Below, piece after piece: positions 1 through 64,000 of a stretch of DNA of 64,000 nucleotides. Position 1 is the stretch's first letter. Every line of letters begins with the position of its first letter. The position numbers and the translations under genes were made by a program. The DNA comes from Alterinioella nitratireducens (GTDB lineage: Bacteria; Pseudomonadota; Alphaproteobacteria; Rhodobacterales; Rhodobacteraceae): assembly GCF_013155465.1 (NCBI RefSeq), contig NZ_JABJVX010000008.1, positions 124,001 to 188,000 of the forward strand, written 5' to 3'. The notes below the pieces were generated by a model. The model made no database searches. It saw only the letters and a program-made list of their open reading frames with translations, and had not been told where the DNA came from.

Positions 1-9
1 GTGGCGGGT

Positions 10-357
10 TCAGGCGGAAGGAGGCGGGCCACGGGCCTGCGGGGCGCGGGCGGGGACCGTGTCGGGGATGGCGGAGACCGGGGCGGCCTGCGCGAGGCGC
101 GCGCGCCGAACCGGCGCCACGAGCGGGGCCGCAACGCTCGGCGCCAGCGCGCCCATCGTGCAATCAAGACAGGCGGGCGGCGATTCCCGCGGCCGACCGT
201 CGGGGCCGAGCGGCACGATCACCTGGGTGGCGTCCACGCAGAGAATCATCACGCCCGAGAGGCTCATGCCGCCGCGCGCCACGGCCATGCTGACGGAGGT
301 CAGGGCCAGCGTCAGCGCCAGGAAAAGCGCGGTCAGGATGGGCAAGGGCCGGGTCAT
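10..357 (-). CDS. small secreted/membrane hypothetical protein (DUF2946-like)
   Basis: This 115-residue protein starts with a hydrophobic segment (residues about 5-27) that looks like a signal peptide or membrane anchor. A short region follows with the motif CLDCTMG, containing two cysteines, and then a proline/alanine/arginine-rich tail. The Cys-x2-Cys layout after an N-terminal hydrophobic helix resembles the DUF2946 group of small proteins, some of which sit near copper genes, but the match is weak and no metal gene is visible here. It lies downstream of rpmB on the same strand, behind a terminator hairpin, so it is probably transcribed separately. Function unknown. Confidence 0.6.
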   Translation of the reverse strand: MTRPLPILTALFLALTLALTSVSMAVARGGMSLSGVMILCVDATQVIVPLGPDGRPRESPPACLDCTMGALAPSVAAPLVAPVRRARLAQAAPVSAIPDTVPARAPQARGPPPSA

Positions 358-410
358 GGGGCCCGTTCTAGGGGATGAGCCCGACCAGGGGAAAGCGGCA
401 AAATGACAAG

Positions 411-439
411 CGGCCCGCGCGGATCGCTCCGGCGGGCCG
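411..439 (-). terminator. rho-independent terminator of rpmB
   Basis: An 8-bp perfect GC-rich stem (411-418 with 432-439) lies 27 bases past the rpmB stop codon. Read on the minus strand the stem is followed by CTTGTCATTTTG, a T-rich tail. Position, stem and tail fit an intrinsic terminator. Confidence 0.7.
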
Positions 440-465
440 TTTCGGGTCGGGTCGGGATCGGAAGA

Positions 466-753
466 TCAGGCCTCGGCCTGGGCCTTCACGATTTCCTTCT
501 TGATTTTCAGCGCCTTGTCCGACAGCTCCTCGTCCTTGGCGCGGGCCATGAACGCGTCCAGGCCACCGCGATGGTCGACGGTGCGCAGGGCGGCGTTGGA
601 GATGCGCAGCTTGAAGCGCCGATCCAGGATGTCGGAGCCGAGCGTGACCTCGTTCAGGTTCGGCAGGAAACGACGCTTGGTCTTGTTGTTGGCATGGCTG
701 ACATTGTTGCCGACCATCGGGCCTTTTCCGGTCAATTCGCAGACGCGCGACAT
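466..753 (-). CDS. rpmB: 50S ribosomal protein L28
   Basis: This 95-residue protein is a clear L28. It begins [12 protein letters not shown], then carries the [17 protein letters not shown] block typical of the family, and its length is right for alphaproteobacterial L28. It is part of the large ribosomal subunit. The ATG at 753 is preceded by a GAGG ribosome-binding site at normal distance; an in-frame extension upstream (to 942) runs through the leader hairpin and is not part of the family. The gene is monocistronic: a perfect hairpin lies in its leader and a terminator follows. Confidence 0.97.
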
Positions 754-784
754 GGGGCTTACCTCGGGTTCTTTGAAACGGATA

Positions 785-810
785 AGGGCGCTGAGGCTGG
801 TCAGCGCCCT
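785..810 (-). promoter_or_regulatory. hairpin in the rpmB leader, possible attenuator
   Basis: A perfect 10-bp stem (785-794 with 801-810) with a 6-base loop lies 32 bases upstream of the rpmB start codon. On the minus strand it is followed by TATCCGTTTC, so it could act as an attenuator or as a binding site for ribosomal-protein feedback. No minus-strand gene ends nearby that would need a terminator here. The regulatory role is inferred. Confidence 0.5.
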
Positions 811-910
811 CGGAATTCTGGCCGGTGGATAAGCGCCGGGGGGGCCGGTGTCAAGCCGGAACGCCGCTTGGCGGGTGACAATCCCTGCGCCCGCTTCTAG
901 CGTGACGGTC

Positions 911-1603
911 ATGGTGAAGGAAACCGATTTATACCCCCCCATCCGCGCCTTTCTGCAAGGCCAGGGCTACGAGGTGAAATCCGAGGTCGGCGCGGCCGAT
1001 GTGGTGGCCCTGCGCGGCGCGGAGGAGCCGGTGATCGTCGAGATGAAGACCCGCTTCGCGCTGGCTTTGTTCCACCAGGGCGTGGCGCGGCTGGCGCTGG
1101 CCGATCTGGTCTACCTGGCGGTGCCCAGGGGCAAGGGGCGGGGCTTTGCGAAGGCGCTGAAGGAGAACACGGCGCTGGCGCGGCGCCTGGGGCTCGGGCT
1201 GATCACGGTGCGGCTGCGCGACGGGCTGGTCGAGGTGCATTGCGATCCGGGGCCGTACGCGCCGCGCATCTCCAAGCCGAAACGTCAGCGGCTGCTGCGC
1301 GAGTTCGCCCGCCGGGTGGGCGATCCCAACACGGGCGGCGCGACGCGGGTGGGGCTGGTCACCGCCTACCGGCAGGACGCGCTGCGCTGTGCGGCGCATC
1401 TGGCCGCGCATGGCCCTTGCAAGGGGGCGGCGGTGAAGGCGGAAACCGGGGTGGAACATGCCACGCGGCTGATGCGCGACGATCATTACGGCTGGTTCGA
1501 GCGGGTGGAAAAGGGCGTCTATGCGCTGACGCCCAAGGGGGTGGAGGGGTTGGCGGGTTATGATCCTCAGATGGTCCTGGCCACCGCCTCCAGCCGGGCG
1601 TAA
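911..1603 (+). CDS. DUF2161 family protein, PD-(D/E)XK nuclease-like fold
   Basis: This 230-residue protein matches DUF2161-type proteins of alphaproteobacteria. The N-terminal part has the pattern D30 ... E44-M-K46, the D-x(n)-ExK arrangement of the PD-(D/E)XK nuclease superfamily. A helix-turn-helix-like C-terminal part follows. Whether it cleaves nucleic acid is unknown. The ATG at 911 is chosen because the conserved domain begins immediately after it; an in-frame extension to 848 has no family features. It is divergent from rpmB, and its 3' end overlaps the end of the convergent DUF2254 gene by 37 bases. Confidence 0.8.
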
Positions 1604-2760
1604 TCCTCCTCCAGCGGCAGGGCCTGGCGGGCGCGTTTCAGGGCCAGGCCGGAATGACGCAGCGCCTGGTCCCGCATCCCCGGATAGCTGATCCGCGCCA
1701 GGCTGCGGAACGCCTTTTGCAGGCGGATGCCGACCTCGACCGTGCCCGCCCCGTCGCGGGCGATGGCGGTGAAAGCGTCGTCGAACATCTCGTCCAGGGC
1801 GATTTCGGGCACGATCAGGCGGTCATATTTGATCTGCGGCGGGCTGTCGGGATCCTCGGGCCGGGTCCAGAGCGCCAGGAGCTTGACGAAGCGCCCGATG
1901 GTGACAATGGCGGTGCCGGGGTCGTTGACACCGGGCGACAAGGCGCGGGCCGAGATCTCGGACAGCACGATAAAGCCGAAGCGGGGGTCTTCCTCGAAGC
2001 TACGATTGTTTCCAATGACGAAACAATCCTCGATCTCGGCGCGCAGGTCGTCGTCGATCATGCCGCCATGGTTCAGCACCACCAGCGCCCGGTCATGGGT
2101 GACAAAGGTGCCGGGAAGCGCGGCCAGCATGATGTGCAGCCCATGCGCCTCGGCGATCTGTTGCAGGGCCTGGACATCGACATATTGCACATAGCCGATC
2201 TGCGAGGCGTGGACGGCATAGCCCTTGAGCGCCGTCTTCTCGGTCTGCCGCACGCCGCCCAGATAGGGCTGCGACAGCCGGTCCCTGATCGAAGCCTCCG
2301 CGGCGTCCTCGGCCTTGTCGATGGTGCTGCCGAGGCGTCCCAGGCGGGCGATATTGTCGACCCACCGCACGAAGGTGAGGATCACCCAGGCGAAGATCGA
2401 GATTGTCAGAAGAAACATCGCAAAGATGCCGGCGGGGCCGTAGAACTCGGTCTTCAGCGCGATGAGGCCGACGATGGAGAAGATGAAGGCGCCGATGAAG
2501 CTGGACAGCGCGGTCTGCGACACGTCATCGTCGAGCACCAGGAAGAAGGCGCGCGGGGTGGCGGCCTGCCCCGCCGAGGCATAGGCCGAGACCATCGAGC
2601 CGACGGCGAAGGTCGCCACCGCCAGCATCGACGAGGAGATGATGGTCAGCAGGCTGTCGACCGTGTCACGGCTGATCTGAGGCGGCAGGTCGTCGGGGAC
2701 CACGAAATCGGTCAGATGCGCCAATGCGGCGGCAAGGACGGCCATGATGCAGAAGAGCAA
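1567..2760 (-). CDS. DUF2254 family membrane protein with an in-frame stop near its natural start
   Basis: The protein is a DUF2254 member: hydrophobic N-terminal half with about four membrane segments (two before residue 60, two around 85-135), then a cytoplasmic C-terminal half of about 240 residues. The open frame can only begin at TTG 2760 or ATG 2745. The same frame continues upstream without shift to ATG 2820, giving MNNRILFKILQLR, then TAA (2781-2779), then RLWARPLLFC. That reads as the true N-terminus interrupted by a nonsense codon, perhaps from CAA. The product may be made at low level from the internal start, or the gene may be dying. It is convergent with the DUF2161 gene. Confidence 0.75.
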   Translation of the reverse strand: MLFCIMAVLAAALAHLTDFVVPDDLPPQISRDTVDSLLTIISSSMLAVATFAVGSMVSAYASAGQAATPRAFFLVLDDDVSQTALSSFIGAFIFSIVGLIALKTEFYGPAGIFAMFLLTISIFAWVILTFVRWVDNIARLGRLGSTIDKAEDAAEASIRDRLSQPYLGGVRQTEKTALKGYAVHASQIGYVQYVDVQALQQIAEAHGLHIMLAALPGTFVTHDRALVVLNHGGMIDDDLRAEIEDCFVIGNNRSFEEDPRFGFIVLSEISARALSPGVNDPGTAIVTIGRFVKLLALWTRPEDPDSPPQIKYDRLIVPEIALDEMFDDAFTAIARDGAGTVEVGIRLQKAFRSLARISYPGMRDQALRHSGLALKRARQALPLEEDYARLEAVARTI

Positions 2761-2915
2761 TGGCCGCGCCCAGAGGCGTTAGCGCAATTGCAGGATCTTG
2801 AAGAGAATCCGGTTGTTCATGGGCGGGCTGCTGTCCCTCTGGCCTTGTGTGATTTCGCCATCATGAGAGGATCGCGCGCGAAGGGCCACCGGGAATTTGC
2901 CGGTCCGGGACGGAA

Positions 2916-2947
2916 CGCGCCCGCAACGAGGGAACCTTGCGGGCGCG
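2916..2947 (-). terminator. terminator-like hairpin after the omega-transaminase gene
   Basis: An 11-bp perfect stem (2916-2926 with 2937-2947) with a 10-base loop lies 78 bases past the transaminase stop codon. The minus-strand tail is TTCCGTCC, only moderately T-rich, so termination may be partial or aided. Confidence 0.5.
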
Positions 2948-3024
2948 TGTCTGGGGTGTTCATGCCGTCTGAAGCATGGGGATATTCTGGCATCGGCGGG
3001 GTTAAGAAACCGTTACCATGCGGC

Positions 3025-4395
3025 TCAGGAGAGGACGCTCTCCACCGCGCGTTTCGTCACCTCGACGACGCGGTCGACCTCGGCTTCCGTGATGCAGAGC
3101 GGCGGCGCGAAGCCGATGATGTCGCCCTGCGGCATGGCCCGCGCGATCACGTCCTGCGAGGCCATCGCGGCAGAGACCGCCGCGCCGATCTTGCGCGCGA
3201 GATCGAAGGCCCCGAACGGCTCTTTCGTCTCGGCCAGTTCGACGGCGGCCATCAGCCCCTCGCCGCGCACCTCGGCCACATGAGGATGACCCGCCAGCGC
3301 GTCCTTCAATGCGCCATTCAGGTAGGCGCCGGTCTTGTCGGCGTTTTCCACCAGCCCCAGTTCGTCGATCAGCTTCAGGTTCGCCACGCCTGCCGCCGCG
3401 CCGATGGGATGGGCGGAATAGGTCCAGCCATGGCCGATGGGGCCGTATTCGTCGGTGCCGTCCTCCAGCACCTTCCAGACCTTGTCCGACACGATGGAGC
3501 CCGAGAGCGGCGCATAGGCCGATGTCAGGCCCTTGGCGATGGTGATGATATCGGGCGTGATGCCGTAATGGTCGCTGCCGAACATGGTGCCGAGACGGCC
3601 GAAGCCGGTGACGACTTCATCGGCAATGAGCAAGATGTCGTGTTTCTTGAGCACCTTCTGGATCGCATCCCAATAGCCAGCGGGCGGCGGCACGATGCCC
3701 CCGGTGCCCAGGATCGGCTCGCCGATGAAGGCGGCGATTGTGTCGGGGCCCTCGGCCTGGATCAGCGCCTCCAGCTTGTCGGCGCAGTCCTGGGCGAATT
3801 GCGCCTCGCTCATCGACGCATCGGCGCGGCGCAGGTAGTAGGGCGCTTCGGTGTGGATCACCTGGGAAAGCGGCAGGTCGAATTTCTTGTGGAACAGGTC
3901 CAGCCCCGTCAGAGAGCCGGTCATCAGCCCCGAGCCGTGATAGCCGCGCCAGCGCGAGATGATCTTTTTCTTCTGCGGCAGGCCACGGATGTTGTTGTAA
4001 TACCAGACCAGCTTGATGTTGGTCTCGTTCGCGTCCGAGCCGCTCTGCCCGAAATAGACCTTGGACATGTTCGCGGGCGCGCGGTCGAGGATCATCTTGG
4101 CGAGTGTAATGGACGCCTCGGTGCCGTGGCCGACATAGGAATGATAATAGGCCAGCTCATGCGCCTGTTTGGCGATGGCCTCCGCAATCTCGGTGCGGCC
4201 ATAGCCCACGTTCACGCAATAGAGCCCGGCAAAGGCATCCAGCATCCGCCGCCCGTCGCGGTCGGTGATATGCACGCCGTCGCCACCGGCGATCACGCGG
4301 CTTGGCGTTTCGCCGCGCGCGTGTTGCGCGAGGTGCGTGGAAGGGTGAAAGAAATTCTCACGGTCCCAGAGGGCCAGTTGATCATTGGTCAGCAT
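3025..4395 (-). CDS. omega-transaminase, class III PLP-dependent aminotransferase
   Basis: This 456-residue enzyme is a class III aminotransferase that transfers amino groups between an amine or omega-amino acid and pyruvate. The PLP-binding lysine is K288 in [10 protein letters not shown], and the cofactor-phosphate motif [11 protein letters not shown] is present. Its N-terminus ([18 protein letters not shown]) and core closely resemble omega-transaminases characterised from Ruegeria/Silicibacter. The start at 4395 matches that family. It is divergent from an Lrp/AsnC regulator 107 bases away, which probably controls it. The substrate (for example beta-alanine, taurine or a polyamine product) cannot be fixed from sequence. 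Confidence 0.93.
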
Positions 4396-4431
4396 CGGTC
4401 TTGTCTTTCTGTCAGGATTGCGCGCAGCATA

Positions 4432-4490
4432 GCGGCGAAATGGGGGGATTTGCGGCGAATTGGTGCGATATGTGCAGTCTTGCGGCGCAA
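4432..4490. promoter_or_regulatory. three helically phased GCGGCG(A/C)A repeats, candidate Lrp operator
   Basis: Between the divergent transaminase and lrp genes the octamer GCGGCG(A/C)A begins at 4432, 4452 and 4482, spacings of 20 and 30 bases, so all copies lie on one face of the helix. Lrp-family octamers wrap DNA over phased sites, which fits an operator controlling both genes. Function is inferred. Confidence 0.5.
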
Positions 4491-4502
4491 GAGGGGATCG
4501 GA

Positions 4503-4970
4503 ATGGCGAAAATCGACGACCTGGATCGCAAGATCCTGCATGAGGTGCAACTGGACAATCAACTGACCTCGGCGCAACTGGGCCACCGGGTCGGGCTGTC
4601 GCCCACATCCGTGCAACGGCGGCTGGCGCGGCTGAGGCGCGACAAGGTGATCACCGGCGATATATCGGTCATTTCGGGTGAGGATGTGGGCCGCACCCTG
4701 ACCATGATCGTGACCGTTCAGCTGGAGCGCGAACGCTCCGACATCATCGACCATTTCAAGCGCGCGGTGCGGCGCGAACCGGTGGTGATGAGCGCCTATT
4801 ACGTCACCGGAGACAGCGATTTCGTGCTGGTGATCAGCGCCCGCGACATCAAGGAATACGAGGAATTCACCCGCAACTTCCTCTATGACAATCCCGACAT
4901 CAAGGGCTTCAAGACCACGGTGGTGATGGACCGGATCAAGGCCGGGTTCTACGTGCCGCCCTGGGGGTAG
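4503..4970 (+). CDS. Lrp/AsnC family transcriptional regulator
   Basis: This 155-residue regulator has an N-terminal winged helix-turn-helix (residues about 5-60, starting [14 protein letters not shown]) and a C-terminal RAM/AsnC effector-binding domain (about 70-150). These proteins form octamers that bind amino acids. The ATG at 4503 gives the standard family N-terminus. It is divergent from the omega-transaminase gene and probably regulates it, sensing the amine or amino acid substrate; the shared intergenic region holds phased repeats. Confidence 0.93.
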
Positions 4971-5046
4971 GCGCATCCCGGCCCGCCGAATCGCAAAAAG
5001 ATGCTACCCCTGTGGCGGAACAAAAACCGAAACGGGGGACGGGGTG

Positions 5047-6680
5047 ATGGGGTATTTCGATCTGGGGGCCTATTCGCGGCCCGTGAGCACGGGCTCGGAC
5101 GCGGCGCAGGAATGGGTCGACCGGGGCCTGAACTGGACCTACGGCTTCAACCATGAAGAGGCGATCACCTGTTTCGAAGCGGCGCTGGAGGCCGACCCCG
5201 GTTGCGTCATGGCGCTCTGGGGGATCGCCTATGCGATCGGGCCGAATTACAACAAGCCGTGGGAGGATTTCGAACCCGGCGAAGCGCCCGACGCACTGGC
5301 CACCGCACGCGGTGCGTTGAAGAGGGCGCAGGAAAGCGGCGCGGCCATCACGGCGGTGGAACGTGATTTGATCGCGGCGCTTTTCAGTCGCTACCCCGAC
5401 AGCGCGGACGATGCGGCGCTGACGGAGGCCACCGATGCCTATGCCGATGCGATGCGCGCCGTGCATCAGGCGCATCCGGGCGATCTGGATGTATCCGCAC
5501 TCTTTGCCGAGGCGCTGATGAACCGGACACCGTGGGAGCTGTGGGATCTGGTCTCGGGCCAACCCGCGCGCGGGCCGATACGGCAGAGGCGCGCAAGGTC
5601 CTGGAAACCGCCTTCGACTCGTTGGCGGGCGCCTGGGATCATCCCGGCCTTCTGCACATGTATATCCACCTGATGGAGATGTCGCCCTACCCCGAAAAGG
5701 CGCTGCGCCATGGCGACCGGCTGAGCACACTGATGCCCGATGCGGGGCATCTGCTGCACATGTCCACCCATATCGACGTGCTCTGCGGCGATTACATGAA
5801 CGTGGTCTTGCGCAACCAGACCGCGATCGAGGCCGACCGGCGCTACCTTGCCCATGCGGGGGCCGAGAATTTCTATTCGGTCTATCGCTGCCACAATTAC
5901 CATTTCAAGATCTATGGCGCGATGTTCCTGGGCCAGCCCGGACCGGCGCTGGAGGCGGCGCAGGAGCTGATCGAGACCCTGCCCGCCGACCTCCTGCGCC
6001 CTTTGGCGGATTGGTTCGAGGGCTTCATCCCGATGAAGCAGCATGTGCTGATCCGGTTCGGGCGCTGGCAGGAGATCCTGGACCAGCCGCTGCCCGAGGA
6101 TGCCGGGCTCTACTGCGTGACCACGGCGATGATGCACTATGCGCGCGCGGTGGCACTGGCCAATCTGGGCGACATTCCTGCCGCCGAGGCCGAGCGCGAC
6201 GCCTTTGTCGCGGCCCGCGACCGCGTGCCGGACACAAGGATGCTGTTCAACAACACCTGCCGCGACATCCTGACGGTAGCCGAGCAGATGCTTTTGGGCG
6301 AGTTGGCCTATAAATCGGGCCGCCATGAGGCGGCGTTCGACCACCTGCGCCGCTCCATCGAGTTGGACGACACCCTGCCCTATGACGAGCCCTGGGGCTG
6401 GATGCAGCCGACGCGCCATGCGCTTGGCGCGCTGCTCCTGGACCAGGGGCGTTACGAGGAGGCCGAGGCCGTCTACCGCGCCGATCTGGGGCTGGACGAC
6501 ACCCTGTCGCGGGCCTGCCAGCATCCCAACAATGTCTGGAGCCTGCACGGTCTGCATGAATGCCTGACCCGGCGCGGCGAGACCGTCGAGGCGGCGCATG
6601 TCGAACGCCAGTTGGATCGGGCCGTCGCGCGGGCGGATGTGCCGGTGAAGGCGTCTTGCTACTGCCGTCAGGTGGCCTGA
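5047..6680 (+). pseudogene. tetratricopeptide repeat protein, broken by a one-base frameshift
   Basis: Two overlapping frames together encode one TPR-type protein of about 545 residues. Frame one runs from ATG 5047 (a GTG lies directly before it) to LWDLVSGQPARG near 5574. The continuation ADTAEARKVLETAF is in the next frame and runs to 6680. Restoring one base, most simply a G in the GGG run at 5572-5574, joins them exactly. Both halves carry family-like blocks such as HPGLLHMYIHLMEM and CGDYMNVV. The result is a natural frameshift, an assembly error or, less likely, programmed frameshifting. The specific role of the family is unknown. It is convergent with the acyltransferase gene, 20 bases apart. 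Confidence 0.85.
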
Positions 6681-6700
6681 ACGGAAAGACGGGCGCGCCG

Positions 6701-7576
6701 TCACGCGCCCTGCCAGCGGCGCAACATCCAGTACCATTGATCCGGCCTCTGCAAGATGCGGGCCGACAGGCTGTCATTGAAGGCCCGCGTCATCGTGGTG
6801 GGGTCGCTATGGGCGATGGGGCCTTCGAATTCGACCGTGAAGCTGCTGCCATCGGCGCTGCGGGTGCCATAGGCGGGCACCATCGGCAGGTCGTATTTCA
6901 GCGCCAGCTGCGCCGCCGAGACCGATGTCAACGCATCCAGGCCCAGAAACGGCAGCCGCTGGCCATCGGCGTATTTCTCATCCAATAGGATCGCGATGAC
7001 GCCGCCGACGCGCAGATGGGCGACCATTTCCTTGGTGCCGCCAAAACCGGTGGCGACGATTGGCCTGCCGCCGGCCTCGATTCCGGCCAACAGGCGGCGC
7101 TGGTAATGGCGGTTGGTTTGAGGACGGTAGACCGCGCCGGTCTCCATCCCCCGCGCCCGCAGGACGGCACGCACCGCCTCCCATTGGCCGAAATGGCCGG
7201 ACACGATGATCGCGCCCTTGCCGGCGGCCCGCGCGGCATCGAGCGCGTCCAGACCGGGACCGGAGACGGAGAACCGGCTCAGGCGGGTGGCAAATTCGGC
7301 CCCGTGATAGATCTCGAACAGGGTCTGGCCCATGTTGCGGCCCATGTCGCGGCAGAGCGTCATCCGCGCGTCGCGCGCCATATCGGGAAAGATCCGCAGC
7401 AGTTCACGGTCGAATCTGCGGCGCGCAGGGGGAAACCACCGCATCGTCCAGCCGACCACCTTGCCGAGCGCACGCGAGCGTCGCTCAAAGGCACGCCCCC
7501 GCGAATAGACGAGCGCCGACCACAGCGGGAGATACCTGACATGTTGCCAGGCTGATTTGACCGGACGTGTGAGCAT
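6701..7576 (-). CDS. lysophospholipid / lipid A acyltransferase (LpxL/HtrB family)
   Basis: This 291-residue protein belongs to the lauroyl/myristoyl acyltransferase family (PF03279-like). The catalytic HxxxxE motif appears as GHFGQWE, followed by YRPQTN and the LLDEKYADG block. Members add secondary acyl chains to lipid A or acylate other lipids at the inner membrane; which reaction this one performs is not clear. The ATG at 7576 gives MLTRPVKSAW, a typical N-terminus; an in-frame extension to 7633 lacks family features. It is convergent with the frameshifted TPR gene. Confidence 0.87.
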   Translation of the reverse strand: MLTRPVKSAWQHVRYLPLWSALVYSRGRAFERRSRALGKVVGWTMRWFPPARRRFDRELLRIFPDMARDARMTLCRDMGRNMGQTLFEIYHGAEFATRLSRFSVSGPGLDALDAARAAGKGAIIVSGHFGQWEAVRAVLRARGMETGAVYRPQTNRHYQRRLLAGIEAGGRPIVATGFGGTKEMVAHLRVGGVIAILLDEKYADGQRLPFLGLDALTSVSAAQLALKYDLPMVPAYGTRSADGSSFTVEFEGPIAHSDPTTMTRAFNDSLSARILQRPDQWYWMLRRWQGA

Positions 7577-7678
7577 GGTGTGTCTATGGACGCACTGCCA
7601 CGAAGAACCAAGCATTAACGTCGCGAACCGCAAGAATGGCCGCGGACCGGATCGGACGTAACATGCGTCTTCGGCAAC

Positions 7679-7715
7679 AAGAAACGGGCGAACCGATGCG
7701 GCACGCCCGTTTCTT
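7679..7715 (-). terminator. strong hairpin terminator after the cold-shock gene
   Basis: A perfect 12-bp stem (7679-7690 with 7704-7715) carries A residues at one foot and T residues at the other, so it could terminate in both directions. It sits 132 bases past the cold-shock stop codon and about 100 bases before the acyltransferase gene on the same strand. Confidence 0.75.
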
Positions 7716-7847
7716 CACCCGTGGTCTGCCCAAAGGGGCGAAGCCTTGGTCGTTGTCAGGCTACCAATCGCATCGGATTTCTCCGCCTCTCGCACGCTGC
7801 GGACGAACGCGAAAACCGACACAGACACTGGTGAAACCCGAAACGAC

Positions 7848-8054
7848 CTACGCCAGCGCGATGTTGGTCGCGCTTTCGCGGCCGTCGCGGCCGGGCTCGA
7901 TATCGAAGGTCACTTTCTGGTTGTCGGCCAGACCGGTGAGGCCCGCGCGCTCAACCGCGGAGATGTGCACGAACACATCCTTGGACCCGCCATCGGGTGC
8001 GATGAAGCCGTAGCCTTTGGTGGTGTTGAACCATTTGACGGTGCCAGTTGCCAT
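7848..8054 (-). CDS. cold-shock domain protein (CspA family)
   Basis: This 68-residue single cold-shock domain protein has both RNA-binding motifs, KGYGFIAP (RNP1) and VFVHI (RNP2). It acts as an RNA chaperone that melts secondary structure in mRNA. The length is standard. An AGGAG ribosome-binding site precedes the ATG at 8054. The gene stands alone with a structured leader upstream and a strong terminator downstream, as is common for csp genes regulated through their leader RNA. Confidence 0.95.
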
Positions 8055-8076
8055 CGTCGTCTTCTCCTAGGTAGTG

Positions 8077-8132
8077 CTGCCCGCAGTATGCGGCAGGTCG
8101 GCTCTGTCAGTGCAAGATCGAGGGACTGAGCC
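8077..8132 (-). promoter_or_regulatory. structured 5' leader of the cold-shock gene
   Basis: Two hairpins lie directly upstream of the csp ribosome-binding site: 8077-8096 (eight pairs with a one-base bulge) and a longer one whose arms include GGCTC 8100-8104 and GAGCC 8128-8132. Csp leaders in other bacteria refold with temperature, so a thermosensor role is plausible but inferred. Confidence 0.4.
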
Positions 8133-8307
8133 GAAAGGAGCAGTATGGTCGATAGTGGTAACGTCGCAGGCAAAAATATGTGAGGGAATCAGTTGAAATG
8201 CAAGGGATTTGAGATTTTCGGAAGCGGCATCGGCAGATTTCGGCATGCCTGACTGCCCTTACGTCACCCTGCCCTTTGAGGGTGCCTAAAAAACGGCCTG
8301 ACGGTGA

Positions 8308-9303
8308 TCAATCGGGCGGCATCAAACCGGCCAGAACCTCCGCCGCCGCCGCATCGGGCGAGGTGGTCCCGGCGGCGACCTCTGCCCCCAGATCGCGGAT
8401 CCGCGCGCGCGTGTCGGGGTCTGAGGTGAGCCGCGCCAGGAGGCCGCTCTGCACCTCCTCCTCGAACCAGTGGCGGGCCTGCTCGGCGCGGCGCTTGTCC
8501 CAATGGCCATTTGCCTTGCGCCAGTCGGCCAGCGCCCGCATCTCGTCCCAGGCCCGCGCCAGCCCGTCGCCCTCGACCGCCGAGACCGCCAGAGCCTTGG
8601 GAAAGCCCTCGGGGTCATTGGCGCGTTTGCGCATCAGGCGCAGCGCGCCCGCGTAATCGGCGCAGGTGCGGGTGGCGGTGGATTTCAGGTCGCCATCGGC
8701 CTTGTTGACCAGGATCAGGTCGGCGATCTCCATGATACCGCGCTTGACGCCCTGCAACTCATCCCCGCCCGCGGGCGCCAGCAGCAGCACGAAGATGTCG
8801 CACATCTCGGCGACCATGGTTTCCGACTGGCCCACGCCCACGGTCTCGATCAGGATGACGTCGAAATCGGCGGCCTCACACAGCGCGACCGCCTCGCGCG
8901 TGCGCCGGGACACGCCGCCCAAATGGCTGAGCGAGGGCGAGGGCCGGATAAAGGCGTTCTTCTCGCGGGACAGGCTCTCCATCCGGGTCTTGTCGCCCAG
9001 GATAGAGCCGCCCGACCGGGTCGAGGACGGATCGACGGCCAGGACGGCGACCCGCAGGCCGGCCTCGATCAGCATCATCCCGAACGCCTCGATGAAGGTG
9101 GATTTGCCCACCCCCGGCGTTCCGGAAAGGCCAAGGCGCAGCGCCTGCCGCCCATGGCCCGCCAGCGCCTCCAGGAGCTTTGTCGCCTGCGCCCGGTGAT
9201 CGGCGCGGGTGCTTTCGACCAGCGTGACGGCGCGGGCCAGCGCACGGCGTTCGCCCTTCAGGATACGCTCGGGCAGATCGGCGGGCAGGCGCGGGTCCGG
9301 CAT
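8308..9303 (-). CDS. meaB: MeaB, methylmalonyl-CoA mutase-associated GTPase
   Basis: This 331-residue G3E-type GTPase has the Walker A motif GTPGVGKST (residues 61-69), a DVILIETVGVGQSE Walker B/switch block and the guanine-specificity motif NKADGD. MeaB protects and reloads the B12 cofactor of methylmalonyl-CoA mutase, used in propionate and ethylmalonyl-CoA metabolism. The mutase gene is not in this window. The ATG at 9303 gives the family N-terminus; an in-frame extension to 9345 adds only a basic stretch. It is divergent from a membrane-protein gene. Confidence 0.94.
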   Translation of the reverse strand: MPDPRLPADLPERILKGERRALARAVTLVESTRADHRAQATKLLEALAGHGRQALRLGLSGTPGVGKSTFIEAFGMMLIEAGLRVAVLAVDPSSTRSGGSILGDKTRMESLSREKNAFIRPSPSLSHLGGVSRRTREAVALCEAADFDVILIETVGVGQSETMVAEMCDIFVLLLAPAGGDELQGVKRGIMEIADLILVNKADGDLKSTATRTCADYAGALRLMRKRANDPEGFPKALAVSAVEGDGLARAWDEMRALADWRKANGHWDKRRAEQARHWFEEEVQSGLLARLTSDPDTRARIRDLGAEVAAGTTSPDAAAAEVLAGLMPPD

Positions 9304-9460
9304 GGCGCGGCGGTCCTTTCGTCTTGGCGCGGTGTCTGGCCGCAACCTTGTCGTCTTGGGCGGAATTGTCCAGAGCGGCGGCCGCGCCCATGATTGCGGG
9401 AACCTTGGCCCGATTCCGGTGTTATGCCTGCAACCGTTTCCGAAGAGTCATGTTTCCCCC

Positions 9461-10078
9461 GTGCGTTCCGAGACCCGAGTTGAGACCCGCGACACCCCGT
9501 TCCTGATCGTCTTCGCGATGATCGCCGGTTCCCTTCTATGGCAGGGTCGTGATTTGCCGCTGGCCGCCGAGAACGGCCCCCTCGAAAACCTCCAGATCGC
9601 GGTGCTGCTGTTGGCGGCAGGGGTCTTCCTCGACCGGATCGCCCGGCTTGCCGCCCGGATCGAGACCCCACGGGCCGCCGCCGCGCTGGCCTATAGCCTG
9701 GTGCTGATCTGCGTGCCGCTGATCGGGGCCGCGCGCGAGACCACCTTTGGCCGCAACCTCGGCCTGCCGCCGCAGGGCGTGACCGGGGTCGAGGTCGCGC
9801 TGTCGGTGCTGACGCTGGCATTGCTCGGGGCGGCGCTGACGATCTGGGTGCGCAAGGTGCCCGACCGGCTTGCCGCTTTTCTACGCCTGCTGCGCTCGCC
9901 GAGCAGCCTGCGGATCGGCGCGGCGGTCGCGGTCTTCGCGCTGTCGATGGCGTTCGAGAAGGGCGGGCTTGGCCTGCCGCGCAGCGAGGTCTGGGAGGAG
10001 ATCGTCGAACTGGTCGCCTTCGGGCTGATCCTGCGCGCCGCGATGCTGGCGGGTGAGGGGCCTGCGCGGGCCGCTTGA
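9461..10078 (+). CDS. hypothetical integral membrane protein
   Basis: This protein of about 205 residues has roughly six hydrophobic segments (for example LLAAGVFLDRI, ALAYSLVLICVPLIG, VALSVLTLALLGAAL, IGAAVAVFALSMAF) and no recognised catalytic motif. The start is uncertain: GTG 9461 is taken because the conserved-looking protein begins soon after, but GTG 9419 in the same frame is possible, and the ATG at 9450 is out of frame. It lies 24 bases upstream of hrpB on the same strand and may be co-transcribed with it. I do not recognise the family. Confidence 0.7.
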   Translation: MRSETRVETRDTPFLIVFAMIAGSLLWQGRDLPLAAENGPLENLQIAVLLLAAGVFLDRIARLAARIETPRAAAALAYSLVLICVPLIGAARETTFGRNLGLPPQGVTGVEVALSVLTLALLGAALTIWVRKVPDRLAAFLRLLRSPSSLRIGAAVAVFALSMAFEKGGLGLPRSEVWEEIVELVAFGLILRAAMLAGEGPARAA

Positions 10079-10102
10079 CCTTGGCCGGATGAGCCCCTCC
10101 TT

Positions 10103-12556
10103 ATGGGCGTGACCCCCGCCGAGCCGAATGAGACCGCCCTGCCCCCTGTCCTGCCCATAGATGCCGTCCTGCCCGACCTGATGGCTGTGCTGTCCCGCGC
10201 GGGGCGGGCCGTGTTGCAGGCCCCGCCGGGGGCGGGCAAGACCACGCGGGTGCCGCTGGCGATGCTGGACCTGGTCGAGGGACGTATCCTGATGCTGGAG
10301 CCGCGACGGCTGGCCACCCGCGCCGCCGCCGAACGCATGGCGCAAACGCTTGGCGAAGCGGTCGGGCAGACCGTGGGTTACCGCGTGCGGGGCGACAGCA
10401 AGGTTGGACCGGAGACGAGGATCGAGGTGGTGACCGAGGGCATCCTGACCCGGATGCTGCAAGGCGACCCCGAGTTACCGGGCATCGGCGCGGTGATCTT
10501 CGACGAATTTCACGAACGGTCCTTGAACGCCGATCTGGGGCTGGCCCTGACCTGGGAAGTGCGCGGCGCCCTGCGCGAGGATCTGGTGCTGCTGGTGATG
10601 TCGGCAACACTGGATGCGGGGCCGGTCGCGGCGCTGTTGGACGACGCGCCGGTGATCACCTCGCACGGGCAGAGCTTTCCGGTCGAGACCCGTTGGCGCG
10701 ACCGGCCTGCGCCCGCGCGCGAGAGACTTGAGGTGAGTGTGGCGGAACTGATCCGTACGGCGCTGGCCGAGGCCGAGGGCGGTATCCTCGCCTTCCTGCC
10801 CGGCGAGGGCGAGATCCGGCGGGTGGCGGGGCTGCTTGGCGACCTGCCCGACAGCATCGCCCTGCATCAGCTCTTCGGCGCGATGCCATTGGCGGCACAG
10901 CGCGCGGCGCTCAGGCCCGACCCCGCGAAACGCAAGCTGGTGCTGGCAACGGCGATTGCCGAAACCTCGCTGACCATCCCCGATATCCGCGTCGTGGTCG
11001 ATGGCGGGCGGGCGCGCCGGGCGCGGTTCGATCCCTCCTCGGGCATGGCGCGGCTGGTGACAGAAGCTGTCTCGCGCGCCGAGGCCGACCAGCGCCGGGG
11101 CCGCGCCGGTCGCGTGGCGCCGGGGGTCTGCTATCGCAACTGGACCAGGGGGGCCGAGGGCGCCCTGCCCGCCTTCCCGCCCGCCGAGATCGAGGCGACG
11201 GACCTGGCGGGGCTGGCGCTGGACCTGGCCGAATGGGGCGCGGGCGACGGCGCGGGGCTGGCCTTCCTCACGCCGCCGCCCGAAGGCGCATTGGCCGAGG
11301 CGCAGGCGCTGTTGCGCGGGTTGGAGGCGCTGGACGGTGAGGGCCGGATTACCTCGCATGGGGGCCAACTGGCGCGCATCCCGCTGCATCCGCGCCTCGC
11401 GCATATGCTGGCGCTTGGCGGCAAGGGGGCGGAACGGCTGGCCGCGATCCTGGCCGAGCGTGATCCCCTGCGCGGACAGGGCACCGATCTGGGGCTGCGG
11501 CTGCGGGCATTGGATGACCCGAAGGCACTGAACGCCGATTCGGGCGCGGTCGCCTGGATCAGGGCCGAGGCGAAACGGCTGGCGCGGTTTGCCAAGGGCC
11601 CCGCGCGCAGCCTGGGGGAACAGGCCGCACTTGCCTATCCCGACCGGATCGGGCTGCGCCGCAAGGGGAGCGCGTCGCGCTACGTCCTCTCCGGCGGCAA
11701 GGGCGCGGTGATGCCCGATGGCGACGCGCTGGCCGGGCAACGTCTGATCGTGGCGACCGATCTGGACGGCGACCCGCGCGAGGCGCGTATCCGGCAGGCG
11801 GTGGCGTTGAACGAGGCGGAATTGCGCGGGCTCCATGGCGGCCAGATCGCGGCGCGCCGGGTTTGCCACTGGTCACGGCGCGAAGGCCGGGTGATGGCGC
11901 GCGAGCAAGAGGTGTTCGGCGCGCTGGTCTTGCAGGACAAGGCGTGGAATGACCCGCCAGAAGAGGCCGTGACCGGCGCGCTGCTGGAAGGGCTGCGCGC
12001 GCTCGGGCTGGAGGCGCTGAACTGGACGAAAGCGGCGCGCCTGTTGCGGGCGCGCATTGCCTATTCCGGCGTTGCGGACATGTCGGAGGCGGGCCTGCTG
12101 GCGCGCGCGGAGGACTGGCTTGCGCCCTACCTGACGGGCTGCACCAGCGCCGCCGACCTGCGCCGCTTCGACCCCGCGGACGCGCTTCGTGCCAGCCTGA
12201 CCTGGGACCAGATGCAGGACGTCGACCGGCTGGCCCCCGCCCACTGGACCACCCCGATGGGCCGCCGGGTGCCGGTCGATTACAGCGGCGACCAACCGGA
12301 GATTTCGTGCCGCGTGCAGGAGGTCTTCGGCACCACCGAACACCCGGTGATCGGGCCCGAGCGCCTGCCCATTCGCATGGTGCTGCTGTCCCCCGCCAGC
12401 CGTCCCGTCCAGGTGACACTGGACCTGCCGGGCTTCTGGGCGGGCTCCTACGCCGACATGCGCAAGGACATGCGCGCGCAATATCCCAAGCATCCCTGGC
12501 CGGAAGACCCGGCAAGCGCCGATCCGACACTGAGAGCCAAGCCGCGCAAGGGATAA
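10103..12556 (+). CDS. hrpB: ATP-dependent helicase HrpB
   Basis: This 817-residue protein has the length and layout of HrpB, a DEAH/DExH-box helicase. Walker A is PGAGKTT (residues 42-48), the DExH motif is DEFH (134-137), motif III is SATLD, and the motif VI block QRRGRAGR is present. The C-terminal HrpB-specific region is complete. Its cellular role is poorly defined; related HrpA works in RNA processing. It follows a membrane-protein gene by 24 bases and converges on the DUF2235 gene, with a large hairpin between. Confidence 0.95.
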   Translation: MGVTPAEPNETALPPVLPIDAVLPDLMAVLSRAGRAVLQAPPGAGKTTRVPLAMLDLVEGRILMLEPRRLATRAAAERMAQTLGEAVGQTVGYRVRGDSKVGPETRIEVVTEGILTRMLQGDPELPGIGAVIFDEFHERSLNADLGLALTWEVRGALREDLVLLVMSATLDAGPVAALLDDAPVITSHGQSFPVETRWRDRPAPARERLEVSVAELIRTALAEAEGGILAFLPGEGEIRRVAGLLGDLPDSIALHQLFGAMPLAAQRAALRPDPAKRKLVLATAIAETSLTIPDIRVVVDGGRARRARFDPSSGMARLVTEAVSRAEADQRRGRAGRVAPGVCYRNWTRGAEGALPAFPPAEIEATDLAGLALDLAEWGAGDGAGLAFLTPPPEGALAEAQALLRGLEALDGEGRITSHGGQLARIPLHPRLAHMLALGGKGAERLAAILAERDPLRGQGTDLGLRLRALDDPKALNADSGAVAWIRAEAKRLARFAKGPARSLGEQAALAYPDRIGLRRKGSASRYVLSGGKGAVMPDGDALAGQRLIVATDLDGDPREARIRQAVALNEAELRGLHGGQIAARRVCHWSRREGRVMAREQEVFGALVLQDKAWNDPPEEAVTGALLEGLRALGLEALNWTKAARLLRARIAYSGVADMSEAGLLARAEDWLAPYLTGCTSAADLRRFDPADALRASLTWDQMQDVDRLAPAHWTTPMGRRVPVDYSGDQPEISCRVQEVFGTTEHPVIGPERLPIRMVLLSPASRPVQVTLDLPGFWAGSYADMRKDMRAQYPKHPWPEDPASADPTLRAKPRKG

Positions 12557-12577
12557 CCGGCTCAAGTCTGTCTGCAT

Positions 12578-12608
12578 CTCCTTTCATTTTGCCAGAAAAA
12601 CCTCGGGG
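12578..12608. repeat. partial copy of a dispersed intergenic repeat (tail module)
   Basis: The stretch contains CTTTCATTTTGC, identical to 12 bases of the repeat at 36921-37009, followed by an A-rich run and CCTCGGGG. The same module in the other orientation ends the repeat at 42056-42135. A long hairpin follows immediately. Confidence 0.55.
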
Positions 12609-12648
12609 TCGTCATTGTTGCGCCATTGGGCCGAGCGACAATGACGAC
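12608..12648. terminator. hairpin between convergent hrpB and DUF2235 genes
   Basis: A 14-bp stem (12608-12621 with 12635-12648) with one G-T pair and a 13-base loop lies between the two 3' ends. It is the likely shared terminator. It directly follows the repeat tail module, whose A-rich run can serve as the T-tract on the minus strand. Confidence 0.6.
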
Positions 12649-12692
12649 GGCAGAGCCCCGGCGGATCGACGCGCGCCAGCGCGGCGACACCC

Positions 12693-13766
12693 CTATTGCG
12701 GCCCGATCCGCCCTTCTGCATCGACCGCATAGCCCCAGCCGCGCAGCAGGGCAGCGGCGGTGGGATGCACCCTCTCGGAGGGATCGCGGCCCGGTTTGCG
12801 GCGGTGGCGCAGCGGAAAGAGCAAGCCCCACCCGCGCAGATTGCCCGCCGAGGGCACGCCCGGATCGGTCAGATAGCGGCCGCGCCAATGCGGCGGCAGC
12901 ACCAGCCCCGCCGCCTCGGCGCGTTCCAGCATCCAGACCAGCGGGATGTTCGACAGCGGCCGCGCCGCGTGCCAGTCGCCCAGGTTGCCGCCGACATCGC
13001 CATGCGTGCCGCGAAACCACATCTGCACGATATCGCCCTCGCGCTCGGGTGGGACATCCCACAAAAGCGGCGCGTAAGCATCTCGCGTCTCCTCCAGTGC
13101 CAGCGCGTGACTGCCCTTTAGTGTAGCGGGCCCGAGCCTGTGGTTGTGGAACTCATGCGCCTGCGGCGCGAGCCGCCACAGCACCGGCCAGCGCACGCCA
13201 AGCGCCCGCACGCAATCATAGACGCCCACCATGGTGATCTCGACGCGCGGATGGCAACGCGTCTCGCGGAAGGCACGGGCCGAGGCGCCGTCGGGCTCGC
13301 GCTCATAGAGGTCATAGAGCCGCGCCATGGTTTCTTCGGTGATCTGCGCGGGCCGCATCAGGCCGAGCTTGTCAATGAGCCCCGCCAGGCTGCGCACCGC
13401 AAACGCCCCGCGCGAATAGCCCATCAGGAAGATCCTGTCGCCGGGGCGGTAATTGCGCGCCAGGAACAGGTAGCTGCGCTTGATCTGGCGGTTGATGCCG
13501 ATGCCCGCGATGACCTCGACAGATCGTTTGAGCCCGCGCCACTGGATGCCGGGCTCGTAATAGACCATCAGGTTGGCGGCGGGGCCGACCTCGGACAGCA
13601 GGCGGTAGGTCAGGCCGATATTGGTCTCGTAACCGCGCTTGAGGCTCGACATGGTGCCGTCGAGCAGCACGACATGGGTGCGGGCTGCGCGGGTGTCGGC
13701 AAGCCGCGGCTCAGGCCGGCTGCGAAAGCCGCGCAACCGGGTCAGGAACCCGCCCCTAGCGGCCAT
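12693..13766 (-). CDS. DUF2235 domain alpha/beta-hydrolase-like protein
   Basis: This 357-residue protein is a DUF2235 member. It opens with [12 protein letters not shown], has the nucleophile-elbow motif [10 protein letters not shown] and a late [11 protein letters not shown] block, all typical of this alpha/beta-hydrolase group, which includes phospholipase effectors of type VI secretion. No secretion genes are nearby, so an effector role is not supported here. The ATG at 13766 is chosen because the 32-residue extension to 13862 is not family-like. It is divergent from valS. Confidence 0.83.
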
Positions 13767-13941
13767 GACGCTGCCTATCGTGTTCAACCGCGTGCATTTA
13801 TCCGCTGCCCCCACCTTGACCCTATTGGTAGCAACCGCGCCGCCGCTGTCCAGAGGGCGCAAATCGCCGCAACCGGGGCGCGCGCAGTCTTGGCCTTTGG
13901 CCGCGAAGCCGTTAAGTCACGTCCGACAGTGGAAACAGGAT

Positions 13942-16900
13942 ATGCGGGCGATGGAAAAGAGCTTTGACGCGGCCGAGGCCGAAGCGCGGATCACGGCGAA
14001 ATGGGACGAGGCAGGGGCCTTCGCGGCGGGGGCGAATGCCTCGCGGCCCGAGACCTTCACCATCATGATCCCGCCGCCCAACGTGACCGGCGCGCTGCAT
14101 GTCGGCCACGCCTTCAACAACACGTTGCAGGATATCCTCGTGCGCTGGCACCGGATGCGCGGCTTCGACACGCTGTGGCAGCCGGGGCAGGACCATGCGG
14201 GTATCGCCACGCAATTGCAGGTCGAGAAGATGCTGGCGGCGGAAGGCAATGAAAGCCGCCGCGAGATGGGGCGCGAGAGGTTCCTGGAGAAGGTCTGGGA
14301 ATGGAAGGGCAAATATGGCGGCACCATCGTCGAGCAGTTGAAGCGCCTGGGATGCTCCTGCGACTGGGACCGCAACGCCTTCACCATGGCGGGCGCGCAG
14401 GGCGACCCGCGCACGGGCCATGAGAACAGCCCCGATTTCCATGATGCCGTGATCAAGGTCTTCGTCGATATGTACGAAAAGGGCCTGATCTATCGCGGCA
14501 AACGCCTCGTGAACTGGGATCCGCATTTCGAGACCGCGATTTCCGACTTGGAGGTCGAAAACACCGAGGTCGACGGCCATATGTGGCACTTCAAATACCC
14601 GCTCGCGGGCGGAGCCACCTATGAATATGTCGAGACCGACGAGGATGGCGTTGAGACCCTGCGCGAGACGCGGGACTACATCTCCATCGCCACGACCCGG
14701 CCCGAGACCATGTTGGGCGACGGCGCGGTCGCGGTGCATCCCTCGGACGCGCGCTATGCCCCAATCGTGGGCCAGCTTTGCGAGATCCCCGTCGGCCCGA
14801 AGGAACATCGCCGCCTGATCCCGATCATCACCGATGAGTATCCGGACCCCGATTTCGGCTCGGGCGCGGTGAAGATCACCGGCGCGCATGATTTCAACGA
14901 TTATGAAGTGGCCAAGCGCGGCGGCATCCCGATGTATCGCCTGATGGATACGAAGGGCGCGATGCGGGCCGATGGCGCGCCTTATGCCGAGGCGGCGGAG
15001 CGCGCGCAGGAGATCGCGAACGGGGCCGACTTCACCGGCACCGAGGTCGATACGCTGAACCTGGTGCCCGATGACTTGCGCGGGCTGGACCGGTTCGAGG
15101 CGCGCAAGCTGGTGGTCGCGCAGATCACCGGCGAGGGGCTGGCGGTCACGCATCAGGTGACGCGCACGGACAAGGAAACCGGCGAGGAGATCACCGAAAC
15201 CCTCCCTTACGTCGAATCGAAGAAGATCATGCAGCCCTTCGGCGACCGGTCCAAGGTTGTGATCGAGCCGATGCTGACCGACCAGTGGTTCGTCGACACC
15301 GCCAAGATCGTCGGCCCGGCGCTGGACGCCGTCCGCAAGGGCGACGTCACCATCATGCCCGAGAGCGGCGAGAAGGTGTTCTTCCACTGGCTGGAAAACA
15401 TCGAGCCGTGGTGTATTTCCCGGCAGCTTTGGTGGGGGCATCAGGTGCCGGTCTGGTACGGTCTCGACCTGTCCGCGCCGGATTTCACCGATGACGAGGG
15501 CGACGGCACGCTGGACCATGTCGAGCTTGGCCGCCTCTTGGTGACCGAACATATGGTCCATGCCGGCGAAGCCGCAGAGTGTGGCGCTGCGCTGCAAGAC
15601 ATCACCCCGCGCTTCAAGGATCGCATCGCATCGCTGCCCACGCCGCTCAACCACGCCCGTATCACGGAAGTGGCCGACCGGGGCGCCGCCGAGGAGATGC
15701 TGGCGCATAGCTATGCGCGCTATGAGGTGACGGAAGACCCGACAGAACTGCTTTATCCCGTCTGGCGTGATCCCGACGTGCTGGACACCTGGTTTTCCTC
15801 CGGGCTCTGGCCCTTCGGCACGCTTGGCTGGCCCAATTGGGACGAGAGCACGAAGAAATACTTCCCCACCGATGTGCTGATCACCGGGCAGGATATCCTC
15901 TTTTTCTGGGTCGCCCGGATGATGATGATGTCCCAGGCCGTGACGCAGCAGAACCCGTTCCATACCGTCTACCTGCATCAGCTTGTCCGCGACGAGAAGG
16001 GCAAGAAGATGTCGAAGACCACAGGCAACGTGATCGACCCGCTGGAGATTGTGGACGAATTCGGCGCCGATGCCTTGCGCTTTACCAATGCGTCCATGGC
16101 GGCGCTTGGCGGCGTGCTGAAACTGAGCGTCGACAAGATCAAGGGTTATCGCAATTTCGGCACCAAGCTCTGGAATGCCGCGCGCTTTGCCGAGATGAAC
16201 GACTGCAAGCCGGTGGACGGGTTCGACCCCGCCAGCGTGACCCAGACCGTCAACCGCTGGATCGTGGGTGAAATCGCACGCGGGCGCATCGCCCATGACG
16301 AGGCGCTGGCCGCCTACCGCTTCAACGATGCGGCAAACGGGCTCTATGCGCTGGTCTGGGGCAAGGTCTGCGACTGGTATCTGGAATTTGCCAAGCCGCT
16401 TTACGCAAGCGGTGACGAAGCGGTGATTGCCGAGACCCGCGCCACCATGGCCTGGGTGATCGACCAGTGCTTGATCCTGCTGCACCCCGTCATGCCCTTC
16501 ATCACCGAGGAACTGTGGGGCGAGATCGCCGCGCGCGACACCCTGCTGGTGCATCAGGACTGGCCGGAATACGGCGCGGAGCTGATCAACGCCGAAGCCG
16601 ATGCCGAGATGAACTGGGTGATTTCGCTGATTGACGAAATCCGCTCGGTCCGCGCGCAGATGCACGTGCCCGCCGGTCTGAAGGTGCCGCTGTTGCAGGC
16701 GGAACTGGACGCGAAGGGCCAGGCCGCCTGGGACCGCAACGAAGCGATGATCCTGCGGATTGCCCGCGTAGAAGGTGTCAGCCGCGTCGATGCCCTGCCC
16801 AAGGGGGCCGTCACCATCGCGGTCGCGGGCGGGGTCTTCGGATTGCCGATCGCCGACCTCATCGACGTGGCCGAGGAAAAGGCGCGGCTTGAGAAGGTGT

Positions 16901-17073
16901 TGGGCAAGCTGGCGAAGGAGTTGGGGGGCCTGCGCGGGCGGCTGAACAACCCGAAATTCGCCGAAAGCGCCCCGCCGGAAGTGGTCGAGGAAACCCAAGC
17001 CAACCTCGACGCGCGCGAAGAGGAAGAGGCCAAGATCAGGGCCGCATTGGCACGGCTGGAAGAGGTCGCCTGA
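13942..17073 (+). CDS. valS: valyl-tRNA synthetase
   Basis: This class Ia synthetase of about 1043 residues charges tRNA-Val with valine and edits mischarged threonine. The HIGH motif is HVGH (residues 53-56) and KMSKS is KMSK at 689-692. A C-terminal coiled coil ([16 protein letters not shown] and following) ends the protein, as in other ValRS. ATG 13942 has a GGAA site at good spacing; ATG 13951 is an alternative three codons on. In-frame sequence back to 13639 lies over the divergent gene and is not coding. Its stop overlaps the start of the macro-domain gene (TGATG). Confidence 0.97.
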
Positions 17074-17543
17074 TGGCGGGCTCGCTGACCTATACCAAAG
17101 GCGATGCCACCGCGCCGGAGCCCCGCCCCGCCATCATCGCGCATGTCTGCAACGATGAGGGCGCCTGGGGGAAGGGCTTTGTCATGGCGCTCTCGGAAAA
17201 ATGGTCTGCGCCCGAGCAGGCCTATCGCGACTGGTACGCCAGCGGCGAGGAGTTCGCGCTTGGCGCGGTGCAGGTGGTCGAGGTGGAGGACGGCCTCTGC
17301 GTCGCCAACATCATCGGCCAGCACGGCATCCGTCCCCAGGGACCGGTGCCGCCGATCCGCTACGAGGCCATCGAGGCGGGCCTCTGCGAGGTGGCGAAGC
17401 GCGCCGCCGATCAAGGCGCCAGCGTTCACATGCCGCGCATCGGGGCAGGGCTGGCAGGCGGGTCATGGGAGAAGATCGAGCCGCTGATCGAAGAGTGCCT
17501 GGTCGAGGCGGGCGTGGACGTGACGGTTTACGATCTGCCGTGA
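17073..17543 (+). CDS. macro-domain protein (ADP-ribose binding/hydrolysis, Appr-1-p processing type)
   Basis: This 156-residue protein is a single macro domain. The opening TKGDAT, the NDEGAWGKGF loop and the C-terminal VHMPRIGAGLAGG block match the ALC1/TARG1/Poa1-like branch. The TARG1 catalytic lysine and aspartate are not at the matching places (NIIGQHG; GLAGG), so TARG1-type hydrolysis is doubtful, while ADP-ribose binding or Poa1-like phosphatase activity is possible. Its ATG overlaps the valS stop by one base, indicating translational coupling and one transcript. The reason for pairing with valS is unknown. Confidence 0.85.
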   Translation: MAGSLTYTKGDATAPEPRPAIIAHVCNDEGAWGKGFVMALSEKWSAPEQAYRDWYASGEEFALGAVQVVEVEDGLCVANIIGQHGIRPQGPVPPIRYEAIEAGLCEVAKRAADQGASVHMPRIGAGLAGGSWEKIEPLIEECLVEAGVDVTVYDLP

Positions 17544-17626
17544 CGGTGGGAAGGTACGCAGAAGCGCACTCTACGGCCCAAAAACGATGTCGCACCATCT
17601 GTTCGTTGCAGCTCCGTCCGTCCTCG

Positions 17627-18448
17627 TCAGGGGATGAGCCGTGTCACGGCCCCCGCGCGCTTGAACATGGTGTCCCGGTTCCACCATACGACGCAGCCCG
17701 CAACAGCCACCAATATCAACGTGTCATAAGGTTGCGCGTCCGGCCAGAACGGGTTGATCAACTGCCAATGGAACAGCATTGGCCATAGCAGGCTGCCCTT
17801 GGCGCGGTTGAAAATCTGCGTCACCAAAATCGCCAATGTGATGTTGCCGACGAGGAACGGCAGGAAATTCCAGTCGCCGAAGACCGTCCCCGACAGGAAG
17901 AACGCCGGGATGTGCCAGATGCCCCAGACCGTGCCGATGAGCACCCCTGCCCAGACCGGGGCCATGTAACGTTGGAGAATGGGTTGCGCGACGCCACGCC
18001 AGCCGAACTCCTCGATCGGGCCAAGAAAGAGCATCATGAAGAGCAGCGCAACCATGGGGCCAATGCCCTCGGGTGGCATTGGTGCCAGAACCGGCCCGCC
18101 CTTCAGGATCGAGCCTGCCATGTAGACCAGCGGGATGCCGACGGCGACAAATGCTACCCATCCGGGTGCGCAGCGCCATATGAGAAGTCGTGAGAGGAAA
18201 GCCCTCAGCCCGCGCATGCCTGCGAAATAGAGGATCAGCACAAAGGCCGAAATCGCCGGTGCCCAAGTGGCCAGAAAGAAAAACGGGTGAGTGCCGCTGA
18301 TCTGGCCGAACGTGGTTGCGGCCCAATCAGGTCGGAGCACATAAACCCCGATCAATCCCCAGGTGATGGTGAAGGTCAGACCGACAAAGGCCATTATGGC
18401 GGAAGACGGGATCGCATGATGCGAGCGGGGCTCTGTGGGCTCTCTCAT
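17627..18448 (-). CDS. CPBP family intramembrane metalloprotease (CAAX protease/Abi type)
   Basis: This 273-residue membrane protein has about eight hydrophobic segments and the CPBP motifs EEFGWRG (EExxxR), GIWHIP (motif 2 histidine) and a later FHWQLIN motif. Family members are putative intramembrane metal proteases; some serve in prenyl-protein processing or bacteriocin self-immunity. The ATG at 18448 gives a short cytoplasmic N-terminus before the first helix; the long extension to 19168 lies over a real gene. Hand counts of sample rows give about 53-58% G+C, lower than its neighbours, which suggests acquisition by transfer. Confidence 0.87.
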   Translation of the reverse strand: MREPTEPRSHHAIPSSAIMAFVGLTFTITWGLIGVYVLRPDWAATTFGQISGTHPFFFLATWAPAISAFVLILYFAGMRGLRAFLSRLLIWRCAPGWVAFVAVGIPLVYMAGSILKGGPVLAPMPPEGIGPMVALLFMMLFLGPIEEFGWRGVAQPILQRYMAPVWAGVLIGTVWGIWHIPAFFLSGTVFGDWNFLPFLVGNITLAILVTQIFNRAKGSLLWPMLFHWQLINPFWPDAQPYDTLILVAVAGCVVWWNRDTMFKRAGAVTRLIP

Positions 18449-18652
18449 TGGACCTAGCCTTGTATCCAAGCTGATGGCCGACAATAGACTCGTCGCGTTC
18501 ACCGAGACATGATGTCGATCAAATCCCCCGATTTGCGCAGTAGGAAGTGGAGACCGCAAAGGTGAGTGACCTCGCACGATGCGTGCCCGTCCCAACCAAC
18601 CACCCACCCTCCCCCTTGCGAAATCCGCCCCGACCGCGCATTCATCGCCCCC

Positions 18653-19759
18653 ATGACCGATCCGAACTACACCCCGCTTGTCGCCCGCCTGCCCGCCTCG
18701 GTCCCCTTTGTCGGCCCGGAAACGCAGGAACGGGAGCGAGGCAGGCCGTTTGCCGCCCGGCTCGGCGCGAATGAAAGCGTCTTCGGCCCCTCGCCCCGCG
18801 CCATCGCTGCCATGGCCGAGGCAGCGCGTGAGGCATGGAAATACGGCGATTCCGCCTCGCATGAATTGCGCCACGCGCTGGCCACCCATCACGGCATCGC
18901 GATGGAGCATATCCTTGTTGGCGAGGGCATTGACGGGCTGCTTGGCAACCTCGTGCGCCTGCTGGTGGCCGAGGGCGACGCGGTGGTGACCTCGCAAGGG
19001 GCCTATCCGACCTTCAACTACCATGTCGCGGGCTTTGGCGGCGTTCTGCACAAGGTGCCGTTCAAGGGCGACCATGAAGACCCCGAGGCGCTGATCGCCA
19101 GGGCGCGGGAGACCGGGGCGAAGCTGGTCTATATCTCGAACCCCGACAACCCGATGGGAAGCTGGCACGGGGCCGACGTGATCGAGCGCATGATCGCCGC
19201 GGTGCCCGAGGGCTGCCTGCTGGTGCTGGACGAGGCTTATTCAGACACCGCACCCGAGGGCGTGATCCCGCCGCTCGCGCCGGACACCCCGCGCGTGATC
19301 CGGATGCGGACCTTCTCCAAGGCCTACGGGCTGGCGGGGATGCGGGTGGGCTATGCGATTGGCTCCAGCGCGCTGATCGCCGGGTTCGACCGGATCCGCA
19401 ACCATTTCGGCGTCGGGCGCCTGGGGCAGGCCGCAGCCCTCGCCGCCGTTCAGGATCAGGAGCACCTGCGCGACACGGTCGCCCGGATCGGCGCGGCGCG
19501 CGAAACCATCGCCCGGATCGCCCGCGACAACGGGCTGACACCCCTGCCCTCGGCCACGAATTTCGTCACCATCGACTGCGGCCATGACGGCGATTTCGCG
19601 CGCAAGGTGGTGGCGGGTCTTGGGGCGCGCGACATTTTCGTGCGGATGCCCTTCACAGCCCCGCAGGACCGCTGCATCCGGGTTTCCTGCGGGACCGAGG
19701 CCGACCTGGCCGCCTTTGCCGGGGCGCTGCCCGGCGCGCTTGCGGACGCGCGCGGCTGA
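18653..19759 (+). CDS. PLP-dependent aminotransferase, class I/II (HisC-like)
   Basis: This 368-residue fold-type I aminotransferase resembles histidinol-phosphate aminotransferase. It has the NPDNPMG motif, DEAYSD around the PLP-pyridine aspartate, and the Schiff-base lysine in TFSKAYGLAG. The substrate is uncertain: no histidine or aromatic pathway gene is adjacent, so it may be an aromatic or general amino acid transaminase. The ATG at 18653 is followed by the family-like N-terminus; the frame upstream to 18566 is low in family features. It converges on the next gene with 9 bases between stops. Confidence 0.88.
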   Translation: MTDPNYTPLVARLPASVPFVGPETQERERGRPFAARLGANESVFGPSPRAIAAMAEAAREAWKYGDSASHELRHALATHHGIAMEHILVGEGIDGLLGNLVRLLVAEGDAVVTSQGAYPTFNYHVAGFGGVLHKVPFKGDHEDPEALIARARETGAKLVYISNPDNPMGSWHGADVIERMIAAVPEGCLLVLDEAYSDTAPEGVIPPLAPDTPRVIRMRTFSKAYGLAGMRVGYAIGSSALIAGFDRIRNHFGVGRLGQAAALAAVQDQEHLRDTVARIGAARETIARIARDNGLTPLPSATNFVTIDCGHDGDFARKVVAGLGARDIFVRMPFTAPQDRCIRVSCGTEADLAAFAGALPGALADARG

Positions 19760-19768
19760 TCCCGCTGG

Positions 19769-20959
19769 TCACCCCGCCGCCACCACAGCCGCCGCCGCGT
19801 CCAGACCCCCTGCCCCGTGCGGAATATCCAGCGCGATCATCCCGGCCTGCATCGCGCCAAGCACGCCCATCACCATATGCGCGTTCACATGGCCCATGTG
19901 GCCGATGCGGAAAATACCGCTCGCCTCGGGCATTTCCGCACCGAGCGGCTTGCCGAGCGTCACGCCGGTTTCCGCCTCCAGCCAGGCGCGCAACCGGTCG
20001 CCCTGCCCCTCGCCCATGCGGATCGTGGTCACGGAATGCGACCGCGCCGCCCGGTCGGTCATGTTGAGCGCCACGTCACTGCCCTGCCCCCAGGCCTCGA
20101 CCGCGGCCCAGATGGTGCGCGCCAGCGCGGCGTGGCGCGTCCAGGCGGCCTCCAGCCCCTCCTCGTCGAGGATCATGTCAAGCGCTTCCCGAAGCCCGTA
20201 GAGGTGATGCGTCGGCGCGGTGCCGCCGAAATGCTGGTAGAACATCTCGGGCCGGGCACGCAGGCGCCAATCCCAATAGGGCGTGGCCAGGTCGGCGGTC
20301 TCGCGCGCGCGGGCCGCGCGGGGCGAGAAGAAGACGAAGCCCATGCCCGGCGGCACCATCAGCCCCTTCTGGCTGGCCGAGACCATCACATCGACGCCCC
20401 AATCATCCATGTGGAATTCGTCCACCGCCAGGCTGGCGATATTGTCCGAGAACAGCAGCGCCGGATGGCCCGCGTCGTCCAGCGCGCGGCGCACTCCGGC
20501 AATGTCGCAGCGCCCGGAGGAGGAGGTCTCGACATGCACCGCCAGCACGCCCTTGATCCGGTGGTCCCCGTCGGCGCGCAGCGCCTCGGTCAGTCGAGCC
20601 AGGTCGACGGGCTTGCGGCTGTCACCGGGCAGCATCTCGACCTCGATCCCCAGACCCTGCGCCGTCGCGCCCCAGCCCCGGCCGAACTGCCCGGTATCCA
20701 GGACCAGGACCTTGTCGCCGCGTGACATGGTGTTGCTGAGGGAAGCCTCCCAGGTGCCGTGGCCATTGCAGATATACATCGCCACGTCATGGCTTGTCCG
20801 GGCGACACGGCGCAGGTCGCGGACGATGCCATGCGTCATCTCGACCAGCTCACCGATATAGATGTTCGGCGCGGCCCGGTGCATCGCGCGCAGCACCCGG
20901 TCTGGCACCACCGAGGGGCCGGGGATGGCAAGATATTCGCGGCCATTGGCGAGGCTCAT
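19769..20959 (-). CDS. class V aminotransferase (alanine/serine-glyoxylate aminotransferase family)
   Basis: This 396-residue PLP enzyme is of the AGT/SGAT family. The opening IPGPSVVPDRVLRAM is characteristic, the PLP lysine lies in SASQKGLMVPPG, and APTHHLYGLREA is present. It probably transfers an amino group to glyoxylate. The partner genes of the serine cycle or the beta-hydroxyaspartate cycle are not in the window, so the pathway is open. The ATG at 20959 has a GGACC-type site just upstream. It is divergent from ygfZ. Confidence 0.9.
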   Translation of the reverse strand: MSLANGREYLAIPGPSVVPDRVLRAMHRAAPNIYIGELVEMTHGIVRDLRRVARTSHDVAMYICNGHGTWEASLSNTMSRGDKVLVLDTGQFGRGWGATAQGLGIEVEMLPGDSRKPVDLARLTEALRADGDHRIKGVLAVHVETSSSGRCDIAGVRRALDDAGHPALLFSDNIASLAVDEFHMDDWGVDVMVSASQKGLMVPPGMGFVFFSPRAARARETADLATPYWDWRLRARPEMFYQHFGGTAPTHHLYGLREALDMILDEEGLEAAWTRHAALARTIWAAVEAWGQGSDVALNMTDRAARSHSVTTIRMGEGQGDRLRAWLEAETGVTLGKPLGAEMPEASGIFRIGHMGHVNAHMVMGVLGAMQAGMIALDIPHGAGGLDAAAAVVAAG

Positions 20960-21086
20960 GGCGGGTCCTTTCTGACGGGTTGTGAAATCGGTATCGTGGC
21001 GGTCGGGGATGGTCAATCGGGGACCCTCTGGCCGTTGGGGAGAGACACGCATATATGGGGCAGGAGACCGAAGGAGGACGCCCGCC

Positions 21087-21845
21087 ATGACCGCCGAAAC
21101 CGCAGCCGACCGGACCGTATTGCGCCTGACGGGATCAGAGCGCGGCGATTTCCTGCAAGGGCTGGTGACGAATGACGCGAGGCCCGGCGCGCTGGTCTAT
21201 TCCGCGCTGCTGTCGCCGCAGGGCAAGTACCTGGCCGATTTCTTCCTGCTGGACCGGGGCGAGGATATCCTGATCGACGTGAAGGACGATCTGGCCCCCG
21301 CGCTGGCACAGCGGCTGGCAATGTACCGCCTGCGCGCCGATGTGCAGATCGAGGAGACGGTCCTGGAGGTCACGCGCGGGCGCGGTGACGGACCGGAGGG
21401 CAGCCACCCGGATCCGCGCGATGCGGGGCTTGGCTGGCGCGCCTACGGGATCGCGGGCGAGCGTCAGGTGACGGATTGGGACGCGCTGCGCGTGACGCAT
21501 GTCATCCCCGAGGCGGGTGTCGAGCTGATCCCCGATGACAGCTATATCCTGGAAATGGGGTTCGACCGGCTGAACGGCGTCGATCATCGCAAGGGCTGCT
21601 ATGTGGGCCAGGAAGTGACCGCGCGGATGAAGCACAAGACGGAATTGCGCAAGGGGCTGGCGCAGGTCGAGATCGAGGGCACGGCGCCGGTCGGAACCGA
21701 GATTCTCGCGGGTGAGAAACCGGCGGGCAGACTGTTCACGCAATCGGGGGGCAAGGCGCTGGCCTATCTGCGCTTCGACCGCGCGAAAGGGGCGTTGACG
21801 GCGGGTGAGGCTGCGATCCGCTGGCCGGAGGGGGCGAAATCCTGA
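21087..21845 (+). CDS. ygfZ: YgfZ/GcvT-like folate-binding protein, Fe-S cluster assembly
   Basis: This 252-residue protein has the YgfZ signature KGCYVGQEVTAR with its conserved cysteine at C171. YgfZ proteins use tetrahydrofolate and help build or repair certain [4Fe-4S] enzymes. They resemble the aminomethyltransferase GcvT but lack its activity. The ATG at 21087 follows an AAGGAGG ribosome-binding site, which decides the start over an in-frame extension to 20982. The last codons run into a hairpin shared with the convergent ogt gene. Confidence 0.92.
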   Translation: MTAETAADRTVLRLTGSERGDFLQGLVTNDARPGALVYSALLSPQGKYLADFFLLDRGEDILIDVKDDLAPALAQRLAMYRLRADVQIEETVLEVTRGRGDGPEGSHPDPRDAGLGWRAYGIAGERQVTDWDALRVTHVIPEAGVELIPDDSYILEMGFDRLNGVDHRKGCYVGQEVTARMKHKTELRKGLAQVEIEGTAPVGTEILAGEKPAGRLFTQSGGKALAYLRFDRAKGALTAGEAAIRWPEGAKS

Positions 21846-21879
21846 AACAGGATTTCACGAGTTCTTTTGAAAGAACTCG
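21836..21879. terminator. two tandem perfect hairpins between ygfZ and ogt
   Basis: Hairpin one pairs 21836-21844 with 21848-21856 (9 bp, AAA loop) and includes the ygfZ stop codon. Hairpin two pairs 21858-21866 with 21871-21879 (9 bp, TTGA loop). They are one base apart and lie between convergent genes, so they probably form a bidirectional terminator. The second has T and A runs in its arms. Confidence 0.65.
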
Positions 21880-21890
21880 GTCCGCGCGGG

Positions 21891-22346
21891 TCAGATCAGA
21901 AGCGATGCCGCCCCTTCCAGCCTGAGCAGCGCCACCTTTGTCTCGATCCCGCCCGCGCCGGAATAGCCGCCAAGGCCGTTTGCCGCCAACACCCGGTGAC
22001 AGGGGATGAAGACCGGGATCGGATTGGCCCCGCACGCCTGCCCGATCGCCTGCGCGGAGACGCCAAGCCGCTGCGCCAGATCGCCATAGCTGCGGGTCTC
22101 GCCATGGGGGATTTCCGTGAGGGCTGCGTAGAATTCCTGCTGAAACCGGCTGCCACCGGGGGCCAGCGGAACGGAGAAACGCCGCCGCGCGCCCGCGAAA
22201 TACTCCGTCAACTCGGCCCGCGCCTGATCGAAAATCGGCGCGGGATCGTCGCGCAACGGATGGCGCCACTCAACCGCCGTGATCGCCCCATCCCGTGCCG
22301 ACAGGGTCAGGGTCCCGACCGGAGTCGAGACCCCGCCCCGCATCAT
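21891..22346 (-). CDS. ogt: methylated-DNA-[protein]-cysteine S-methyltransferase
   Basis: This 151-residue protein repairs O6-methylguanine by moving the methyl group to its own cysteine, C116 in IPCHRVL. The DNA-binding helix region SYGDLAQRLGVSAQAIGQACG and the GLGGYSGAGG tail are intact. It has the short Ogt form without an Ada regulatory domain. Its start overlaps the yghU stop by four bases (ATGA), so the two genes form one operon. Confidence 0.94.
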   Translation of the reverse strand: MMRGGVSTPVGTLTLSARDGAITAVEWRHPLRDDPAPIFDQARAELTEYFAGARRRFSVPLAPGGSRFQQEFYAALTEIPHGETRSYGDLAQRLGVSAQAIGQACGANPIPVFIPCHRVLAANGLGGYSGAGGIETKVALLRLEGAASLLI

Positions 22347-23209
22347 GCGTCGGGGCCGATCTTGTCCTGCGTCTGAGTCTCGAAATCGGACGCATCATGG
22401 CGTTCGTGCAGCTGCGTCGCCGGATCGCCCGAGGTCTTGTTGACCATCCGCCCGCGTTTCACGGCAGGCCGCGCGTCGATCCTCTCGGCCCATTTCACGA
22501 CGTTCCTGTAGCTGGCGACATCGAGGAACTCGGCGGCGTCATAGGCCCGGCCCAGGGCGAGGTTTCCATACCAGGCCCAGATCGCCATATCGGCAATCGT
22601 GTAGCTGTCGCCGGCCATCCACTCCCGCTCCGCAAGGTGACGGTCCAGCACGTCAAGCTGGCGCTTGGCCTCCATCGCGAAGCGGTTGATCGGGTATTCC
22701 ATCGGCTCGGGCGCATAGGCGTAGAAATGGCCGAAACCGCCGCCCAGGTAAGGCGCGCTGCCCATCTGCCAAAAGAGCCAGGACAGCATCTCGGGCCGAT
22801 CCTCGGGCGCGCCCAGGAAGGCGTCGAATTTCTCGGCCAGGTGCAGCAGGATCGCGCCGGATTCGAAGATACGCACCGGGGTCGGCCCGGAACGGTCCAT
22901 CAGCGCCGGGATCTTGGAATTGGGGTTCACCTCGGTAAAGCCCGAGCCGAACTGATCGCCATCGCCGATGCGAATGAGCCAGGCGTCGTATTCCGCCCCC
23001 TTGTGGCCCGCGGCCAGCAATTCCTCGAACAGGACATTGACCTTGACGCCATTTGGCGTGGCCAGCGAGTAGAGCTGGAACGGATGCTTGCCGACCGGCA
23101 GCGCCTTTTCATGGGTCGGCCCGGCGATGGGCCGGTTGGTCGAGGCGAAGGCCCCGCCGTTTTCCTTGTCCCAGGTCCAGACCCTGGGGGGCGTGTAGCT
23201 ATCGGTCAT
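22343..23209 (-). CDS. yghU: glutathione S-transferase-like disulfide-bond oxidoreductase (YghU type)
   Basis: This 288-residue protein matches the YghU/YfcG nu-class GST group. The long N-terminal extension (WTWDKENGGAFASTNRP) is typical of YghU, followed by a thioredoxin-like domain with NPNSKIPAL and an alpha-helical C-terminal domain. These enzymes bind two glutathione molecules and reduce organic disulfides or peroxides. It overlaps ogt by four bases, pairing thiol and alkylation-damage functions in one transcript. Confidence 0.92.
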   Translation of the reverse strand: MTDSYTPPRVWTWDKENGGAFASTNRPIAGPTHEKALPVGKHPFQLYSLATPNGVKVNVLFEELLAAGHKGAEYDAWLIRIGDGDQFGSGFTEVNPNSKIPALMDRSGPTPVRIFESGAILLHLAEKFDAFLGAPEDRPEMLSWLFWQMGSAPYLGGGFGHFYAYAPEPMEYPINRFAMEAKRQLDVLDRHLAEREWMAGDSYTIADMAIWAWYGNLALGRAYDAAEFLDVASYRNVVKWAERIDARPAVKRGRMVNKTSGDPATQLHERHDASDFETQTQDKIGPDA

Positions 23210-23304
23210 AGGGTGCTTCCTGTTGGAGTGCAGTCATTCACCCAAAGATATACGGACTCAGTCCGGCGCCAAGGGCACAATCGCCCCTGCAAATGCGCAC
23301 AAGG

Positions 23305-23700
23305 TCACGCAGCTGACGCCTGGCGCGCATAATCGTCGGCATCGAACCATCCGCGCGAGGCCGCAACCTTGAGGTCCTCGCCGATCTCCCATTCTTCCCA
23401 TCCGCGCACATTCAGGGGCCGCCCGCTGGATGCGTCATGGCCCGTAAAGCTCCAGACAAAAATCGCATGGGTGCCCGAAACCCTGAGATCGTCGCAGGTC
23501 AGGCTCAGGTCGGGGACATCGGCAAAGAAGCCTGCCGCCATGTCGCGCACCCTGTCGCGCCCCGACCAGGGGTCGCCGCGATTGATAACGATCTCACCAT
23601 CGGGCGCGTAGAAGGACGCGACGGCATCGGCAGAGCCGGAATTCCAGGCGGCGGTGTAATCCTTCGCCATGCGTGCGACGGCGTCGGGTGTGACTGGCAT
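23305..23700 (-). CDS. SnoaL-like / NTF2-fold protein
   Basis: This 131-residue protein has the SnoaL/NTF2-like pattern: an N-terminal helix (MAKDYTAAWNSGSADAVASFY), the SFYAPDGEIVI block and a C-terminal beta-rich part with WEEWEIGEDLKV. The fold hosts polyketide cyclases, isomerases and many ligand-binding proteins, so the reaction is unknown. An AAGGA site precedes the ATG at 23700. It lies just downstream of the frameshifted small gene on the same strand. Confidence 0.82.
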   Translation of the reverse strand: MPVTPDAVARMAKDYTAAWNSGSADAVASFYAPDGEIVINRGDPWSGRDRVRDMAAGFFADVPDLSLTCDDLRVSGTHAIFVWSFTGHDASSGRPLNVRGWEEWEIGEDLKVAASRGWFDADDYARQASAA

Positions 23701-23772
23701 GGATGTTCCTTTCGGGCAGAGACTGACACCGTGCCCGCGATCTTGGCGCGTGTCGAGTCCCGGCGCGGTGCC

Positions 23773-24050
23773 TTAGTCGAGGCGCTGCACCAGGTCACGC
23801 AGGTCATCGGCATGCGCGTACAAGGGGTTCTCGAACTCGTAGCCCATTGCCTCATAGGCCCCATCGAGACCGAGCGCGGCCCCCTCCAGCGCGGTAATCG
23901 CGGCCTCCAGCGCGGCGCGCAGCTTTGCGGCTTCGCGACGCGGACGAATGTGGCGGCGTCCCGCCAGGCCGGGTCGAGCGGCCCGATCCGGGGCGGGTAG
24001 CTGATGACGGGCGAACGCTTGTCGAGGCGGAGAGACAGATCGGCGGGCAT
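23773..24050 (-). pseudogene. small conserved-looking hypothetical gene with a one-base frameshift
   Basis: An AGGA site precedes ATG 24050, and the frame reads MPADLSLRLDKRSPV through WRDAATFVR near 23943. The sensible continuation, REAAKLRAALEAAIT with an end at DLRDLVQRLD (stop at 23773), is in another frame. Restoring one base in about 23936-23945 yields a 92-residue protein. The first frame after this point gives arginine/proline-rich shadow sequence. I do not recognise the family. It may be a real frameshift or an assembly error. Confidence 0.6.
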
Positions 24051-24143
24051 GGCGGGGATCCTTTCGTGACCAATGGCAGGCAATCCGGAAAGCGAATTGA
24101 TGCCCGTGGGTCGGCGACAGAACCGTCAGCGTTCAAAAAACTG

Positions 24144-24182
24144 AAAAGACCCGCGCCGGGAATGTGATCCGGCGCGGGTCTT
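24144..24182 (-). terminator. strong rho-independent terminator of ileS
   Basis: A perfect 14-bp stem (24146-24159 with 24169-24182) with a 9-base loop lies 31 bases past the ileS stop codon. On the minus strand it is followed by TTTTCAGTTTTTTG. This is a textbook intrinsic terminator. Confidence 0.9.
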
Positions 24183-24212
24183 GTCAGACTGTCTTGTCAG
24201 CGGCTTTCGACG

Positions 24213-27212
24213 TCAGCCAAGCGCCGCGTCGCAGCGCCCGCAGACGCCGGGGTGATCGTGGCGTCCCACATCGGGCAGGATCTTCCAGCAGCGCTGGCAT
24301 TTCTCGCCCTCCGCCCTCTCGAAGACAACGCCGACGCCCTCCACTTCGGGCAGGCGGAACGCCTCACCGGGCAGGGGATCGCCGGTCAGCGTCACGCCCG
24401 AGGTGATGGCGATATCGGCGAAGTTCACCGTTTTCAGCGCCGCCAGCACCTCCGCATCGCGCACATGCACCGTGGGCGCGGCCTCCAGCGAGGCCCCGAT
24501 CACCTTGTCGCGGCGCTGCACCTCCAGGGCCGCCGTCACCACGCGGCGGGCGCGGCGCACACGCGCCCATTTCGCAGCCAGCCCCTCGTCGCGCCAATCG
24601 GCAGGCGTGACGGGGAAATCGACCAGGTGGACCGAGCTGTCATCGCCGGGGAAACGCTCCAGCCAGACCTCCTCCATGGTAAAGACCAGCACCGGCGCCA
24701 GCCAAGTCGTCAGCCGGTGGAAGATCAGGTCCAGCACGGCGCGCGCGGCGCGGCGGCGGTCGGTGTCGCCGTCGCAATAGAGCGCGTCCTTGCGGATGTC
24801 GAAATAGAAGGCGGAAAGATCGCCGGTGGCGAAGGCGAAAACCGCCTGGAACACGCCCTGGAAGTCGAACCGGCGATAGCCGTCCTGCACCACGTGATCC
24901 AGTTCCGCCAGCCGGTGCAGCACCCACCGCTCCAGTTCCGGCATATCCGCGGGCTCGACCCGGTCGGCCTCGCTGAAATCGGCGAGGCTGCCCAACATGA
25001 ACCGCATCGTGTTGCGCAACCGGCGATAGCTGTCGGCGGTGCCTTTCAGGATCTCCGGCCCGATACGCTGATCGTTGGTGTAATCGGCCTGCGCCACCCA
25101 GAGCCGCAGGATGTCGGCCCCGTATTGCTGCACCACCTTCTCGGGCACGATGGTATTGCCGAGCGATTTGGACATCTTCATGCCCTTCTCGTCCAGCGTG
25201 AACCCGTGCGTGACCACGTTGCGGTAAGGCGCGCGGCCCATCGTTCCGCAGGCTTGCAAGAGCGAGGAATGGAACCAGCCGCGATGCTGGTCGGTGCCTT
25301 CCATGTAGACATCGGCGATACCGTCCTCGGTGCCGTCCTCGCGGTCGCGCAGCACGAAGGCATGTGTGGAGCCTGAATCGAACCACACATCGAGGATGTC
25401 GAAGACCTGATCGTAATCCTCAGGATCGACGATGCCCGAGAGGAACCGGTCCTTGGCCCCGTCCTGATACCAGCAATCCGCCCCCTCTTCCTCGAAGGCC
25501 CGCACGATGCGCGCATTCACCTCGGCGTCCCGCAGCAAGAATATTTCATCCGTCGGCAGCGCGCCTTTCCGTGTGAAGCAGGTCAGCGGCACGCCCCAGG
25601 CGCGTTGGCGGCTGAGCACCCAGTCGGGGCGCTGCTCGATCATCGAATAGAGACGGTTGCGCCCCGTCTGCGGCGTCCATTTCACGAGCTTGTCGATGGA
25701 GGTCAGCGCGCGTTCGCGGATCGTCAGCCCGTGATCGTCCTGACCGTCGCCGACGGGCTTGTCCACGGCGGCGAACCATTGGGCGGTGTTGCGGTAGATC
25801 ACGGGGGCCTTGGAGCGCCACGAGTGCGGATAGCTGTGCTTGATCTTGCCGCGCGCCAGCAGGCCGCCGACAGCGGCGAGCTTGTCGATCACGGCGGTGT
25901 TGGCGTCGCCCTCTCCGCCCTTGCGGTTGAGGATATAGGTGCCGCCGAAGAAGGGCAGATCGGCGCGGAAGCCGCCATCGTCCATCACGTTATAGGTGAT
26001 CACCTGGGGCAGCATGCCCAAACCGCGATAGAGCTCATATTCCTCCATGCCGTGGCTCGGGGCGCAATGCACGAAGCCGGTGCCTTCCTCATCGGTCACG
26101 AAATCGGCGGCGCGGAAATCGCGGGGCTGATCCCATTCACCGTTCGCCCCCTCGGTCCCGGCAAGCGGGTGATGCAGCGTCATGCCGGACAACTGCGCGG
26201 ATGTCACGTTGCGCAGGCGGCGGTATTGGCCGGGCTCCAGCCGCGCCTTGGCCATCACATCCGCCGCCAGCTTGTCGGCCAGGATGAAGCGGTCGCCCTT
26301 GGCGGCCCAACATTCCTCGGGCGCGTCGGTGACCTCGTAGAGCCCGTAATCGAAGCTGTCGCCGAAGACGACGGCCTTGTTGGAGGGGACCGTCCAGGGT
26401 GTCGTCGTCCAGATCACCACATAGGCGCCCTTGAAATCGCGCGCGGCGTCGGCCTTGGCTTGCGTCACCGCCTCGCGGGCATCGTCGGTTTCTTCCTCAT
26501 CGGACAGGACCAGGTCGGGCATGTGGAAATCGGTGACCTTGAACTTGACCCAGATGGTGAAGCTTTCCTTGTCGTGATATTCCACCTCGGCCTCGGCCAG
26601 GGCGGTTTTCTCGACCGGCGACCACATCACCGGCTTGGAGCCCTGGTAAAGCGTACCGTTCATCAGGAATTTCTGGAACTCCTCGGCGATCACCGCCTCG
26701 GCGTGATAGGCCATGGTCAGGTAGGGATCGTCCCAGTTGCCGGTGATGCCGAGGCGCTTGAACTCGTCGCGCTGGATATCGACCCAGCCTTCGGCGAACT
26801 TGCGGCATTCCTGGCGGAAATCGACGATATCCACCTCGTCCTTGTTGCGGCCCTTCTTGCGGTATTGCTCCTCGATCTTCCATTCGATCGGAAGCCCGTG
26901 GCAGTCCCACCCCGGCACATAGCGCGCGTCATGGCCCATCATCTGATGGGAGCGCACGATCATGTCCTTGATGGTCTTGTTCAGCGCGTGGCCGATATGC
27001 AGGTGGCCGTTGGCGTAGGGCGGCCCGTCATGCAGCGTGAAGGGGGTGCGGCCTTCCTTGGCGCGCAGGCGGCCATAGATGTCCATCTTGTCCCACCGGG
27101 CCAGCCAGTCGGGTTCGCGCTTGGGCAGGCCCGCGCGCATCGGGAAATCGGTTTTCGGAAGGTTCAGCGTGGATTTGTAGTCGAGCGACGGCTCGGGCGT
27201 GTCGGCGCACAT
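24213..27212 (-). CDS. ileS: isoleucyl-tRNA synthetase
   Basis: This 999-residue class Ia synthetase charges tRNA-Ile. The HIGH motif is exact (residues 72-75), KMSKS is at 679-683, and the C-terminus has the zinc-binding CQRCW ... CGRC cysteines of bacterial IleRS. The N-terminus is family-like (DYKSTLNLPKTDFPM). It is followed by a strong terminator and stands alone. The 247-base upstream region shows no T-box-like leader. Confidence 0.98.
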   Translation of the reverse strand: MCADTPEPSLDYKSTLNLPKTDFPMRAGLPKREPDWLARWDKMDIYGRLRAKEGRTPFTLHDGPPYANGHLHIGHALNKTIKDMIVRSHQMMGHDARYVPGWDCHGLPIEWKIEEQYRKKGRNKDEVDIVDFRQECRKFAEGWVDIQRDEFKRLGITGNWDDPYLTMAYHAEAVIAEEFQKFLMNGTLYQGSKPVMWSPVEKTALAEAEVEYHDKESFTIWVKFKVTDFHMPDLVLSDEEETDDAREAVTQAKADAARDFKGAYVVIWTTTPWTVPSNKAVVFGDSFDYGLYEVTDAPEECWAAKGDRFILADKLAADVMAKARLEPGQYRRLRNVTSAQLSGMTLHHPLAGTEGANGEWDQPRDFRAADFVTDEEGTGFVHCAPSHGMEEYELYRGLGMLPQVITYNVMDDGGFRADLPFFGGTYILNRKGGEGDANTAVIDKLAAVGGLLARGKIKHSYPHSWRSKAPVIYRNTAQWFAAVDKPVGDGQDDHGLTIRERALTSIDKLVKWTPQTGRNRLYSMIEQRPDWVLSRQRAWGVPLTCFTRKGALPTDEIFLLRDAEVNARIVRAFEEEGADCWYQDGAKDRFLSGIVDPEDYDQVFDILDVWFDSGSTHAFVLRDREDGTEDGIADVYMEGTDQHRGWFHSSLLQACGTMGRAPYRNVVTHGFTLDEKGMKMSKSLGNTIVPEKVVQQYGADILRLWVAQADYTNDQRIGPEILKGTADSYRRLRNTMRFMLGSLADFSEADRVEPADMPELERWVLHRLAELDHVVQDGYRRFDFQGVFQAVFAFATGDLSAFYFDIRKDALYCDGDTDRRRAARAVLDLIFHRLTTWLAPVLVFTMEEVWLERFPGDDSSVHLVDFPVTPADWRDEGLAAKWARVRRARRVVTAALEVQRRDKVIGASLEAAPTVHVRDAEVLAALKTVNFADIAITSGVTLTGDPLPGEAFRLPEVEGVGVVFERAEGEKCQRCWKILPDVGRHDHPGVCGRCDAALG

Positions 27213-27459
27213 GGGATGCGTCCTTCGTGCTTTGCGGATATTCGGGGTTTATCAGGGGCGGTGCGATGGCTCAAACACCTGTGTCCCGGCGGCCCTGGTG
27301 TCAGAGCGCCGGGCAAGTAATTCGAAGGATGATGCGCAAAGTGGCATAAGTCATGGGGGCGGTTATAGGGGCCTCTCGGCATGGGGTAAAGACGCCGATT
27401 GGACCGTTTCAGGGGCCATTCGACCTCAGTCTACGTCAGCCTCGCAGCGGGATTGTCGG

Positions 27460-28173
27460 TCAGACGTTGAACAAGGTGCCGACAAAATACGCGATCGCTG
27501 CGGCCGTCCCGCCAATAGCCAGCGTCTCGCCCCCCGAGCGCCACCAGGGCGACAGCGACCAGACGCTCTTGGCTGCACCGATGGAGAAAAAGACCGCCCC
27601 CGTCAGGATGATCGAGAGGCGGAACGCCTCGGCCATGCCGAACAGGAAAGGCAGCAGCGGGATCAGCCCGGCCAGCAGGAACGCAACGAAGGTCGCCAAG
27701 GCGGCACGCATCGGGTGCGGATCGACGGGGGGACGACCGTATTCATCGACCAGCATCATCTGGATCGCGGACGCCCGGCTGGCCGCGACCTGATCAGTTG
27801 CGGCCTCCAATACGTCGCCCGACAGCCCTTTCAGTCGCAAGATCTCGCGCAACTCGCGGCGCTCGCCGGTCGGTTCCTCGTCGATATGGCGACCCTCGAT
27901 GAGCTTCAGGCGCTGCATGTCATCAAGCTCGGCCTTGGTGCCCGAATAATTGGCCGCTGCCATCGAAAACCCGTCGGCCAACACATTAGCGACGCCAAGC
28001 GCGATGATGATGCCGGGGGCAAGGCCCGCCCCCGCGACACCGGCGACGATGGCAAAGGTTGTTACCGCACCGTCAATAGCGCCATAGACCGTGTCGCGCA
28101 GGTAGCCGCGCCCGCCGCCGGTTCTTATCCGCGCCTCAACCTCGACCTGCGTGTGTCCGTGTTCCAGTGTCAT
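27460..28173 (-). CDS. VIT1/CCC1-type transporter family protein
   Basis: This 237-residue membrane protein matches the VIT family of iron/manganese transporters. The first half carries the conserved YGAIDGAVTTFAIVAGVAGAG and GVANVLADGFSMA segments, a charged cytoplasmic metal-binding region follows (residues about 85-150), and three hydrophobic segments end the protein. It probably moves Fe2+ or Mn2+ out of the cytoplasm. It is divergent from the FAD monooxygenase gene, and no iron regulator is adjacent. Confidence 0.88.
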   Translation of the reverse strand: MTLEHGHTQVEVEARIRTGGGRGYLRDTVYGAIDGAVTTFAIVAGVAGAGLAPGIIIALGVANVLADGFSMAAANYSGTKAELDDMQRLKLIEGRHIDEEPTGERRELREILRLKGLSGDVLEAATDQVAASRASAIQMMLVDEYGRPPVDPHPMRAALATFVAFLLAGLIPLLPFLFGMAEAFRLSIILTGAVFFSIGAAKSVWSLSPWWRSGGETLAIGGTAAAIAYFVGTLFNV

Positions 28174-28370
28174 CGTCTTTGTGCAGTTTTGTTTCGATCA
28201 GATAGGAGTCTGTCAAACGGCCCGCGCAGCAACAATGCGATGGATCAATAAGGCTCCGCCTCGGAACCTGTCGCGCCTGGCCCACATGGCGGGGGGCGTA
28301 AGGGACCGGAAGAGTGTCCGGCGTGCGTTTTCCGATACCCGGCGGCGCAGTCCTGCACTAACCTGCGGAA

Positions 28371-29573
28371 ATGACATTGCAAATCGGCATAGCCGGGGCC
28401 GGGATCGGGGGCCTGTCAGCGGCGGCGCTTCTGGCCGCGGACGGGCATCGCGTGACCCTCTTCGATCAGTTCGCACGGCCCGCGCCCGTGGGCTCTGGTC
28501 TGGTCGTGCAACCCGTCGGCATGGCGGTGCTGGACGCGATGGGGGCCGGGCGGATGACCCGCGATCTCGGCCAGCGCCTTGACCGGATGGCGGGGGACGA
28601 GGCCACATCCGGCCGCCGCGTCCTCGACGTGCGCTATGGCCGAACCCCGGAGCGCCAGGGCCTTGGCATCCACCGCGCGGCCCTTTTTCATGCGATCCAC
28701 CGCGCCGCGATCCGGGCGGGGGTGGAGATCACGCCCGAACACCGCGCCACCGGGCGCGACGGGCGATACCTGCATTTCGGGGCCCGGCGCGAGGGACCGT
28801 TCGACCTCATTGTCGATGCCTGCGGGGCGGGCTCGCCGCTATCGCCTCTGACGGCCCGCGCCCTGCCCTACGGTGCGGTCTGGGCCACCGTGCCCTGGCC
28901 CGAGGACAGCCGCCTGCCCAAGGATCATCTCAGCCAGCGCTACCGCCGCGCCGACCGGATGTTGGGCGTGCTGCCGGTGGGGTCGATGCCCTCGAACCCC
29001 GGCCAGCCGCTGGCCGCGATCTTCTATTCCCTGCCGGTGGCGCATCATCCCGTCTGGCTGGATCAGGATTTCGAGGACTGGCGCAGGGCGGCAACGGACC
29101 TCTGGCCCGCGTTCGGCCCTTACCTGGGCTGGATCGAGGATCACGCCGCCTTCACCTTCGCCAGCTACAGCCACGGCACCCTAAGCCGTCCCTGGGACAG
29201 CGGCATCGCCCATATCGGGGACGCGGCGCATCGGGCCAGTCCGCAACTGGGGCAAGGGGCGAACATGGCGCTGCTGGATGCGCGCGCGCTGCAACTGGCG
29301 CTCAGGCAGGCGCGGGGGGACGAGGCGCTGCGCCTCTATGCGGGCGCGCGGCGTTGGCATGTGCGGGCCTATCAGACGATGTCGGCCGCCTTCACCCCGC
29401 AATACCAGTCCGACAGCCGCGTGTTGCCGGTGCTGCGCGACCGGGTCCTGGCCCCGATGGCGGGCATGTGGCCGATCACGCGGGTTCTGACACGGCTGGT
29501 CTGCGGCGACCTTGTGCCGCCGATGCCCGCGCTTACACCGCGACGCGGGAAAGCCTGCGTTCGCGCAAGATGA
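28371..29573 (+). CDS. FAD-dependent monooxygenase (salicylate-hydroxylase-like)
   Basis: This 400-residue flavoprotein has the N-terminal Rossmann motif GAGIGGLSAAALLAADGH (residues about 8-25) and the second FAD motif GDAAHRASPQLGQGANMALLDA typical of class A aromatic-ring and ubiquinone-type hydroxylases. The substrate cannot be predicted, and no aromatic pathway genes are adjacent. Its last 41 bases overlap the 3' end of the convergent EamA transporter gene. Confidence 0.87.
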   Translation: MTLQIGIAGAGIGGLSAAALLAADGHRVTLFDQFARPAPVGSGLVVQPVGMAVLDAMGAGRMTRDLGQRLDRMAGDEATSGRRVLDVRYGRTPERQGLGIHRAALFHAIHRAAIRAGVEITPEHRATGRDGRYLHFGARREGPFDLIVDACGAGSPLSPLTARALPYGAVWATVPWPEDSRLPKDHLSQRYRRADRMLGVLPVGSMPSNPGQPLAAIFYSLPVAHHPVWLDQDFEDWRRAATDLWPAFGPYLGWIEDHAAFTFASYSHGTLSRPWDSGIAHIGDAAHRASPQLGQGANMALLDARALQLALRQARGDEALRLYAGARRWHVRAYQTMSAAFTPQYQSDSRVLPVLRDRVLAPMAGMWPITRVLTRLVCGDLVPPMPALTPRRGKACVRAR

Positions 29574-30426
29574 TGTAGAGCCCCGCCGCCACCGTCAGCG
29601 TGATGCCAATCGCCGCCAGCCCGTCCGGCAGGTCGCGGAAGATCAGCCAGCCGATCAGCGTGGCCATGGGAATCTCGAGATACTGCATCGGCGCGACCGT
29701 GGCCGAGGGGGCAAAGCGCAGGCTCCAGGTCATCAGCAGATGCGCCAGCGTGCCGAGAACCCCGATGGCCAGCAGCAGCGCCGCCTCGGCCCCCGAGGGC
29801 CAGACCAGGCTGAGCGGCGTGTAATCACCGGGGACAGCCAGGAACAGCAGCAGGAGCGGCGTCGCCACCAGCCCGCTGACCGCCTGCAACGCGATCGGGT
29901 CGACCTCTTTCGCCACCTGCCGCGTGACCAGCATGAACAGCGCGAAGACCACCGCCACGGTCAACGGCAAGAGCGCGGGCCAGCCCACCTCGGCGAAACT
30001 GGGCTGGATCACCAGAAGCGTGCCGATGAAGCCCACGATACAGGCCTGGAACCGGCGCGCGCCGACCTCCTCGCCCAAGACGAAATGGCCCAGAAGCAGC
30101 ATGATGAAGGGCATCACGAAGGCAATCGCGATGGCATCGGCCAGTTCGAGGAACCTGAGCGAGGTGAACATCGCCCCGATCCCGATGATGTGCAGCACGG
30201 TGCGCACCAGGGTCAGCCGCAGCACGCGGGGGCTCATCCGCATCGGCGTGCGCATCACGGCGGCATAGGGCAGCAGGATCAGCCCTTGAATGGCAAAGCG
30301 CACCAGCAACAGTTGCAGCAGCGGGATGGTGCCGGCGAGCAGCTTGGCGATGGAATCGCCCAGGGGCGCCAGCACGCAGAACCCCAGCATCAGCACGATA
30401 CCCAGAACCGGGCGGTCGCCCTTCAT
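29533..30426 (-). CDS. EamA/DMT superfamily transporter
   Basis: This 297-residue protein has about ten hydrophobic segments in two EamA repeats and is a drug/metabolite transporter superfamily member. Such proteins export amino acids, nucleosides or other small molecules. The substrate is unknown. The start overlaps the ycjF stop by four bases (ATGA), making it the last gene of the ycjX-ycjF operon. Confidence 0.88.
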   Translation of the reverse strand: MKGDRPVLGIVLMLGFCVLAPLGDSIAKLLAGTIPLLQLLLVRFAIQGLILLPYAAVMRTPMRMSPRVLRLTLVRTVLHIIGIGAMFTSLRFLELADAIAIAFVMPFIMLLLGHFVLGEEVGARRFQACIVGFIGTLLVIQPSFAEVGWPALLPLTVAVVFALFMLVTRQVAKEVDPIALQAVSGLVATPLLLLFLAVPGDYTPLSLVWPSGAEAALLLAIGVLGTLAHLLMTWSLRFAPSATVAPMQYLEIPMATLIGWLIFRDLPDGLAAIGITLTVAAGLYIILRERRLSRVAV

Positions 30427-31424
30427 GTTCCCGATCCAAAGAGGCCGCTGAGCGCGCGCCGCCCGATCCGGGTGACCGAAGGCCGGGTGCCGCGATGGAA
30501 GGGCAGCGGGCGGCAGACCTCCATCGCGGCGACGCCGACACGGGCGGTCAGCGCGCCGTTCACCACGCCCTCGCCAAACCGGCGCGAGACCTTGGACAGC
30601 AGCGAGCCCCCGGCGATGGAGCCAATGAGGTCATCGCCCACGGCCACCGCGCCGGTCGCCACCAGATGGGTCAGCACCGCGCGCGTCAGCCGCCAGGCCC
30701 CGAGCGTCCCGGCCCGCCCACCGTATATTTCCGCGATGCGGCGGATCATGCGCAGGTTCGCGGTCAGCGCGGTGAACACATCGGCCAGCGCGATGGGGAC
30801 CAGCGCGGTGACCATGGCGACCTGCCGCGCGGCGGCTTCGACCTGCGCCTGTGCTGCGGCATCGAGTGGGGCCAGCATCTGGGTTTCAGCCAGATGCAGG
30901 AGCCCGTCGGCATCGAACACATCGCCCTTGCGGCTCTCGAACGCCTCGCGCCCGAGGCGCAGCTCGGGCCGGTTCGCATAGAGCGCGCGCAGGTCGTCCG
31001 TCACCCCGCGCGCCGCCGCCAGATCACCCGCCGCGAGCGCATGTTCGGAGCGCTGTCGCAGATCGTCGAGCTTGCCGAGCCGGAAGAAGGACGCGGCCTC
31101 GCGCAGCGCGATAATGAGGAGGGCCAGCAGGACAAGCCCGATCAGGACCGTGGCGATCCAGCCAAGCACTGGGTTCGCGGCCAGCAATCCGGTGACGAAA
31201 TTCCACGCCGCCAGCGAGACCACGAATGTCACCAGCGCCAACAGCGCGCCCCAGAAAAGCCGCCCGATCCGCGAACCGCGCCGCGTGGCCAGCGCCGCCA
31301 TGGTCTGCATCGCCTGCCCCGAGGGCGCGGGCATATCCATGTCCGGCACGGGCGGCGCGGTGTCGGGGGTGGCGCCTGGCGTGTCGTCCAGTTCGATCAG
31401 CACGGGGCCCTTGCGGTCAGTCAT
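30423..31424 (-). CDS. ycjF: YcjF family inner-membrane protein (TIGR01620/DUF697)
   Basis: This 333-residue protein has a proline-rich N-terminus, two adjacent transmembrane segments (residues about 55-110), a helical cytoplasmic part (ELRLGREAFESRKGDV) and a C-terminal DUF697 region. It is the standard partner of YcjX. Family function is not well known; the pair is often linked to envelope stress. It overlaps ycjX upstream and the EamA gene downstream by four bases each. Confidence 0.9.
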   Translation of the reverse strand: MTDRKGPVLIELDDTPGATPDTAPPVPDMDMPAPSGQAMQTMAALATRRGSRIGRLFWGALLALVTFVVSLAAWNFVTGLLAANPVLGWIATVLIGLVLLALLIIALREAASFFRLGKLDDLRQRSEHALAAGDLAAARGVTDDLRALYANRPELRLGREAFESRKGDVFDADGLLHLAETQMLAPLDAAAQAQVEAAARQVAMVTALVPIALADVFTALTANLRMIRRIAEIYGGRAGTLGAWRLTRAVLTHLVATGAVAVGDDLIGSIAGGSLLSKVSRRFGEGVVNGALTARVGVAAMEVCRPLPFHRGTRPSVTRIGRRALSGLFGSGT

Positions 31425-32833
31425 CGCAATTTATCCCCCAACAGAAACTCGGCAGCGCGATCCAGCCTTATATGCGGCGGGCCTTCGCCGCGTTTCAGCG
31501 ACAGGCGGGCGGGCGCGAAGCGCATCACGCGGTAATCCTCGTCCAGCCATTTCGCCTCACCGGCACGGGCGGGCGACAGAAGGTGATTGGGGTCCTCGGG
31601 CAAGGTGCCGGGGTGAAACGCGGCCTCTTTGCCGGTCTCCAGCAGCCGCCCGCGCACGAGGTCCAGACCGCGCCCGCCATGCTCGCGCGTCTCCTCGACC
31701 GTGGCGCGCAAGGCGGCGATGGCCATGGCCTCGGTCGTGGCTCCCGCGTAATCGGCGCGGTCGCGGGCGTCGCGCAACAGCGCCTCCATGATCGCGGTCA
31801 GGCGCGGGTGCTGCGTGTGGTGCAGGTGGTCGGCCTTGGTCGCGGCGAAGAGGATCTTCTCGACCCGCCGTCCCATCAGCGCGGTCAGGAACGAGTTGCG
31901 GCCAGGCCGGAACGCCTTGAGGATCTCGACCATCGCGCCGCGCAGATCCTCGACCGCGCGGGGGCCCGAATGGATCGCGCCAAGCGCGTCGACCAGCACC
32001 ACCTGACGGTCGATCCGGGCAAAGTGATCGCGGAAGAAGGGTTTGACCACCTGCGCCTTGTAGGCCTCGAACCGGCGCGCCATTTCCCGGCGCAGGCTGC
32101 CGCGCCGGGCGTCACCCTGCGGCAGGGGCACGAAGGTCAGGACGGGGCTGCCCTCCAGCTCTCCCGGCAACAGGAACCGGCCCGGCGTGCAATCGGAATA
32201 GCCCGCCTCGCGCGCGTCGCGAAGATAGGCCGAAAATCGTGCGGCGAGGGCCTGCGCCTGCGGTTCCTCCAGCGGCGCGGCCCCGTCGACATCGCGAACC
32301 GCGGCGATGAACGCCTCGCCTTCCCGCCGCGCTTCGGCCCGCGCGAGGCTGGTCGCACTCCATTCCTCGTAGCTCTGGCCCATCAGCGGCAGATCCAGCA
32401 GCCATTCGCCGGGGTAATCCACGATATCGAGATGCACGGTGCGCAGGCCGGACAGACCCGAGAGCAGGCCAGACGGGCGCACCCGCATCGACAGCCGCAG
32501 CTCCGACACGGTGCGCGTGCTTTCGGGCCAATGCGGATCGCGGCCCGTCAGCGCGGCCAGGTGGTTCTCATAATCGAACCGGGCGACGGTATCGTCGGGC
32601 TGCGGTTGCAGGAAGACCGACTGGATGCGCCCCGAACTGGCGGCCTGCAACGCGGGCATCCGGCCCCGGTCCAGCAGGTTTGCCACCAGCGAGGTGATGA
32701 ACACGGTCTTGCCGGCACGGCTGAGGCCGGTGACGCCAAGCCGGATCACCGGCTCGAAGAATGTCTCCGACACCGAGGAGGTCACGCTCTCCACGCCACG
32801 GCCAATCCTGTCGGAGATCGCCCCAATCACCAC
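31421..32833 (-). CDS. ycjX: YcjX-like GTPase/ATPase family protein
   Basis: This protein of about 470 residues has the P-loop GLSRAGKT near its start and the family block HLDIVDYPGEWLLDLPLMG. The role of YcjX is unclear; it is a P-loop NTPase that travels with YcjF. No ATG is well placed: GTG 32833 has AGGA eight bases upstream and gives a family-like N-terminus (VVIGAISDRIGRGVESVTSSV); GTG 32830 is an alternative. The frame upstream to 33490 lies over truA. It is first in a three-gene operon. Confidence 0.9.
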   Translation of the reverse strand: MVIGAISDRIGRGVESVTSSVSETFFEPVIRLGVTGLSRAGKTVFITSLVANLLDRGRMPALQAASSGRIQSVFLQPQPDDTVARFDYENHLAALTGRDPHWPESTRTVSELRLSMRVRPSGLLSGLSGLRTVHLDIVDYPGEWLLDLPLMGQSYEEWSATSLARAEARREGEAFIAAVRDVDGAAPLEEPQAQALAARFSAYLRDAREAGYSDCTPGRFLLPGELEGSPVLTFVPLPQGDARRGSLRREMARRFEAYKAQVVKPFFRDHFARIDRQVVLVDALGAIHSGPRAVEDLRGAMVEILKAFRPGRNSFLTALMGRRVEKILFAATKADHLHHTQHPRLTAIMEALLRDARDRADYAGATTEAMAIAALRATVEETREHGGRGLDLVRGRLLETGKEAAFHPGTLPEDPNHLLSPARAGEAKWLDEDYRVMRFAPARLSLKRGEGPPHIRLDRAAEFLLGDKLR

Positions 32834-32935
32834 GCCACACGTCCTTTTCCATCCGTTCCGGTCGAGAATAGGCTTTCGGACGGGCAGTTTACAGGCCCGA
32901 TTGCGCGCAAGGGTCAATTGGGGTAGCGCAACAGC

Positions 32936-33712
32936 ATGCCCCGCTATGCCCTGAAAATCGAATATGACGGCGCGCCCTTTGCCGGGTGGCAGCGCCAGTC
33001 TGACCAGCCCTCGGTGCAGGGCGCGGTCGAGGCCGCACTGGCGCGGCTGGAAGCGGGCGTGCCGGGGATTGCGGCGGCGGGCCGGACCGATGCCGGGGTA
33101 CATGCGCTTGGCCAGGTGGCGCATTGCGACATGGCCCGCGATTGGGAGCCCTTTCGCCTGTCCGAGGCGTTGAATTATCACCTGAAACCGCAGCCCGTGG
33201 CCGTCGTCGCCTGCGCGCGGGTCAAGGATGACTGGCACGCGCGGTTCTCGGCGGTCGAGCGGCAATACATCTTCCGCCTCATCGCGCGCCGCGCGCCGCT
33301 GACCCATGAGGCCGGGTTCGCGTGGCAGGTGAAACAGCCGCTGGACGTGGCGGCGATGCGCGAAGGCGCCGCGCATCTGATCGGGCGGCATGATTTCACC
33401 ACGTTCCGCGCCACCCATTGCCAGGCCGCAAGCCCGGTCAAGACGCTGGATGCAATCACCATCCGCGAAATCGCCCGCGCCGAGGGCCAAGAACTGGCGA
33501 TCTTCCTGCGGGCGCGGTCATTTCTGCATAACCAGGTCCGCTCCATCGTCGGCACGCTGGAACATGTCGGGTCCGGATCATGGCAACCGGAGGACGTGAA
33601 GACCGCGCTTGAGGCGCGCGACCGCGCGGCCTGCGGCACGGTCTGCCCGCCGCACGGGCTCTACCTGTCCGACGTGATCTACCCCGACCCGGTCTTCCGG
33701 CCCGCGCCATGA
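32936..33712 (+). CDS. truA: tRNA pseudouridine(38-40) synthase
   Basis: This 258-residue enzyme makes pseudouridine at positions 38-40 of the tRNA anticodon arm. The catalytic aspartate is D52 in GRTDAGVHA, and the C-terminal block [14 protein letters not shown] is intact. It is divergent from ycjX. Its stop overlaps the start of selD (ATGA), so the two are translationally coupled. Confidence 0.97.
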
Positions 33713-35880
33713 CCCCCGCCCTTCCCGCGACCCGCGATATCGTGCTGATCGGCGGCGGGCATACCCATGCGCTGGTGTTGAAATCCTGGGGCATGAAGCC
33801 CCTGCCCGGCGCGCGACTGACGCTGATCAACCCCGGCCCCACCGCGCCCTATTCAGGCATGTTGCCCGGCCATATCGCGGGGCATTACACGCGGAAAGCC
33901 TTGGATATCGACCTCGTCCAACTGGCGCGCTTCGCGGGCGCGCGGATCGTGCTGGACGCGGCTATGTCGCTGGACCCGGTGGCGCGCATCGTGACGCTGA
34001 AGGGGGGACGGCGGATCGCCTATGACATCGCCTCGCTCGATATCGGCATCCATGGCGAGATGGCAGAGATCAAGGGGTTCTCCGCGCACGCCGTCGCCGC
34101 CAAGCCGCTGGACCGCTTTGCCGATACATGGGCGCGTTTCGTGGCCGGGAACGGCGGCCCGGTGGCGGTGATCGGTGGCGGTGTGGCGGGGGCGGAGCTG
34201 GCCATGGCAGCCGCGCATCGGCTGCGGCAGGCGACCGGCGACGCGCAGGTCACGCTGCTCGATCAGGGCCGCCTCCTGGATGCCTTGCCTGAACGCGCGC
34301 GGAAAAGTTTGACGGCTGAACTATCCCGGCAGGGCATCACCTGCCACGAGGGGGCCGAGGTCGCCCGAATCACCGGCACGGGCGTGGAACTGGCCGACGG
34401 CACCGCCATTCCGGCCCGCTTCACCCTCGGCGCAGGCGGCCCGCGCCCCTATCGCTGGCTGTCGGAAACCGGCCTGGAGACCGAGGCCGGATACCTCGCC
34501 GTTTCGCCCACGCTTCAAACCAGCGACCCTAGCGTCTTCGCGGCAGGCGATTGCGCGCATCTGGGATTCGCGCCGCGCCCCAAGGCAGGCGTCTTCGCCG
34601 TGCGCGCCGCCCCGATCCTGACCCATAACCTGCGCGCGATGGCGATGGGGCGCGCGGACGGGATGCACCGTTTCAAACCGCAGCGCGACTATCTCAAGCT
34701 GATCTCGCTTGGGTCCAGACGGGCCTTGGCCGAAAAGGCGGGGTTTTCCCTGAAGGGGCCGCTCCTGTGGCGCTGGAAGTACCGTATCGACCAGAAATTC
34801 ATGGACAAATTCAGGGGGTTGGAGCCGATGCGCCCGCCCGCTCCACCACGGACCACTGCCGCAGGAGTCACCGAAGCGCTCGGCGACAAACCTCTTTGCG
34901 GCGGCTGCGGGGCCAAGCTCGGATCGGGCAGCCTGACGGCCGCGCTCTCCACCCTCCCCTCTCCGGCGCGCGCCGATATCCTGTCGCGCCCCGGCGACGA
35001 TGCCGCGATCCTGACCCATGGCGGGGACCGTCAGATCCTGACCACCGACCACCTGCGTGCTTTCACGGATGATCCCGCCCTAATGGCCCGGATCGCCGCG
35101 ATCCATGCGCTTGGCGATTGTTGGGCCATGGGGGCCGCGCCGCAAAGCGCGCTGGCAACCGTAATCCTGCCGCGCGCCGTGCCGGACCTGCAATCGCGCT
35201 GGCTCAGTGAGATCATGAGTGAGGCCAGCGCCGTCTTCGCCGCCGAGGGCGCGGCGATTGTCGGCGGTCACAGCAGCCAGGGCGACGAGATGACGCTTGG
35301 CTTCACGGTGACAGGGCTGACGCAGCGCGACCCCATCACGCTGGCCGGGGCGAAACCGGGCGACGTGCTGATCCTGACCAAAGCCATCGGCACCGGAGTG
35401 ATCCTTGCGGGTGAGATGCAGATTGCCGCGCCCGGTAAGGTCGTCGCGGAGGCGTGGCGCAGCATGTGCCTCTCTTCCGGTCCCGCCGCCCGCACCCTCG
35501 GCGAGGTCGCCCACGCCATGACCGATGTGACCGGCTTCGGCCTTGCGGGCCACCTGATGAATATCTGCGCGGCGTCCGGGGTCGCGGCACGTCTCGACCT
35601 CGATGCAATTCCCCTCCTGCCCGGCGCGATGGACCTTGGCGAGAAGGGCATCGCCTCGACCCTCAAGCCGCAAAATGAGGCGGCACTTGCGGGTCGGATC
35701 GGCCCGAGCGATCACCCCGCCCTGCCGCTTCTCTTCGATCCGCAAACCGCCGGAGGGCTGCTGGCCGCCGTTCCAGCCGACACGGTGGATGCGACGATCA
35801 CCGCGCTTGCCCGAACGGAGACGCCCGGCACCGTCATCGGTCAGATCACCGAAGGCGCGCCCTCACTCGACCTGAGCTAG
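33709..35880 (+). CDS. selD: selenide, water dikinase SelD fused to an N-terminal NADH-dehydrogenase-like FAD domain
   Basis: This 723-residue protein has two parts. Residues about 1-380 form an FAD/NAD(P) oxidoreductase of the type II NADH dehydrogenase type, with [14 protein letters not shown] near the start and [13 protein letters not shown] near 153. Residues about 390-723 are SelD, which makes selenophosphate from selenide and ATP. The SelD active site is C400-G-A-K403, matching the essential Cys17 and Lys20 of E. coli SelD; the nonessential second cysteine is Ala. Such fusions occur in many bacteria. Coupled with truA and convergent with selU, its product probably supplies selenium for tRNA selenouridine. 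Confidence 0.95.
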
Positions 35881-36912
35881 TGCCGCCATCACCCGATCCG
35901 CCAACCCCGGCAGATCGCCCGCGTCGAGCCGCTCGGCGCGCACCGTTGCGGCAGGTGCGCCCGCATCGCGCGCCCTTGCATAGGCCGGATCGTAGTGATG
36001 CTGCATCAGGCTCGCGGCCAGCGCCTCCCACTCTCCCGCCCGCGCCTGTGCCTGCCAGGTCTCGACCAGCGCCCCGCCGCGCAGCGGGCGCAACCCTTCC
36101 AGCAGGTCCACAAGCCCCCCGCGCGATGTCTGCAGGTCCGAATAGGCCACCCGCAGGAACCGCGCGCGCGCCTCAAGCGGAGCCTCGATCACGACACGCG
36201 GCGCGCCCGACATCGCGCGCCACAGCGCAGGCGGCAGGCGCAACGATCCGATGCGGCTCGATTCCGCCTCCACCACCACGGGCTGGGTCGGATCGAGCCC
36301 GCGAAACGCGCTCATCAACGCGCTTTCAAACCCCTTCTGCGCTGGCTGATCCTCGGCCACCGCCCCTAGGATCGAGCCGCGATGCCGCGCCAGATTTTCC
36401 AGATCCACGACCTGCGCGCCGCGCGCGACCAGAAGCGGCAGCAGCGCCGTCTTCGCGGTCCCGGTATTGCCATCCAGCCGGATCAGGCGGAACGGCAGAT
36501 CCCTGTCATAAAGCGCCGCCACGACAGCCCGCCGGTAGCTGCGATAGCCCCCCTCCAGCACCTCCACCCGCCAGCCGATCTGACGCAGGATCGTCGCGAA
36601 GGAGCCCGAGCGCTGACCGCCGCGCCAGCAATAGACCAATGGCTGCCACCCGCCGTCATGGCCCATCAGATGCGCCTCGATATGGGCCGCCGCATTGCGC
36701 GCCACCAGCGCCGCCCCGATCTTGCGCGCGGCAAAGGGGCTCTCCTGCGCATAGATCGTGCCGACCCGCGCCCGTTCGGCATCGGACAGCACCGGCATCG
36801 AAACCGCACCGGGCAGATGATCCTCGGCAAATTCGGCAGGCGCGCGCACGTCGATCACATGATCGAACTGCGCCCACTCTGCCCGCCAGATTTCGCCAAG
36901 CTCGAAACCCAA
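35863..36912 (-). CDS. selU: tRNA 2-selenouridine synthase (SelU/MnmH)
   Basis: This 349-residue protein replaces sulfur with selenium at the wobble 2-thiouridine of certain tRNAs. The N-terminal rhodanese domain has the active cysteine C95 in YCWRGGQRSGS; the C-terminal P-loop domain has GNTGTAKTALL, where the usual GKT is AKT. No ATG is in frame at the right place; TTG 36912 has AAGG upstream and gives a family-length protein. The frame further upstream runs through a repeat. The stop overlaps the convergent selD stop by 18 bases. Confidence 0.9.
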   Translation of the reverse strand: MGFELGEIWRAEWAQFDHVIDVRAPAEFAEDHLPGAVSMPVLSDAERARVGTIYAQESPFAARKIGAALVARNAAAHIEAHLMGHDGGWQPLVYCWRGGQRSGSFATILRQIGWRVEVLEGGYRSYRRAVVAALYDRDLPFRLIRLDGNTGTAKTALLPLLVARGAQVVDLENLARHRGSILGAVAEDQPAQKGFESALMSAFRGLDPTQPVVVEAESSRIGSLRLPPALWRAMSGAPRVVIEAPLEARARFLRVAYSDLQTSRGGLVDLLEGLRPLRGGALVETWQAQARAGEWEALAASLMQHHYDPAYARARDAGAPAATVRAERLDAGDLPGLADRVMAALAQVE

Positions 36913-36920
36913 AGCCCCGC

Positions 36921-37009
36921 CTTCTCTTTCATTTTGCTCAAAATACCTCCGCCGGAGGCCGCGGGACCGTGAGGTCCCGCCCCCGGTCGGATTGCCGACA
37001 GGCAATTCG
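36921..37009. repeat. composite intergenic hairpin repeat, copy 1
   Basis: Read from the plus strand: CTTTCATTTTGC tail module (from 36926), small palindrome CCTCCGCCGGAGG, perfect 8-bp hairpin 36961-36968/36973-36980 with GTGA loop, then hairpin ATTGCC 36991-36996/GGCAAT 37001-37006. The same order appears inverted at 42056-42135. It lies between the selU start and the end of the next gene on the same strand. Confidence 0.65.
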
Positions 37010-37017
37010 AGGCAAGG

Positions 37018-37902
37018 TTACACGCCCTGCCCTGACAGTTTGCGGAACCGCTGGATCAGGCTCGACGTGTCCCACCGTCCGCCGCCCATGCCCTGCACAT
37101 CGCCGTAAAACTGATCGACAAGCGCCGTGACCGGCAGGCTGACGCCCATTTCCTGCGCCTGTTCCAGCGCGATCCCCAGATCCTTGCGCATCCAGTCGAC
37201 GGCAAATCCGTGGTCGAACTTGTTGTCCACAACGGTCCCGGCCCGGTTGGCCAGTTGCCATGATCCGCCCGCGCCCTGGCTCACCAGCCCCGCGACTTTC
37301 TTTGCGTCCAGACCCGCCTCCATGGCGAAGAACAACGCCTCGGACATGCCCTGGACCAGGCCCGCGATGCAGATCTGATTGACCATCTTGGTCAGTTGCC
37401 CCGCGCCGACGGGGCCGAAATGCTCCACCGCCTTGGCGTAGGCATCCATCACCTTGCGCGCGGCGCTGAAATGCGCCTCCTCGCCGCCGCACATGATGGC
37501 AAGCTGGCCGTTCTCGGCCCCCGCCTGCCCGCCCGAGACCGGTGCATCGACCCAGCCGAAACCCTGGCTCGCGCCCTCCTCGGCCATTTCGCGGCTAACG
37601 ATGGCCGAAACCGAGGTGTGATCGACGAAGATCGCGCCATCCGCCATCCCGGCAAAGGCGCCGTCCTCGCCCAGGACCACCGAGCGCAGATCGTCATCAT
37701 TGCCGACGCAGGCCATGATGAATTCCGCGCCGTCTGCCGCCTCGCGCGGGGTCGGCGCGTGATGGCCGCCATGCTCTGCCGCCCATTTCTCGGCCTTCGC
37801 CCCGGTTCGGTTGTAGACCGTGACCTGATGGCCCGCCTTTTGCAGGTGACCCGCCATGGGGTAGCCCATGACGCCCAGTCCCAGAAATGCGAGTTTCGCC
37901 AT
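37018..37902 (-). CDS. NAD(P)-dependent beta-hydroxyacid dehydrogenase (3-hydroxyisobutyrate dehydrogenase family)
   Basis: This 294-residue protein has the Rossmann motif GLGVMGYPMAGHL at its start, the substrate-binding DAPVSGGQAGAENG, and the catalytic lysine region GAGQLTKMVNQI. The family includes hydroxyisobutyrate, tartronate-semialdehyde and succinic-semialdehyde reductases; the exact substrate is open. The ATG at 37902 is chosen because the long upstream frame lies over putA. It follows putA by 76 bases on the same strand and could share its transcript. Confidence 0.9.
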   Translation of the reverse strand: MAKLAFLGLGVMGYPMAGHLQKAGHQVTVYNRTGAKAEKWAAEHGGHHAPTPREAADGAEFIMACVGNDDDLRSVVLGEDGAFAGMADGAIFVDHTSVSAIVSREMAEEGASQGFGWVDAPVSGGQAGAENGQLAIMCGGEEAHFSAARKVMDAYAKAVEHFGPVGAGQLTKMVNQICIAGLVQGMSEALFFAMEAGLDAKKVAGLVSQGAGGSWQLANRAGTVVDNKFDHGFAVDWMRKDLGIALEQAQEMGVSLPVTALVDQFYGDVQGMGGGRWDTSSLIQRFRKLSGQGV

Positions 37903-37978
37903 ATCATCTTCTCCCCGTCTGACCTCAGCCCCTTCATTGCGCGGATCGGGCGCGGGGGGCAAGGGCCGGGCGGAGAAA

Positions 37979-40900
37979 TCAGCTTGCCGCGGCCAGAAGC
38001 GAGGCGTTGCCGCCTGCCGCCGTAGTGTCGATGCAGACGTGACGCTCCAACCGGCAGAAGCCCGAGAGGTCGGCCTGCCCCGCCAGCGGAATGAGCGCCC
38101 CGTCACGGGCCGCCAGCGCCTGACGGATGGCGCGCGCCTGGTTCTCGGGCCCATCGAAGGCCACGACCGCGACCCCTTCCAGATCGCGCAGGGCGTCCGG
38201 CGACAGCGTGCCGTCGATCTCGGCCCCCGGAGCCACCGCCACCGCCTTGCAGCCCGACCATTCGGCGATGCGCACCTGATCGGCGGCGGCATCCGCGCTT
38301 GGGCCGAGGCACAGCACCGTGCCGCGCGCATGGGTCGAGAGGCGGTTCGATTCCCCCGTCGGTCCCGGCAGCGTCATGACCTTGCGCCGCGCCAGCGTGT
38401 CGGTCTCGGCCCGCGTCAGCGCCGCCTGCACGGCCTTCACATCGACCGCGCCGCCCTCTTTCATCGGTTCCACATCATGCTCGACCGCGCGGAAGCGCGG
38501 CACGTAGTTCGGCCCGCCCGCCTTGGGGCCGGTGCCCGACAGCCCCTCGCCACCAAAGGGCTGGCTGCCGACGATGGCGCCGATCTGGTTGCGGTTGATA
38601 TAGATATTGCCGACTTTCAGCGCGTCCGAGACATGCTGAACCCGGTCGTCGATGCGGCTGTGCAGCCCGAAGGTCAAGCCATAGCCGCGCGCGTTCACCG
38701 CCGCCAGCACGTCATCGACCTGATGCGCCTTGAAGGTGGCCAGGTGCAGGACCGGGCCGAAGACCTCGCGTTCCAGGTCGGCGATACCCGTCACCTTGAT
38801 CAGCGCGGGTGCCAGGAAGGCCCCGTCTTTCGGGGCCGGAATTTCGTGCAGCAACCGCCCGTCCTTGCGCGCCGCCGCTACATAGTCCGCGATCTCGTCG
38901 CGCGCCGCCTCGGAGATGATCGGCCCGATATCATGTGCCGTATCCCACGGGTCATCGAGTTTCAGCTCATCCATCGCGCCTTTCAGCATCTTGAGGAAGC
39001 CTTGCGCGATATCCTCCTGCACATAGAGACAGCGCAGCGCCGAGCATCTTTGCCCCGCCGACTGGAAGCTCGATGCGATCACGTCGCGCACCGCCTGTTC
39101 GGGCAAGGCGGTGCTGTCCACGATCATCGCGTTCAGGCCGCCGGTTTCGGCAATCAGTGGCGCGCGCGGGTCCAGCCCGTCCGCCATCGTCCGGTTGATG
39201 CGCTGCGCGGTGGCGGTGGAGCCGGTGAAACAGACGCCCGAGACGCGGCTGTCGCCGGTCAGCACCGGGCCAAGCGCGCTGCCCTTGCCGGGCAGAAGCT
39301 GCAACACCTCGCGCGGCACACCGGCCTCATGCAGGAGCCGCACCGCCACGCAGGCGACAAGGCTGCTGTTTTCCGCCGGTTTCGCCAGCACGCCATTGCC
39401 CGCCGCCAGCGCGGCGGTGATCTGGCCCGAAAAGATCGCCAACGGGAAGTTCCAGGGAGAGATGCAGGTGAAGATCCCGCGCGGGGCATCGGCATTGGCC
39501 TGGCCCGCGTAGTAGCGGATGAAATCGACCGCCTCGCGCAATTCGGCGATGCAGTCGGGCAGCGCCTTGCCGGCCTCGCGCGTGAGGACCGCGAAGAACT
39601 CGCCGAAGTTCTCCTCGTAGAGGTCGGCGGCGCGCAAGAGCACCTCGGCGCGGGTTTCGGGCGCCGCATCCCAAATGCGCGCGGCGGCAAGCGCGGCTTC
39701 CACATCTTCGGCACTCGCGTCGGTCAACTGGCCGACACGCTCATCGGGACGGGCCGGGTTCATCACGTCATGCGGGGGCTCGCCCGCGACGTCTCCGGCG
39801 ATCATCGGCCCGCCTTGCCATTCGTGGTCCGCAAAGGGCGCGCGGGCGGTCTCGATCTCCGCCAGGTCATCGCGGGAATGCAGGTCGAACCCGCGTGAAT
39901 TGCGACGTCCGGGGAAGATATTGGCGGGGTCGGACACGCCCGGCGCGGGTGTCCTGATGGCCTCGGCATAAGCCGCGAACGGATCTTCGGCGACCACCTC
40001 GGCGGGCACATCCTCATCCACGATCTGGTTGACGAAACTGCTGTTGGCGCCGTTTTCCAGCAGCCGCCGCACCAGATAGGCCAGCAGATCGCGATGCGCA
40101 CCGACAGGCGCGTAGATACGGCAGCGGGTGCCGTGGCGCTGGTGCAGGATGTCGTGCAGCGCCTCGCCCATGCCGTGCAGGCGCTGGAACTCAAACGCGT
40201 CCTTGTCCCCGGCCATTTCCAGGATCGCGGCGGTGGAATGGGCGTTATGGGTGGCGAATTGCGCATAGATGCGGGTCGAATAGCCAAGCAGCTTGGCGGC
40301 GCAGCACATATAGGCCACGTCGGTCGCGGGTTTGCGGGTGTAGACCGGGAAACCCTCCAGCCCCTCGACCTGCGCGCGCTTGATCTCGGTGTCCCAATAG
40401 GCCCCCTTGACGAGGCGCACCATCAGCTTGCGGTCAAGCTCCTCGGCCAGCGCGTTCAGCCAGTCGATGACATGCGGCGCGCGTTTGCCGTAGGCCTGCA
40501 CCACGACGCCGAACCCGTCCCATCCGGCAAGGCTGTCATCGCGCAGCACCGCCTCGATGATGTCGAGCGAGAGATCCAGCCGATCGGCCTCCTCGGCGTC
40601 GATATTGAGGCCCATCCCGGCGGCTTTCGCATCGCGCGCCAGTTCCAGCACGCGCGGCACAAGCTCCTCCATGATGCGGGCGGATTTGGTCTCCTCGTAG
40701 CGCGGATGCAGGGCCGAGAGCTTGATCGAGATGCCGGGATTATTGCGGATATCGCCCGAGCGGCATTCGCCCGCCAGCTTGGCGATGGCGTCCTTGTAGG
40801 CGGCCATGAAACCGGCGGCGTCATGCGCCGTCATCGCCGCCTCGCCCAGCATGTCATAGCTGTAGGTGAAGCCCTGCCGCACCTTGGTCTGGCCGCGCTT

Positions 40901-41443
40901 GACCGCATCGCGGATGGTTTCGCCCAGGACGAATTGCTGCCCCATCTCGCGCATGGCCCGCCCCACGGCGACGCGGATCACCGGCTCGCCCAGGCGTTTC
41001 ACCGCGCCGCGCAGGGTGGCGCTGATGCCGGGCTCTTTGTCTTCACGCAGAACCTTGCCGGTCAGCATCAGCGCCCAGGTCGAGGCGTTGACCAGGCTGG
41101 AGGCCGACTTGCCCAGGTGGCTGCCCCATTCCGACGGCGCGATCTTGTCCTCGATCAGCGCATCCACCGTGTCGGCATCAGGCACGCGCAAGAGCGCCTC
41201 GGCCAGGCACATCAGCGCCACGCCCTCCTCGGTCGAGAGGCCGTATTCGGCGAGGAACACCTCCATCAGGCCGGGCTTGGCATCGTTGCGGATGGCATGG
41301 ACCAGCCGGGCGGCATTGGCGCTGATCGCGGCGCGGGTCTCGGTGTCGGGCGCATGCGCATCGGTGAGGGTTTCGATCAGCCGCGCCTCGTCGGCAGTAT
41401 GGGCGGCGCGGATCTGCTGGCGGAGTTGGTCGAGCGTGGACAT
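37979..41443 (-). CDS. putA: bifunctional proline dehydrogenase / delta-1-pyrroline-5-carboxylate dehydrogenase
   Basis: This 1154-residue protein oxidises proline to glutamate in two steps. The N-terminal half is the FAD-dependent proline dehydrogenase (VRLVKGAYWDTEIKRAQ region), and the C-terminal half an NAD-dependent aldehyde dehydrogenase with the catalytic cysteine in SAGQRCSALRC. A short C-terminal extension follows. There is no N-terminal ribbon-helix-helix DNA-binding domain, so unlike E. coli PutA it does not appear to be its own repressor; the divergent Lrp-type gene probably has that job. The ATG at 41443 gives MSTLDQLRQQIRAAH. Confidence 0.96.
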   Translation of the reverse strand: MSTLDQLRQQIRAAHTADEARLIETLTDAHAPDTETRAAISANAARLVHAIRNDAKPGLMEVFLAEYGLSTEEGVALMCLAEALLRVPDADTVDALIEDKIAPSEWGSHLGKSASSLVNASTWALMLTGKVLREDKEPGISATLRGAVKRLGEPVIRVAVGRAMREMGQQFVLGETIRDAVKRGQTKVRQGFTYSYDMLGEAAMTAHDAAGFMAAYKDAIAKLAGECRSGDIRNNPGISIKLSALHPRYEETKSARIMEELVPRVLELARDAKAAGMGLNIDAEEADRLDLSLDIIEAVLRDDSLAGWDGFGVVVQAYGKRAPHVIDWLNALAEELDRKLMVRLVKGAYWDTEIKRAQVEGLEGFPVYTRKPATDVAYMCCAAKLLGYSTRIYAQFATHNAHSTAAILEMAGDKDAFEFQRLHGMGEALHDILHQRHGTRCRIYAPVGAHRDLLAYLVRRLLENGANSSFVNQIVDEDVPAEVVAEDPFAAYAEAIRTPAPGVSDPANIFPGRRNSRGFDLHSRDDLAEIETARAPFADHEWQGGPMIAGDVAGEPPHDVMNPARPDERVGQLTDASAEDVEAALAAARIWDAAPETRAEVLLRAADLYEENFGEFFAVLTREAGKALPDCIAELREAVDFIRYYAGQANADAPRGIFTCISPWNFPLAIFSGQITAALAAGNGVLAKPAENSSLVACVAVRLLHEAGVPREVLQLLPGKGSALGPVLTGDSRVSGVCFTGSTATAQRINRTMADGLDPRAPLIAETGGLNAMIVDSTALPEQAVRDVIASSFQSAGQRCSALRCLYVQEDIAQGFLKMLKGAMDELKLDDPWDTAHDIGPIISEAARDEIADYVAAARKDGRLLHEIPAPKDGAFLAPALIKVTGIADLEREVFGPVLHLATFKAHQVDDVLAAVNARGYGLTFGLHSRIDDRVQHVSDALKVGNIYINRNQIGAIVGSQPFGGEGLSGTGPKAGGPNYVPRFRAVEHDVEPMKEGGAVDVKAVQAALTRAETDTLARRKVMTLPGPTGESNRLSTHARGTVLCLGPSADAAADQVRIAEWSGCKAVAVAPGAEIDGTLSPDALRDLEGVAVVAFDGPENQARAIRQALAARDGALIPLAGQADLSGFCRLERHVCIDTTAAGGNASLLAAAS

Positions 41444-41503
41444 GGGCGGGCAAACCTCGGGGCGGAATTGCGGGTGATGGCGCAAGATAGCATCGTGCAA
41501 TCG

Positions 41504-41544
41504 GGCAGGTTGCCTTTGGTTCGCCCGTTGACAGGCAATCTGCC
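41504..41544. promoter_or_regulatory. inverted repeat in the putA-regulator intergenic region, candidate operator
   Basis: GGCAGGTTGCCT (41504-41515) and AGGCAATCTGCC (41533-41544) form a 12-bp inverted repeat with one mismatch and a 17-base spacer. A perfect TTGACA hexamer (41528-41533) overlaps the right arm and may be a -35 box toward the regulator gene, although I see no convincing -10. The arrangement fits a binding site for the divergent Lrp-type regulator. Confidence 0.5.
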
Positions 41545-41588
41545 CTAAGATTTGGTATGGTTCGATCCTGATGGACGGAGTTTTACCG

Positions 41589-42044
41589 ATGGACAGCCAA
41601 CTCGACGCCTATGACCGCAAGATCGTCGATCTGCTGCTGGCCGATGGCCGCCTGCCCGTGACCGAGATCGCGGCGCGAATCGGCTTGTCGAAGACGCCGA
41701 CGCAGACCCGGCTGGCGCGGCTGCGCGAGGCGGGCGTCATCCGCGGCTTCCGTGCCGTGGTGGACCCCGCGAAACTGGGCCGCGATCACGTCGCCTTTGT
41801 CGAGGTCAAGCTGACCGACACGACCGAGGCCGCGCTGCGCCGGTTCAACGCGGCGGTGATGGCTGTGCCCGAGATCGAGCAATGCCACATGATCGCGGGG
41901 GCGTTCGACTATCTTCTGAAGGTGCGCACGCGGGATATGCGGGACTATCGGCGGGTCTTGGGCGAGGTGGTCTCGGGCCTGCCCCATGTCGGGCAGAGCA
42001 GTACGCATGTGTCGATGGAGGCGGTGAAGGATCGGGCGTTCTGA
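41589..42044 (+). CDS. Lrp/AsnC family regulator, probable proline-catabolism regulator (PutR-like)
   Basis: This 151-residue protein has an N-terminal helix-turn-helix (DRKIVDLLLADGRLPV; IAARIGLSKTPTQTRLARL) and a C-terminal AsnC effector domain. Divergent pairing with putA is the usual arrangement for PutR activators in alphaproteobacteria. ATG 41589 has a GGAG site nine bases upstream; ATG 41571 in the same frame has none, so 41589 is preferred. It probably binds the inverted repeat between the two genes and senses proline. Confidence 0.9.
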   Translation: MDSQLDAYDRKIVDLLLADGRLPVTEIAARIGLSKTPTQTRLARLREAGVIRGFRAVVDPAKLGRDHVAFVEVKLTDTTEAALRRFNAAVMAVPEIEQCHMIAGAFDYLLKVRTRDMRDYRRVLGEVVSGLPHVGQSSTHVSMEAVKDRAF

Positions 42045-42055
42045 GACGTGGTGTC

Positions 42056-42135
42056 GAATTGCCTTCGGCAATCCGACCCGCGGGGGGCTGTCTGCCCCCC
42101 GCACCCCCCGAGGATATTTTCGGAACAAAGAAGGC
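42056..42135. repeat. composite intergenic hairpin repeat, copy 2
   Basis: Between convergent genes: hairpin ATTGCC 42058-42063/GGCAAT 42067-42072, then a perfect 9-bp GC hairpin 42080-42088/42094-42102 with TGTCT loop, then the tail module CCCCCCGAGGATATTTT and an A-rich end. Module order equals copy 1 inverted. It probably also serves as the bidirectional terminator of the putR-like gene and the molybdoenzyme operon. Confidence 0.65.
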
Positions 42136-42139
42136 GGGA

Positions 42140-43021
42140 TCAGGCGGCGCGTTTGCCGTAATAGAGGCCCACGACATGCTCGGCCTGCGCGAAGAACAGC
42201 CAACGCGCGGCGAGGATGCCGATGATATGGGAGGGCACGGCGATGAGGCTCGGCCAAACCCCGGGTATGGGCAGGAGCAGCAGCACGCCCGGAATGCCGT
42301 AGCCCAAGGCAAGCGCGATCAGGCGGAGCTTGGCGGCATGGCCGCGGCCGACCGTGTAGACCATTTCCTTGAGCAGGTAGTTGCTGCCGGTATGGGGCGG
42401 CTCGAAGGCGGTGACGCGGCCGCGATTGCCGAGCCCCGTGGCACTGGCCAGCGTCGTGCCGGAACGGGCAAGGGCCCGGTCGCCGACCTGCCAATGCGCG
42501 ACCTGGAGGGCGGCGGCGAGGACAATCAGGAGACCGGCGAGGCTGGTATGGCCCATCAGCGCCGCGCCACCGCCGAACGACAGCGTGATCAGGTGCAGGG
42601 GCGTCAGCCAGGTGTTCCAGCGCGGCACGGTCTTGAGCTGCGCGTAGATCATCGAGGTGCAATAGACCGCGAAAACGCTCAGGCCCGCGCCGAGCCAGCC
42701 GATGGGGGCCAGGATCGCCCCGAAGAACACGGCGGCGAAGGCGTGGATGCCCATGACCGCAAGGGCCGCGACCGACACCCAGGCCTCGCGGCTGAGCCAG
42801 CTTGTGCGCCATTGGGTAAAGGCCTTGAGCGCGCGCTGCGGATTGCCGAGGTGGAAGGCCGAGGCCATCAGGCCGCCGACGGCCATGGCATAGGCCGCGA
42901 GGTAGAAAAAGAAGGCTGTCCAACCGGTTACGGGCGGCAGGCCGAGGCCCAGGAAGACCAGCATTCCGAAGCCGAGGCCGGAGAAGACGGTGAAGATGAT
43001 GACGGAGGGGGCCGGGTGCAT
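42140..43021 (-). CDS. soeC: membrane anchor subunit of a molybdoenzyme (SoeC/DmsC-like)
   Basis: This 293-residue protein has about eight membrane-spanning segments and resembles the DmsC anchor family (start MHPAPSVIIFTVFSGLGFG; FHLGNPQRALKAF block). It would hold the A and B subunits at the inner membrane and exchange electrons with quinone. Its ATG overlaps the soeB stop by one base, so it is the last gene of the A-B-C operon. The name follows the operon; a DMSO or other reductase anchor cannot be excluded. Confidence 0.75.
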   Translation of the reverse strand: MHPAPSVIIFTVFSGLGFGMLVFLGLGLPPVTGWTAFFFYLAAYAMAVGGLMASAFHLGNPQRALKAFTQWRTSWLSREAWVSVAALAVMGIHAFAAVFFGAILAPIGWLGAGLSVFAVYCTSMIYAQLKTVPRWNTWLTPLHLITLSFGGGAALMGHTSLAGLLIVLAAALQVAHWQVGDRALARSGTTLASATGLGNRGRVTAFEPPHTGSNYLLKEMVYTVGRGHAAKLRLIALALGYGIPGVLLLLPIPGVWPSLIAVPSHIIGILAARWLFFAQAEHVVGLYYGKRAA

Positions 43022-43827
43022 CAGAGTTTCCCGCTTTTCTGCCGCGCATCGGGATCCGGGAACCGGGGTCCGCTTCCCGGGATGTGCTCCAGCGCCTTGT
43101 CGAGCCAGCCGAGGAAGCCCGAGGGGGTATCGGCGACGGGCTCAAGGTAGGGGGCGAGGATGTCGAACTCCTGCGCCTCGTCCTGTTTCGGGCGGGGGGG
43201 GAGGTATTTGTTGACAGGTTTGGTGCCCTGTTCGGGCATCAGGTCCATGCCACCGCGCTCGGCCACGAGGCGGCTCACGTCGCTCTCGGGGTCGCCCAGA
43301 TCGCCGAAATGACGGGCCTTGGCGGGGCAGGTCCGCACGCAGGCGGGCACCCGGTCTTCCTCGGGTAAGTTGTTGTTATATATACGATCTACGCACAAGG
43401 TGCATTTCTTCATCACGCCTTCCAGCGCGTCCATTTCGCGTGCGCCATAGGGGCAGGCCCAGGCGCAGAGGCCGCAGCCGATGCAGTCGCTCTCATTGAC
43501 CAGCACGATGCCGTCCTCGACGCGCTTGTAACTGGCCCCGGTGGGGCAGACGGTGACGCAGGGCGCATCCTCGCAATGCAGGCAGGATTTGGGGAAATGG
43601 ACCAGCTGCGCGGGGGCATTTTCCTGTGTGATTTCATAGGAATGGATGCGGTTGAGGAAGGTGCCGGAGGGGTCGGCGCCATAGGCATCCGTATCCGACA
43701 GCGGCGCGCCGTAATTCTCGGTGTTCCAGCCCTTGCAGGAGATCACGCAGGCGTGGCAGCCGACGCAGGTATCGAGGTCGATGACGAGGCCGAGTTTCTT
43801 CTCGGTGGATGTGGGCAACTGGGTCAT
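43021..43827 (-). CDS. soeB: 4Fe-4S electron-transfer subunit of a molybdoenzyme (SoeB/DmsB-like)
   Basis: This 268-residue ferredoxin subunit has sixteen cysteines in four cluster motifs: CVGCHACVISC (C21-C31), CLHCEDAPCVTVC, CIGCGLCAWAC and CTLC with CVRTC. It carries electrons between the catalytic subunit and the membrane anchor. There is no signal peptide. The ATG at 43827 is preferred to a longer frame from 43851 because it gives the usual MTQLP start. It lies 79 bases downstream of the catalytic-subunit gene. Confidence 0.8.
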   Translation of the reverse strand: MTQLPTSTEKKLGLVIDLDTCVGCHACVISCKGWNTENYGAPLSDTDAYGADPSGTFLNRIHSYEITQENAPAQLVHFPKSCLHCEDAPCVTVCPTGASYKRVEDGIVLVNESDCIGCGLCAWACPYGAREMDALEGVMKKCTLCVDRIYNNNLPEEDRVPACVRTCPAKARHFGDLGDPESDVSRLVAERGGMDLMPEQGTKPVNKYLPPRPKQDEAQEFDILAPYLEPVADTPSGFLGWLDKALEHIPGSGPRFPDPDARQKSGKL

Positions 43828-43906
43828 TTTACCTGTGCACCCCCTGTACACCCCCCGATGTGCCCCCCGTACAGACGCGGGCGCGGCTGGCTGATCGAAA
43901 TCTTCC

Positions 43907-46732
43907 TCATTTTCCCACCTTCCAGGCCAGATCCTTCGGCCCCTTGCCCACCGGCGATGTGATCGGCGGATAGGCCGGTTGGGCCTCGGCGGGCGCCGGC
44001 ACCTTCTCGATCTTCACGCGCAGGTCGAACCAGGCGGCCTGCCCCGTCACCGGGTCGGAATTGGCATAGCGCAGCCCGTCGCCGCGCGGCGGCAGAAGCT
44101 CGTGGATGATGTGGTTGAGCAGGAACCCCCTGGTGGCCTCGGGCGCGTCTTCGTCCAGCGCCCAGGCGCCCTTGCGCTTGCCGATGGCGTTCCAGGTCCA
44201 GACGGTGTTCGCGTTCAGCGCGGCCATGTGCATGACGGGCACCGTGATCTCGCCATGCACCGAGGTCACGCGGACCCAGTCGCCATCGGACAGGCGATGT
44301 TCCTCGAAAAGACCTGTCGGCACATAGAGCGGATTGCGCCCGTGGATCTGGCGCAGCCAGGCGTTCTGCGTGCCCCAGGAATGATACATCGCCATCGGGC
44401 GCTGCGTCAGCGCGTGGATCGGGTATTCGACCGGGTCGGCATGGCCATCCTCCAGCGGCGGATACCAGATCGGCAGCGGGTCCATGGTGCGCTTGATGCG
44501 ACCGCGCAGATGTTCGGGCGGCTGGCGGTCGCCGTGGCCCTCGGCGGCAAGCTGGAAGCGGCGCAGCGGCTCCACGTAGAGGTTGAAGAGATAGGGCTGC
44601 GGCGCGTCAAAGAGGCCCATGCCCACGGCCCAGTCCTGGTAGGCGGTATTCCACGGCTTGTAGAACTGCGCCTCCTCGGGGATGTGACTGACGAAGAAGC
44701 CGCCATTCTCGATGTAGCGGTCGAGCTGGTCGAGGTTGACCTCACCCCGGCCCGTCTTGTCGCCCTCTGGCCCCCGGAACCCCGCCAGCGGGCCGATGCC
44801 TGGGCGGCGTTCGTGGTTGGTGATGTAATCGGCGTAATCGGCCCATTTCTGGCTGCCGTCTTCGTTGATGAAATTGGGCAGGCCCAGCCGCGCGCCAAGC
44901 TCACACAGCGCCGATTGAAAGCCGCGCACGTCGCGGTCGGGCTCCACCACCGGCCAGCGGATCGCATCCGCCGCCGCGTCGGCCTCGCAGATCGGGCGGT
45001 CGAGCAGGCTGATGCAATCGTGACGTTCCAGGTAGGTCGTGTCGGGCAGGATCAGGTCGGCATAGGCCACCATCTCGGAGCTATAGGCGTCGGAGTAGAT
45101 GATATGCGGGATGACGTAGTCGCCGCTGTCGTCCCTGTCGGTCAGCATCTGCATCACGCCGCCGGTATTCATCGACGAATTCCACGCCATGTTGGCCATG
45201 TACATGAACAGCGTGTCGATCTTGTAGGGATCGCCCGCATGGGCGTTCGAGATCACCATGTGCATCAACCCATGCGCCGACATCGGGTTTTCCCAGGTGA
45301 AAGCCTTGTCGATGCGGGCGGGGCTGCCATCGGGTTTCAGGGCCAGATCGTCGGGGCCGTGGACAAAGCCCAGATGCGGGCCGTTGAGGGCCTGGCCGGG
45401 ATTGGTGCCGACATGGGGTTTCGGATGCGCCTCGGGCGGTTTCGGATAGGGCGGCTTGAAACGGAAGCCGCCGGGCACCTCGACCGTGCCGAGGATGATC
45501 TGGAGGACATGCAGGGCGCGGGCCGTCTGGAAGCCGTTGGAATGGGCCGAGATGCCGCGCATGGCGTGGAAGCTGACCGGGCGGCCCACCATGGTCTTGT
45601 GGGTCTCGCCGCGGAAATCGGTCCAGGGCCGGTCGATCTCGAACGCCTCGTCAAAGGCGGCGCGGGCGAGCTCCGCCGCGATATGGCGGATGCGTTTGGC
45701 CGAGATACCGACACGGTCCGCCACCTGCTCGGGCGCGTAATCGTCGCTGAGGTAACGCTCGACCATGTGATGGAATACAGGGCGATGGCTGATGCCCGCC
45801 TTGCGGTAGCTGCCCGCGAGGTCGGGTTTGACGCCTTTCCGGTCATAGGGCGTGCGCTTGCCGGTGGCGCGGTCCAGCACCAGCATCTTGCCGTCCTGAT
45901 CGCGCATCAGCAGGCCGTAGTCCGGCGACTTCGGATCGCCATTGACCAGCACCGGCGCATTGGTGAAGCGGGCGAGGTAATCGAGGTCGATGCGCCCCGC
46001 CTTCATCAGGCAATGAATGAGCGACAGGATGAAGAGGCCGTCGGTGCCCGGCGTGATCCCCACCCATTCATCGGCGATGGCGTTATAGCCCGAGCGCACC
46101 GGGTTGACCCCGATGATCTTGGCGCCCCGCTCCTTGAGCTTTGCCAGCCCCAGCTTGATCGGGTTGCTGTCGTGATCCTCCGCGACGCCAAAGAGCATGA
46201 AGAGCTTCGAGCGCTCCCAATCGGGCTGGCCGAACTCCCAGAAGGCGCCGCCCATGGTGTAGATGCCGGCAGCGGCCATGTTGACGGAACAGAACCCGCC
46301 ATGCGCGGCGTAGTTCGGCGTGCCGAAGCCCTGCGCCCAGAAGGAGGTGAAGCTTTGCGATTGGTCGCGCCCGGTGAAGAAGGCGAGTTTCTCCGGCGCG
46401 GTTTCGCGGATCGGCTTGAGCCAGCCGACGGCGATCTCCATCGCCTCGTCCCAGGAGATCTCCTCGAACTCACCCGATCCGCGCGGGCCGGTGCGCTTCA
46501 GGGGTGCGCGCAGGCGCGAGGGCGCGTTGTGCTGCATGATCCCTGCCGAGCCCTTGGCGCAGAGCACGCCCTTGTTGACCGGGTGGTCGCGGTTGCCTTC
46601 GATATAGGCCACCTTTCCGCCCTTCATATGCACGTTGATGCCGCAGCGGCAGGCGCACATGTAGCAGGTCGTCTTGCGCACCTCGTCCGAGACCCTGGGC
46701 GAGAGGTCGACCGAAGGTTGCGTTGGGGGCAT
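43907..46732 (-). CDS. soeA: catalytic molybdopterin subunit, probable sulfite dehydrogenase SoeA
   Basis: This 941-residue protein is a DMSO-reductase-family molybdoenzyme. Cysteines C23, C26, C30 and C58 form the N-terminal [4Fe-4S] site (C-x2-C-x3-C-x27-C), and C148 in GGFCSVNM is the likely molybdenum ligand. It lacks a twin-arginine signal, so the active site faces the cytoplasm. That, with the 4Fe-4S and DmsC-type partners, fits the SoeABC sulfite dehydrogenase known from Allochromatium and roseobacters. A DMSO, polysulfide or thiosulfate reductase is less likely but possible. The ATG at 46732 gives the family N-terminus. Confidence 0.78.
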   Translation of the reverse strand: MPPTQPSVDLSPRVSDEVRKTTCYMCACRCGINVHMKGGKVAYIEGNRDHPVNKGVLCAKGSAGIMQHNAPSRLRAPLKRTGPRGSGEFEEISWDEAMEIAVGWLKPIRETAPEKLAFFTGRDQSQSFTSFWAQGFGTPNYAAHGGFCSVNMAAAGIYTMGGAFWEFGQPDWERSKLFMLFGVAEDHDSNPIKLGLAKLKERGAKIIGVNPVRSGYNAIADEWVGITPGTDGLFILSLIHCLMKAGRIDLDYLARFTNAPVLVNGDPKSPDYGLLMRDQDGKMLVLDRATGKRTPYDRKGVKPDLAGSYRKAGISHRPVFHHMVERYLSDDYAPEQVADRVGISAKRIRHIAAELARAAFDEAFEIDRPWTDFRGETHKTMVGRPVSFHAMRGISAHSNGFQTARALHVLQIILGTVEVPGGFRFKPPYPKPPEAHPKPHVGTNPGQALNGPHLGFVHGPDDLALKPDGSPARIDKAFTWENPMSAHGLMHMVISNAHAGDPYKIDTLFMYMANMAWNSSMNTGGVMQMLTDRDDSGDYVIPHIIYSDAYSSEMVAYADLILPDTTYLERHDCISLLDRPICEADAAADAIRWPVVEPDRDVRGFQSALCELGARLGLPNFINEDGSQKWADYADYITNHERRPGIGPLAGFRGPEGDKTGRGEVNLDQLDRYIENGGFFVSHIPEEAQFYKPWNTAYQDWAVGMGLFDAPQPYLFNLYVEPLRRFQLAAEGHGDRQPPEHLRGRIKRTMDPLPIWYPPLEDGHADPVEYPIHALTQRPMAMYHSWGTQNAWLRQIHGRNPLYVPTGLFEEHRLSDGDWVRVTSVHGEITVPVMHMAALNANTVWTWNAIGKRKGAWALDEDAPEATRGFLLNHIIHELLPPRGDGLRYANSDPVTGQAAWFDLRVKIEKVPAPAEAQPAYPPITSPVGKGPKDLAWKVGK

Positions 46733-46816
46733 GGATGGCTCCTGCTCGGGGGATGCGGTTGCGCGGATCGTGGCAAAGGTTGCAAGCCCGTCTCCGAAAA
46801 GCAAGCACACTCACCC

Positions 46817-46828
46817 TGCAAATTTGCA
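46817..46828. promoter_or_regulatory. perfect 12-bp palindrome TGCAAATTTGCA upstream of the molybdoenzyme operon
   Basis: The palindrome lies 85 bases upstream of the soeA start and 54 bases upstream of the divergent capA-like start, in the most AT-rich part of this intergenic region. A dimeric regulator site is a reasonable guess; no regulator gene is adjacent. Confidence 0.4.
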
Positions 46829-46881
46829 CAATCAGGTATCATCGCTTGACCGGGGCGGCTAAGGCCAGTTTCCTGCAAGGG

Positions 46882-48108
46882 ATGAGACCAGAGGAAGGCC
46901 CCGCCCATGCGCCCTGCCCGTTTAGAGTGTGGCTGAGTGCCGCTTGCCTGGCGCTCGCGGGTTGCGTGCCGGTATCGGAGGCGACGGAGCCGCGGGGCTG
47001 TATCGGGGCCGATGGCACGGCGTCGGCCAGCCGGGCCGTGTTCCAGCCCGGCGCGGTCACGGTCGCCGCCGTGGGCGATGTGCTGATGCATGTGCTGCTG
47101 CAACAGGACGCGCGCGAACAGCCGCGCGGCTATGCGGCGCAATTCGCCCATGTCGCGCCTTATCTGCGGCTGGCCGATATCGCGGTGGCAAACCTGGAAG
47201 GCCCTGCCGCGCGCAATGTCGGCCCCGGCGGGCGGGCGACCAGCGATCCCGGCATGATCTTCGACGGGACCGTCTATTCCGGCTATCCCGCCTTCAACTA
47301 TCACCCCTCGCTGATCCCGGCGCTCAGCGGCGCGGGGTTCGACCTGCTGCAAACCGCCAACAACCACGCGATGGATCGCGGGCCGCTTGGGGTGGATCGC
47401 ACGCTTGAGGCCATCGCCGCCGCCGGTCTGCCCGCGACAGGCACCCGACCCCGGAGCGACCCGGACGGGCCCTGGCATGGCGTGGTCTCGGCGGGTGGCC
47501 ACCGGATCGCTTTCCTGGCCTGTTCCTTCTCGGCCAACGGCATGGCCGATCCGAACCGCCAGCTGTTGCGCTGCTATCGCGACGAGGCGTCCGTGCTGGC
47601 GCAGATCCGCGCGCTTGGCGCCGATCCCGCGATCTCCGCCGTGATCTTCCTGCCGCATTGGGGCGCGGAATATGTCGAGACGCCCGATGCCAACCAGCGC
47701 CGTCTTGGCCGCGCCGCGCTGGAGGCCGGGGCCGCCGCCGTGATCGGCACGCACCCCCATGTGCTGCAACCGATTGAACCCTACCGGACCTCGGACGGGC
47801 GCGACGGGTTCATCGCCTATTCGCTCGGCAATTTCATCTCGTCGCAATGGCGGCTGGATCAACGCTCCTCGGCGATCCTGTTCTTCGACCTCGTGCCGGG
47901 GGCCGGGGGGATGCAGGCGCGCCCGCCCGCGTGGCTGCCCACCCGCGTGACGCGCTATACGTCGGGCGTCGTGGTGCAACCGGCCGAACAGGCGGTGGAC
48001 GGGCAGGAAAGCACCGCCCATGTCGCCCGCGTCCTGGGCCGCGAGGGGATGCTGAGCCTTGCCGATATCGCGCGGTTGCAGGGCCGCGCGATTTGCACCT
48101 CGCCCTGA
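46882..48108 (+). CDS. CapA family poly-gamma-glutamate-synthesis-like lipoprotein
   Basis: This protein of about 408 residues starts with a lipoprotein signal (WLSAACLALAGC, lipobox cysteine) and continues with a CapA/PgsA metallophosphatase-like domain: GDVLMH, NLEGP, ANNHAMDRG, HWGAEY, GTHPHVLQP and YSLGNF motifs are all present. In Bacillus CapA takes part in capsule synthesis; elsewhere the family role is unclear. It probably acts in the periplasm. The start is uncertain: ATG 46882 adds a non-hydrophobic lead, and GTG near 46923 would start directly at the signal. It is divergent from soeA. Confidence 0.85.
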   Translation: MRPEEGPAHAPCPFRVWLSAACLALAGCVPVSEATEPRGCIGADGTASASRAVFQPGAVTVAAVGDVLMHVLLQQDAREQPRGYAAQFAHVAPYLRLADIAVANLEGPAARNVGPGGRATSDPGMIFDGTVYSGYPAFNYHPSLIPALSGAGFDLLQTANNHAMDRGPLGVDRTLEAIAAAGLPATGTRPRSDPDGPWHGVVSAGGHRIAFLACSFSANGMADPNRQLLRCYRDEASVLAQIRALGADPAISAVIFLPHWGAEYVETPDANQRRLGRAALEAGAAAVIGTHPHVLQPIEPYRTSDGRDGFIAYSLGNFISSQWRLDQRSSAILFFDLVPGAGGMQARPPAWLPTRVTRYTSGVVVQPAEQAVDGQESTAHVARVLGREGMLSLADIARLQGRAICTSP

Positions 48109-48159
48109 CCTTCATGCTATGGTGGGGTCAGGCGTATGTCAGGTGAAGGGAGTCGCATC

Positions 48160-48495
48160 ATGAAACCCGTCGTTCTTCTGGTCGGCAAATTGCGCAACGT
48201 GATCGGGGATGTTCCGAAACACATGGAGGATTTGCCCGTCCGCTGGCTGGGGGCGCATGACCATGCCGAGGTGATGCGCCAGTTGGAGGGGGAACCCGCC
48301 ATCGCCTGCGTCATCATCGGCGGCAGCCTGGAAGACAGCGTGCGCGGCGACCTGGTGGGCCTGATCGCCAGTCAGCGGCCCGACCTGTGCATCTTCGTCA
48401 AGGATCGCGCCTCGGGGCCTGACGCGATGGTGGAGTTTGTGCGCCGCGTCGTGGAAATGCACCTGATCGAGAGCTCTTGGCCGCCCGAGACCTGA
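48160..48495 (+). CDS. hypothetical protein, receiver-like alpha/beta pattern
   Basis: This 111-residue protein alternates beta strands and helices (MKPVVLLVGKL; AIACVIIGGSLED; DLCIFVKDRASG; FVRRVVEMH), reminiscent of a response-regulator receiver domain without the phosphorylated aspartate. That is only an impression of fold. ATG 48160 is preferred over 48136 because GAAGGGAG lies just before it. It follows the capA-like gene by 51 bases on the same strand. I do not recognise the family. Confidence 0.65.
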   Translation: MKPVVLLVGKLRNVIGDVPKHMEDLPVRWLGAHDHAEVMRQLEGEPAIACVIIGGSLEDSVRGDLVGLIASQRPDLCIFVKDRASGPDAMVEFVRRVVEMHLIESSWPPET

Positions 48496-48568
48496 CGCGA
48501 GGGGTGGCCTTGCGCCGGGGTCCTCCCCATGTCAGGCTGATCCACCTCACCAACAGGCCCGGACCACC

Positions 48569-49579
48569 ATGACCAGACCCCCGCTCACATCCGATCGCGC
48601 CATGACCGCCCGCGCGGATTTCGCGCCGCTGATCACGGACGCCCGCAACCCCGGCACCGCGCTGGACCTCGATTGGGTCGCCTCGGTGCAGGCCAATACC
48701 TCGGCCATCGAACGCCGTGCCGCGACCCTGCCGGGACGGCGCAGCGTGAAGAAGGACTACCAGGCCGCATGGCTGGCGCGCGCGATTTCCTGCATCGACC
48801 TGACCACTCTGGCGGGCGATGACACGCCCGGACGGGTGCGGCGGCTTTGTGCGAAAGCGCGCCAACCCGCGCGGGCCGAGATTCTGGACGCCATCGGCCT
48901 GCCCGACCTGACCGTCGGCGCGGTCTGCGTCTATCACGACATGATCGCGCCTGCCGTCGAGGCGCTGGAGGGCTCGGGCATTCCCGTCGCCGCCGTCTCC
49001 ACCGGGTTTCCGGCGGGCCTGTCGCCCTTCCACCTGCGGGTGCGCGAGATCGAGGAGAGCGTCAAGGCGGGTGCCGCCGAGATCGACATCGTGATTTCGC
49101 GCCGCCACGTGCTTACGGGCGATTGGCAGGCGCTCTATGACGAGATGAAGACCTTCCGCGCGGCCTGCGGCGAGGCGCACGTCAAGGCGATCCTGGCGAC
49201 GGGCGAGCTTGGCACGCTGCGCAATGTCGCACGCGCCAGCCTCGTCTGCATGATGGCCGGGGCCGATTTCATCAAGACCTCGACCGGCAAGGAAAGCGTC
49301 AACGCCACCCTGCCCGTCAGCCTCGTGATGATCCGCGCCATCCGCGCCTACGAGGCCGCGACGGGGTTCCGGGTGGGCTACAAGCCCGCGGGCGGCATCT
49401 CCAAGGCCAAGGATGCGGTGACATATCTGGCGCTGATGAAGGAGGAGTTGGGCGATCCGTGGCTTCGGCCCGACCTTTTCCGCTTCGGCGCGTCCTCGCT
49501 GCTTGGCGATATCGAGCGGCAATTGGAACACCACCTGACCGGGAGTTACTCGGCGGGTTGGCGGCATGCGATGGGGTGA
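48569..49579 (+). CDS. deoC: deoxyribose-phosphate aldolase
   Basis: This 336-residue enzyme splits deoxyribose-5-phosphate into acetaldehyde and glyceraldehyde-3-phosphate. The Schiff-base lysine is K236 in DFIKTSTGK, and the second lysine lies in GYKPAGGI. It is the longer, eukaryote-like DeoC form with an N-terminal extension of about 70 residues. It starts an operon with a small gene and an aldehyde dehydrogenase that could oxidise the acetaldehyde to acetate. Confidence 0.95.
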   Translation: MTRPPLTSDRAMTARADFAPLITDARNPGTALDLDWVASVQANTSAIERRAATLPGRRSVKKDYQAAWLARAISCIDLTTLAGDDTPGRVRRLCAKARQPARAEILDAIGLPDLTVGAVCVYHDMIAPAVEALEGSGIPVAAVSTGFPAGLSPFHLRVREIEESVKAGAAEIDIVISRRHVLTGDWQALYDEMKTFRAACGEAHVKAILATGELGTLRNVARASLVCMMAGADFIKTSTGKESVNATLPVSLVMIRAIRAYEAATGFRVGYKPAGGISKAKDAVTYLALMKEELGDPWLRPDLFRFGASSLLGDIERQLEHHLTGSYSAGWRHAMG

Positions 49580-49584
49580 GTGAG

Positions 49585-49812
49585 ATGATCACTTCGATTG
49601 CCCATCGCCTGATTGAGAACAATCCCAAGAAGGCAGCACGCTTACAGCGCGCGGGCGTATTTTATGATGAGATACGAGAAATGTGTGCGCTGGTAAGAAA
49701 GTCACACCGGGATGCAAATCCACAGATCACTGACGATGACATAAATGGGCTCCGGATGCTGGACGAGATGATCCAAGATGATGTCGTCGCACTCTTGAGT
49801 GACGGAGACTGA
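49585..49812 (+). CDS. small AT-richer hypothetical protein inside the deoC operon
   Basis: This 75-residue acidic, helical protein (MITSIAHRLIENNPKKAARL ... LDEMIQDDVVALLSDGD) has no recognised domain. It starts 5 bases after the deoC stop and ends 5 bases before the aldehyde dehydrogenase start, so it is probably translated with both. By hand count its G+C is 114 of 228 (50%), well below neighbours, and its codon use (AAT, AAA, AGA, ATA) is unlike theirs. This suggests an inserted foreign gene that kept the operon in frame. Confidence 0.7.
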   Translation: MITSIAHRLIENNPKKAARLQRAGVFYDEIREMCALVRKSHRDANPQITDDDINGLRMLDEMIQDDVVALLSDGD

Positions 49813-49817
49813 AACAG

Positions 49818-52169
49818 ATGACCATCCCCGAGATTTTCGAGACCATGGACTACGGCCCCGCCCCCGAGAGCGACGCCGAGGCCCGCGCGTGGATCGCCAG
49901 GCATGAAGGCCGCTTCGGTCCCTTCATCGGCGGCAGCTTCGCCAAGCCGGGCGAGACATTCGCCACCCGGAACCCCGCCACGGGCGAGACGCTGGCGCAG
50001 GTCACGCAAGGCACCACCGAGGATGTGGATGCTGCCGTGAAAGCCGCCCGCAAGGCCTTCCCCGCCTGGTCCAAGCTGAGCGGCCACCAGCGCGCCCGCC
50101 ATCTCTATGCGCTGGCACGGCTGTTGCAGAAGCATTCGCGCCTTTTCGCCGTGCTGGAGAGCATGGATAACGGCAAGCCGATCCGCGAGAGCCGGGATAT
50201 CGACGTGCCCCTGGCGCAGCGGCATTTCTACTATCACGCCGGTCTGGCGCAGTTGCGCGATGCCGAGGTGCCCGACCACTCCCCGCATGGTGTCTGCGGC
50301 CAGATCGTGCCGTGGAATTTCCCTCTGCTGATGCTGTCCTGGAAGATCGCGCCGGCGCTGGCGGCGGGCAATACCGTGGTTCTGAAGCCCGCCGAATACA
50401 CCTCGCTCACCGCGCTTCTCTTCGCCGATATCTGCGTCGAGGCGGGGCTGCCCAAGGGCGTCGTCAATATCGTCACCGGCGACGGGGCGACGGGGGCGGC
50501 GCTGGTCGATCACCCGGATGTCAACAAGATCGCCTTCACAGGCTCCACCGATGTGGGGCGCAAGCTGCGCGAGGCGACGGCGGGGACCGGCAAGGCGCTG
50601 ACCTTGGAGCTTGGCGGCAAGTCGCCCTATATCGTGTTCGATGACGCCGATATCGACAGCGCGATCGAGGGGCTGGTCGATGCGATCTGGTTCAACCAGG
50701 GTCAGGTCTGCTGCGCGGGCTCGCGCCTTCTTGTGCAGGAGGGGATCGCCGAGGATTTCCACACGCGGCTCAAGGCCCGGATGGCGAAACTGCGCGCGGG
50801 CGATCCGCTGGACAAGAGCATCGACATCGGGGCCATTGTCGATCCGGTGCAACTGGACCGGATCAAGGCGCTGGTCGGCGGCAATGAGGACGGTGAGACC
50901 CATCACGCCCCCATCGACCTGCCCGCCAAGGGCTGTTTCTACCCGCCGACGTTGATCACAGGACTTTCCTCAGCCTCGCACCTGATGCAGGAGGAGATCT
51001 TCGGACCTGTCCTCGTCTCCACCACCTTCCGCACGCCGGGCGAGGCGGTCGAGATCGCCAACAACACGCGCTACGGCCTGGCCGCGACGCTCTGGACCGA
51101 GAATGTGAACCTGGCACTGGACGTGGCGCCCAAGCTGGTCTCGGGCGTGGTCTGGGTCAATGCGACCAACCTTTTCGACGCGGCGGCGGGCTTTGGCGGC
51201 GTGCGCGAAAGCGGGTTCGGGCGCGAAGGCGGATGGGAGGGGCTGGCGGCCTATCTCAAGCCCGATATCGCGACGAAAGCGGTGAAACCGGCCAAGCCCG
51301 CCGATCCCGCGCAAGAGGAATTTACCGGCATCGACCGCACCGCCAAGATGTATATCGGTGGCAGCCAAGCCCGGCCAGACAGCGGCTATTCGCGGCCCGT
51401 GACCTCGCCCAAGGGCAAGATCCTCGGCCATGTCGGCCTTGCCAACCGCAAGGATCTGCGCAACGCGGTCGAGGCCGCGAACAAGGCCGCCGGCTGGGGC
51501 AGGACCACCGGGCATCTGCGCGCGCAGATCCTCTATTACATGGCCGAGAACCTGTCGGCCCGCGGGGGTGAGTTTGCCTCCCGGATCAGCGATCTGACGG
51601 GAGCCACGGCCAAGACGGCGGCGGGCGAGGTCGAGATGAGCCTCGACCGTCTCTTCACCTATGCCGCCTGGGCCGACAAGTTCGACGGGGCCGCCAAGAC
51701 GGTGCCCATTCGCGGCGTGGCGCTGGCGATGAACGAACCGGTCGGCACCATCGGCGTCTTCTGCCCGGATGAGGCGCCGCTGCTTGGCCCCATATCCCTC
51801 ATGGCGCCTGCCGTGGCGATGGGCAACCGGGCGATCCTTGTGGCCAGTGAAAGCGCGCCGCTGGCCCTGACCGACCTCTACCAGGTGCTGGACACCTCGG
51901 ACCTGCCCGGCGGAGTCGTCAACATCCTGACCGGACAGCATGGCGAGTTGGCCACGCAGATGGCCGGTCACATGGATATCGACGCGGTCTGGAGCTTTTC
52001 CGCCGCCGACATTTCCAGGACCATCGAGAAGGCGGCTGCGGGCAACCTCAAGCGGACCTGGGTCAATCACGGGCGCAACCCCGACTGGACCACTCCGGCG
52101 GGCGAGGGCAAACGCTTCCTTCAGGCCGCGACCGAGGTCAAGACGATCTGGGTGCCCTACGGCGAATAA
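49818..52169 (+). CDS. aldehyde dehydrogenase with a second, catalytically dead half-domain
   Basis: This 783-residue protein has a full NAD(P)-dependent aldehyde dehydrogenase domain at residues about 30-480, with general base E264 in LELGGKSP and nucleophile C298 in GQVCCAGSR. Residues about 500-783 repeat the NAD-binding half (EPVGTIGVFCPDEAP; PGGVVNILTG) but stop before the position of the catalytic cysteine. Similar long ALDHs are found next to deoC in related bacteria. It most likely oxidises the acetaldehyde from DeoC. The second part may be structural. Confidence 0.9.
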   Translation: MTIPEIFETMDYGPAPESDAEARAWIARHEGRFGPFIGGSFAKPGETFATRNPATGETLAQVTQGTTEDVDAAVKAARKAFPAWSKLSGHQRARHLYALARLLQKHSRLFAVLESMDNGKPIRESRDIDVPLAQRHFYYHAGLAQLRDAEVPDHSPHGVCGQIVPWNFPLLMLSWKIAPALAAGNTVVLKPAEYTSLTALLFADICVEAGLPKGVVNIVTGDGATGAALVDHPDVNKIAFTGSTDVGRKLREATAGTGKALTLELGGKSPYIVFDDADIDSAIEGLVDAIWFNQGQVCCAGSRLLVQEGIAEDFHTRLKARMAKLRAGDPLDKSIDIGAIVDPVQLDRIKALVGGNEDGETHHAPIDLPAKGCFYPPTLITGLSSASHLMQEEIFGPVLVSTTFRTPGEAVEIANNTRYGLAATLWTENVNLALDVAPKLVSGVVWVNATNLFDAAAGFGGVRESGFGREGGWEGLAAYLKPDIATKAVKPAKPADPAQEEFTGIDRTAKMYIGGSQARPDSGYSRPVTSPKGKILGHVGLANRKDLRNAVEAANKAAGWGRTTGHLRAQILYYMAENLSARGGEFASRISDLTGATAKTAAGEVEMSLDRLFTYAAWADKFDGAAKTVPIRGVALAMNEPVGTIGVFCPDEAPLLGPISLMAPAVAMGNRAILVASESAPLALTDLYQVLDTSDLPGGVVNILTGQHGELATQMAGHMDIDAVWSFSAADISRTIEKAAAGNLKRTWVNHGRNPDWTTPAGEGKRFLQAATEVKTIWVPYGE

Positions 52170-52175
52170 CGGGCA

Positions 52176-52201
52176 TCGCGCGGCTGGAGAGTCGCGCGAT
52201 C
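52176..52201 (+). terminator. hairpin after the deoC-aldehyde dehydrogenase operon
   Basis: ATCGCGCG (52176-52183) pairs with CGCGCGAT (52194-52201), an 8-bp perfect stem 7 bases past the stop codon. No T-run follows, so it is a weak or rho-assisted terminator. The remaining bases to 52440 hold no convincing gene. Confidence 0.4.
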
Positions 52202-52440
52202 GGCCCGCCCCTGCCCCCGCGACGGGTCAGCCATGTCGATCCAGTCCTGCGGGGTCGCAGCGACCGTCCGAATCAAATGTGCGGGCCGTCCGTGGTGGGG
52301 CGGGGCGCGTGGCTCGGGGCGATGCCAGGCCAGCCGGTGTTCAATCACCCCCGCTGCCGGAGCGCAACCAGACTGCTATTTTCAGCAACATGATGAGGCG
52401 TTGGTTGCCCTCGATCCGGCACCCCGCTAATCCGGGGCGC

Positions 52441-53370
52441 ATGAGAATCCTGCGCGATTACCAATATGCCTTGCCCGAAGATCGCGGCGCCGCGGTTGCC
52501 ATCGGCAATTTCGACGGCGTGCACCTGGGCCATCAGCATGTGATCGACCAGGCGCGCCACCGGGACATGCCGCTTGGCCTGCTGACCTTCGAGCCGCATC
52601 CACGCCAGTTCTTCGCGCCAGACAGCCCACCCTTCCGGCTGATGAATGCCGAGGCGCGGGCGAACCGGTTGCAGAAACTGGGCGTCGATATCCTTTATGA
52701 GCTGCCCTTCAACGCGGCGCTGGCCGGGCTGAGTGCGGAGGCGTTCGCGCGCGAGGTTCTGGCCGAGGGGCTTGGCGTGATGCGGGTCATCGTCGGGGCC
52801 GATTTCTGTTTCGGCAAGGGCCGGGCCGGCACTGTCGGGATGCTGAGCGCGTTCGGGCAGGAAATGGGGTTCGACGTCGTTGTCGTGCCGATCAAGCATG
52901 GCGACCTCGGCGCGATTTCCTCGACCAATATCCGGCTCGCACTGAGCGAGGGGCGGCCGCGCGACGCGGCCTCGATGCTTGGCCACTGGCACCGTATCGA
53001 GGGACCGGTGGTCCATGGCGAGAAGCGCGGGCGCACCCTGGGCTACCCGACCGCCAATATGGGCCTTGAGGGGCTGCACCTGCCGAAACTGGGCGTCTAT
53101 GCCGTCATCGTCGATGTCCGCGACGGGGCGCATCCCGGCACCTATCATGGCGTTGCCAGCCTCGGCGTGCGGCCCATGTTCGGGGGCGAGGTGCCGAACC
53201 TTGAAACCTTCCTCTTCGATTTCTCGGGCGATCTTTACGGATGCGACCTGTCGGTGGCGCTGATCGACTACCTGAGACCGGAGATGAAATTCGATGGGCT
53301 CGACGCGCTGATCACGCAGATGGATGCCGATAGCGACACGGCCCGCGCGATCCTGAAGGCGCTGCCATGA
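52441..53370 (+). CDS. ribF: bifunctional riboflavin kinase / FAD synthetase
   Basis: This 309-residue enzyme converts riboflavin to FMN and then FAD. The N-terminal FAD synthetase domain has GNFDGVHLGHQ, and the C-terminal riboflavin kinase domain has GRTLGYPTANM and the following GVYAV region. The ATG at 52441 gives MRILRDYQ, the usual start in relatives. Its stop overlaps the ycgN start by four bases. The 270 bases upstream show no recognisable FMN riboswitch. Confidence 0.97.
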   Translation: MRILRDYQYALPEDRGAAVAIGNFDGVHLGHQHVIDQARHRDMPLGLLTFEPHPRQFFAPDSPPFRLMNAEARANRLQKLGVDILYELPFNAALAGLSAEAFAREVLAEGLGVMRVIVGADFCFGKGRAGTVGMLSAFGQEMGFDVVVVPIKHGDLGAISSTNIRLALSEGRPRDAASMLGHWHRIEGPVVHGEKRGRTLGYPTANMGLEGLHLPKLGVYAVIVDVRDGAHPGTYHGVASLGVRPMFGGEVPNLETFLFDFSGDLYGCDLSVALIDYLRPEMKFDGLDALITQMDADSDTARAILKALP

Positions 53371-53813
53371 GGCGCGAGTTCTGGCGTCACGTTCCGATGG
53401 CGAAGATGACGGAAGAGGAGTGGGAGGCGCTCTGCGATGGCTGCGGCAAGTGCTGCCTCAACAAGCTGGAGGACGAGGACAGCCGGGAGGTCGCCCTGAC
53501 CTGCGTCGCCTGCCGCCTGCTGGACGATAGCACCGCGCGCTGCGGCCAATACGAGATCCGCAAGACGCTGGTGCCCGATTGCATCCAGCTGACCCCCTCG
53601 ACAATGGGCGACGTGGCCTATTTCATGCCGGAAACCTGCGCCTACCGGCTGCTGCATGAGGACAAGCCCCTGCCCCGCTGGCATCCGCTGATCACGGGCG
53701 ATCCGGAAAGCGTGCATCGCGCCGGGGTCTCGGTCAGGGGGCGCACGGTGCCCGAGTTCGAGGTGCCGGAGGAAGACTGGGAAGACTACATTATCGAGGA
53801 GCCGGGAACATGA
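53367..53813 (+). CDS. YcgN/UPF0260 family cysteine-cluster protein
   Basis: This 148-residue protein has the conserved cysteine pattern CDGCGKCC ... CVACRLLDDSTARC ... C of the UPF0260 (YcgN) family, thought to bind a metal or Fe-S cluster. Its role is unknown. It overlaps ribF upstream and the threonine aldolase gene downstream by four bases each, in a tight three-gene operon. Confidence 0.92.
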   Translation: MRREFWRHVPMAKMTEEEWEALCDGCGKCCLNKLEDEDSREVALTCVACRLLDDSTARCGQYEIRKTLVPDCIQLTPSTMGDVAYFMPETCAYRLLHEDKPLPRWHPLITGDPESVHRAGVSVRGRTVPEFEVPEEDWEDYIIEEPGT

Positions 53814-54862
53814 TGTTTGCATCCGACAATATGGGGCCCGCCGCGCCCGAGATCATCGACGCGATCGCGCGCGCCAATGAGGGCCACCACATGCCCTATG
53901 GCAATGACCCGGTCACGCCAGAGGTTGTGGCGGCCGTCCGGGCCCTCTTCGAGGCGCCCGAGGCGGCGGTGCATCTGGTCGCGACCGGCACGGCGGCCAA
54001 TGCGCTGGCGCTGGCGACGCTGGCCAATCCCTGGGACGGCATTTTCATGCACCGCGTCGCCCATGCCGAGGAGGATGAGTGCGGCGCGCCCGAGTTCTAT
54101 ACCGGCGGCGCCAAGATGGTGCTGGTGGACGGCGAGAAGGGCAAGATGACGCCGGAGGGTCTGAAGGCGGCCATTGCCAGAACCGGCGACAAGGGCGTGC
54201 ATGGCGTGCAACGCGGGCCGGTCACGATCACCAATATCACCGAAGTCGGCTCGCTCTACACGCTGGACGAGATCCGCGCGTTGACGGATGTGGCGAAATC
54301 CTACGGGCTGAAGACGCATCTCGACGGCGCGCGCATGGCCAATGCCTGCGCGGCACTCGGCTGCACCCCGGCGGAAATGACGTGGAAGGCGGGCATCGAC
54401 GCGGTCAGCTTCGGCGGCACCAAGAACGGCTGCCTGGGGGTTGAAGCGGTGATCTTCTTCGATCCCGCACAGGCCCGGGAGACGGAACTGCGGCGCAAGC
54501 GGGGCGGGCATCTCTTCTCCAAGCACCGGTTCCTGTCGGCGCAGATGCGGGCCTATGTAAAGGACGGGTTGTGGCTGCGGCTGGCGGAACAGGCGAATGC
54601 GCGCTGCGCGGAGTTGGCCGAGGGCATCACCGCCCTGCCCGGCGCGCAGATCGAGGCGGAGCCGCAGGGCAACATGATCTTCGCGCATCTCCCGCGCAGG
54701 GCGCATAAACGGGCGATGGAGGCCGGGGCGAAATACTATCTCTTTCCATTCGATGTCTCGCTGGACGGGCCCGAGGATGAGCTGATCCGCTGCCGGTTCG
54801 TCTGCGACTGGTCCTGCACGCCGCAATCGGTTCAGGATCTGTTGGGGCATTTCCGCGGGTGA
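53810..54862 (+). CDS. ltaE: low-specificity L-threonine aldolase
   Basis: This 350-residue PLP enzyme cleaves threonine (and allo-threonine) to glycine and acetaldehyde. The PLP lysine is K205 in SFGGTKNG, and THLDGARMANA carries the aspartate that contacts the cofactor. It overlaps ycgN by four bases (ATGA) and ends the ribF-ycgN-ltaE operon. Confidence 0.92.
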   Translation: MMFASDNMGPAAPEIIDAIARANEGHHMPYGNDPVTPEVVAAVRALFEAPEAAVHLVATGTAANALALATLANPWDGIFMHRVAHAEEDECGAPEFYTGGAKMVLVDGEKGKMTPEGLKAAIARTGDKGVHGVQRGPVTITNITEVGSLYTLDEIRALTDVAKSYGLKTHLDGARMANACAALGCTPAEMTWKAGIDAVSFGGTKNGCLGVEAVIFFDPAQARETELRRKRGGHLFSKHRFLSAQMRAYVKDGLWLRLAEQANARCAELAEGITALPGAQIEAEPQGNMIFAHLPRRAHKRAMEAGAKYYLFPFDVSLDGPEDELIRCRFVCDWSCTPQSVQDLLGHFRG

Positions 54863-54887
54863 AGCGGCTGGCGGGATGAACCCCGCC

Positions 54888-55661
54888 CTACGACGATTGC
54901 AGATGGGCCGCGATGGCGGCGGCGACCGGTTCGGGATGGGTGATCGGGGCCATGTGACCGGCACCCGGAATGCCGCTGCGGGTCGTATCGGGGATGGCGA
55001 CCTGCATCCGGTCGAGGATATCGGTGATGACGGGCTGGCAGTTTTCGCCCGAGACCAGCAACGTCGGGGCGGTCACTTGCCCCAATCGCGGAACCAGCCC
55101 GGCGCTGTCCCCGAACAGCGCGGGTCTCGACGCGGCGATCAGGTCAATCCGGTCAACCATGTAAGCGCGCTGCGCGTCCGGCTGGTCATCAAAATCACCG
55201 CCGGTGCCCCATAGGTCCAGGAAGCCGCGCGTGGCGGCGGCGTTGTTGTCCTGCGCCACGGCCTCTTCGAGCGCCAGTTGTATGGCCAGTTGCGTCTCGA
55301 AACTCGGGGCTCCCCTGGCGGCGGCAAAAAGCACCGGCTCGATCAGGGTCAGGCTGCGGACGCGATCCGGCATTTCGATGGCCAGCCGCAGCGCCAGGGT
55401 CGCGCCGAAACTGTGGCCGATGGCGTCGAACCCACCCGCGGGCAGATGCGGCAGGACGGCGCCGAAGCACTGATCATGCAGGTCGCGCGAAGGGTCGTGG
55501 TCGGGGCCGTCGCCATGGCCGACGATATCGGGCGCGGTCAGGTGCAAGCCCCCCGGCAGACGCGCCGCCACGCCCTTCCACGCGGAGCCCTGCGCCAGCG
55601 AGCAATGCAGCATCAACACCTCGCGCGGGCCGTCTCCCCAGTGCCGGACGCCGTCGCTCAC
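54888..55661 (-). CDS. alpha/beta-hydrolase fold protein
   Basis: This 257-residue protein has the nucleophile elbow GHSFGA and a C-terminal GAGHMAPITHPE histidine region, with the early HCSLAQGSAWKG oxyanion block. It is a general alpha/beta-hydrolase; the substrate is unknown. Its start overlaps the stop of the upstream isomerase-like gene by four bases, so the two probably act in one pathway, perhaps degradation of an aromatic compound. Confidence 0.87.
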   Translation of the reverse strand: MSDGVRHWGDGPREVLMLHCSLAQGSAWKGVAARLPGGLHLTAPDIVGHGDGPDHDPSRDLHDQCFGAVLPHLPAGGFDAIGHSFGATLALRLAIEMPDRVRSLTLIEPVLFAAARGAPSFETQLAIQLALEEAVAQDNNAAATRGFLDLWGTGGDFDDQPDAQRAYMVDRIDLIAASRPALFGDSAGLVPRLGQVTAPTLLVSGENCQPVITDILDRMQVAIPDTTRSGIPGAGHMAPITHPEPVAAAIAAHLQSS

Positions 55662-56257
55662 AGCTTGCCGGACAGGTGCAGGTCGAGATCGTCCAGCCGG
55701 TCCTGGCCCCAGAAACGCTCGGAGCCATCGACGATGTAGAAGGGCACACCGAAGACGCCGGCGCTGACAGCGTCTTCAAGGTTGCGGGCGTATTCCTCGG
55801 CGGCGCTGAGCATGCCCTTGTCTGCCAGATCGGGATCGAAGCCGTTTGCCTCCAGCGCGGCGCGGATCACCCTGGCCTCGGCGATGTCCCTTTCCTCGGC
55901 CCAGACCGCGCGGCCAAGGGCTGCGACCAGCCCCGCAAGATCGCCTCCGCCCGCCTTCTGCGCCGAGATCAGCGCATAGCAGGCCGGGGCCGGGTTGGTC
56001 GGCCAGAACATCGGTTTCTCGTTCAGCGGCAGCCCCGTCCTGGCCGATTGGCGGCGCAGTTCCTGCAAGCGGTAGGCCTGGCGCGACGGGTGGCGATCCT
56101 TGGGGGGCGTGCCGCCGGTGCGCGAAAACAGCCCCATCACATCGAGCGGCTTGTAGGTGATCTGCGCGCCATGCGTCTCCGCGATTTCCGCGGCACGGGT
56201 GCCGGCGAGGTAGGAATAGGGCGAGAGCGGGCTGAGATAGATGTCGATATGGGCCAA
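55658..56257 (-). CDS. 2-hydroxychromene-2-carboxylate isomerase-like protein (DsbA/kappa-GST fold)
   Basis: This 199-residue protein belongs to the DsbA-like thioredoxin superfamily. The start has SPLSPYSYLAG, with serines in place of the CxxC cysteines, as in NahD-type isomerases and kappa GST. The C-terminal GVFGVPFYIVDG motif is typical. It may use glutathione as cofactor. Divergent from prs, it forms an operon with the hydrolase downstream. Confidence 0.88.
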   Translation of the reverse strand: MAHIDIYLSPLSPYSYLAGTRAAEIAETHGAQITYKPLDVMGLFSRTGGTPPKDRHPSRQAYRLQELRRQSARTGLPLNEKPMFWPTNPAPACYALISAQKAGGGDLAGLVAALGRAVWAEERDIAEARVIRAALEANGFDPDLADKGMLSAAEEYARNLEDAVSAGVFGVPFYIVDGSERFWGQDRLDDLDLHLSGKL

Positions 56258-56346
56258 TTTGACCTCCCGTTTGGACTTTCCCGGACCGTAGCCGGATGCT
56301 ATCGGGTGTCAACGTTTCACCCCGCTGCCACGAGGGACCGCGCCCC

Positions 56347-57360
56347 ATGCCCGCCACCGACCCCAAGCTTATCTCCGGCAATGCCAACCGCCCGCTGGCC
56401 GAGGCCATTGCCCGCCGCATGACGCTGCACCGGGGCATGTCCGTGGGGCTGGTCGACGCGCGGGTCGAGCGCTTCAACGATCAGGAAGTCTTCGTCGAGG
56501 TGTTCGAAAACGTGCGCGGCGAGGATATGTTCATCATCCAGAGCACCTCGAACCCCGCCAATGACAACCTGATGGAACTGCTGATCATGGCCGATGCGCT
56601 GCGCCGGTCCTCGGCCGCGCGCATCACCGCCGTGATCCCCTATTTCGGCTATGCGCGGCAGGACCGCCGCACCAAGGCGCGCACGCCGATCTCGGCCAAG
56701 CTGGTCTCGAACATGATCGTGCGCGCGGGCATCGAACGGGTGCTGACGCTGGACCTGCACGCGACCCAGATCCAGGGCTTTTTCGACATTCCGGTCGACA
56801 ACCTCTATGCCTCGCCGGTTTTCGCGCTGGACATCCTGCACCATTTCCACGGCCAGATGGACGAGATCATGGTGATCTCGCCCGATGTCGGCGGCGTCGC
56901 GCGCGCGCGCGAATTGGCCAAGCGGATCAATGCACCGCTTTCCATCGTGGACAAGCGCCGCGAGAAGGCGGGCGAAGTGGCCGAGATGACCGTGATCGGC
57001 GATGTGAAGGGCAAGAAATGTATCATCGTCGATGACATCTGCGACACTGCCGGCACGCTGTGCAAGGCCGCCGAGGTGCTGATGGAACAGGGTGCCGCCG
57101 AGGTTCACGCCTATATCACCCACGGCGTCCTTTCCGGCCCCGCGCAGAAACGGATCACGGAATCGGTCATGAAATCGCTCGTGATCACCGATTCGATCGA
57201 GGCCACGGCGGCCACCCGCGCCACGCCCAATATCCGCATCGTGCCGACCGCGCCGATGTTCGCGCAGGCGATCCTGAACACCTGGAACGGCACCTCGGTG
57301 TCGTCGCTCTTCCAGGACGAGACCCTGGCCCCGATCTACGAGGGCATGTATTCGCGCTGA
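56347..57360 (+). CDS. prs: ribose-phosphate pyrophosphokinase (PRPP synthetase)
   Basis: This 337-residue enzyme makes phosphoribosyl pyrophosphate from ribose-5-phosphate and ATP for nucleotide, histidine and NAD synthesis. The metal/ATP loop [11 protein letters not shown], the flag region [11 protein letters not shown] and the PRPP-binding loop [11 protein letters not shown] are all intact. The ATG at 56347 gives the family N-terminus; the upstream in-frame ATG at 56296 overlaps the divergent promoter region. It converges on the antiporter gene, 11 bases away. Confidence 0.97.
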
Positions 57361-57371
57361 AGGCGCCTGCG

Positions 57372-58616
57372 CTACTCCTCGCGGATCCGGTCCATCGCCC
57401 ATCCGACGGAGAACCCGTGCAGGATGGTGGACAGCAGGATCACCAGCCCGACCAGCGACCAGAGTTGCGCCTCGTTCACGAATTCCAGGTGGCTGGCCGC
57501 GTAGCAGAGGTAGTAGATCGAGCCGATCCCGCGCACGCCGTAGATCGACACGACGGCCCGGCTGCTTGTATCCAGCGGCGTGCCGATCAGCGAGACCCAC
57601 CCGGCCAGCGGTCGGATCACCACCAGAAACAGCAGCGTCAACCCGACATGCGCCCAGGTCAGATCGGCGAAGAGCATCGGCAGCACGGTGCCAAGCCCGA
57701 CAAGCAGGATCGCGGTCAGCGCGTGTTCGATGGACTCGGAGAAATCGTGCAGCCGGCGGTGATACTCGTGGCCCTCTTCGACCCGGCGCAGGGTCAGCCC
57801 CATCACGGCGACCGCGATGAAGCCGTAGCCTTCGACCAGTTCGGTCGAGCCGTAGCACAGCAGAACGCCCGCCAGGGCAATAACGCCGGTGCCGGTTTCG
57901 GCCAGGATAAAGCGCCGGGGCACGTGGAACAGGACCAGGGCAAGCCCCCTTGCCCCGACCCACCCCATCGCCGCGCCAACCACGATCCGGTAGAGCACAT
58001 CGCGCAGCAGCCAGTCCACCGCCCATGCCGACGGGTTCAGCCCCTCGGCGGCGACGATGAGGCCGAGATAGACGAAGGGAAAGGCCAGCCCGTCATTCAG
58101 GGCCGCCTCTGTCGTCAGGGTGAATCGGACCGGATGTTCCTCGCCCTCCTGCGGCGGGCCAACCTGCACATCGGCGGCCAGCACCGGATCGGTGGGGGCC
58201 AGCACCGCGCCGAGCAGGATGGCGCCCCCCACGGTCAGCCCCTCCAACCCGATCCCCAGCAGCATCACCGACAGGATCGTGAGCGGCATCGCCACCCCCA
58301 ACATGCGCGCCGTCGGCCCCCATTTTGCCAGCGGCCTGAGGCTGTCCAGCCGCATCCCCGCGCCGAACAGCGCCATGATCACCGCCAATTCGCTGACCAG
58401 TTCCCAAATCAGCGGGGACTCGCGCGGATCGGGTGGCAGCGGCATCCCCGGCACCAGCATCGCCGCGCCCGCCCCGAAGAGGATCATCAGGGGGGCCGAG
58501 GCCGGTTCGCGGTCGGATACCATCCGTGGCAGCCAGCGCGCCAGGATCACCACGATGCCGATGACCGCCAGCGCGACGTGATAGGGGTTGAGACCGAAGA
58601 ACGGGTCGTCATGCAT
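57372..58616 (-). CDS. CPA1-family cation:proton antiporter (NhaP-like)
   Basis: This 414-residue membrane protein has about twelve hydrophobic segments and the CPA1 motifs LAPTDPVLAADV and TTEAALNDGLAFPFV, whose acidic residues bind the exchanged ion and proton. It likely exchanges Na+ or K+ for H+ at the inner membrane. There is no long C-terminal regulatory domain. It is convergent with prs. Confidence 0.9.
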   Translation of the reverse strand: MHDDPFFGLNPYHVALAVIGIVVILARWLPRMVSDREPASAPLMILFGAGAAMLVPGMPLPPDPRESPLIWELVSELAVIMALFGAGMRLDSLRPLAKWGPTARMLGVAMPLTILSVMLLGIGLEGLTVGGAILLGAVLAPTDPVLAADVQVGPPQEGEEHPVRFTLTTEAALNDGLAFPFVYLGLIVAAEGLNPSAWAVDWLLRDVLYRIVVGAAMGWVGARGLALVLFHVPRRFILAETGTGVIALAGVLLCYGSTELVEGYGFIAVAVMGLTLRRVEEGHEYHRRLHDFSESIEHALTAILLVGLGTVLPMLFADLTWAHVGLTLLFLVVIRPLAGWVSLIGTPLDTSSRAVVSIYGVRGIGSIYYLCYAASHLEFVNEAQLWSLVGLVILLSTILHGFSVGWAMDRIREE

Positions 58617-58758
58617 GGGCGAATGTCACCTTGATTGCGGCGCGAATGAACGCCCTAGCTTATGGGTGAACGTCCCGATGCGCCTATAGGGTCCATTGCG
58701 CCTTGTCCGAATTACTCAGGCGGCAGCGCGGAATGGGAGTGGCTGGACATACCCCGCC

Positions 58759-59109
58759 TCAATAAAGATCCCAGTCATCCTCGTGCAGCAATTCGCCAAT
58801 CGCCATCCAGTCGGCGCGGACGCGGGCTATCTTGCTGTCTTCCCAGGTGCGGAACACAAGCTCGAACCCGTCGCGGCGCACGTTTTGCGCGCGCAGGTCC
58901 ACCCGGTGATTGGTGCTGATATCCATGTCCCACATCGAGAGCGAGACATGCACCATGGGCGGCGCGCGATACTTGTCGGAAAACCGCACCGGATGCCACG
59001 CCTCGCGCGGGCCGGTGCCGGTCCACATGTCGCCGCCGGTGTCAAAATCCTCGAACATCACTTCGCTGCCCTGCGCGATGCCGATCAGGTTGTTTCTCAG
59101 ACGTTTCAT
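58759..59109 (-). CDS. H-type lectin domain protein
   Basis: This 116-residue protein matches the H-type lectin fold: PPMVHVSLSMWD, a conserved N-H-R, then NVRRDGFELVFRTWEDSKIA. In animals the domain binds N-acetylgalactosamine; in bacteria the ligand is not known. There is no signal peptide. It lies downstream of atpC on the same strand, beyond a strong terminator, so it is probably transcribed on its own. Confidence 0.83.
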   Translation of the reverse strand: MKRLRNNLIGIAQGSEVMFEDFDTGGDMWTGTGPREAWHPVRFSDKYRAPPMVHVSLSMWDMDISTNHRVDLRAQNVRRDGFELVFRTWEDSKIARVRADWMAIGELLHEDDWDLY

Positions 59110-59195
59110 TCACACTTCGCTTCTGCTCGGCCCGTAACCTGTCAAAGGAATGCGGCGGCAATAGGGAAAGTTCCCGCCACGGACCAGACAGAAAA

Positions 59196-59224
59196 ACGCC
59201 CCGCCGGGCAAGCCAGCGGGGCGT
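59196..59224 (-). terminator. rho-independent terminator of the ATP synthase operon
   Basis: ACGCCCCGC (59196-59204) pairs perfectly with GCGGGGCGT (59216-59224); on the minus strand the stem is followed by TTTTCTG. It lies 34 bases past the atpC stop codon. Confidence 0.92.
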
Positions 59225-59257
59225 CTTGGGGGTTTGGGCAGGACCGGCAAGCCGGGC

Positions 59258-59653
59258 TTACTCCATGTCTTCCATAAGCTGGACCAGGTCGGCGACGAAT
59301 TTCTCCGCTCCGTCCTTGTGCTCGGCCTCGGCCTTGCTGGCGGCCTCTCGCGCCTCCTCCAGAACCGGGGTCAGGTCGTCCTTGGTCACTTCATCGCCCG
59401 CATGGGCGCGCTCGGCGATGACCGAGACGCTGTCCTCGGTGATCTCGACGAAACCGGCGGTGACGACATAGCTCTTGTCGCCGCCCGAGGCCTGGACCCG
59501 GACGATGCCGGGGCGCAGGGTCGAGATGACGGGGCTGTGGCCCGGCATCGCGGTCATGTCGCCATCGGTGCCCGGAAGCTGCACGGCACTGGCCTCAAAC
59601 GAGGCCAGGCGGCGTTCCGGGGACACGAGGTCGAACTGGATGGTATCGGCCAT
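59258..59653 (-). CDS. atpC: F1Fo ATP synthase epsilon subunit
   Basis: This 131-residue protein is the epsilon subunit of the F1 central stalk, with the N-terminal beta sandwich (MADTIQFDLVSPERRLAS; PGTDGDMTAMPGHSPVIS) and a shortened C-terminal helical part, as in other Rhodobacterales. It couples rotation to catalysis and can inhibit ATP hydrolysis. It is the last gene of the operon and is followed by a strong terminator. Confidence 0.97.
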   Translation of the reverse strand: MADTIQFDLVSPERRLASFEASAVQLPGTDGDMTAMPGHSPVISTLRPGIVRVQASGGDKSYVVTAGFVEITEDSVSVIAERAHAGDEVTKDDLTPVLEEAREAASKAEAEHKDGAEKFVADLVQLMEDME

Positions 59654-59663
59654 CGGATACTCC

Positions 59664-61980
<2,317 letters not shown>

Positions 61981-61992
61981 TGCCTGGCCCCC

Positions 61993-63531
61993 TTATGCGA
62001 AGTCAGAGGCGTATTCGTCGAGCGCGGCCTTGATCTTGTCCTCAAGCTCACCTTTGACCTTGCGGTCATTGTTGGTGATGTCGTCCAGCAGGTCCTGGTG
62101 CTTGCCGCGCAGATGCGACAGCAGCCCGGCCTCGAAGCGGCCCACCTCCTTGACGTCGACCTTGTCGAGATAGCCGTTGGTACCCGCGAAGATGACGCAG
62201 ACGATCTCGGCGTTGTTGAGCGGCGAGTATTGCGGCTGCTTCATCAGCTCGGTCAGACGCGCACCGCGCGACAGCAGGCGCTGCGTTGCGGCGTCGAGGT
62301 CCGAGCCGAACTGCGCGAAGGCCGCCATTTCACGATACTGGGCAAGGCTCAGCTTGACCGGACCGGCGACCGAGGACATCGCCTTGGTCTGCGCCGAGGA
62401 GCCGACGCGCGAGACCGACAGACCGGTGTTCACGGCGGGGCGGATGCCCTGGAAGAACAGGTCGGTTTCCAGGAAGATCTGGCCGTCGGTGATCGAGATC
62501 ACGTTGGTCGGGATAAAGGCCGACACGTCGCCGCCCTGGGTTTCGATGATCGGCAGCGCGGTCAGCGACCCGGCACCATGATCCTCGTTCAGCTTGGCCG
62601 AGCGTTCCAGCAGGCGCGAGTGCAGGTAGAACACGTCGCCCGGATAGGCTTCGCGGCCCGGCGGACGGCGCAGCAGCAGCGACATCTGGCGATAGGACAC
62701 GGCCTGTTTCGAAAGGTCATCGTAGATGATCAGCGCGTGGCGGCCATTGTCGCGGAAGAACTCGGCCATCGAGGTTGCCGCATAAGGCGCCAGGAACTGC
62801 ATCGGCGCGGGGTCGGATGCGGTGGCGGCCACGACGATGGAATATTCCATCGCGCCGCTTTCCTCCAGCTTCTTGACCAGCTGCGCCACGGTCGAGCGCT
62901 TCTGCCCGATGGCGACATAGACGCAGTAGAGCTTCTTGCTCTCGTCGTCGCCCGCGGCTTCGTTATAGCTTTTCTGGTTCAGGATCGTGTCCAGCGCCAC
63001 GGCGGTCTTGCCGGTCTGGCGGTCGCCAATGATCAACTCGCGCTGGCCACGGCCGATCGGGATCATCGCGTCGATGGCCTTGAGGCCGGTCGCCATCGGC
63101 TCATGCACCGATTTACGCGGGATGATGCCGGGGGCCTTCACGTCTGCGACGCGGGTTTCCGAGGCGTTGATCGGACCCTTGCCGTCGATCGGGTTGCCGA
63201 GGCCGTCCACGACCCGGCCCAGAAGCTCGTCGCCCGCCGGCACCGACACGATGGAGTTGGTGCGCTTGACGGTGTCGCCTTCCTTGATGTCCCGGTCCGA
63301 GCCGAAGATCACGACACCAACGTTGTCGCTTTCCAGGTTCAGGGCCATGCCCATGATGCCGCCCGGAAACTCGACCATCTCGCCGGCCTGGCAGTTGTCG
63401 AGGCCATAGACGCGGGCAATACCGTCGCCAACGCTCAGCACTCGGCCAACTTCTGCAACTTCCGCGTCCTGACCGAAGCTTTTGATCTGCTCTTTCAGGA
63501 TCGCAGAGATCTCGGCTGCTTGGATACTCAT
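61993..63531 (-). CDS. atpA: F1Fo ATP synthase alpha subunit
   Basis: This 512-residue non-catalytic nucleotide-binding subunit has the P-loop [13 protein letters not shown] and the [29 protein letters not shown] signature region. The length is standard. Its ATG directly abuts the atpH stop (63532-63534), consistent with coupled translation. Confidence 0.99.
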
Positions 63532-64000
63532 TTATCCGACCTCTTTCATGGTGTTCTGGAGAGAGTTGAGCTTGGAGCGGATCGAGGTGTCGATCATCTT
63601 CGAGCCCACTTTGACAACAAGACCGCCGATGATCGCCTCATCCACGGTCGCATTCAGTTTCACGTCCTTGCCAATCGCGGAGGCCAGCGACTTCGTCAGC
63701 TTCTCGGATTGGGTCTTGGTCAATGCCTTGGCCGAGACCACGTCGGCGACAACCTCGCCCTTGTGATCGGCAATCAGGCCGCGCAGCGTACGGGCCAGCG
63801 CGGGCACCACGAAGAGGCGGCGCTTGGAGGCCATCAGTTTCAGCGTGTTGGCCAGGATGTCGCCCAGGCCCATCGCCTTGGCGACGGCACCGATACCGGC
63901 CTGCATCTGGTCGCGGCTGTAGATCGGGGAATTCAGCAGGTCGCGCAGGTCGCCGCTCTCGGCCATCGCGGCCTCCAGCGTGTCCAGGTCGCCTTCCAGC
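63532..64000 (-). CDS. atpH: F1Fo ATP synthase delta subunit, 5' part cut by the window end
   Basis: The open frame continues to the window edge: upstream of the internal ATG at 63966 it reads LEGDLDTLEAAMAESGDLRDLL, so the true start lies beyond 64000. About 156 residues are visible, with the helical N-terminal domain and the conserved C-terminal ATVDEAIIGGLVVKVGSKMIDTSIRSKL block. Delta joins F1 to the peripheral stalk. It is the first visible gene of the atpH-A-G-D-C operon. Confidence 0.96.
   Translation of the reverse strand, partial: LEGDLDTLEAAMAESGDLRDLLNSPIYSRDQMQAGIGAVAKAMGLGDILANTLKLMASKRRLFVVPALARTLRGLIADHKGEVVADVVSAKALTKTQSEKLTKSLASAIGKDVKLNATVDEAIIGGLVVKVGSKMIDTSIRSKLNSLQNTMKEVG

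Follow-up and report, generated by a model that had tools for sequence, protein, structure and literature searches.

Poorly conserved genes lodged inside conserved operons have been described in the Roseobacter clade. A proteogenomic study of Ruegeria pomeroyi, in the part available to us, reported non-conserved genes within sucCD and sdhCDAB; their products were detected, and some of them were co-transcribed (PMC3305630, 2012). Such operon-inserted genes were regarded there as characteristic of some Roseobacter genomes; in the part accessible to us, it was left undecided whether they are of use to the host or opportunistic. A literature search for small genes at junctions of deoC with aldehyde dehydrogenase genes found no relevant report.

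The small gene analyzed here is located in a 64-kb stretch of DNA, referred to as the window, between two enzyme genes oriented in the same direction (+ strand). The upstream gene deoC (48569..49579) encodes a DeoC/LacD-family aldolase, recognized by a Pfam match (DeoC, PF01791, E 7.3e-19) and by inspection of the sequence. The downstream gene (49818..52169) encodes an aldehyde dehydrogenase of 783 amino acids with two stretches matching Pfam Aldedh (PF00171, E 3.6e-191), apparently a tandem fusion. Acetaldehyde is released by DeoC-type aldolases and would be oxidized by the dehydrogenase, so that the pair is plausible as an operon for deoxyribose catabolism. Names of the marine Roseobacter group are borne by the records related to this locus through DeoC. 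The open reading frame in between (49585..49812, +) comprises 75 codons, starts with ATG and encodes a protein with a pI of 4.99. It is flanked on both sides by conserved, co-directional enzyme genes at an operon-like spacing of exactly 5 nt, namely GTGAG (49580..49584) after the deoC stop codon and AACAG (49813..49817) ahead of the dehydrogenase start. An ORF scan indicated a GTG (49576..49578, +) as an alternative start, which overlaps the deoC stop codon (GTGA) and would yield 78 instead of 75 amino acids; either start may be used. The protein is probably small, acidic and soluble with a predicted, mostly helical fold; an AlphaFold2 model built from the single sequence was poor (pLDDT 54.5, pTM 0.33).

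By eye, the G-rich end of deoC, GGGGTGA (49573..49579), resembles a Shine-Dalgarno site and is followed by GTGAG and the ATG. A GGAG in the tail of the ORF (49804..49807, +), 10 nt upstream of the dehydrogenase ATG, may be a ribosome-binding site now serving the dehydrogenase. A first-pass annotation of this DNA had described a clean insertion between deoC and the aldehyde dehydrogenase gene which preserves co-translation. The clean insertion and the preserved spacing of 5 nt on each side were found exactly as described; the co-translation itself, that is, translation coupled through all three genes, we infer from the sequence. A 6-bp direct repeat, AGATGA (49583..49588 and 49816..49821, by eye), flanks the insert; it was discounted as weak evidence of an insertion mechanism because three of its six letters are the start codons.

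The composition of the ORF was found to be as foreign-looking as the same annotation had claimed. Its G+C content is 0.500 as compared to 0.682 for deoC, 0.665 for the dehydrogenase gene and 0.664 for the 64-kb window, and among 5315 sliding 228-bp segments of the 64 kb, a G+C content as low was found in a fraction of only 0.00056. Other patches in which 228-bp segments have a G+C content of ≤0.53 occur only at and upstream of a presumably cold-shock-like gene and across the junction of two genes which we take to encode ATP synthase subunits. The codon score of 0.449 is below the scores of all 47 naively called ORFs of the window, some of which are probably spurious, the lowest of them reaching 0.521. 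G+C contents at the three codon positions (0.61/0.34/0.55) are coding-like; the GC3 value of 0.55 compares to 0.86 for deoC and 0.85 for the dehydrogenase gene. Upon mononucleotide shuffling of the 238-nt gap, a frame with both start and stop located ≤12 nt from the flanking genes appeared in 476 of 200,000 shuffles. A chance ORF was rejected, since the codon-position pattern, the fit to the neighbors and the shuffle rate are all contrary to it. Its composition, its codon pattern and the way it fits between its neighbors speak for a real gene, which was probably acquired; a composition unlike that of the host is expected of a horizontally acquired gene.

Searches for homologues were carried out at several levels. 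Within its own genome, the ORF matched itself and one stretch with 22% identity (E 0.1) in an ATPase of the CpaF type. Among 394 genomes of the family, including its own, only two more rows were obtained (E 0.002 and 0.009), both inside CpaF-type ATPases; among 385 genomes of the class, a set which includes the own genome and some of the same family and partly overlaps with the family set, there was no other match at E 0.001. Pattern scans of genomic and viral contigs, a method reaching close relatives only, confirmed no homologue. Plasmids gave no match to the protein at E 1, and the phage matches, among 20 of 34 records listed, had E-values of 0.6 or worse and covered 36–72% of the query. 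Pfam and PADLOC returned no match; those in PHROG (E 0.2–0.3) and NCBIfam (E 0.033) are at chance level. Four rows of solved structures, named OPG035 or P1L (E 0.17–0.44), were taken as chance matches. An RNA element was discarded, the single Rfam row having an E-value of 0.57 and 14.8 bits as compared to a gathering score of 82, and so was a tRNA integration site, ARAGORN having found zero tRNAs in the window. Across the collections searched, no convincing homologue was found, neither close by nor in another lineage that might have served as donor. Because neither donor nor homologue was found, it is the composition that points to a horizontal origin, and the foreign origin is deduced from sequence.

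The junction was then compared among relatives. DeoC was detected at E 1e-80 in 341 of the 394 family genomes. The 216 loci most similar to the DeoC of the window were used, which biases the sample; after 20 identical duplicates and 2 loci lacking a dehydrogenase in the stretch had been dropped, 194 distinct junctions remained, counted with near-identical species (e.g., L162, L178, L188, L199, L203) uncollapsed. The gap is ≤20 nt long at 65 junctions, 21–100 nt at 71, 101–200 nt at 14, 201–450 nt at 37, and longer at 7. An insert of ≥180 bp is present at 46 junctions, every one with a forward ORF of ≥40 codons, although three of these inserts (L019, L107, L124) look by eye repeat-derived rather than like genes. 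The ORFs fell into 14 blastp clusters, a grouping in which L037 is linked to the most common family, family A, through a fusion (L044), and L106 and L151 are joined to it as well; the window ORF is the sole member of its cluster. Kinship with other occupants of the slot was rejected, the best blastp match having an E-value of 0.04 over 14 residues. The window gene is absent from the other 193 distinct junctions, its own genus being represented by one genome in the sample. The first-pass annotation had named its presence in all relatives with the same composition as evidence against an insertion; instead, the other 45 inserts of ≥180 bp are unrelated to it, and the remaining 148 of the 194 junctions leave too little room for it. 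The annotation had also regarded such an insertion as unusual, which does not hold: almost one quarter of the junctions (46 of 194) carry an insert of this size.

Start and stop positions of the inserts follow certain preferences. Among the 65 short gaps, 31 measure 3–4 nt and 15 form a second peak at 10–11 nt. An in-frame ATG lies ≤20 nt from the deoC stop codon in 30 of the 46 inserts, and in 18 of the 46 the first ATG is found 3–4 nt after deoC. The most common start of an insert thus coincides with a frequent dehydrogenase start of empty junctions, both being located 3–4 nt after deoC. Furthermore, the stop codon of the insert overlaps the dehydrogenase start by 4 nt in 29 of 46 cases. The slot is not uniform, as 16 of the 46 inserts have no near ATG and the short gaps have a second peak.

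A dehydrogenase tree was calculated with FastTree only, 32 of its 191 inner branches being well supported, and labeled by hand (family A, 22 rows; B, 5; C, 5; other, 14; rest, 148), with all gaps of <180 bp labeled empty. Of the three rows nearest to the window genome, L038 carries a different small ORF with 50% G+C in a flank of 59%, L145, named Nioella, has a 154-bp gap with only a mechanically called ORF of 53 codons, and L036 has a gap of 16 nt. The 14 assorted inserts required 14 changes on the tree, at least 9 of them forced by well-supported branches, as compared to an average of 13.7 for shuffled labels; 14 changes for 14 rows describe scatter, not a measured rate. The 22 rows of family A required 11 changes, 3 of them forced, as compared to 21.2 with shuffled labels. 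Judged by these counts against shuffled labels, family A is partly inherited, whereas the other inserts are scattered. In G+C content, the 22 rows of family A differ from their flanks by a mean of only −0.006; the deviation from the flanks is greater for the 14 assorted inserts (p 0.0007, Mann-Whitney test).

The occupants themselves are diverse. Family A, the most common one by hand labeling, has hydrophobic stretches and a host-like G+C content; further occupants are family B, a DUF1272 protein (PF06906), an HTH_3 protein (L136) and several singletons. One occupant (L010) has a weak, below-cut-off match to Mrr_N, which is absent in its relative L303. Relatives of L010 were found in 3 other of 248 family genomes. 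L303 also resides at a deoC-dehydrogenase junction, so that related small genes occupy it in two genera other than that of the window; L302 adjoins a DNA methyltransferase gene and has a stop codon within the matched stretch; L304 lies away from such a junction. The L302 and L303 proteins matched zero Pfam or PADLOC families at E 0.01. These findings may bear on a possible source pool of slot genes, not on the window gene. For the protein of L037, relatives occur in 5 further genomes among 248 of the family: L306 lies at a deoC-dehydrogenase junction, the other four elsewhere. L306 belongs to the genome of L044 and is fused there to a family A protein; in L044, a family A ORF is in frame with a module homologous to the separate junction gene of L037. 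As compared to the window gene, the other occupants (family A, family B, DUF1272, L010/L303, L136) share the slot and are of similar size, and they often lie at a similar distance from deoC and overlap the dehydrogenase gene; a sequence relation to the window protein was undetectable in a comparison made without L303. Additionally, an element resembling GTATTT...AAGAAG was seen by eye at the junctions L009, L011, L016, L023, L050 and L019. In L019 it has the look of an inverted repeat. The element is perhaps an intergenic repeat occurring throughout the family; a looser version of it is matched once in the window (36928).

Two other operons were inspected as controls. hisA and hisF were more than 180 bp beyond their tightest spacing in 11 of 24 family genomes as compared to 2 of 11 genomes from other families, with G004 and G397, where the two genes are separated by 26 kb and 137 kb, respectively, counted as interrupted. 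For sucC-sucD, the numbers were 16 of 23 and 3 of 12, for pairs hand-picked from the strongest matches and with genomes lacking exactly two matches on one contig excluded. Within the family, both pairs were thus interrupted more often than deoC-dehydrogenase in the sample of relatives; gap content was skimmed in 20 stretches with naive ORF calls, and an excess distance need not represent a gene in each case. The deoC-dehydrogenase junction is not special, since other operons of the family are interrupted also, and the published part of the Roseobacter record accessible to us contains the precedent of sucCD and sdhCDAB (PMC3305630). Both pairs are spread in the genome of the window itself, sucC-sucD by about 1.36 kb beyond the tightest spacing (G000:C40:76557-79122) and hisA-hisF by about 0.57 kb (G000:C3:84273-86255; L281/L282 stretches for both). 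In another genome, the hisA-type match of G022:C111:9509-10185 is split over two rows, perhaps by a frameshift or a sequencing error.

We consider it probable that the ORF is a real small gene which this lineage acquired from outside, has been kept at a junction tolerant of small genes and is carried by the expression of the operon. It would be the middle cistron of the deoC-dehydrogenase operon. Ribosomes ending deoC may re-start at the ATG 5 nt downstream by means of the G-rich deoC end, which would serve the dehydrogenase in relatives with an empty junction, its start site having been taken over by the ORF; the tail of the ORF with GGAG, stop codon and 5-nt gap would then lead the ribosomes on to the dehydrogenase gene. 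Selection, rather than a site-specific integrase, would account for the precise fit, as inserts which keep the downstream enzyme translated would survive. The small acidic protein would be made together with the deoxyribose-catabolic enzymes and need not work with either.

A native origin, either from a non-coding insert turned into an ORF or from an older resident diverged beyond recognition, appears unlikely. Raw material exists at 85 of the 194 junctions, which have gaps of 21–200 bp (content unclassified), membrane-type resident families fill the slot in many relatives, and a donor was not found; however, a G+C content of 0.50 and a GC3 of 0.55 are unlike the local DNA (0.66) and unlike family A, which matches its flanks, and similarity to the other occupants does not exceed chance. 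The first-pass annotation had suggested an anti-phage, antitoxin-like or regulatory gene, and we regard an antitoxin, an anti-phage protein or a phage-derived regulator as improbable. In favor of such a role, the ORFan is small, acidic and AT-rich, and among the other occupants, L010 weakly matches Mrr_N and has a relative adjoining a DNA methyltransferase gene, while L136 contains an HTH_3 domain. These ideas found no support in the searches of Pfam, PADLOC, PHROG, NCBIfam, plasmids and listed phage records given above: no defense family domain was detected, and instead of an adjacent partner the adjoining genes encode metabolic enzymes.

Even less probable is that the protein assists DeoC or the dehydrogenase as a functional partner, e.g., as a small regulator or adaptor in the metabolism of deoxyribose or acetaldehyde. 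The operon position and the close spacing on both sides would suit such a role, but in relatives with the same two enzymes the slot is either filled by a different small ORF or lacks one, and a required partner would be conserved. Hardly any credence is given to the idea that the ORF is a displaced fragment similar to the N-terminal domain of CpaF/TadA, as we presume the matched pilus ATPases to be. Every sub-threshold match, in the own genome as in two others of the family, lies within this domain, and with a profile of 30 sequences the window ORF scored 10.4 bits, a value exceeded by 1 of 2000 shuffles. That profile, however, was picked post hoc as the best from whole proteomes, identities are 22–28%, and the match within the own genome is the one at E 0.1; the domain was not accepted, as the profile had been chosen after the fact and its match was not significant.

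Beyond acquisition of a single gene, we tentatively propose, as a possibility less likely than not, that the junction, in common with others of this family, acts as a permanent docking slot for translation, at which the G-rich deoC end, normally serving to start the dehydrogenase, re-starts any ORF landing there and occupants are exchanged over time. This would fit the most common start and stop positions, which survival of harmless inserts could equally explain. If it is true, incoming unrelated genes would be expressed at once, the window gene would be a recent arrival, and gene birth and turnover inside operons would become directly testable. The junction survey outweighs the single gene: different small genes have entered one spot of a conserved operon, with start and stop positions which often preserve coupling to the downstream enzyme. 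Occupied junctions form a ready-made series in which to study how new genes come to be expressed.

The survey extends the phenomenon described for Roseobacter TCA-cycle operons in 2012 to a gene pair of deoxyribose catabolism and, judged only by the distance between genes, to histidine genes. Like the inserts in sucCD and sdhCDAB, as far as the accessible part of that report describes them, the window gene is poorly conserved, is flanked by conserved enzyme genes and comes from the same broad clade (PMC3305630). Unlike these inserts, whose proteins were detected, it lies in a deoC-aldehyde dehydrogenase operon, is known from sequence and, by the same partial account, differs in being strongly AT-rich relative to its host. 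ORFan or 'alien' operon genes, as outlined in the part of a review available to us (PMC10138114), likewise have no homologues in close relatives and reside in operons of unrelated function; that general notion differs from the present case, in which one junction has many different occupants within one family. The window gene is one more ORFan lodged in an operon, of a kind already known in the Roseobacter clade.
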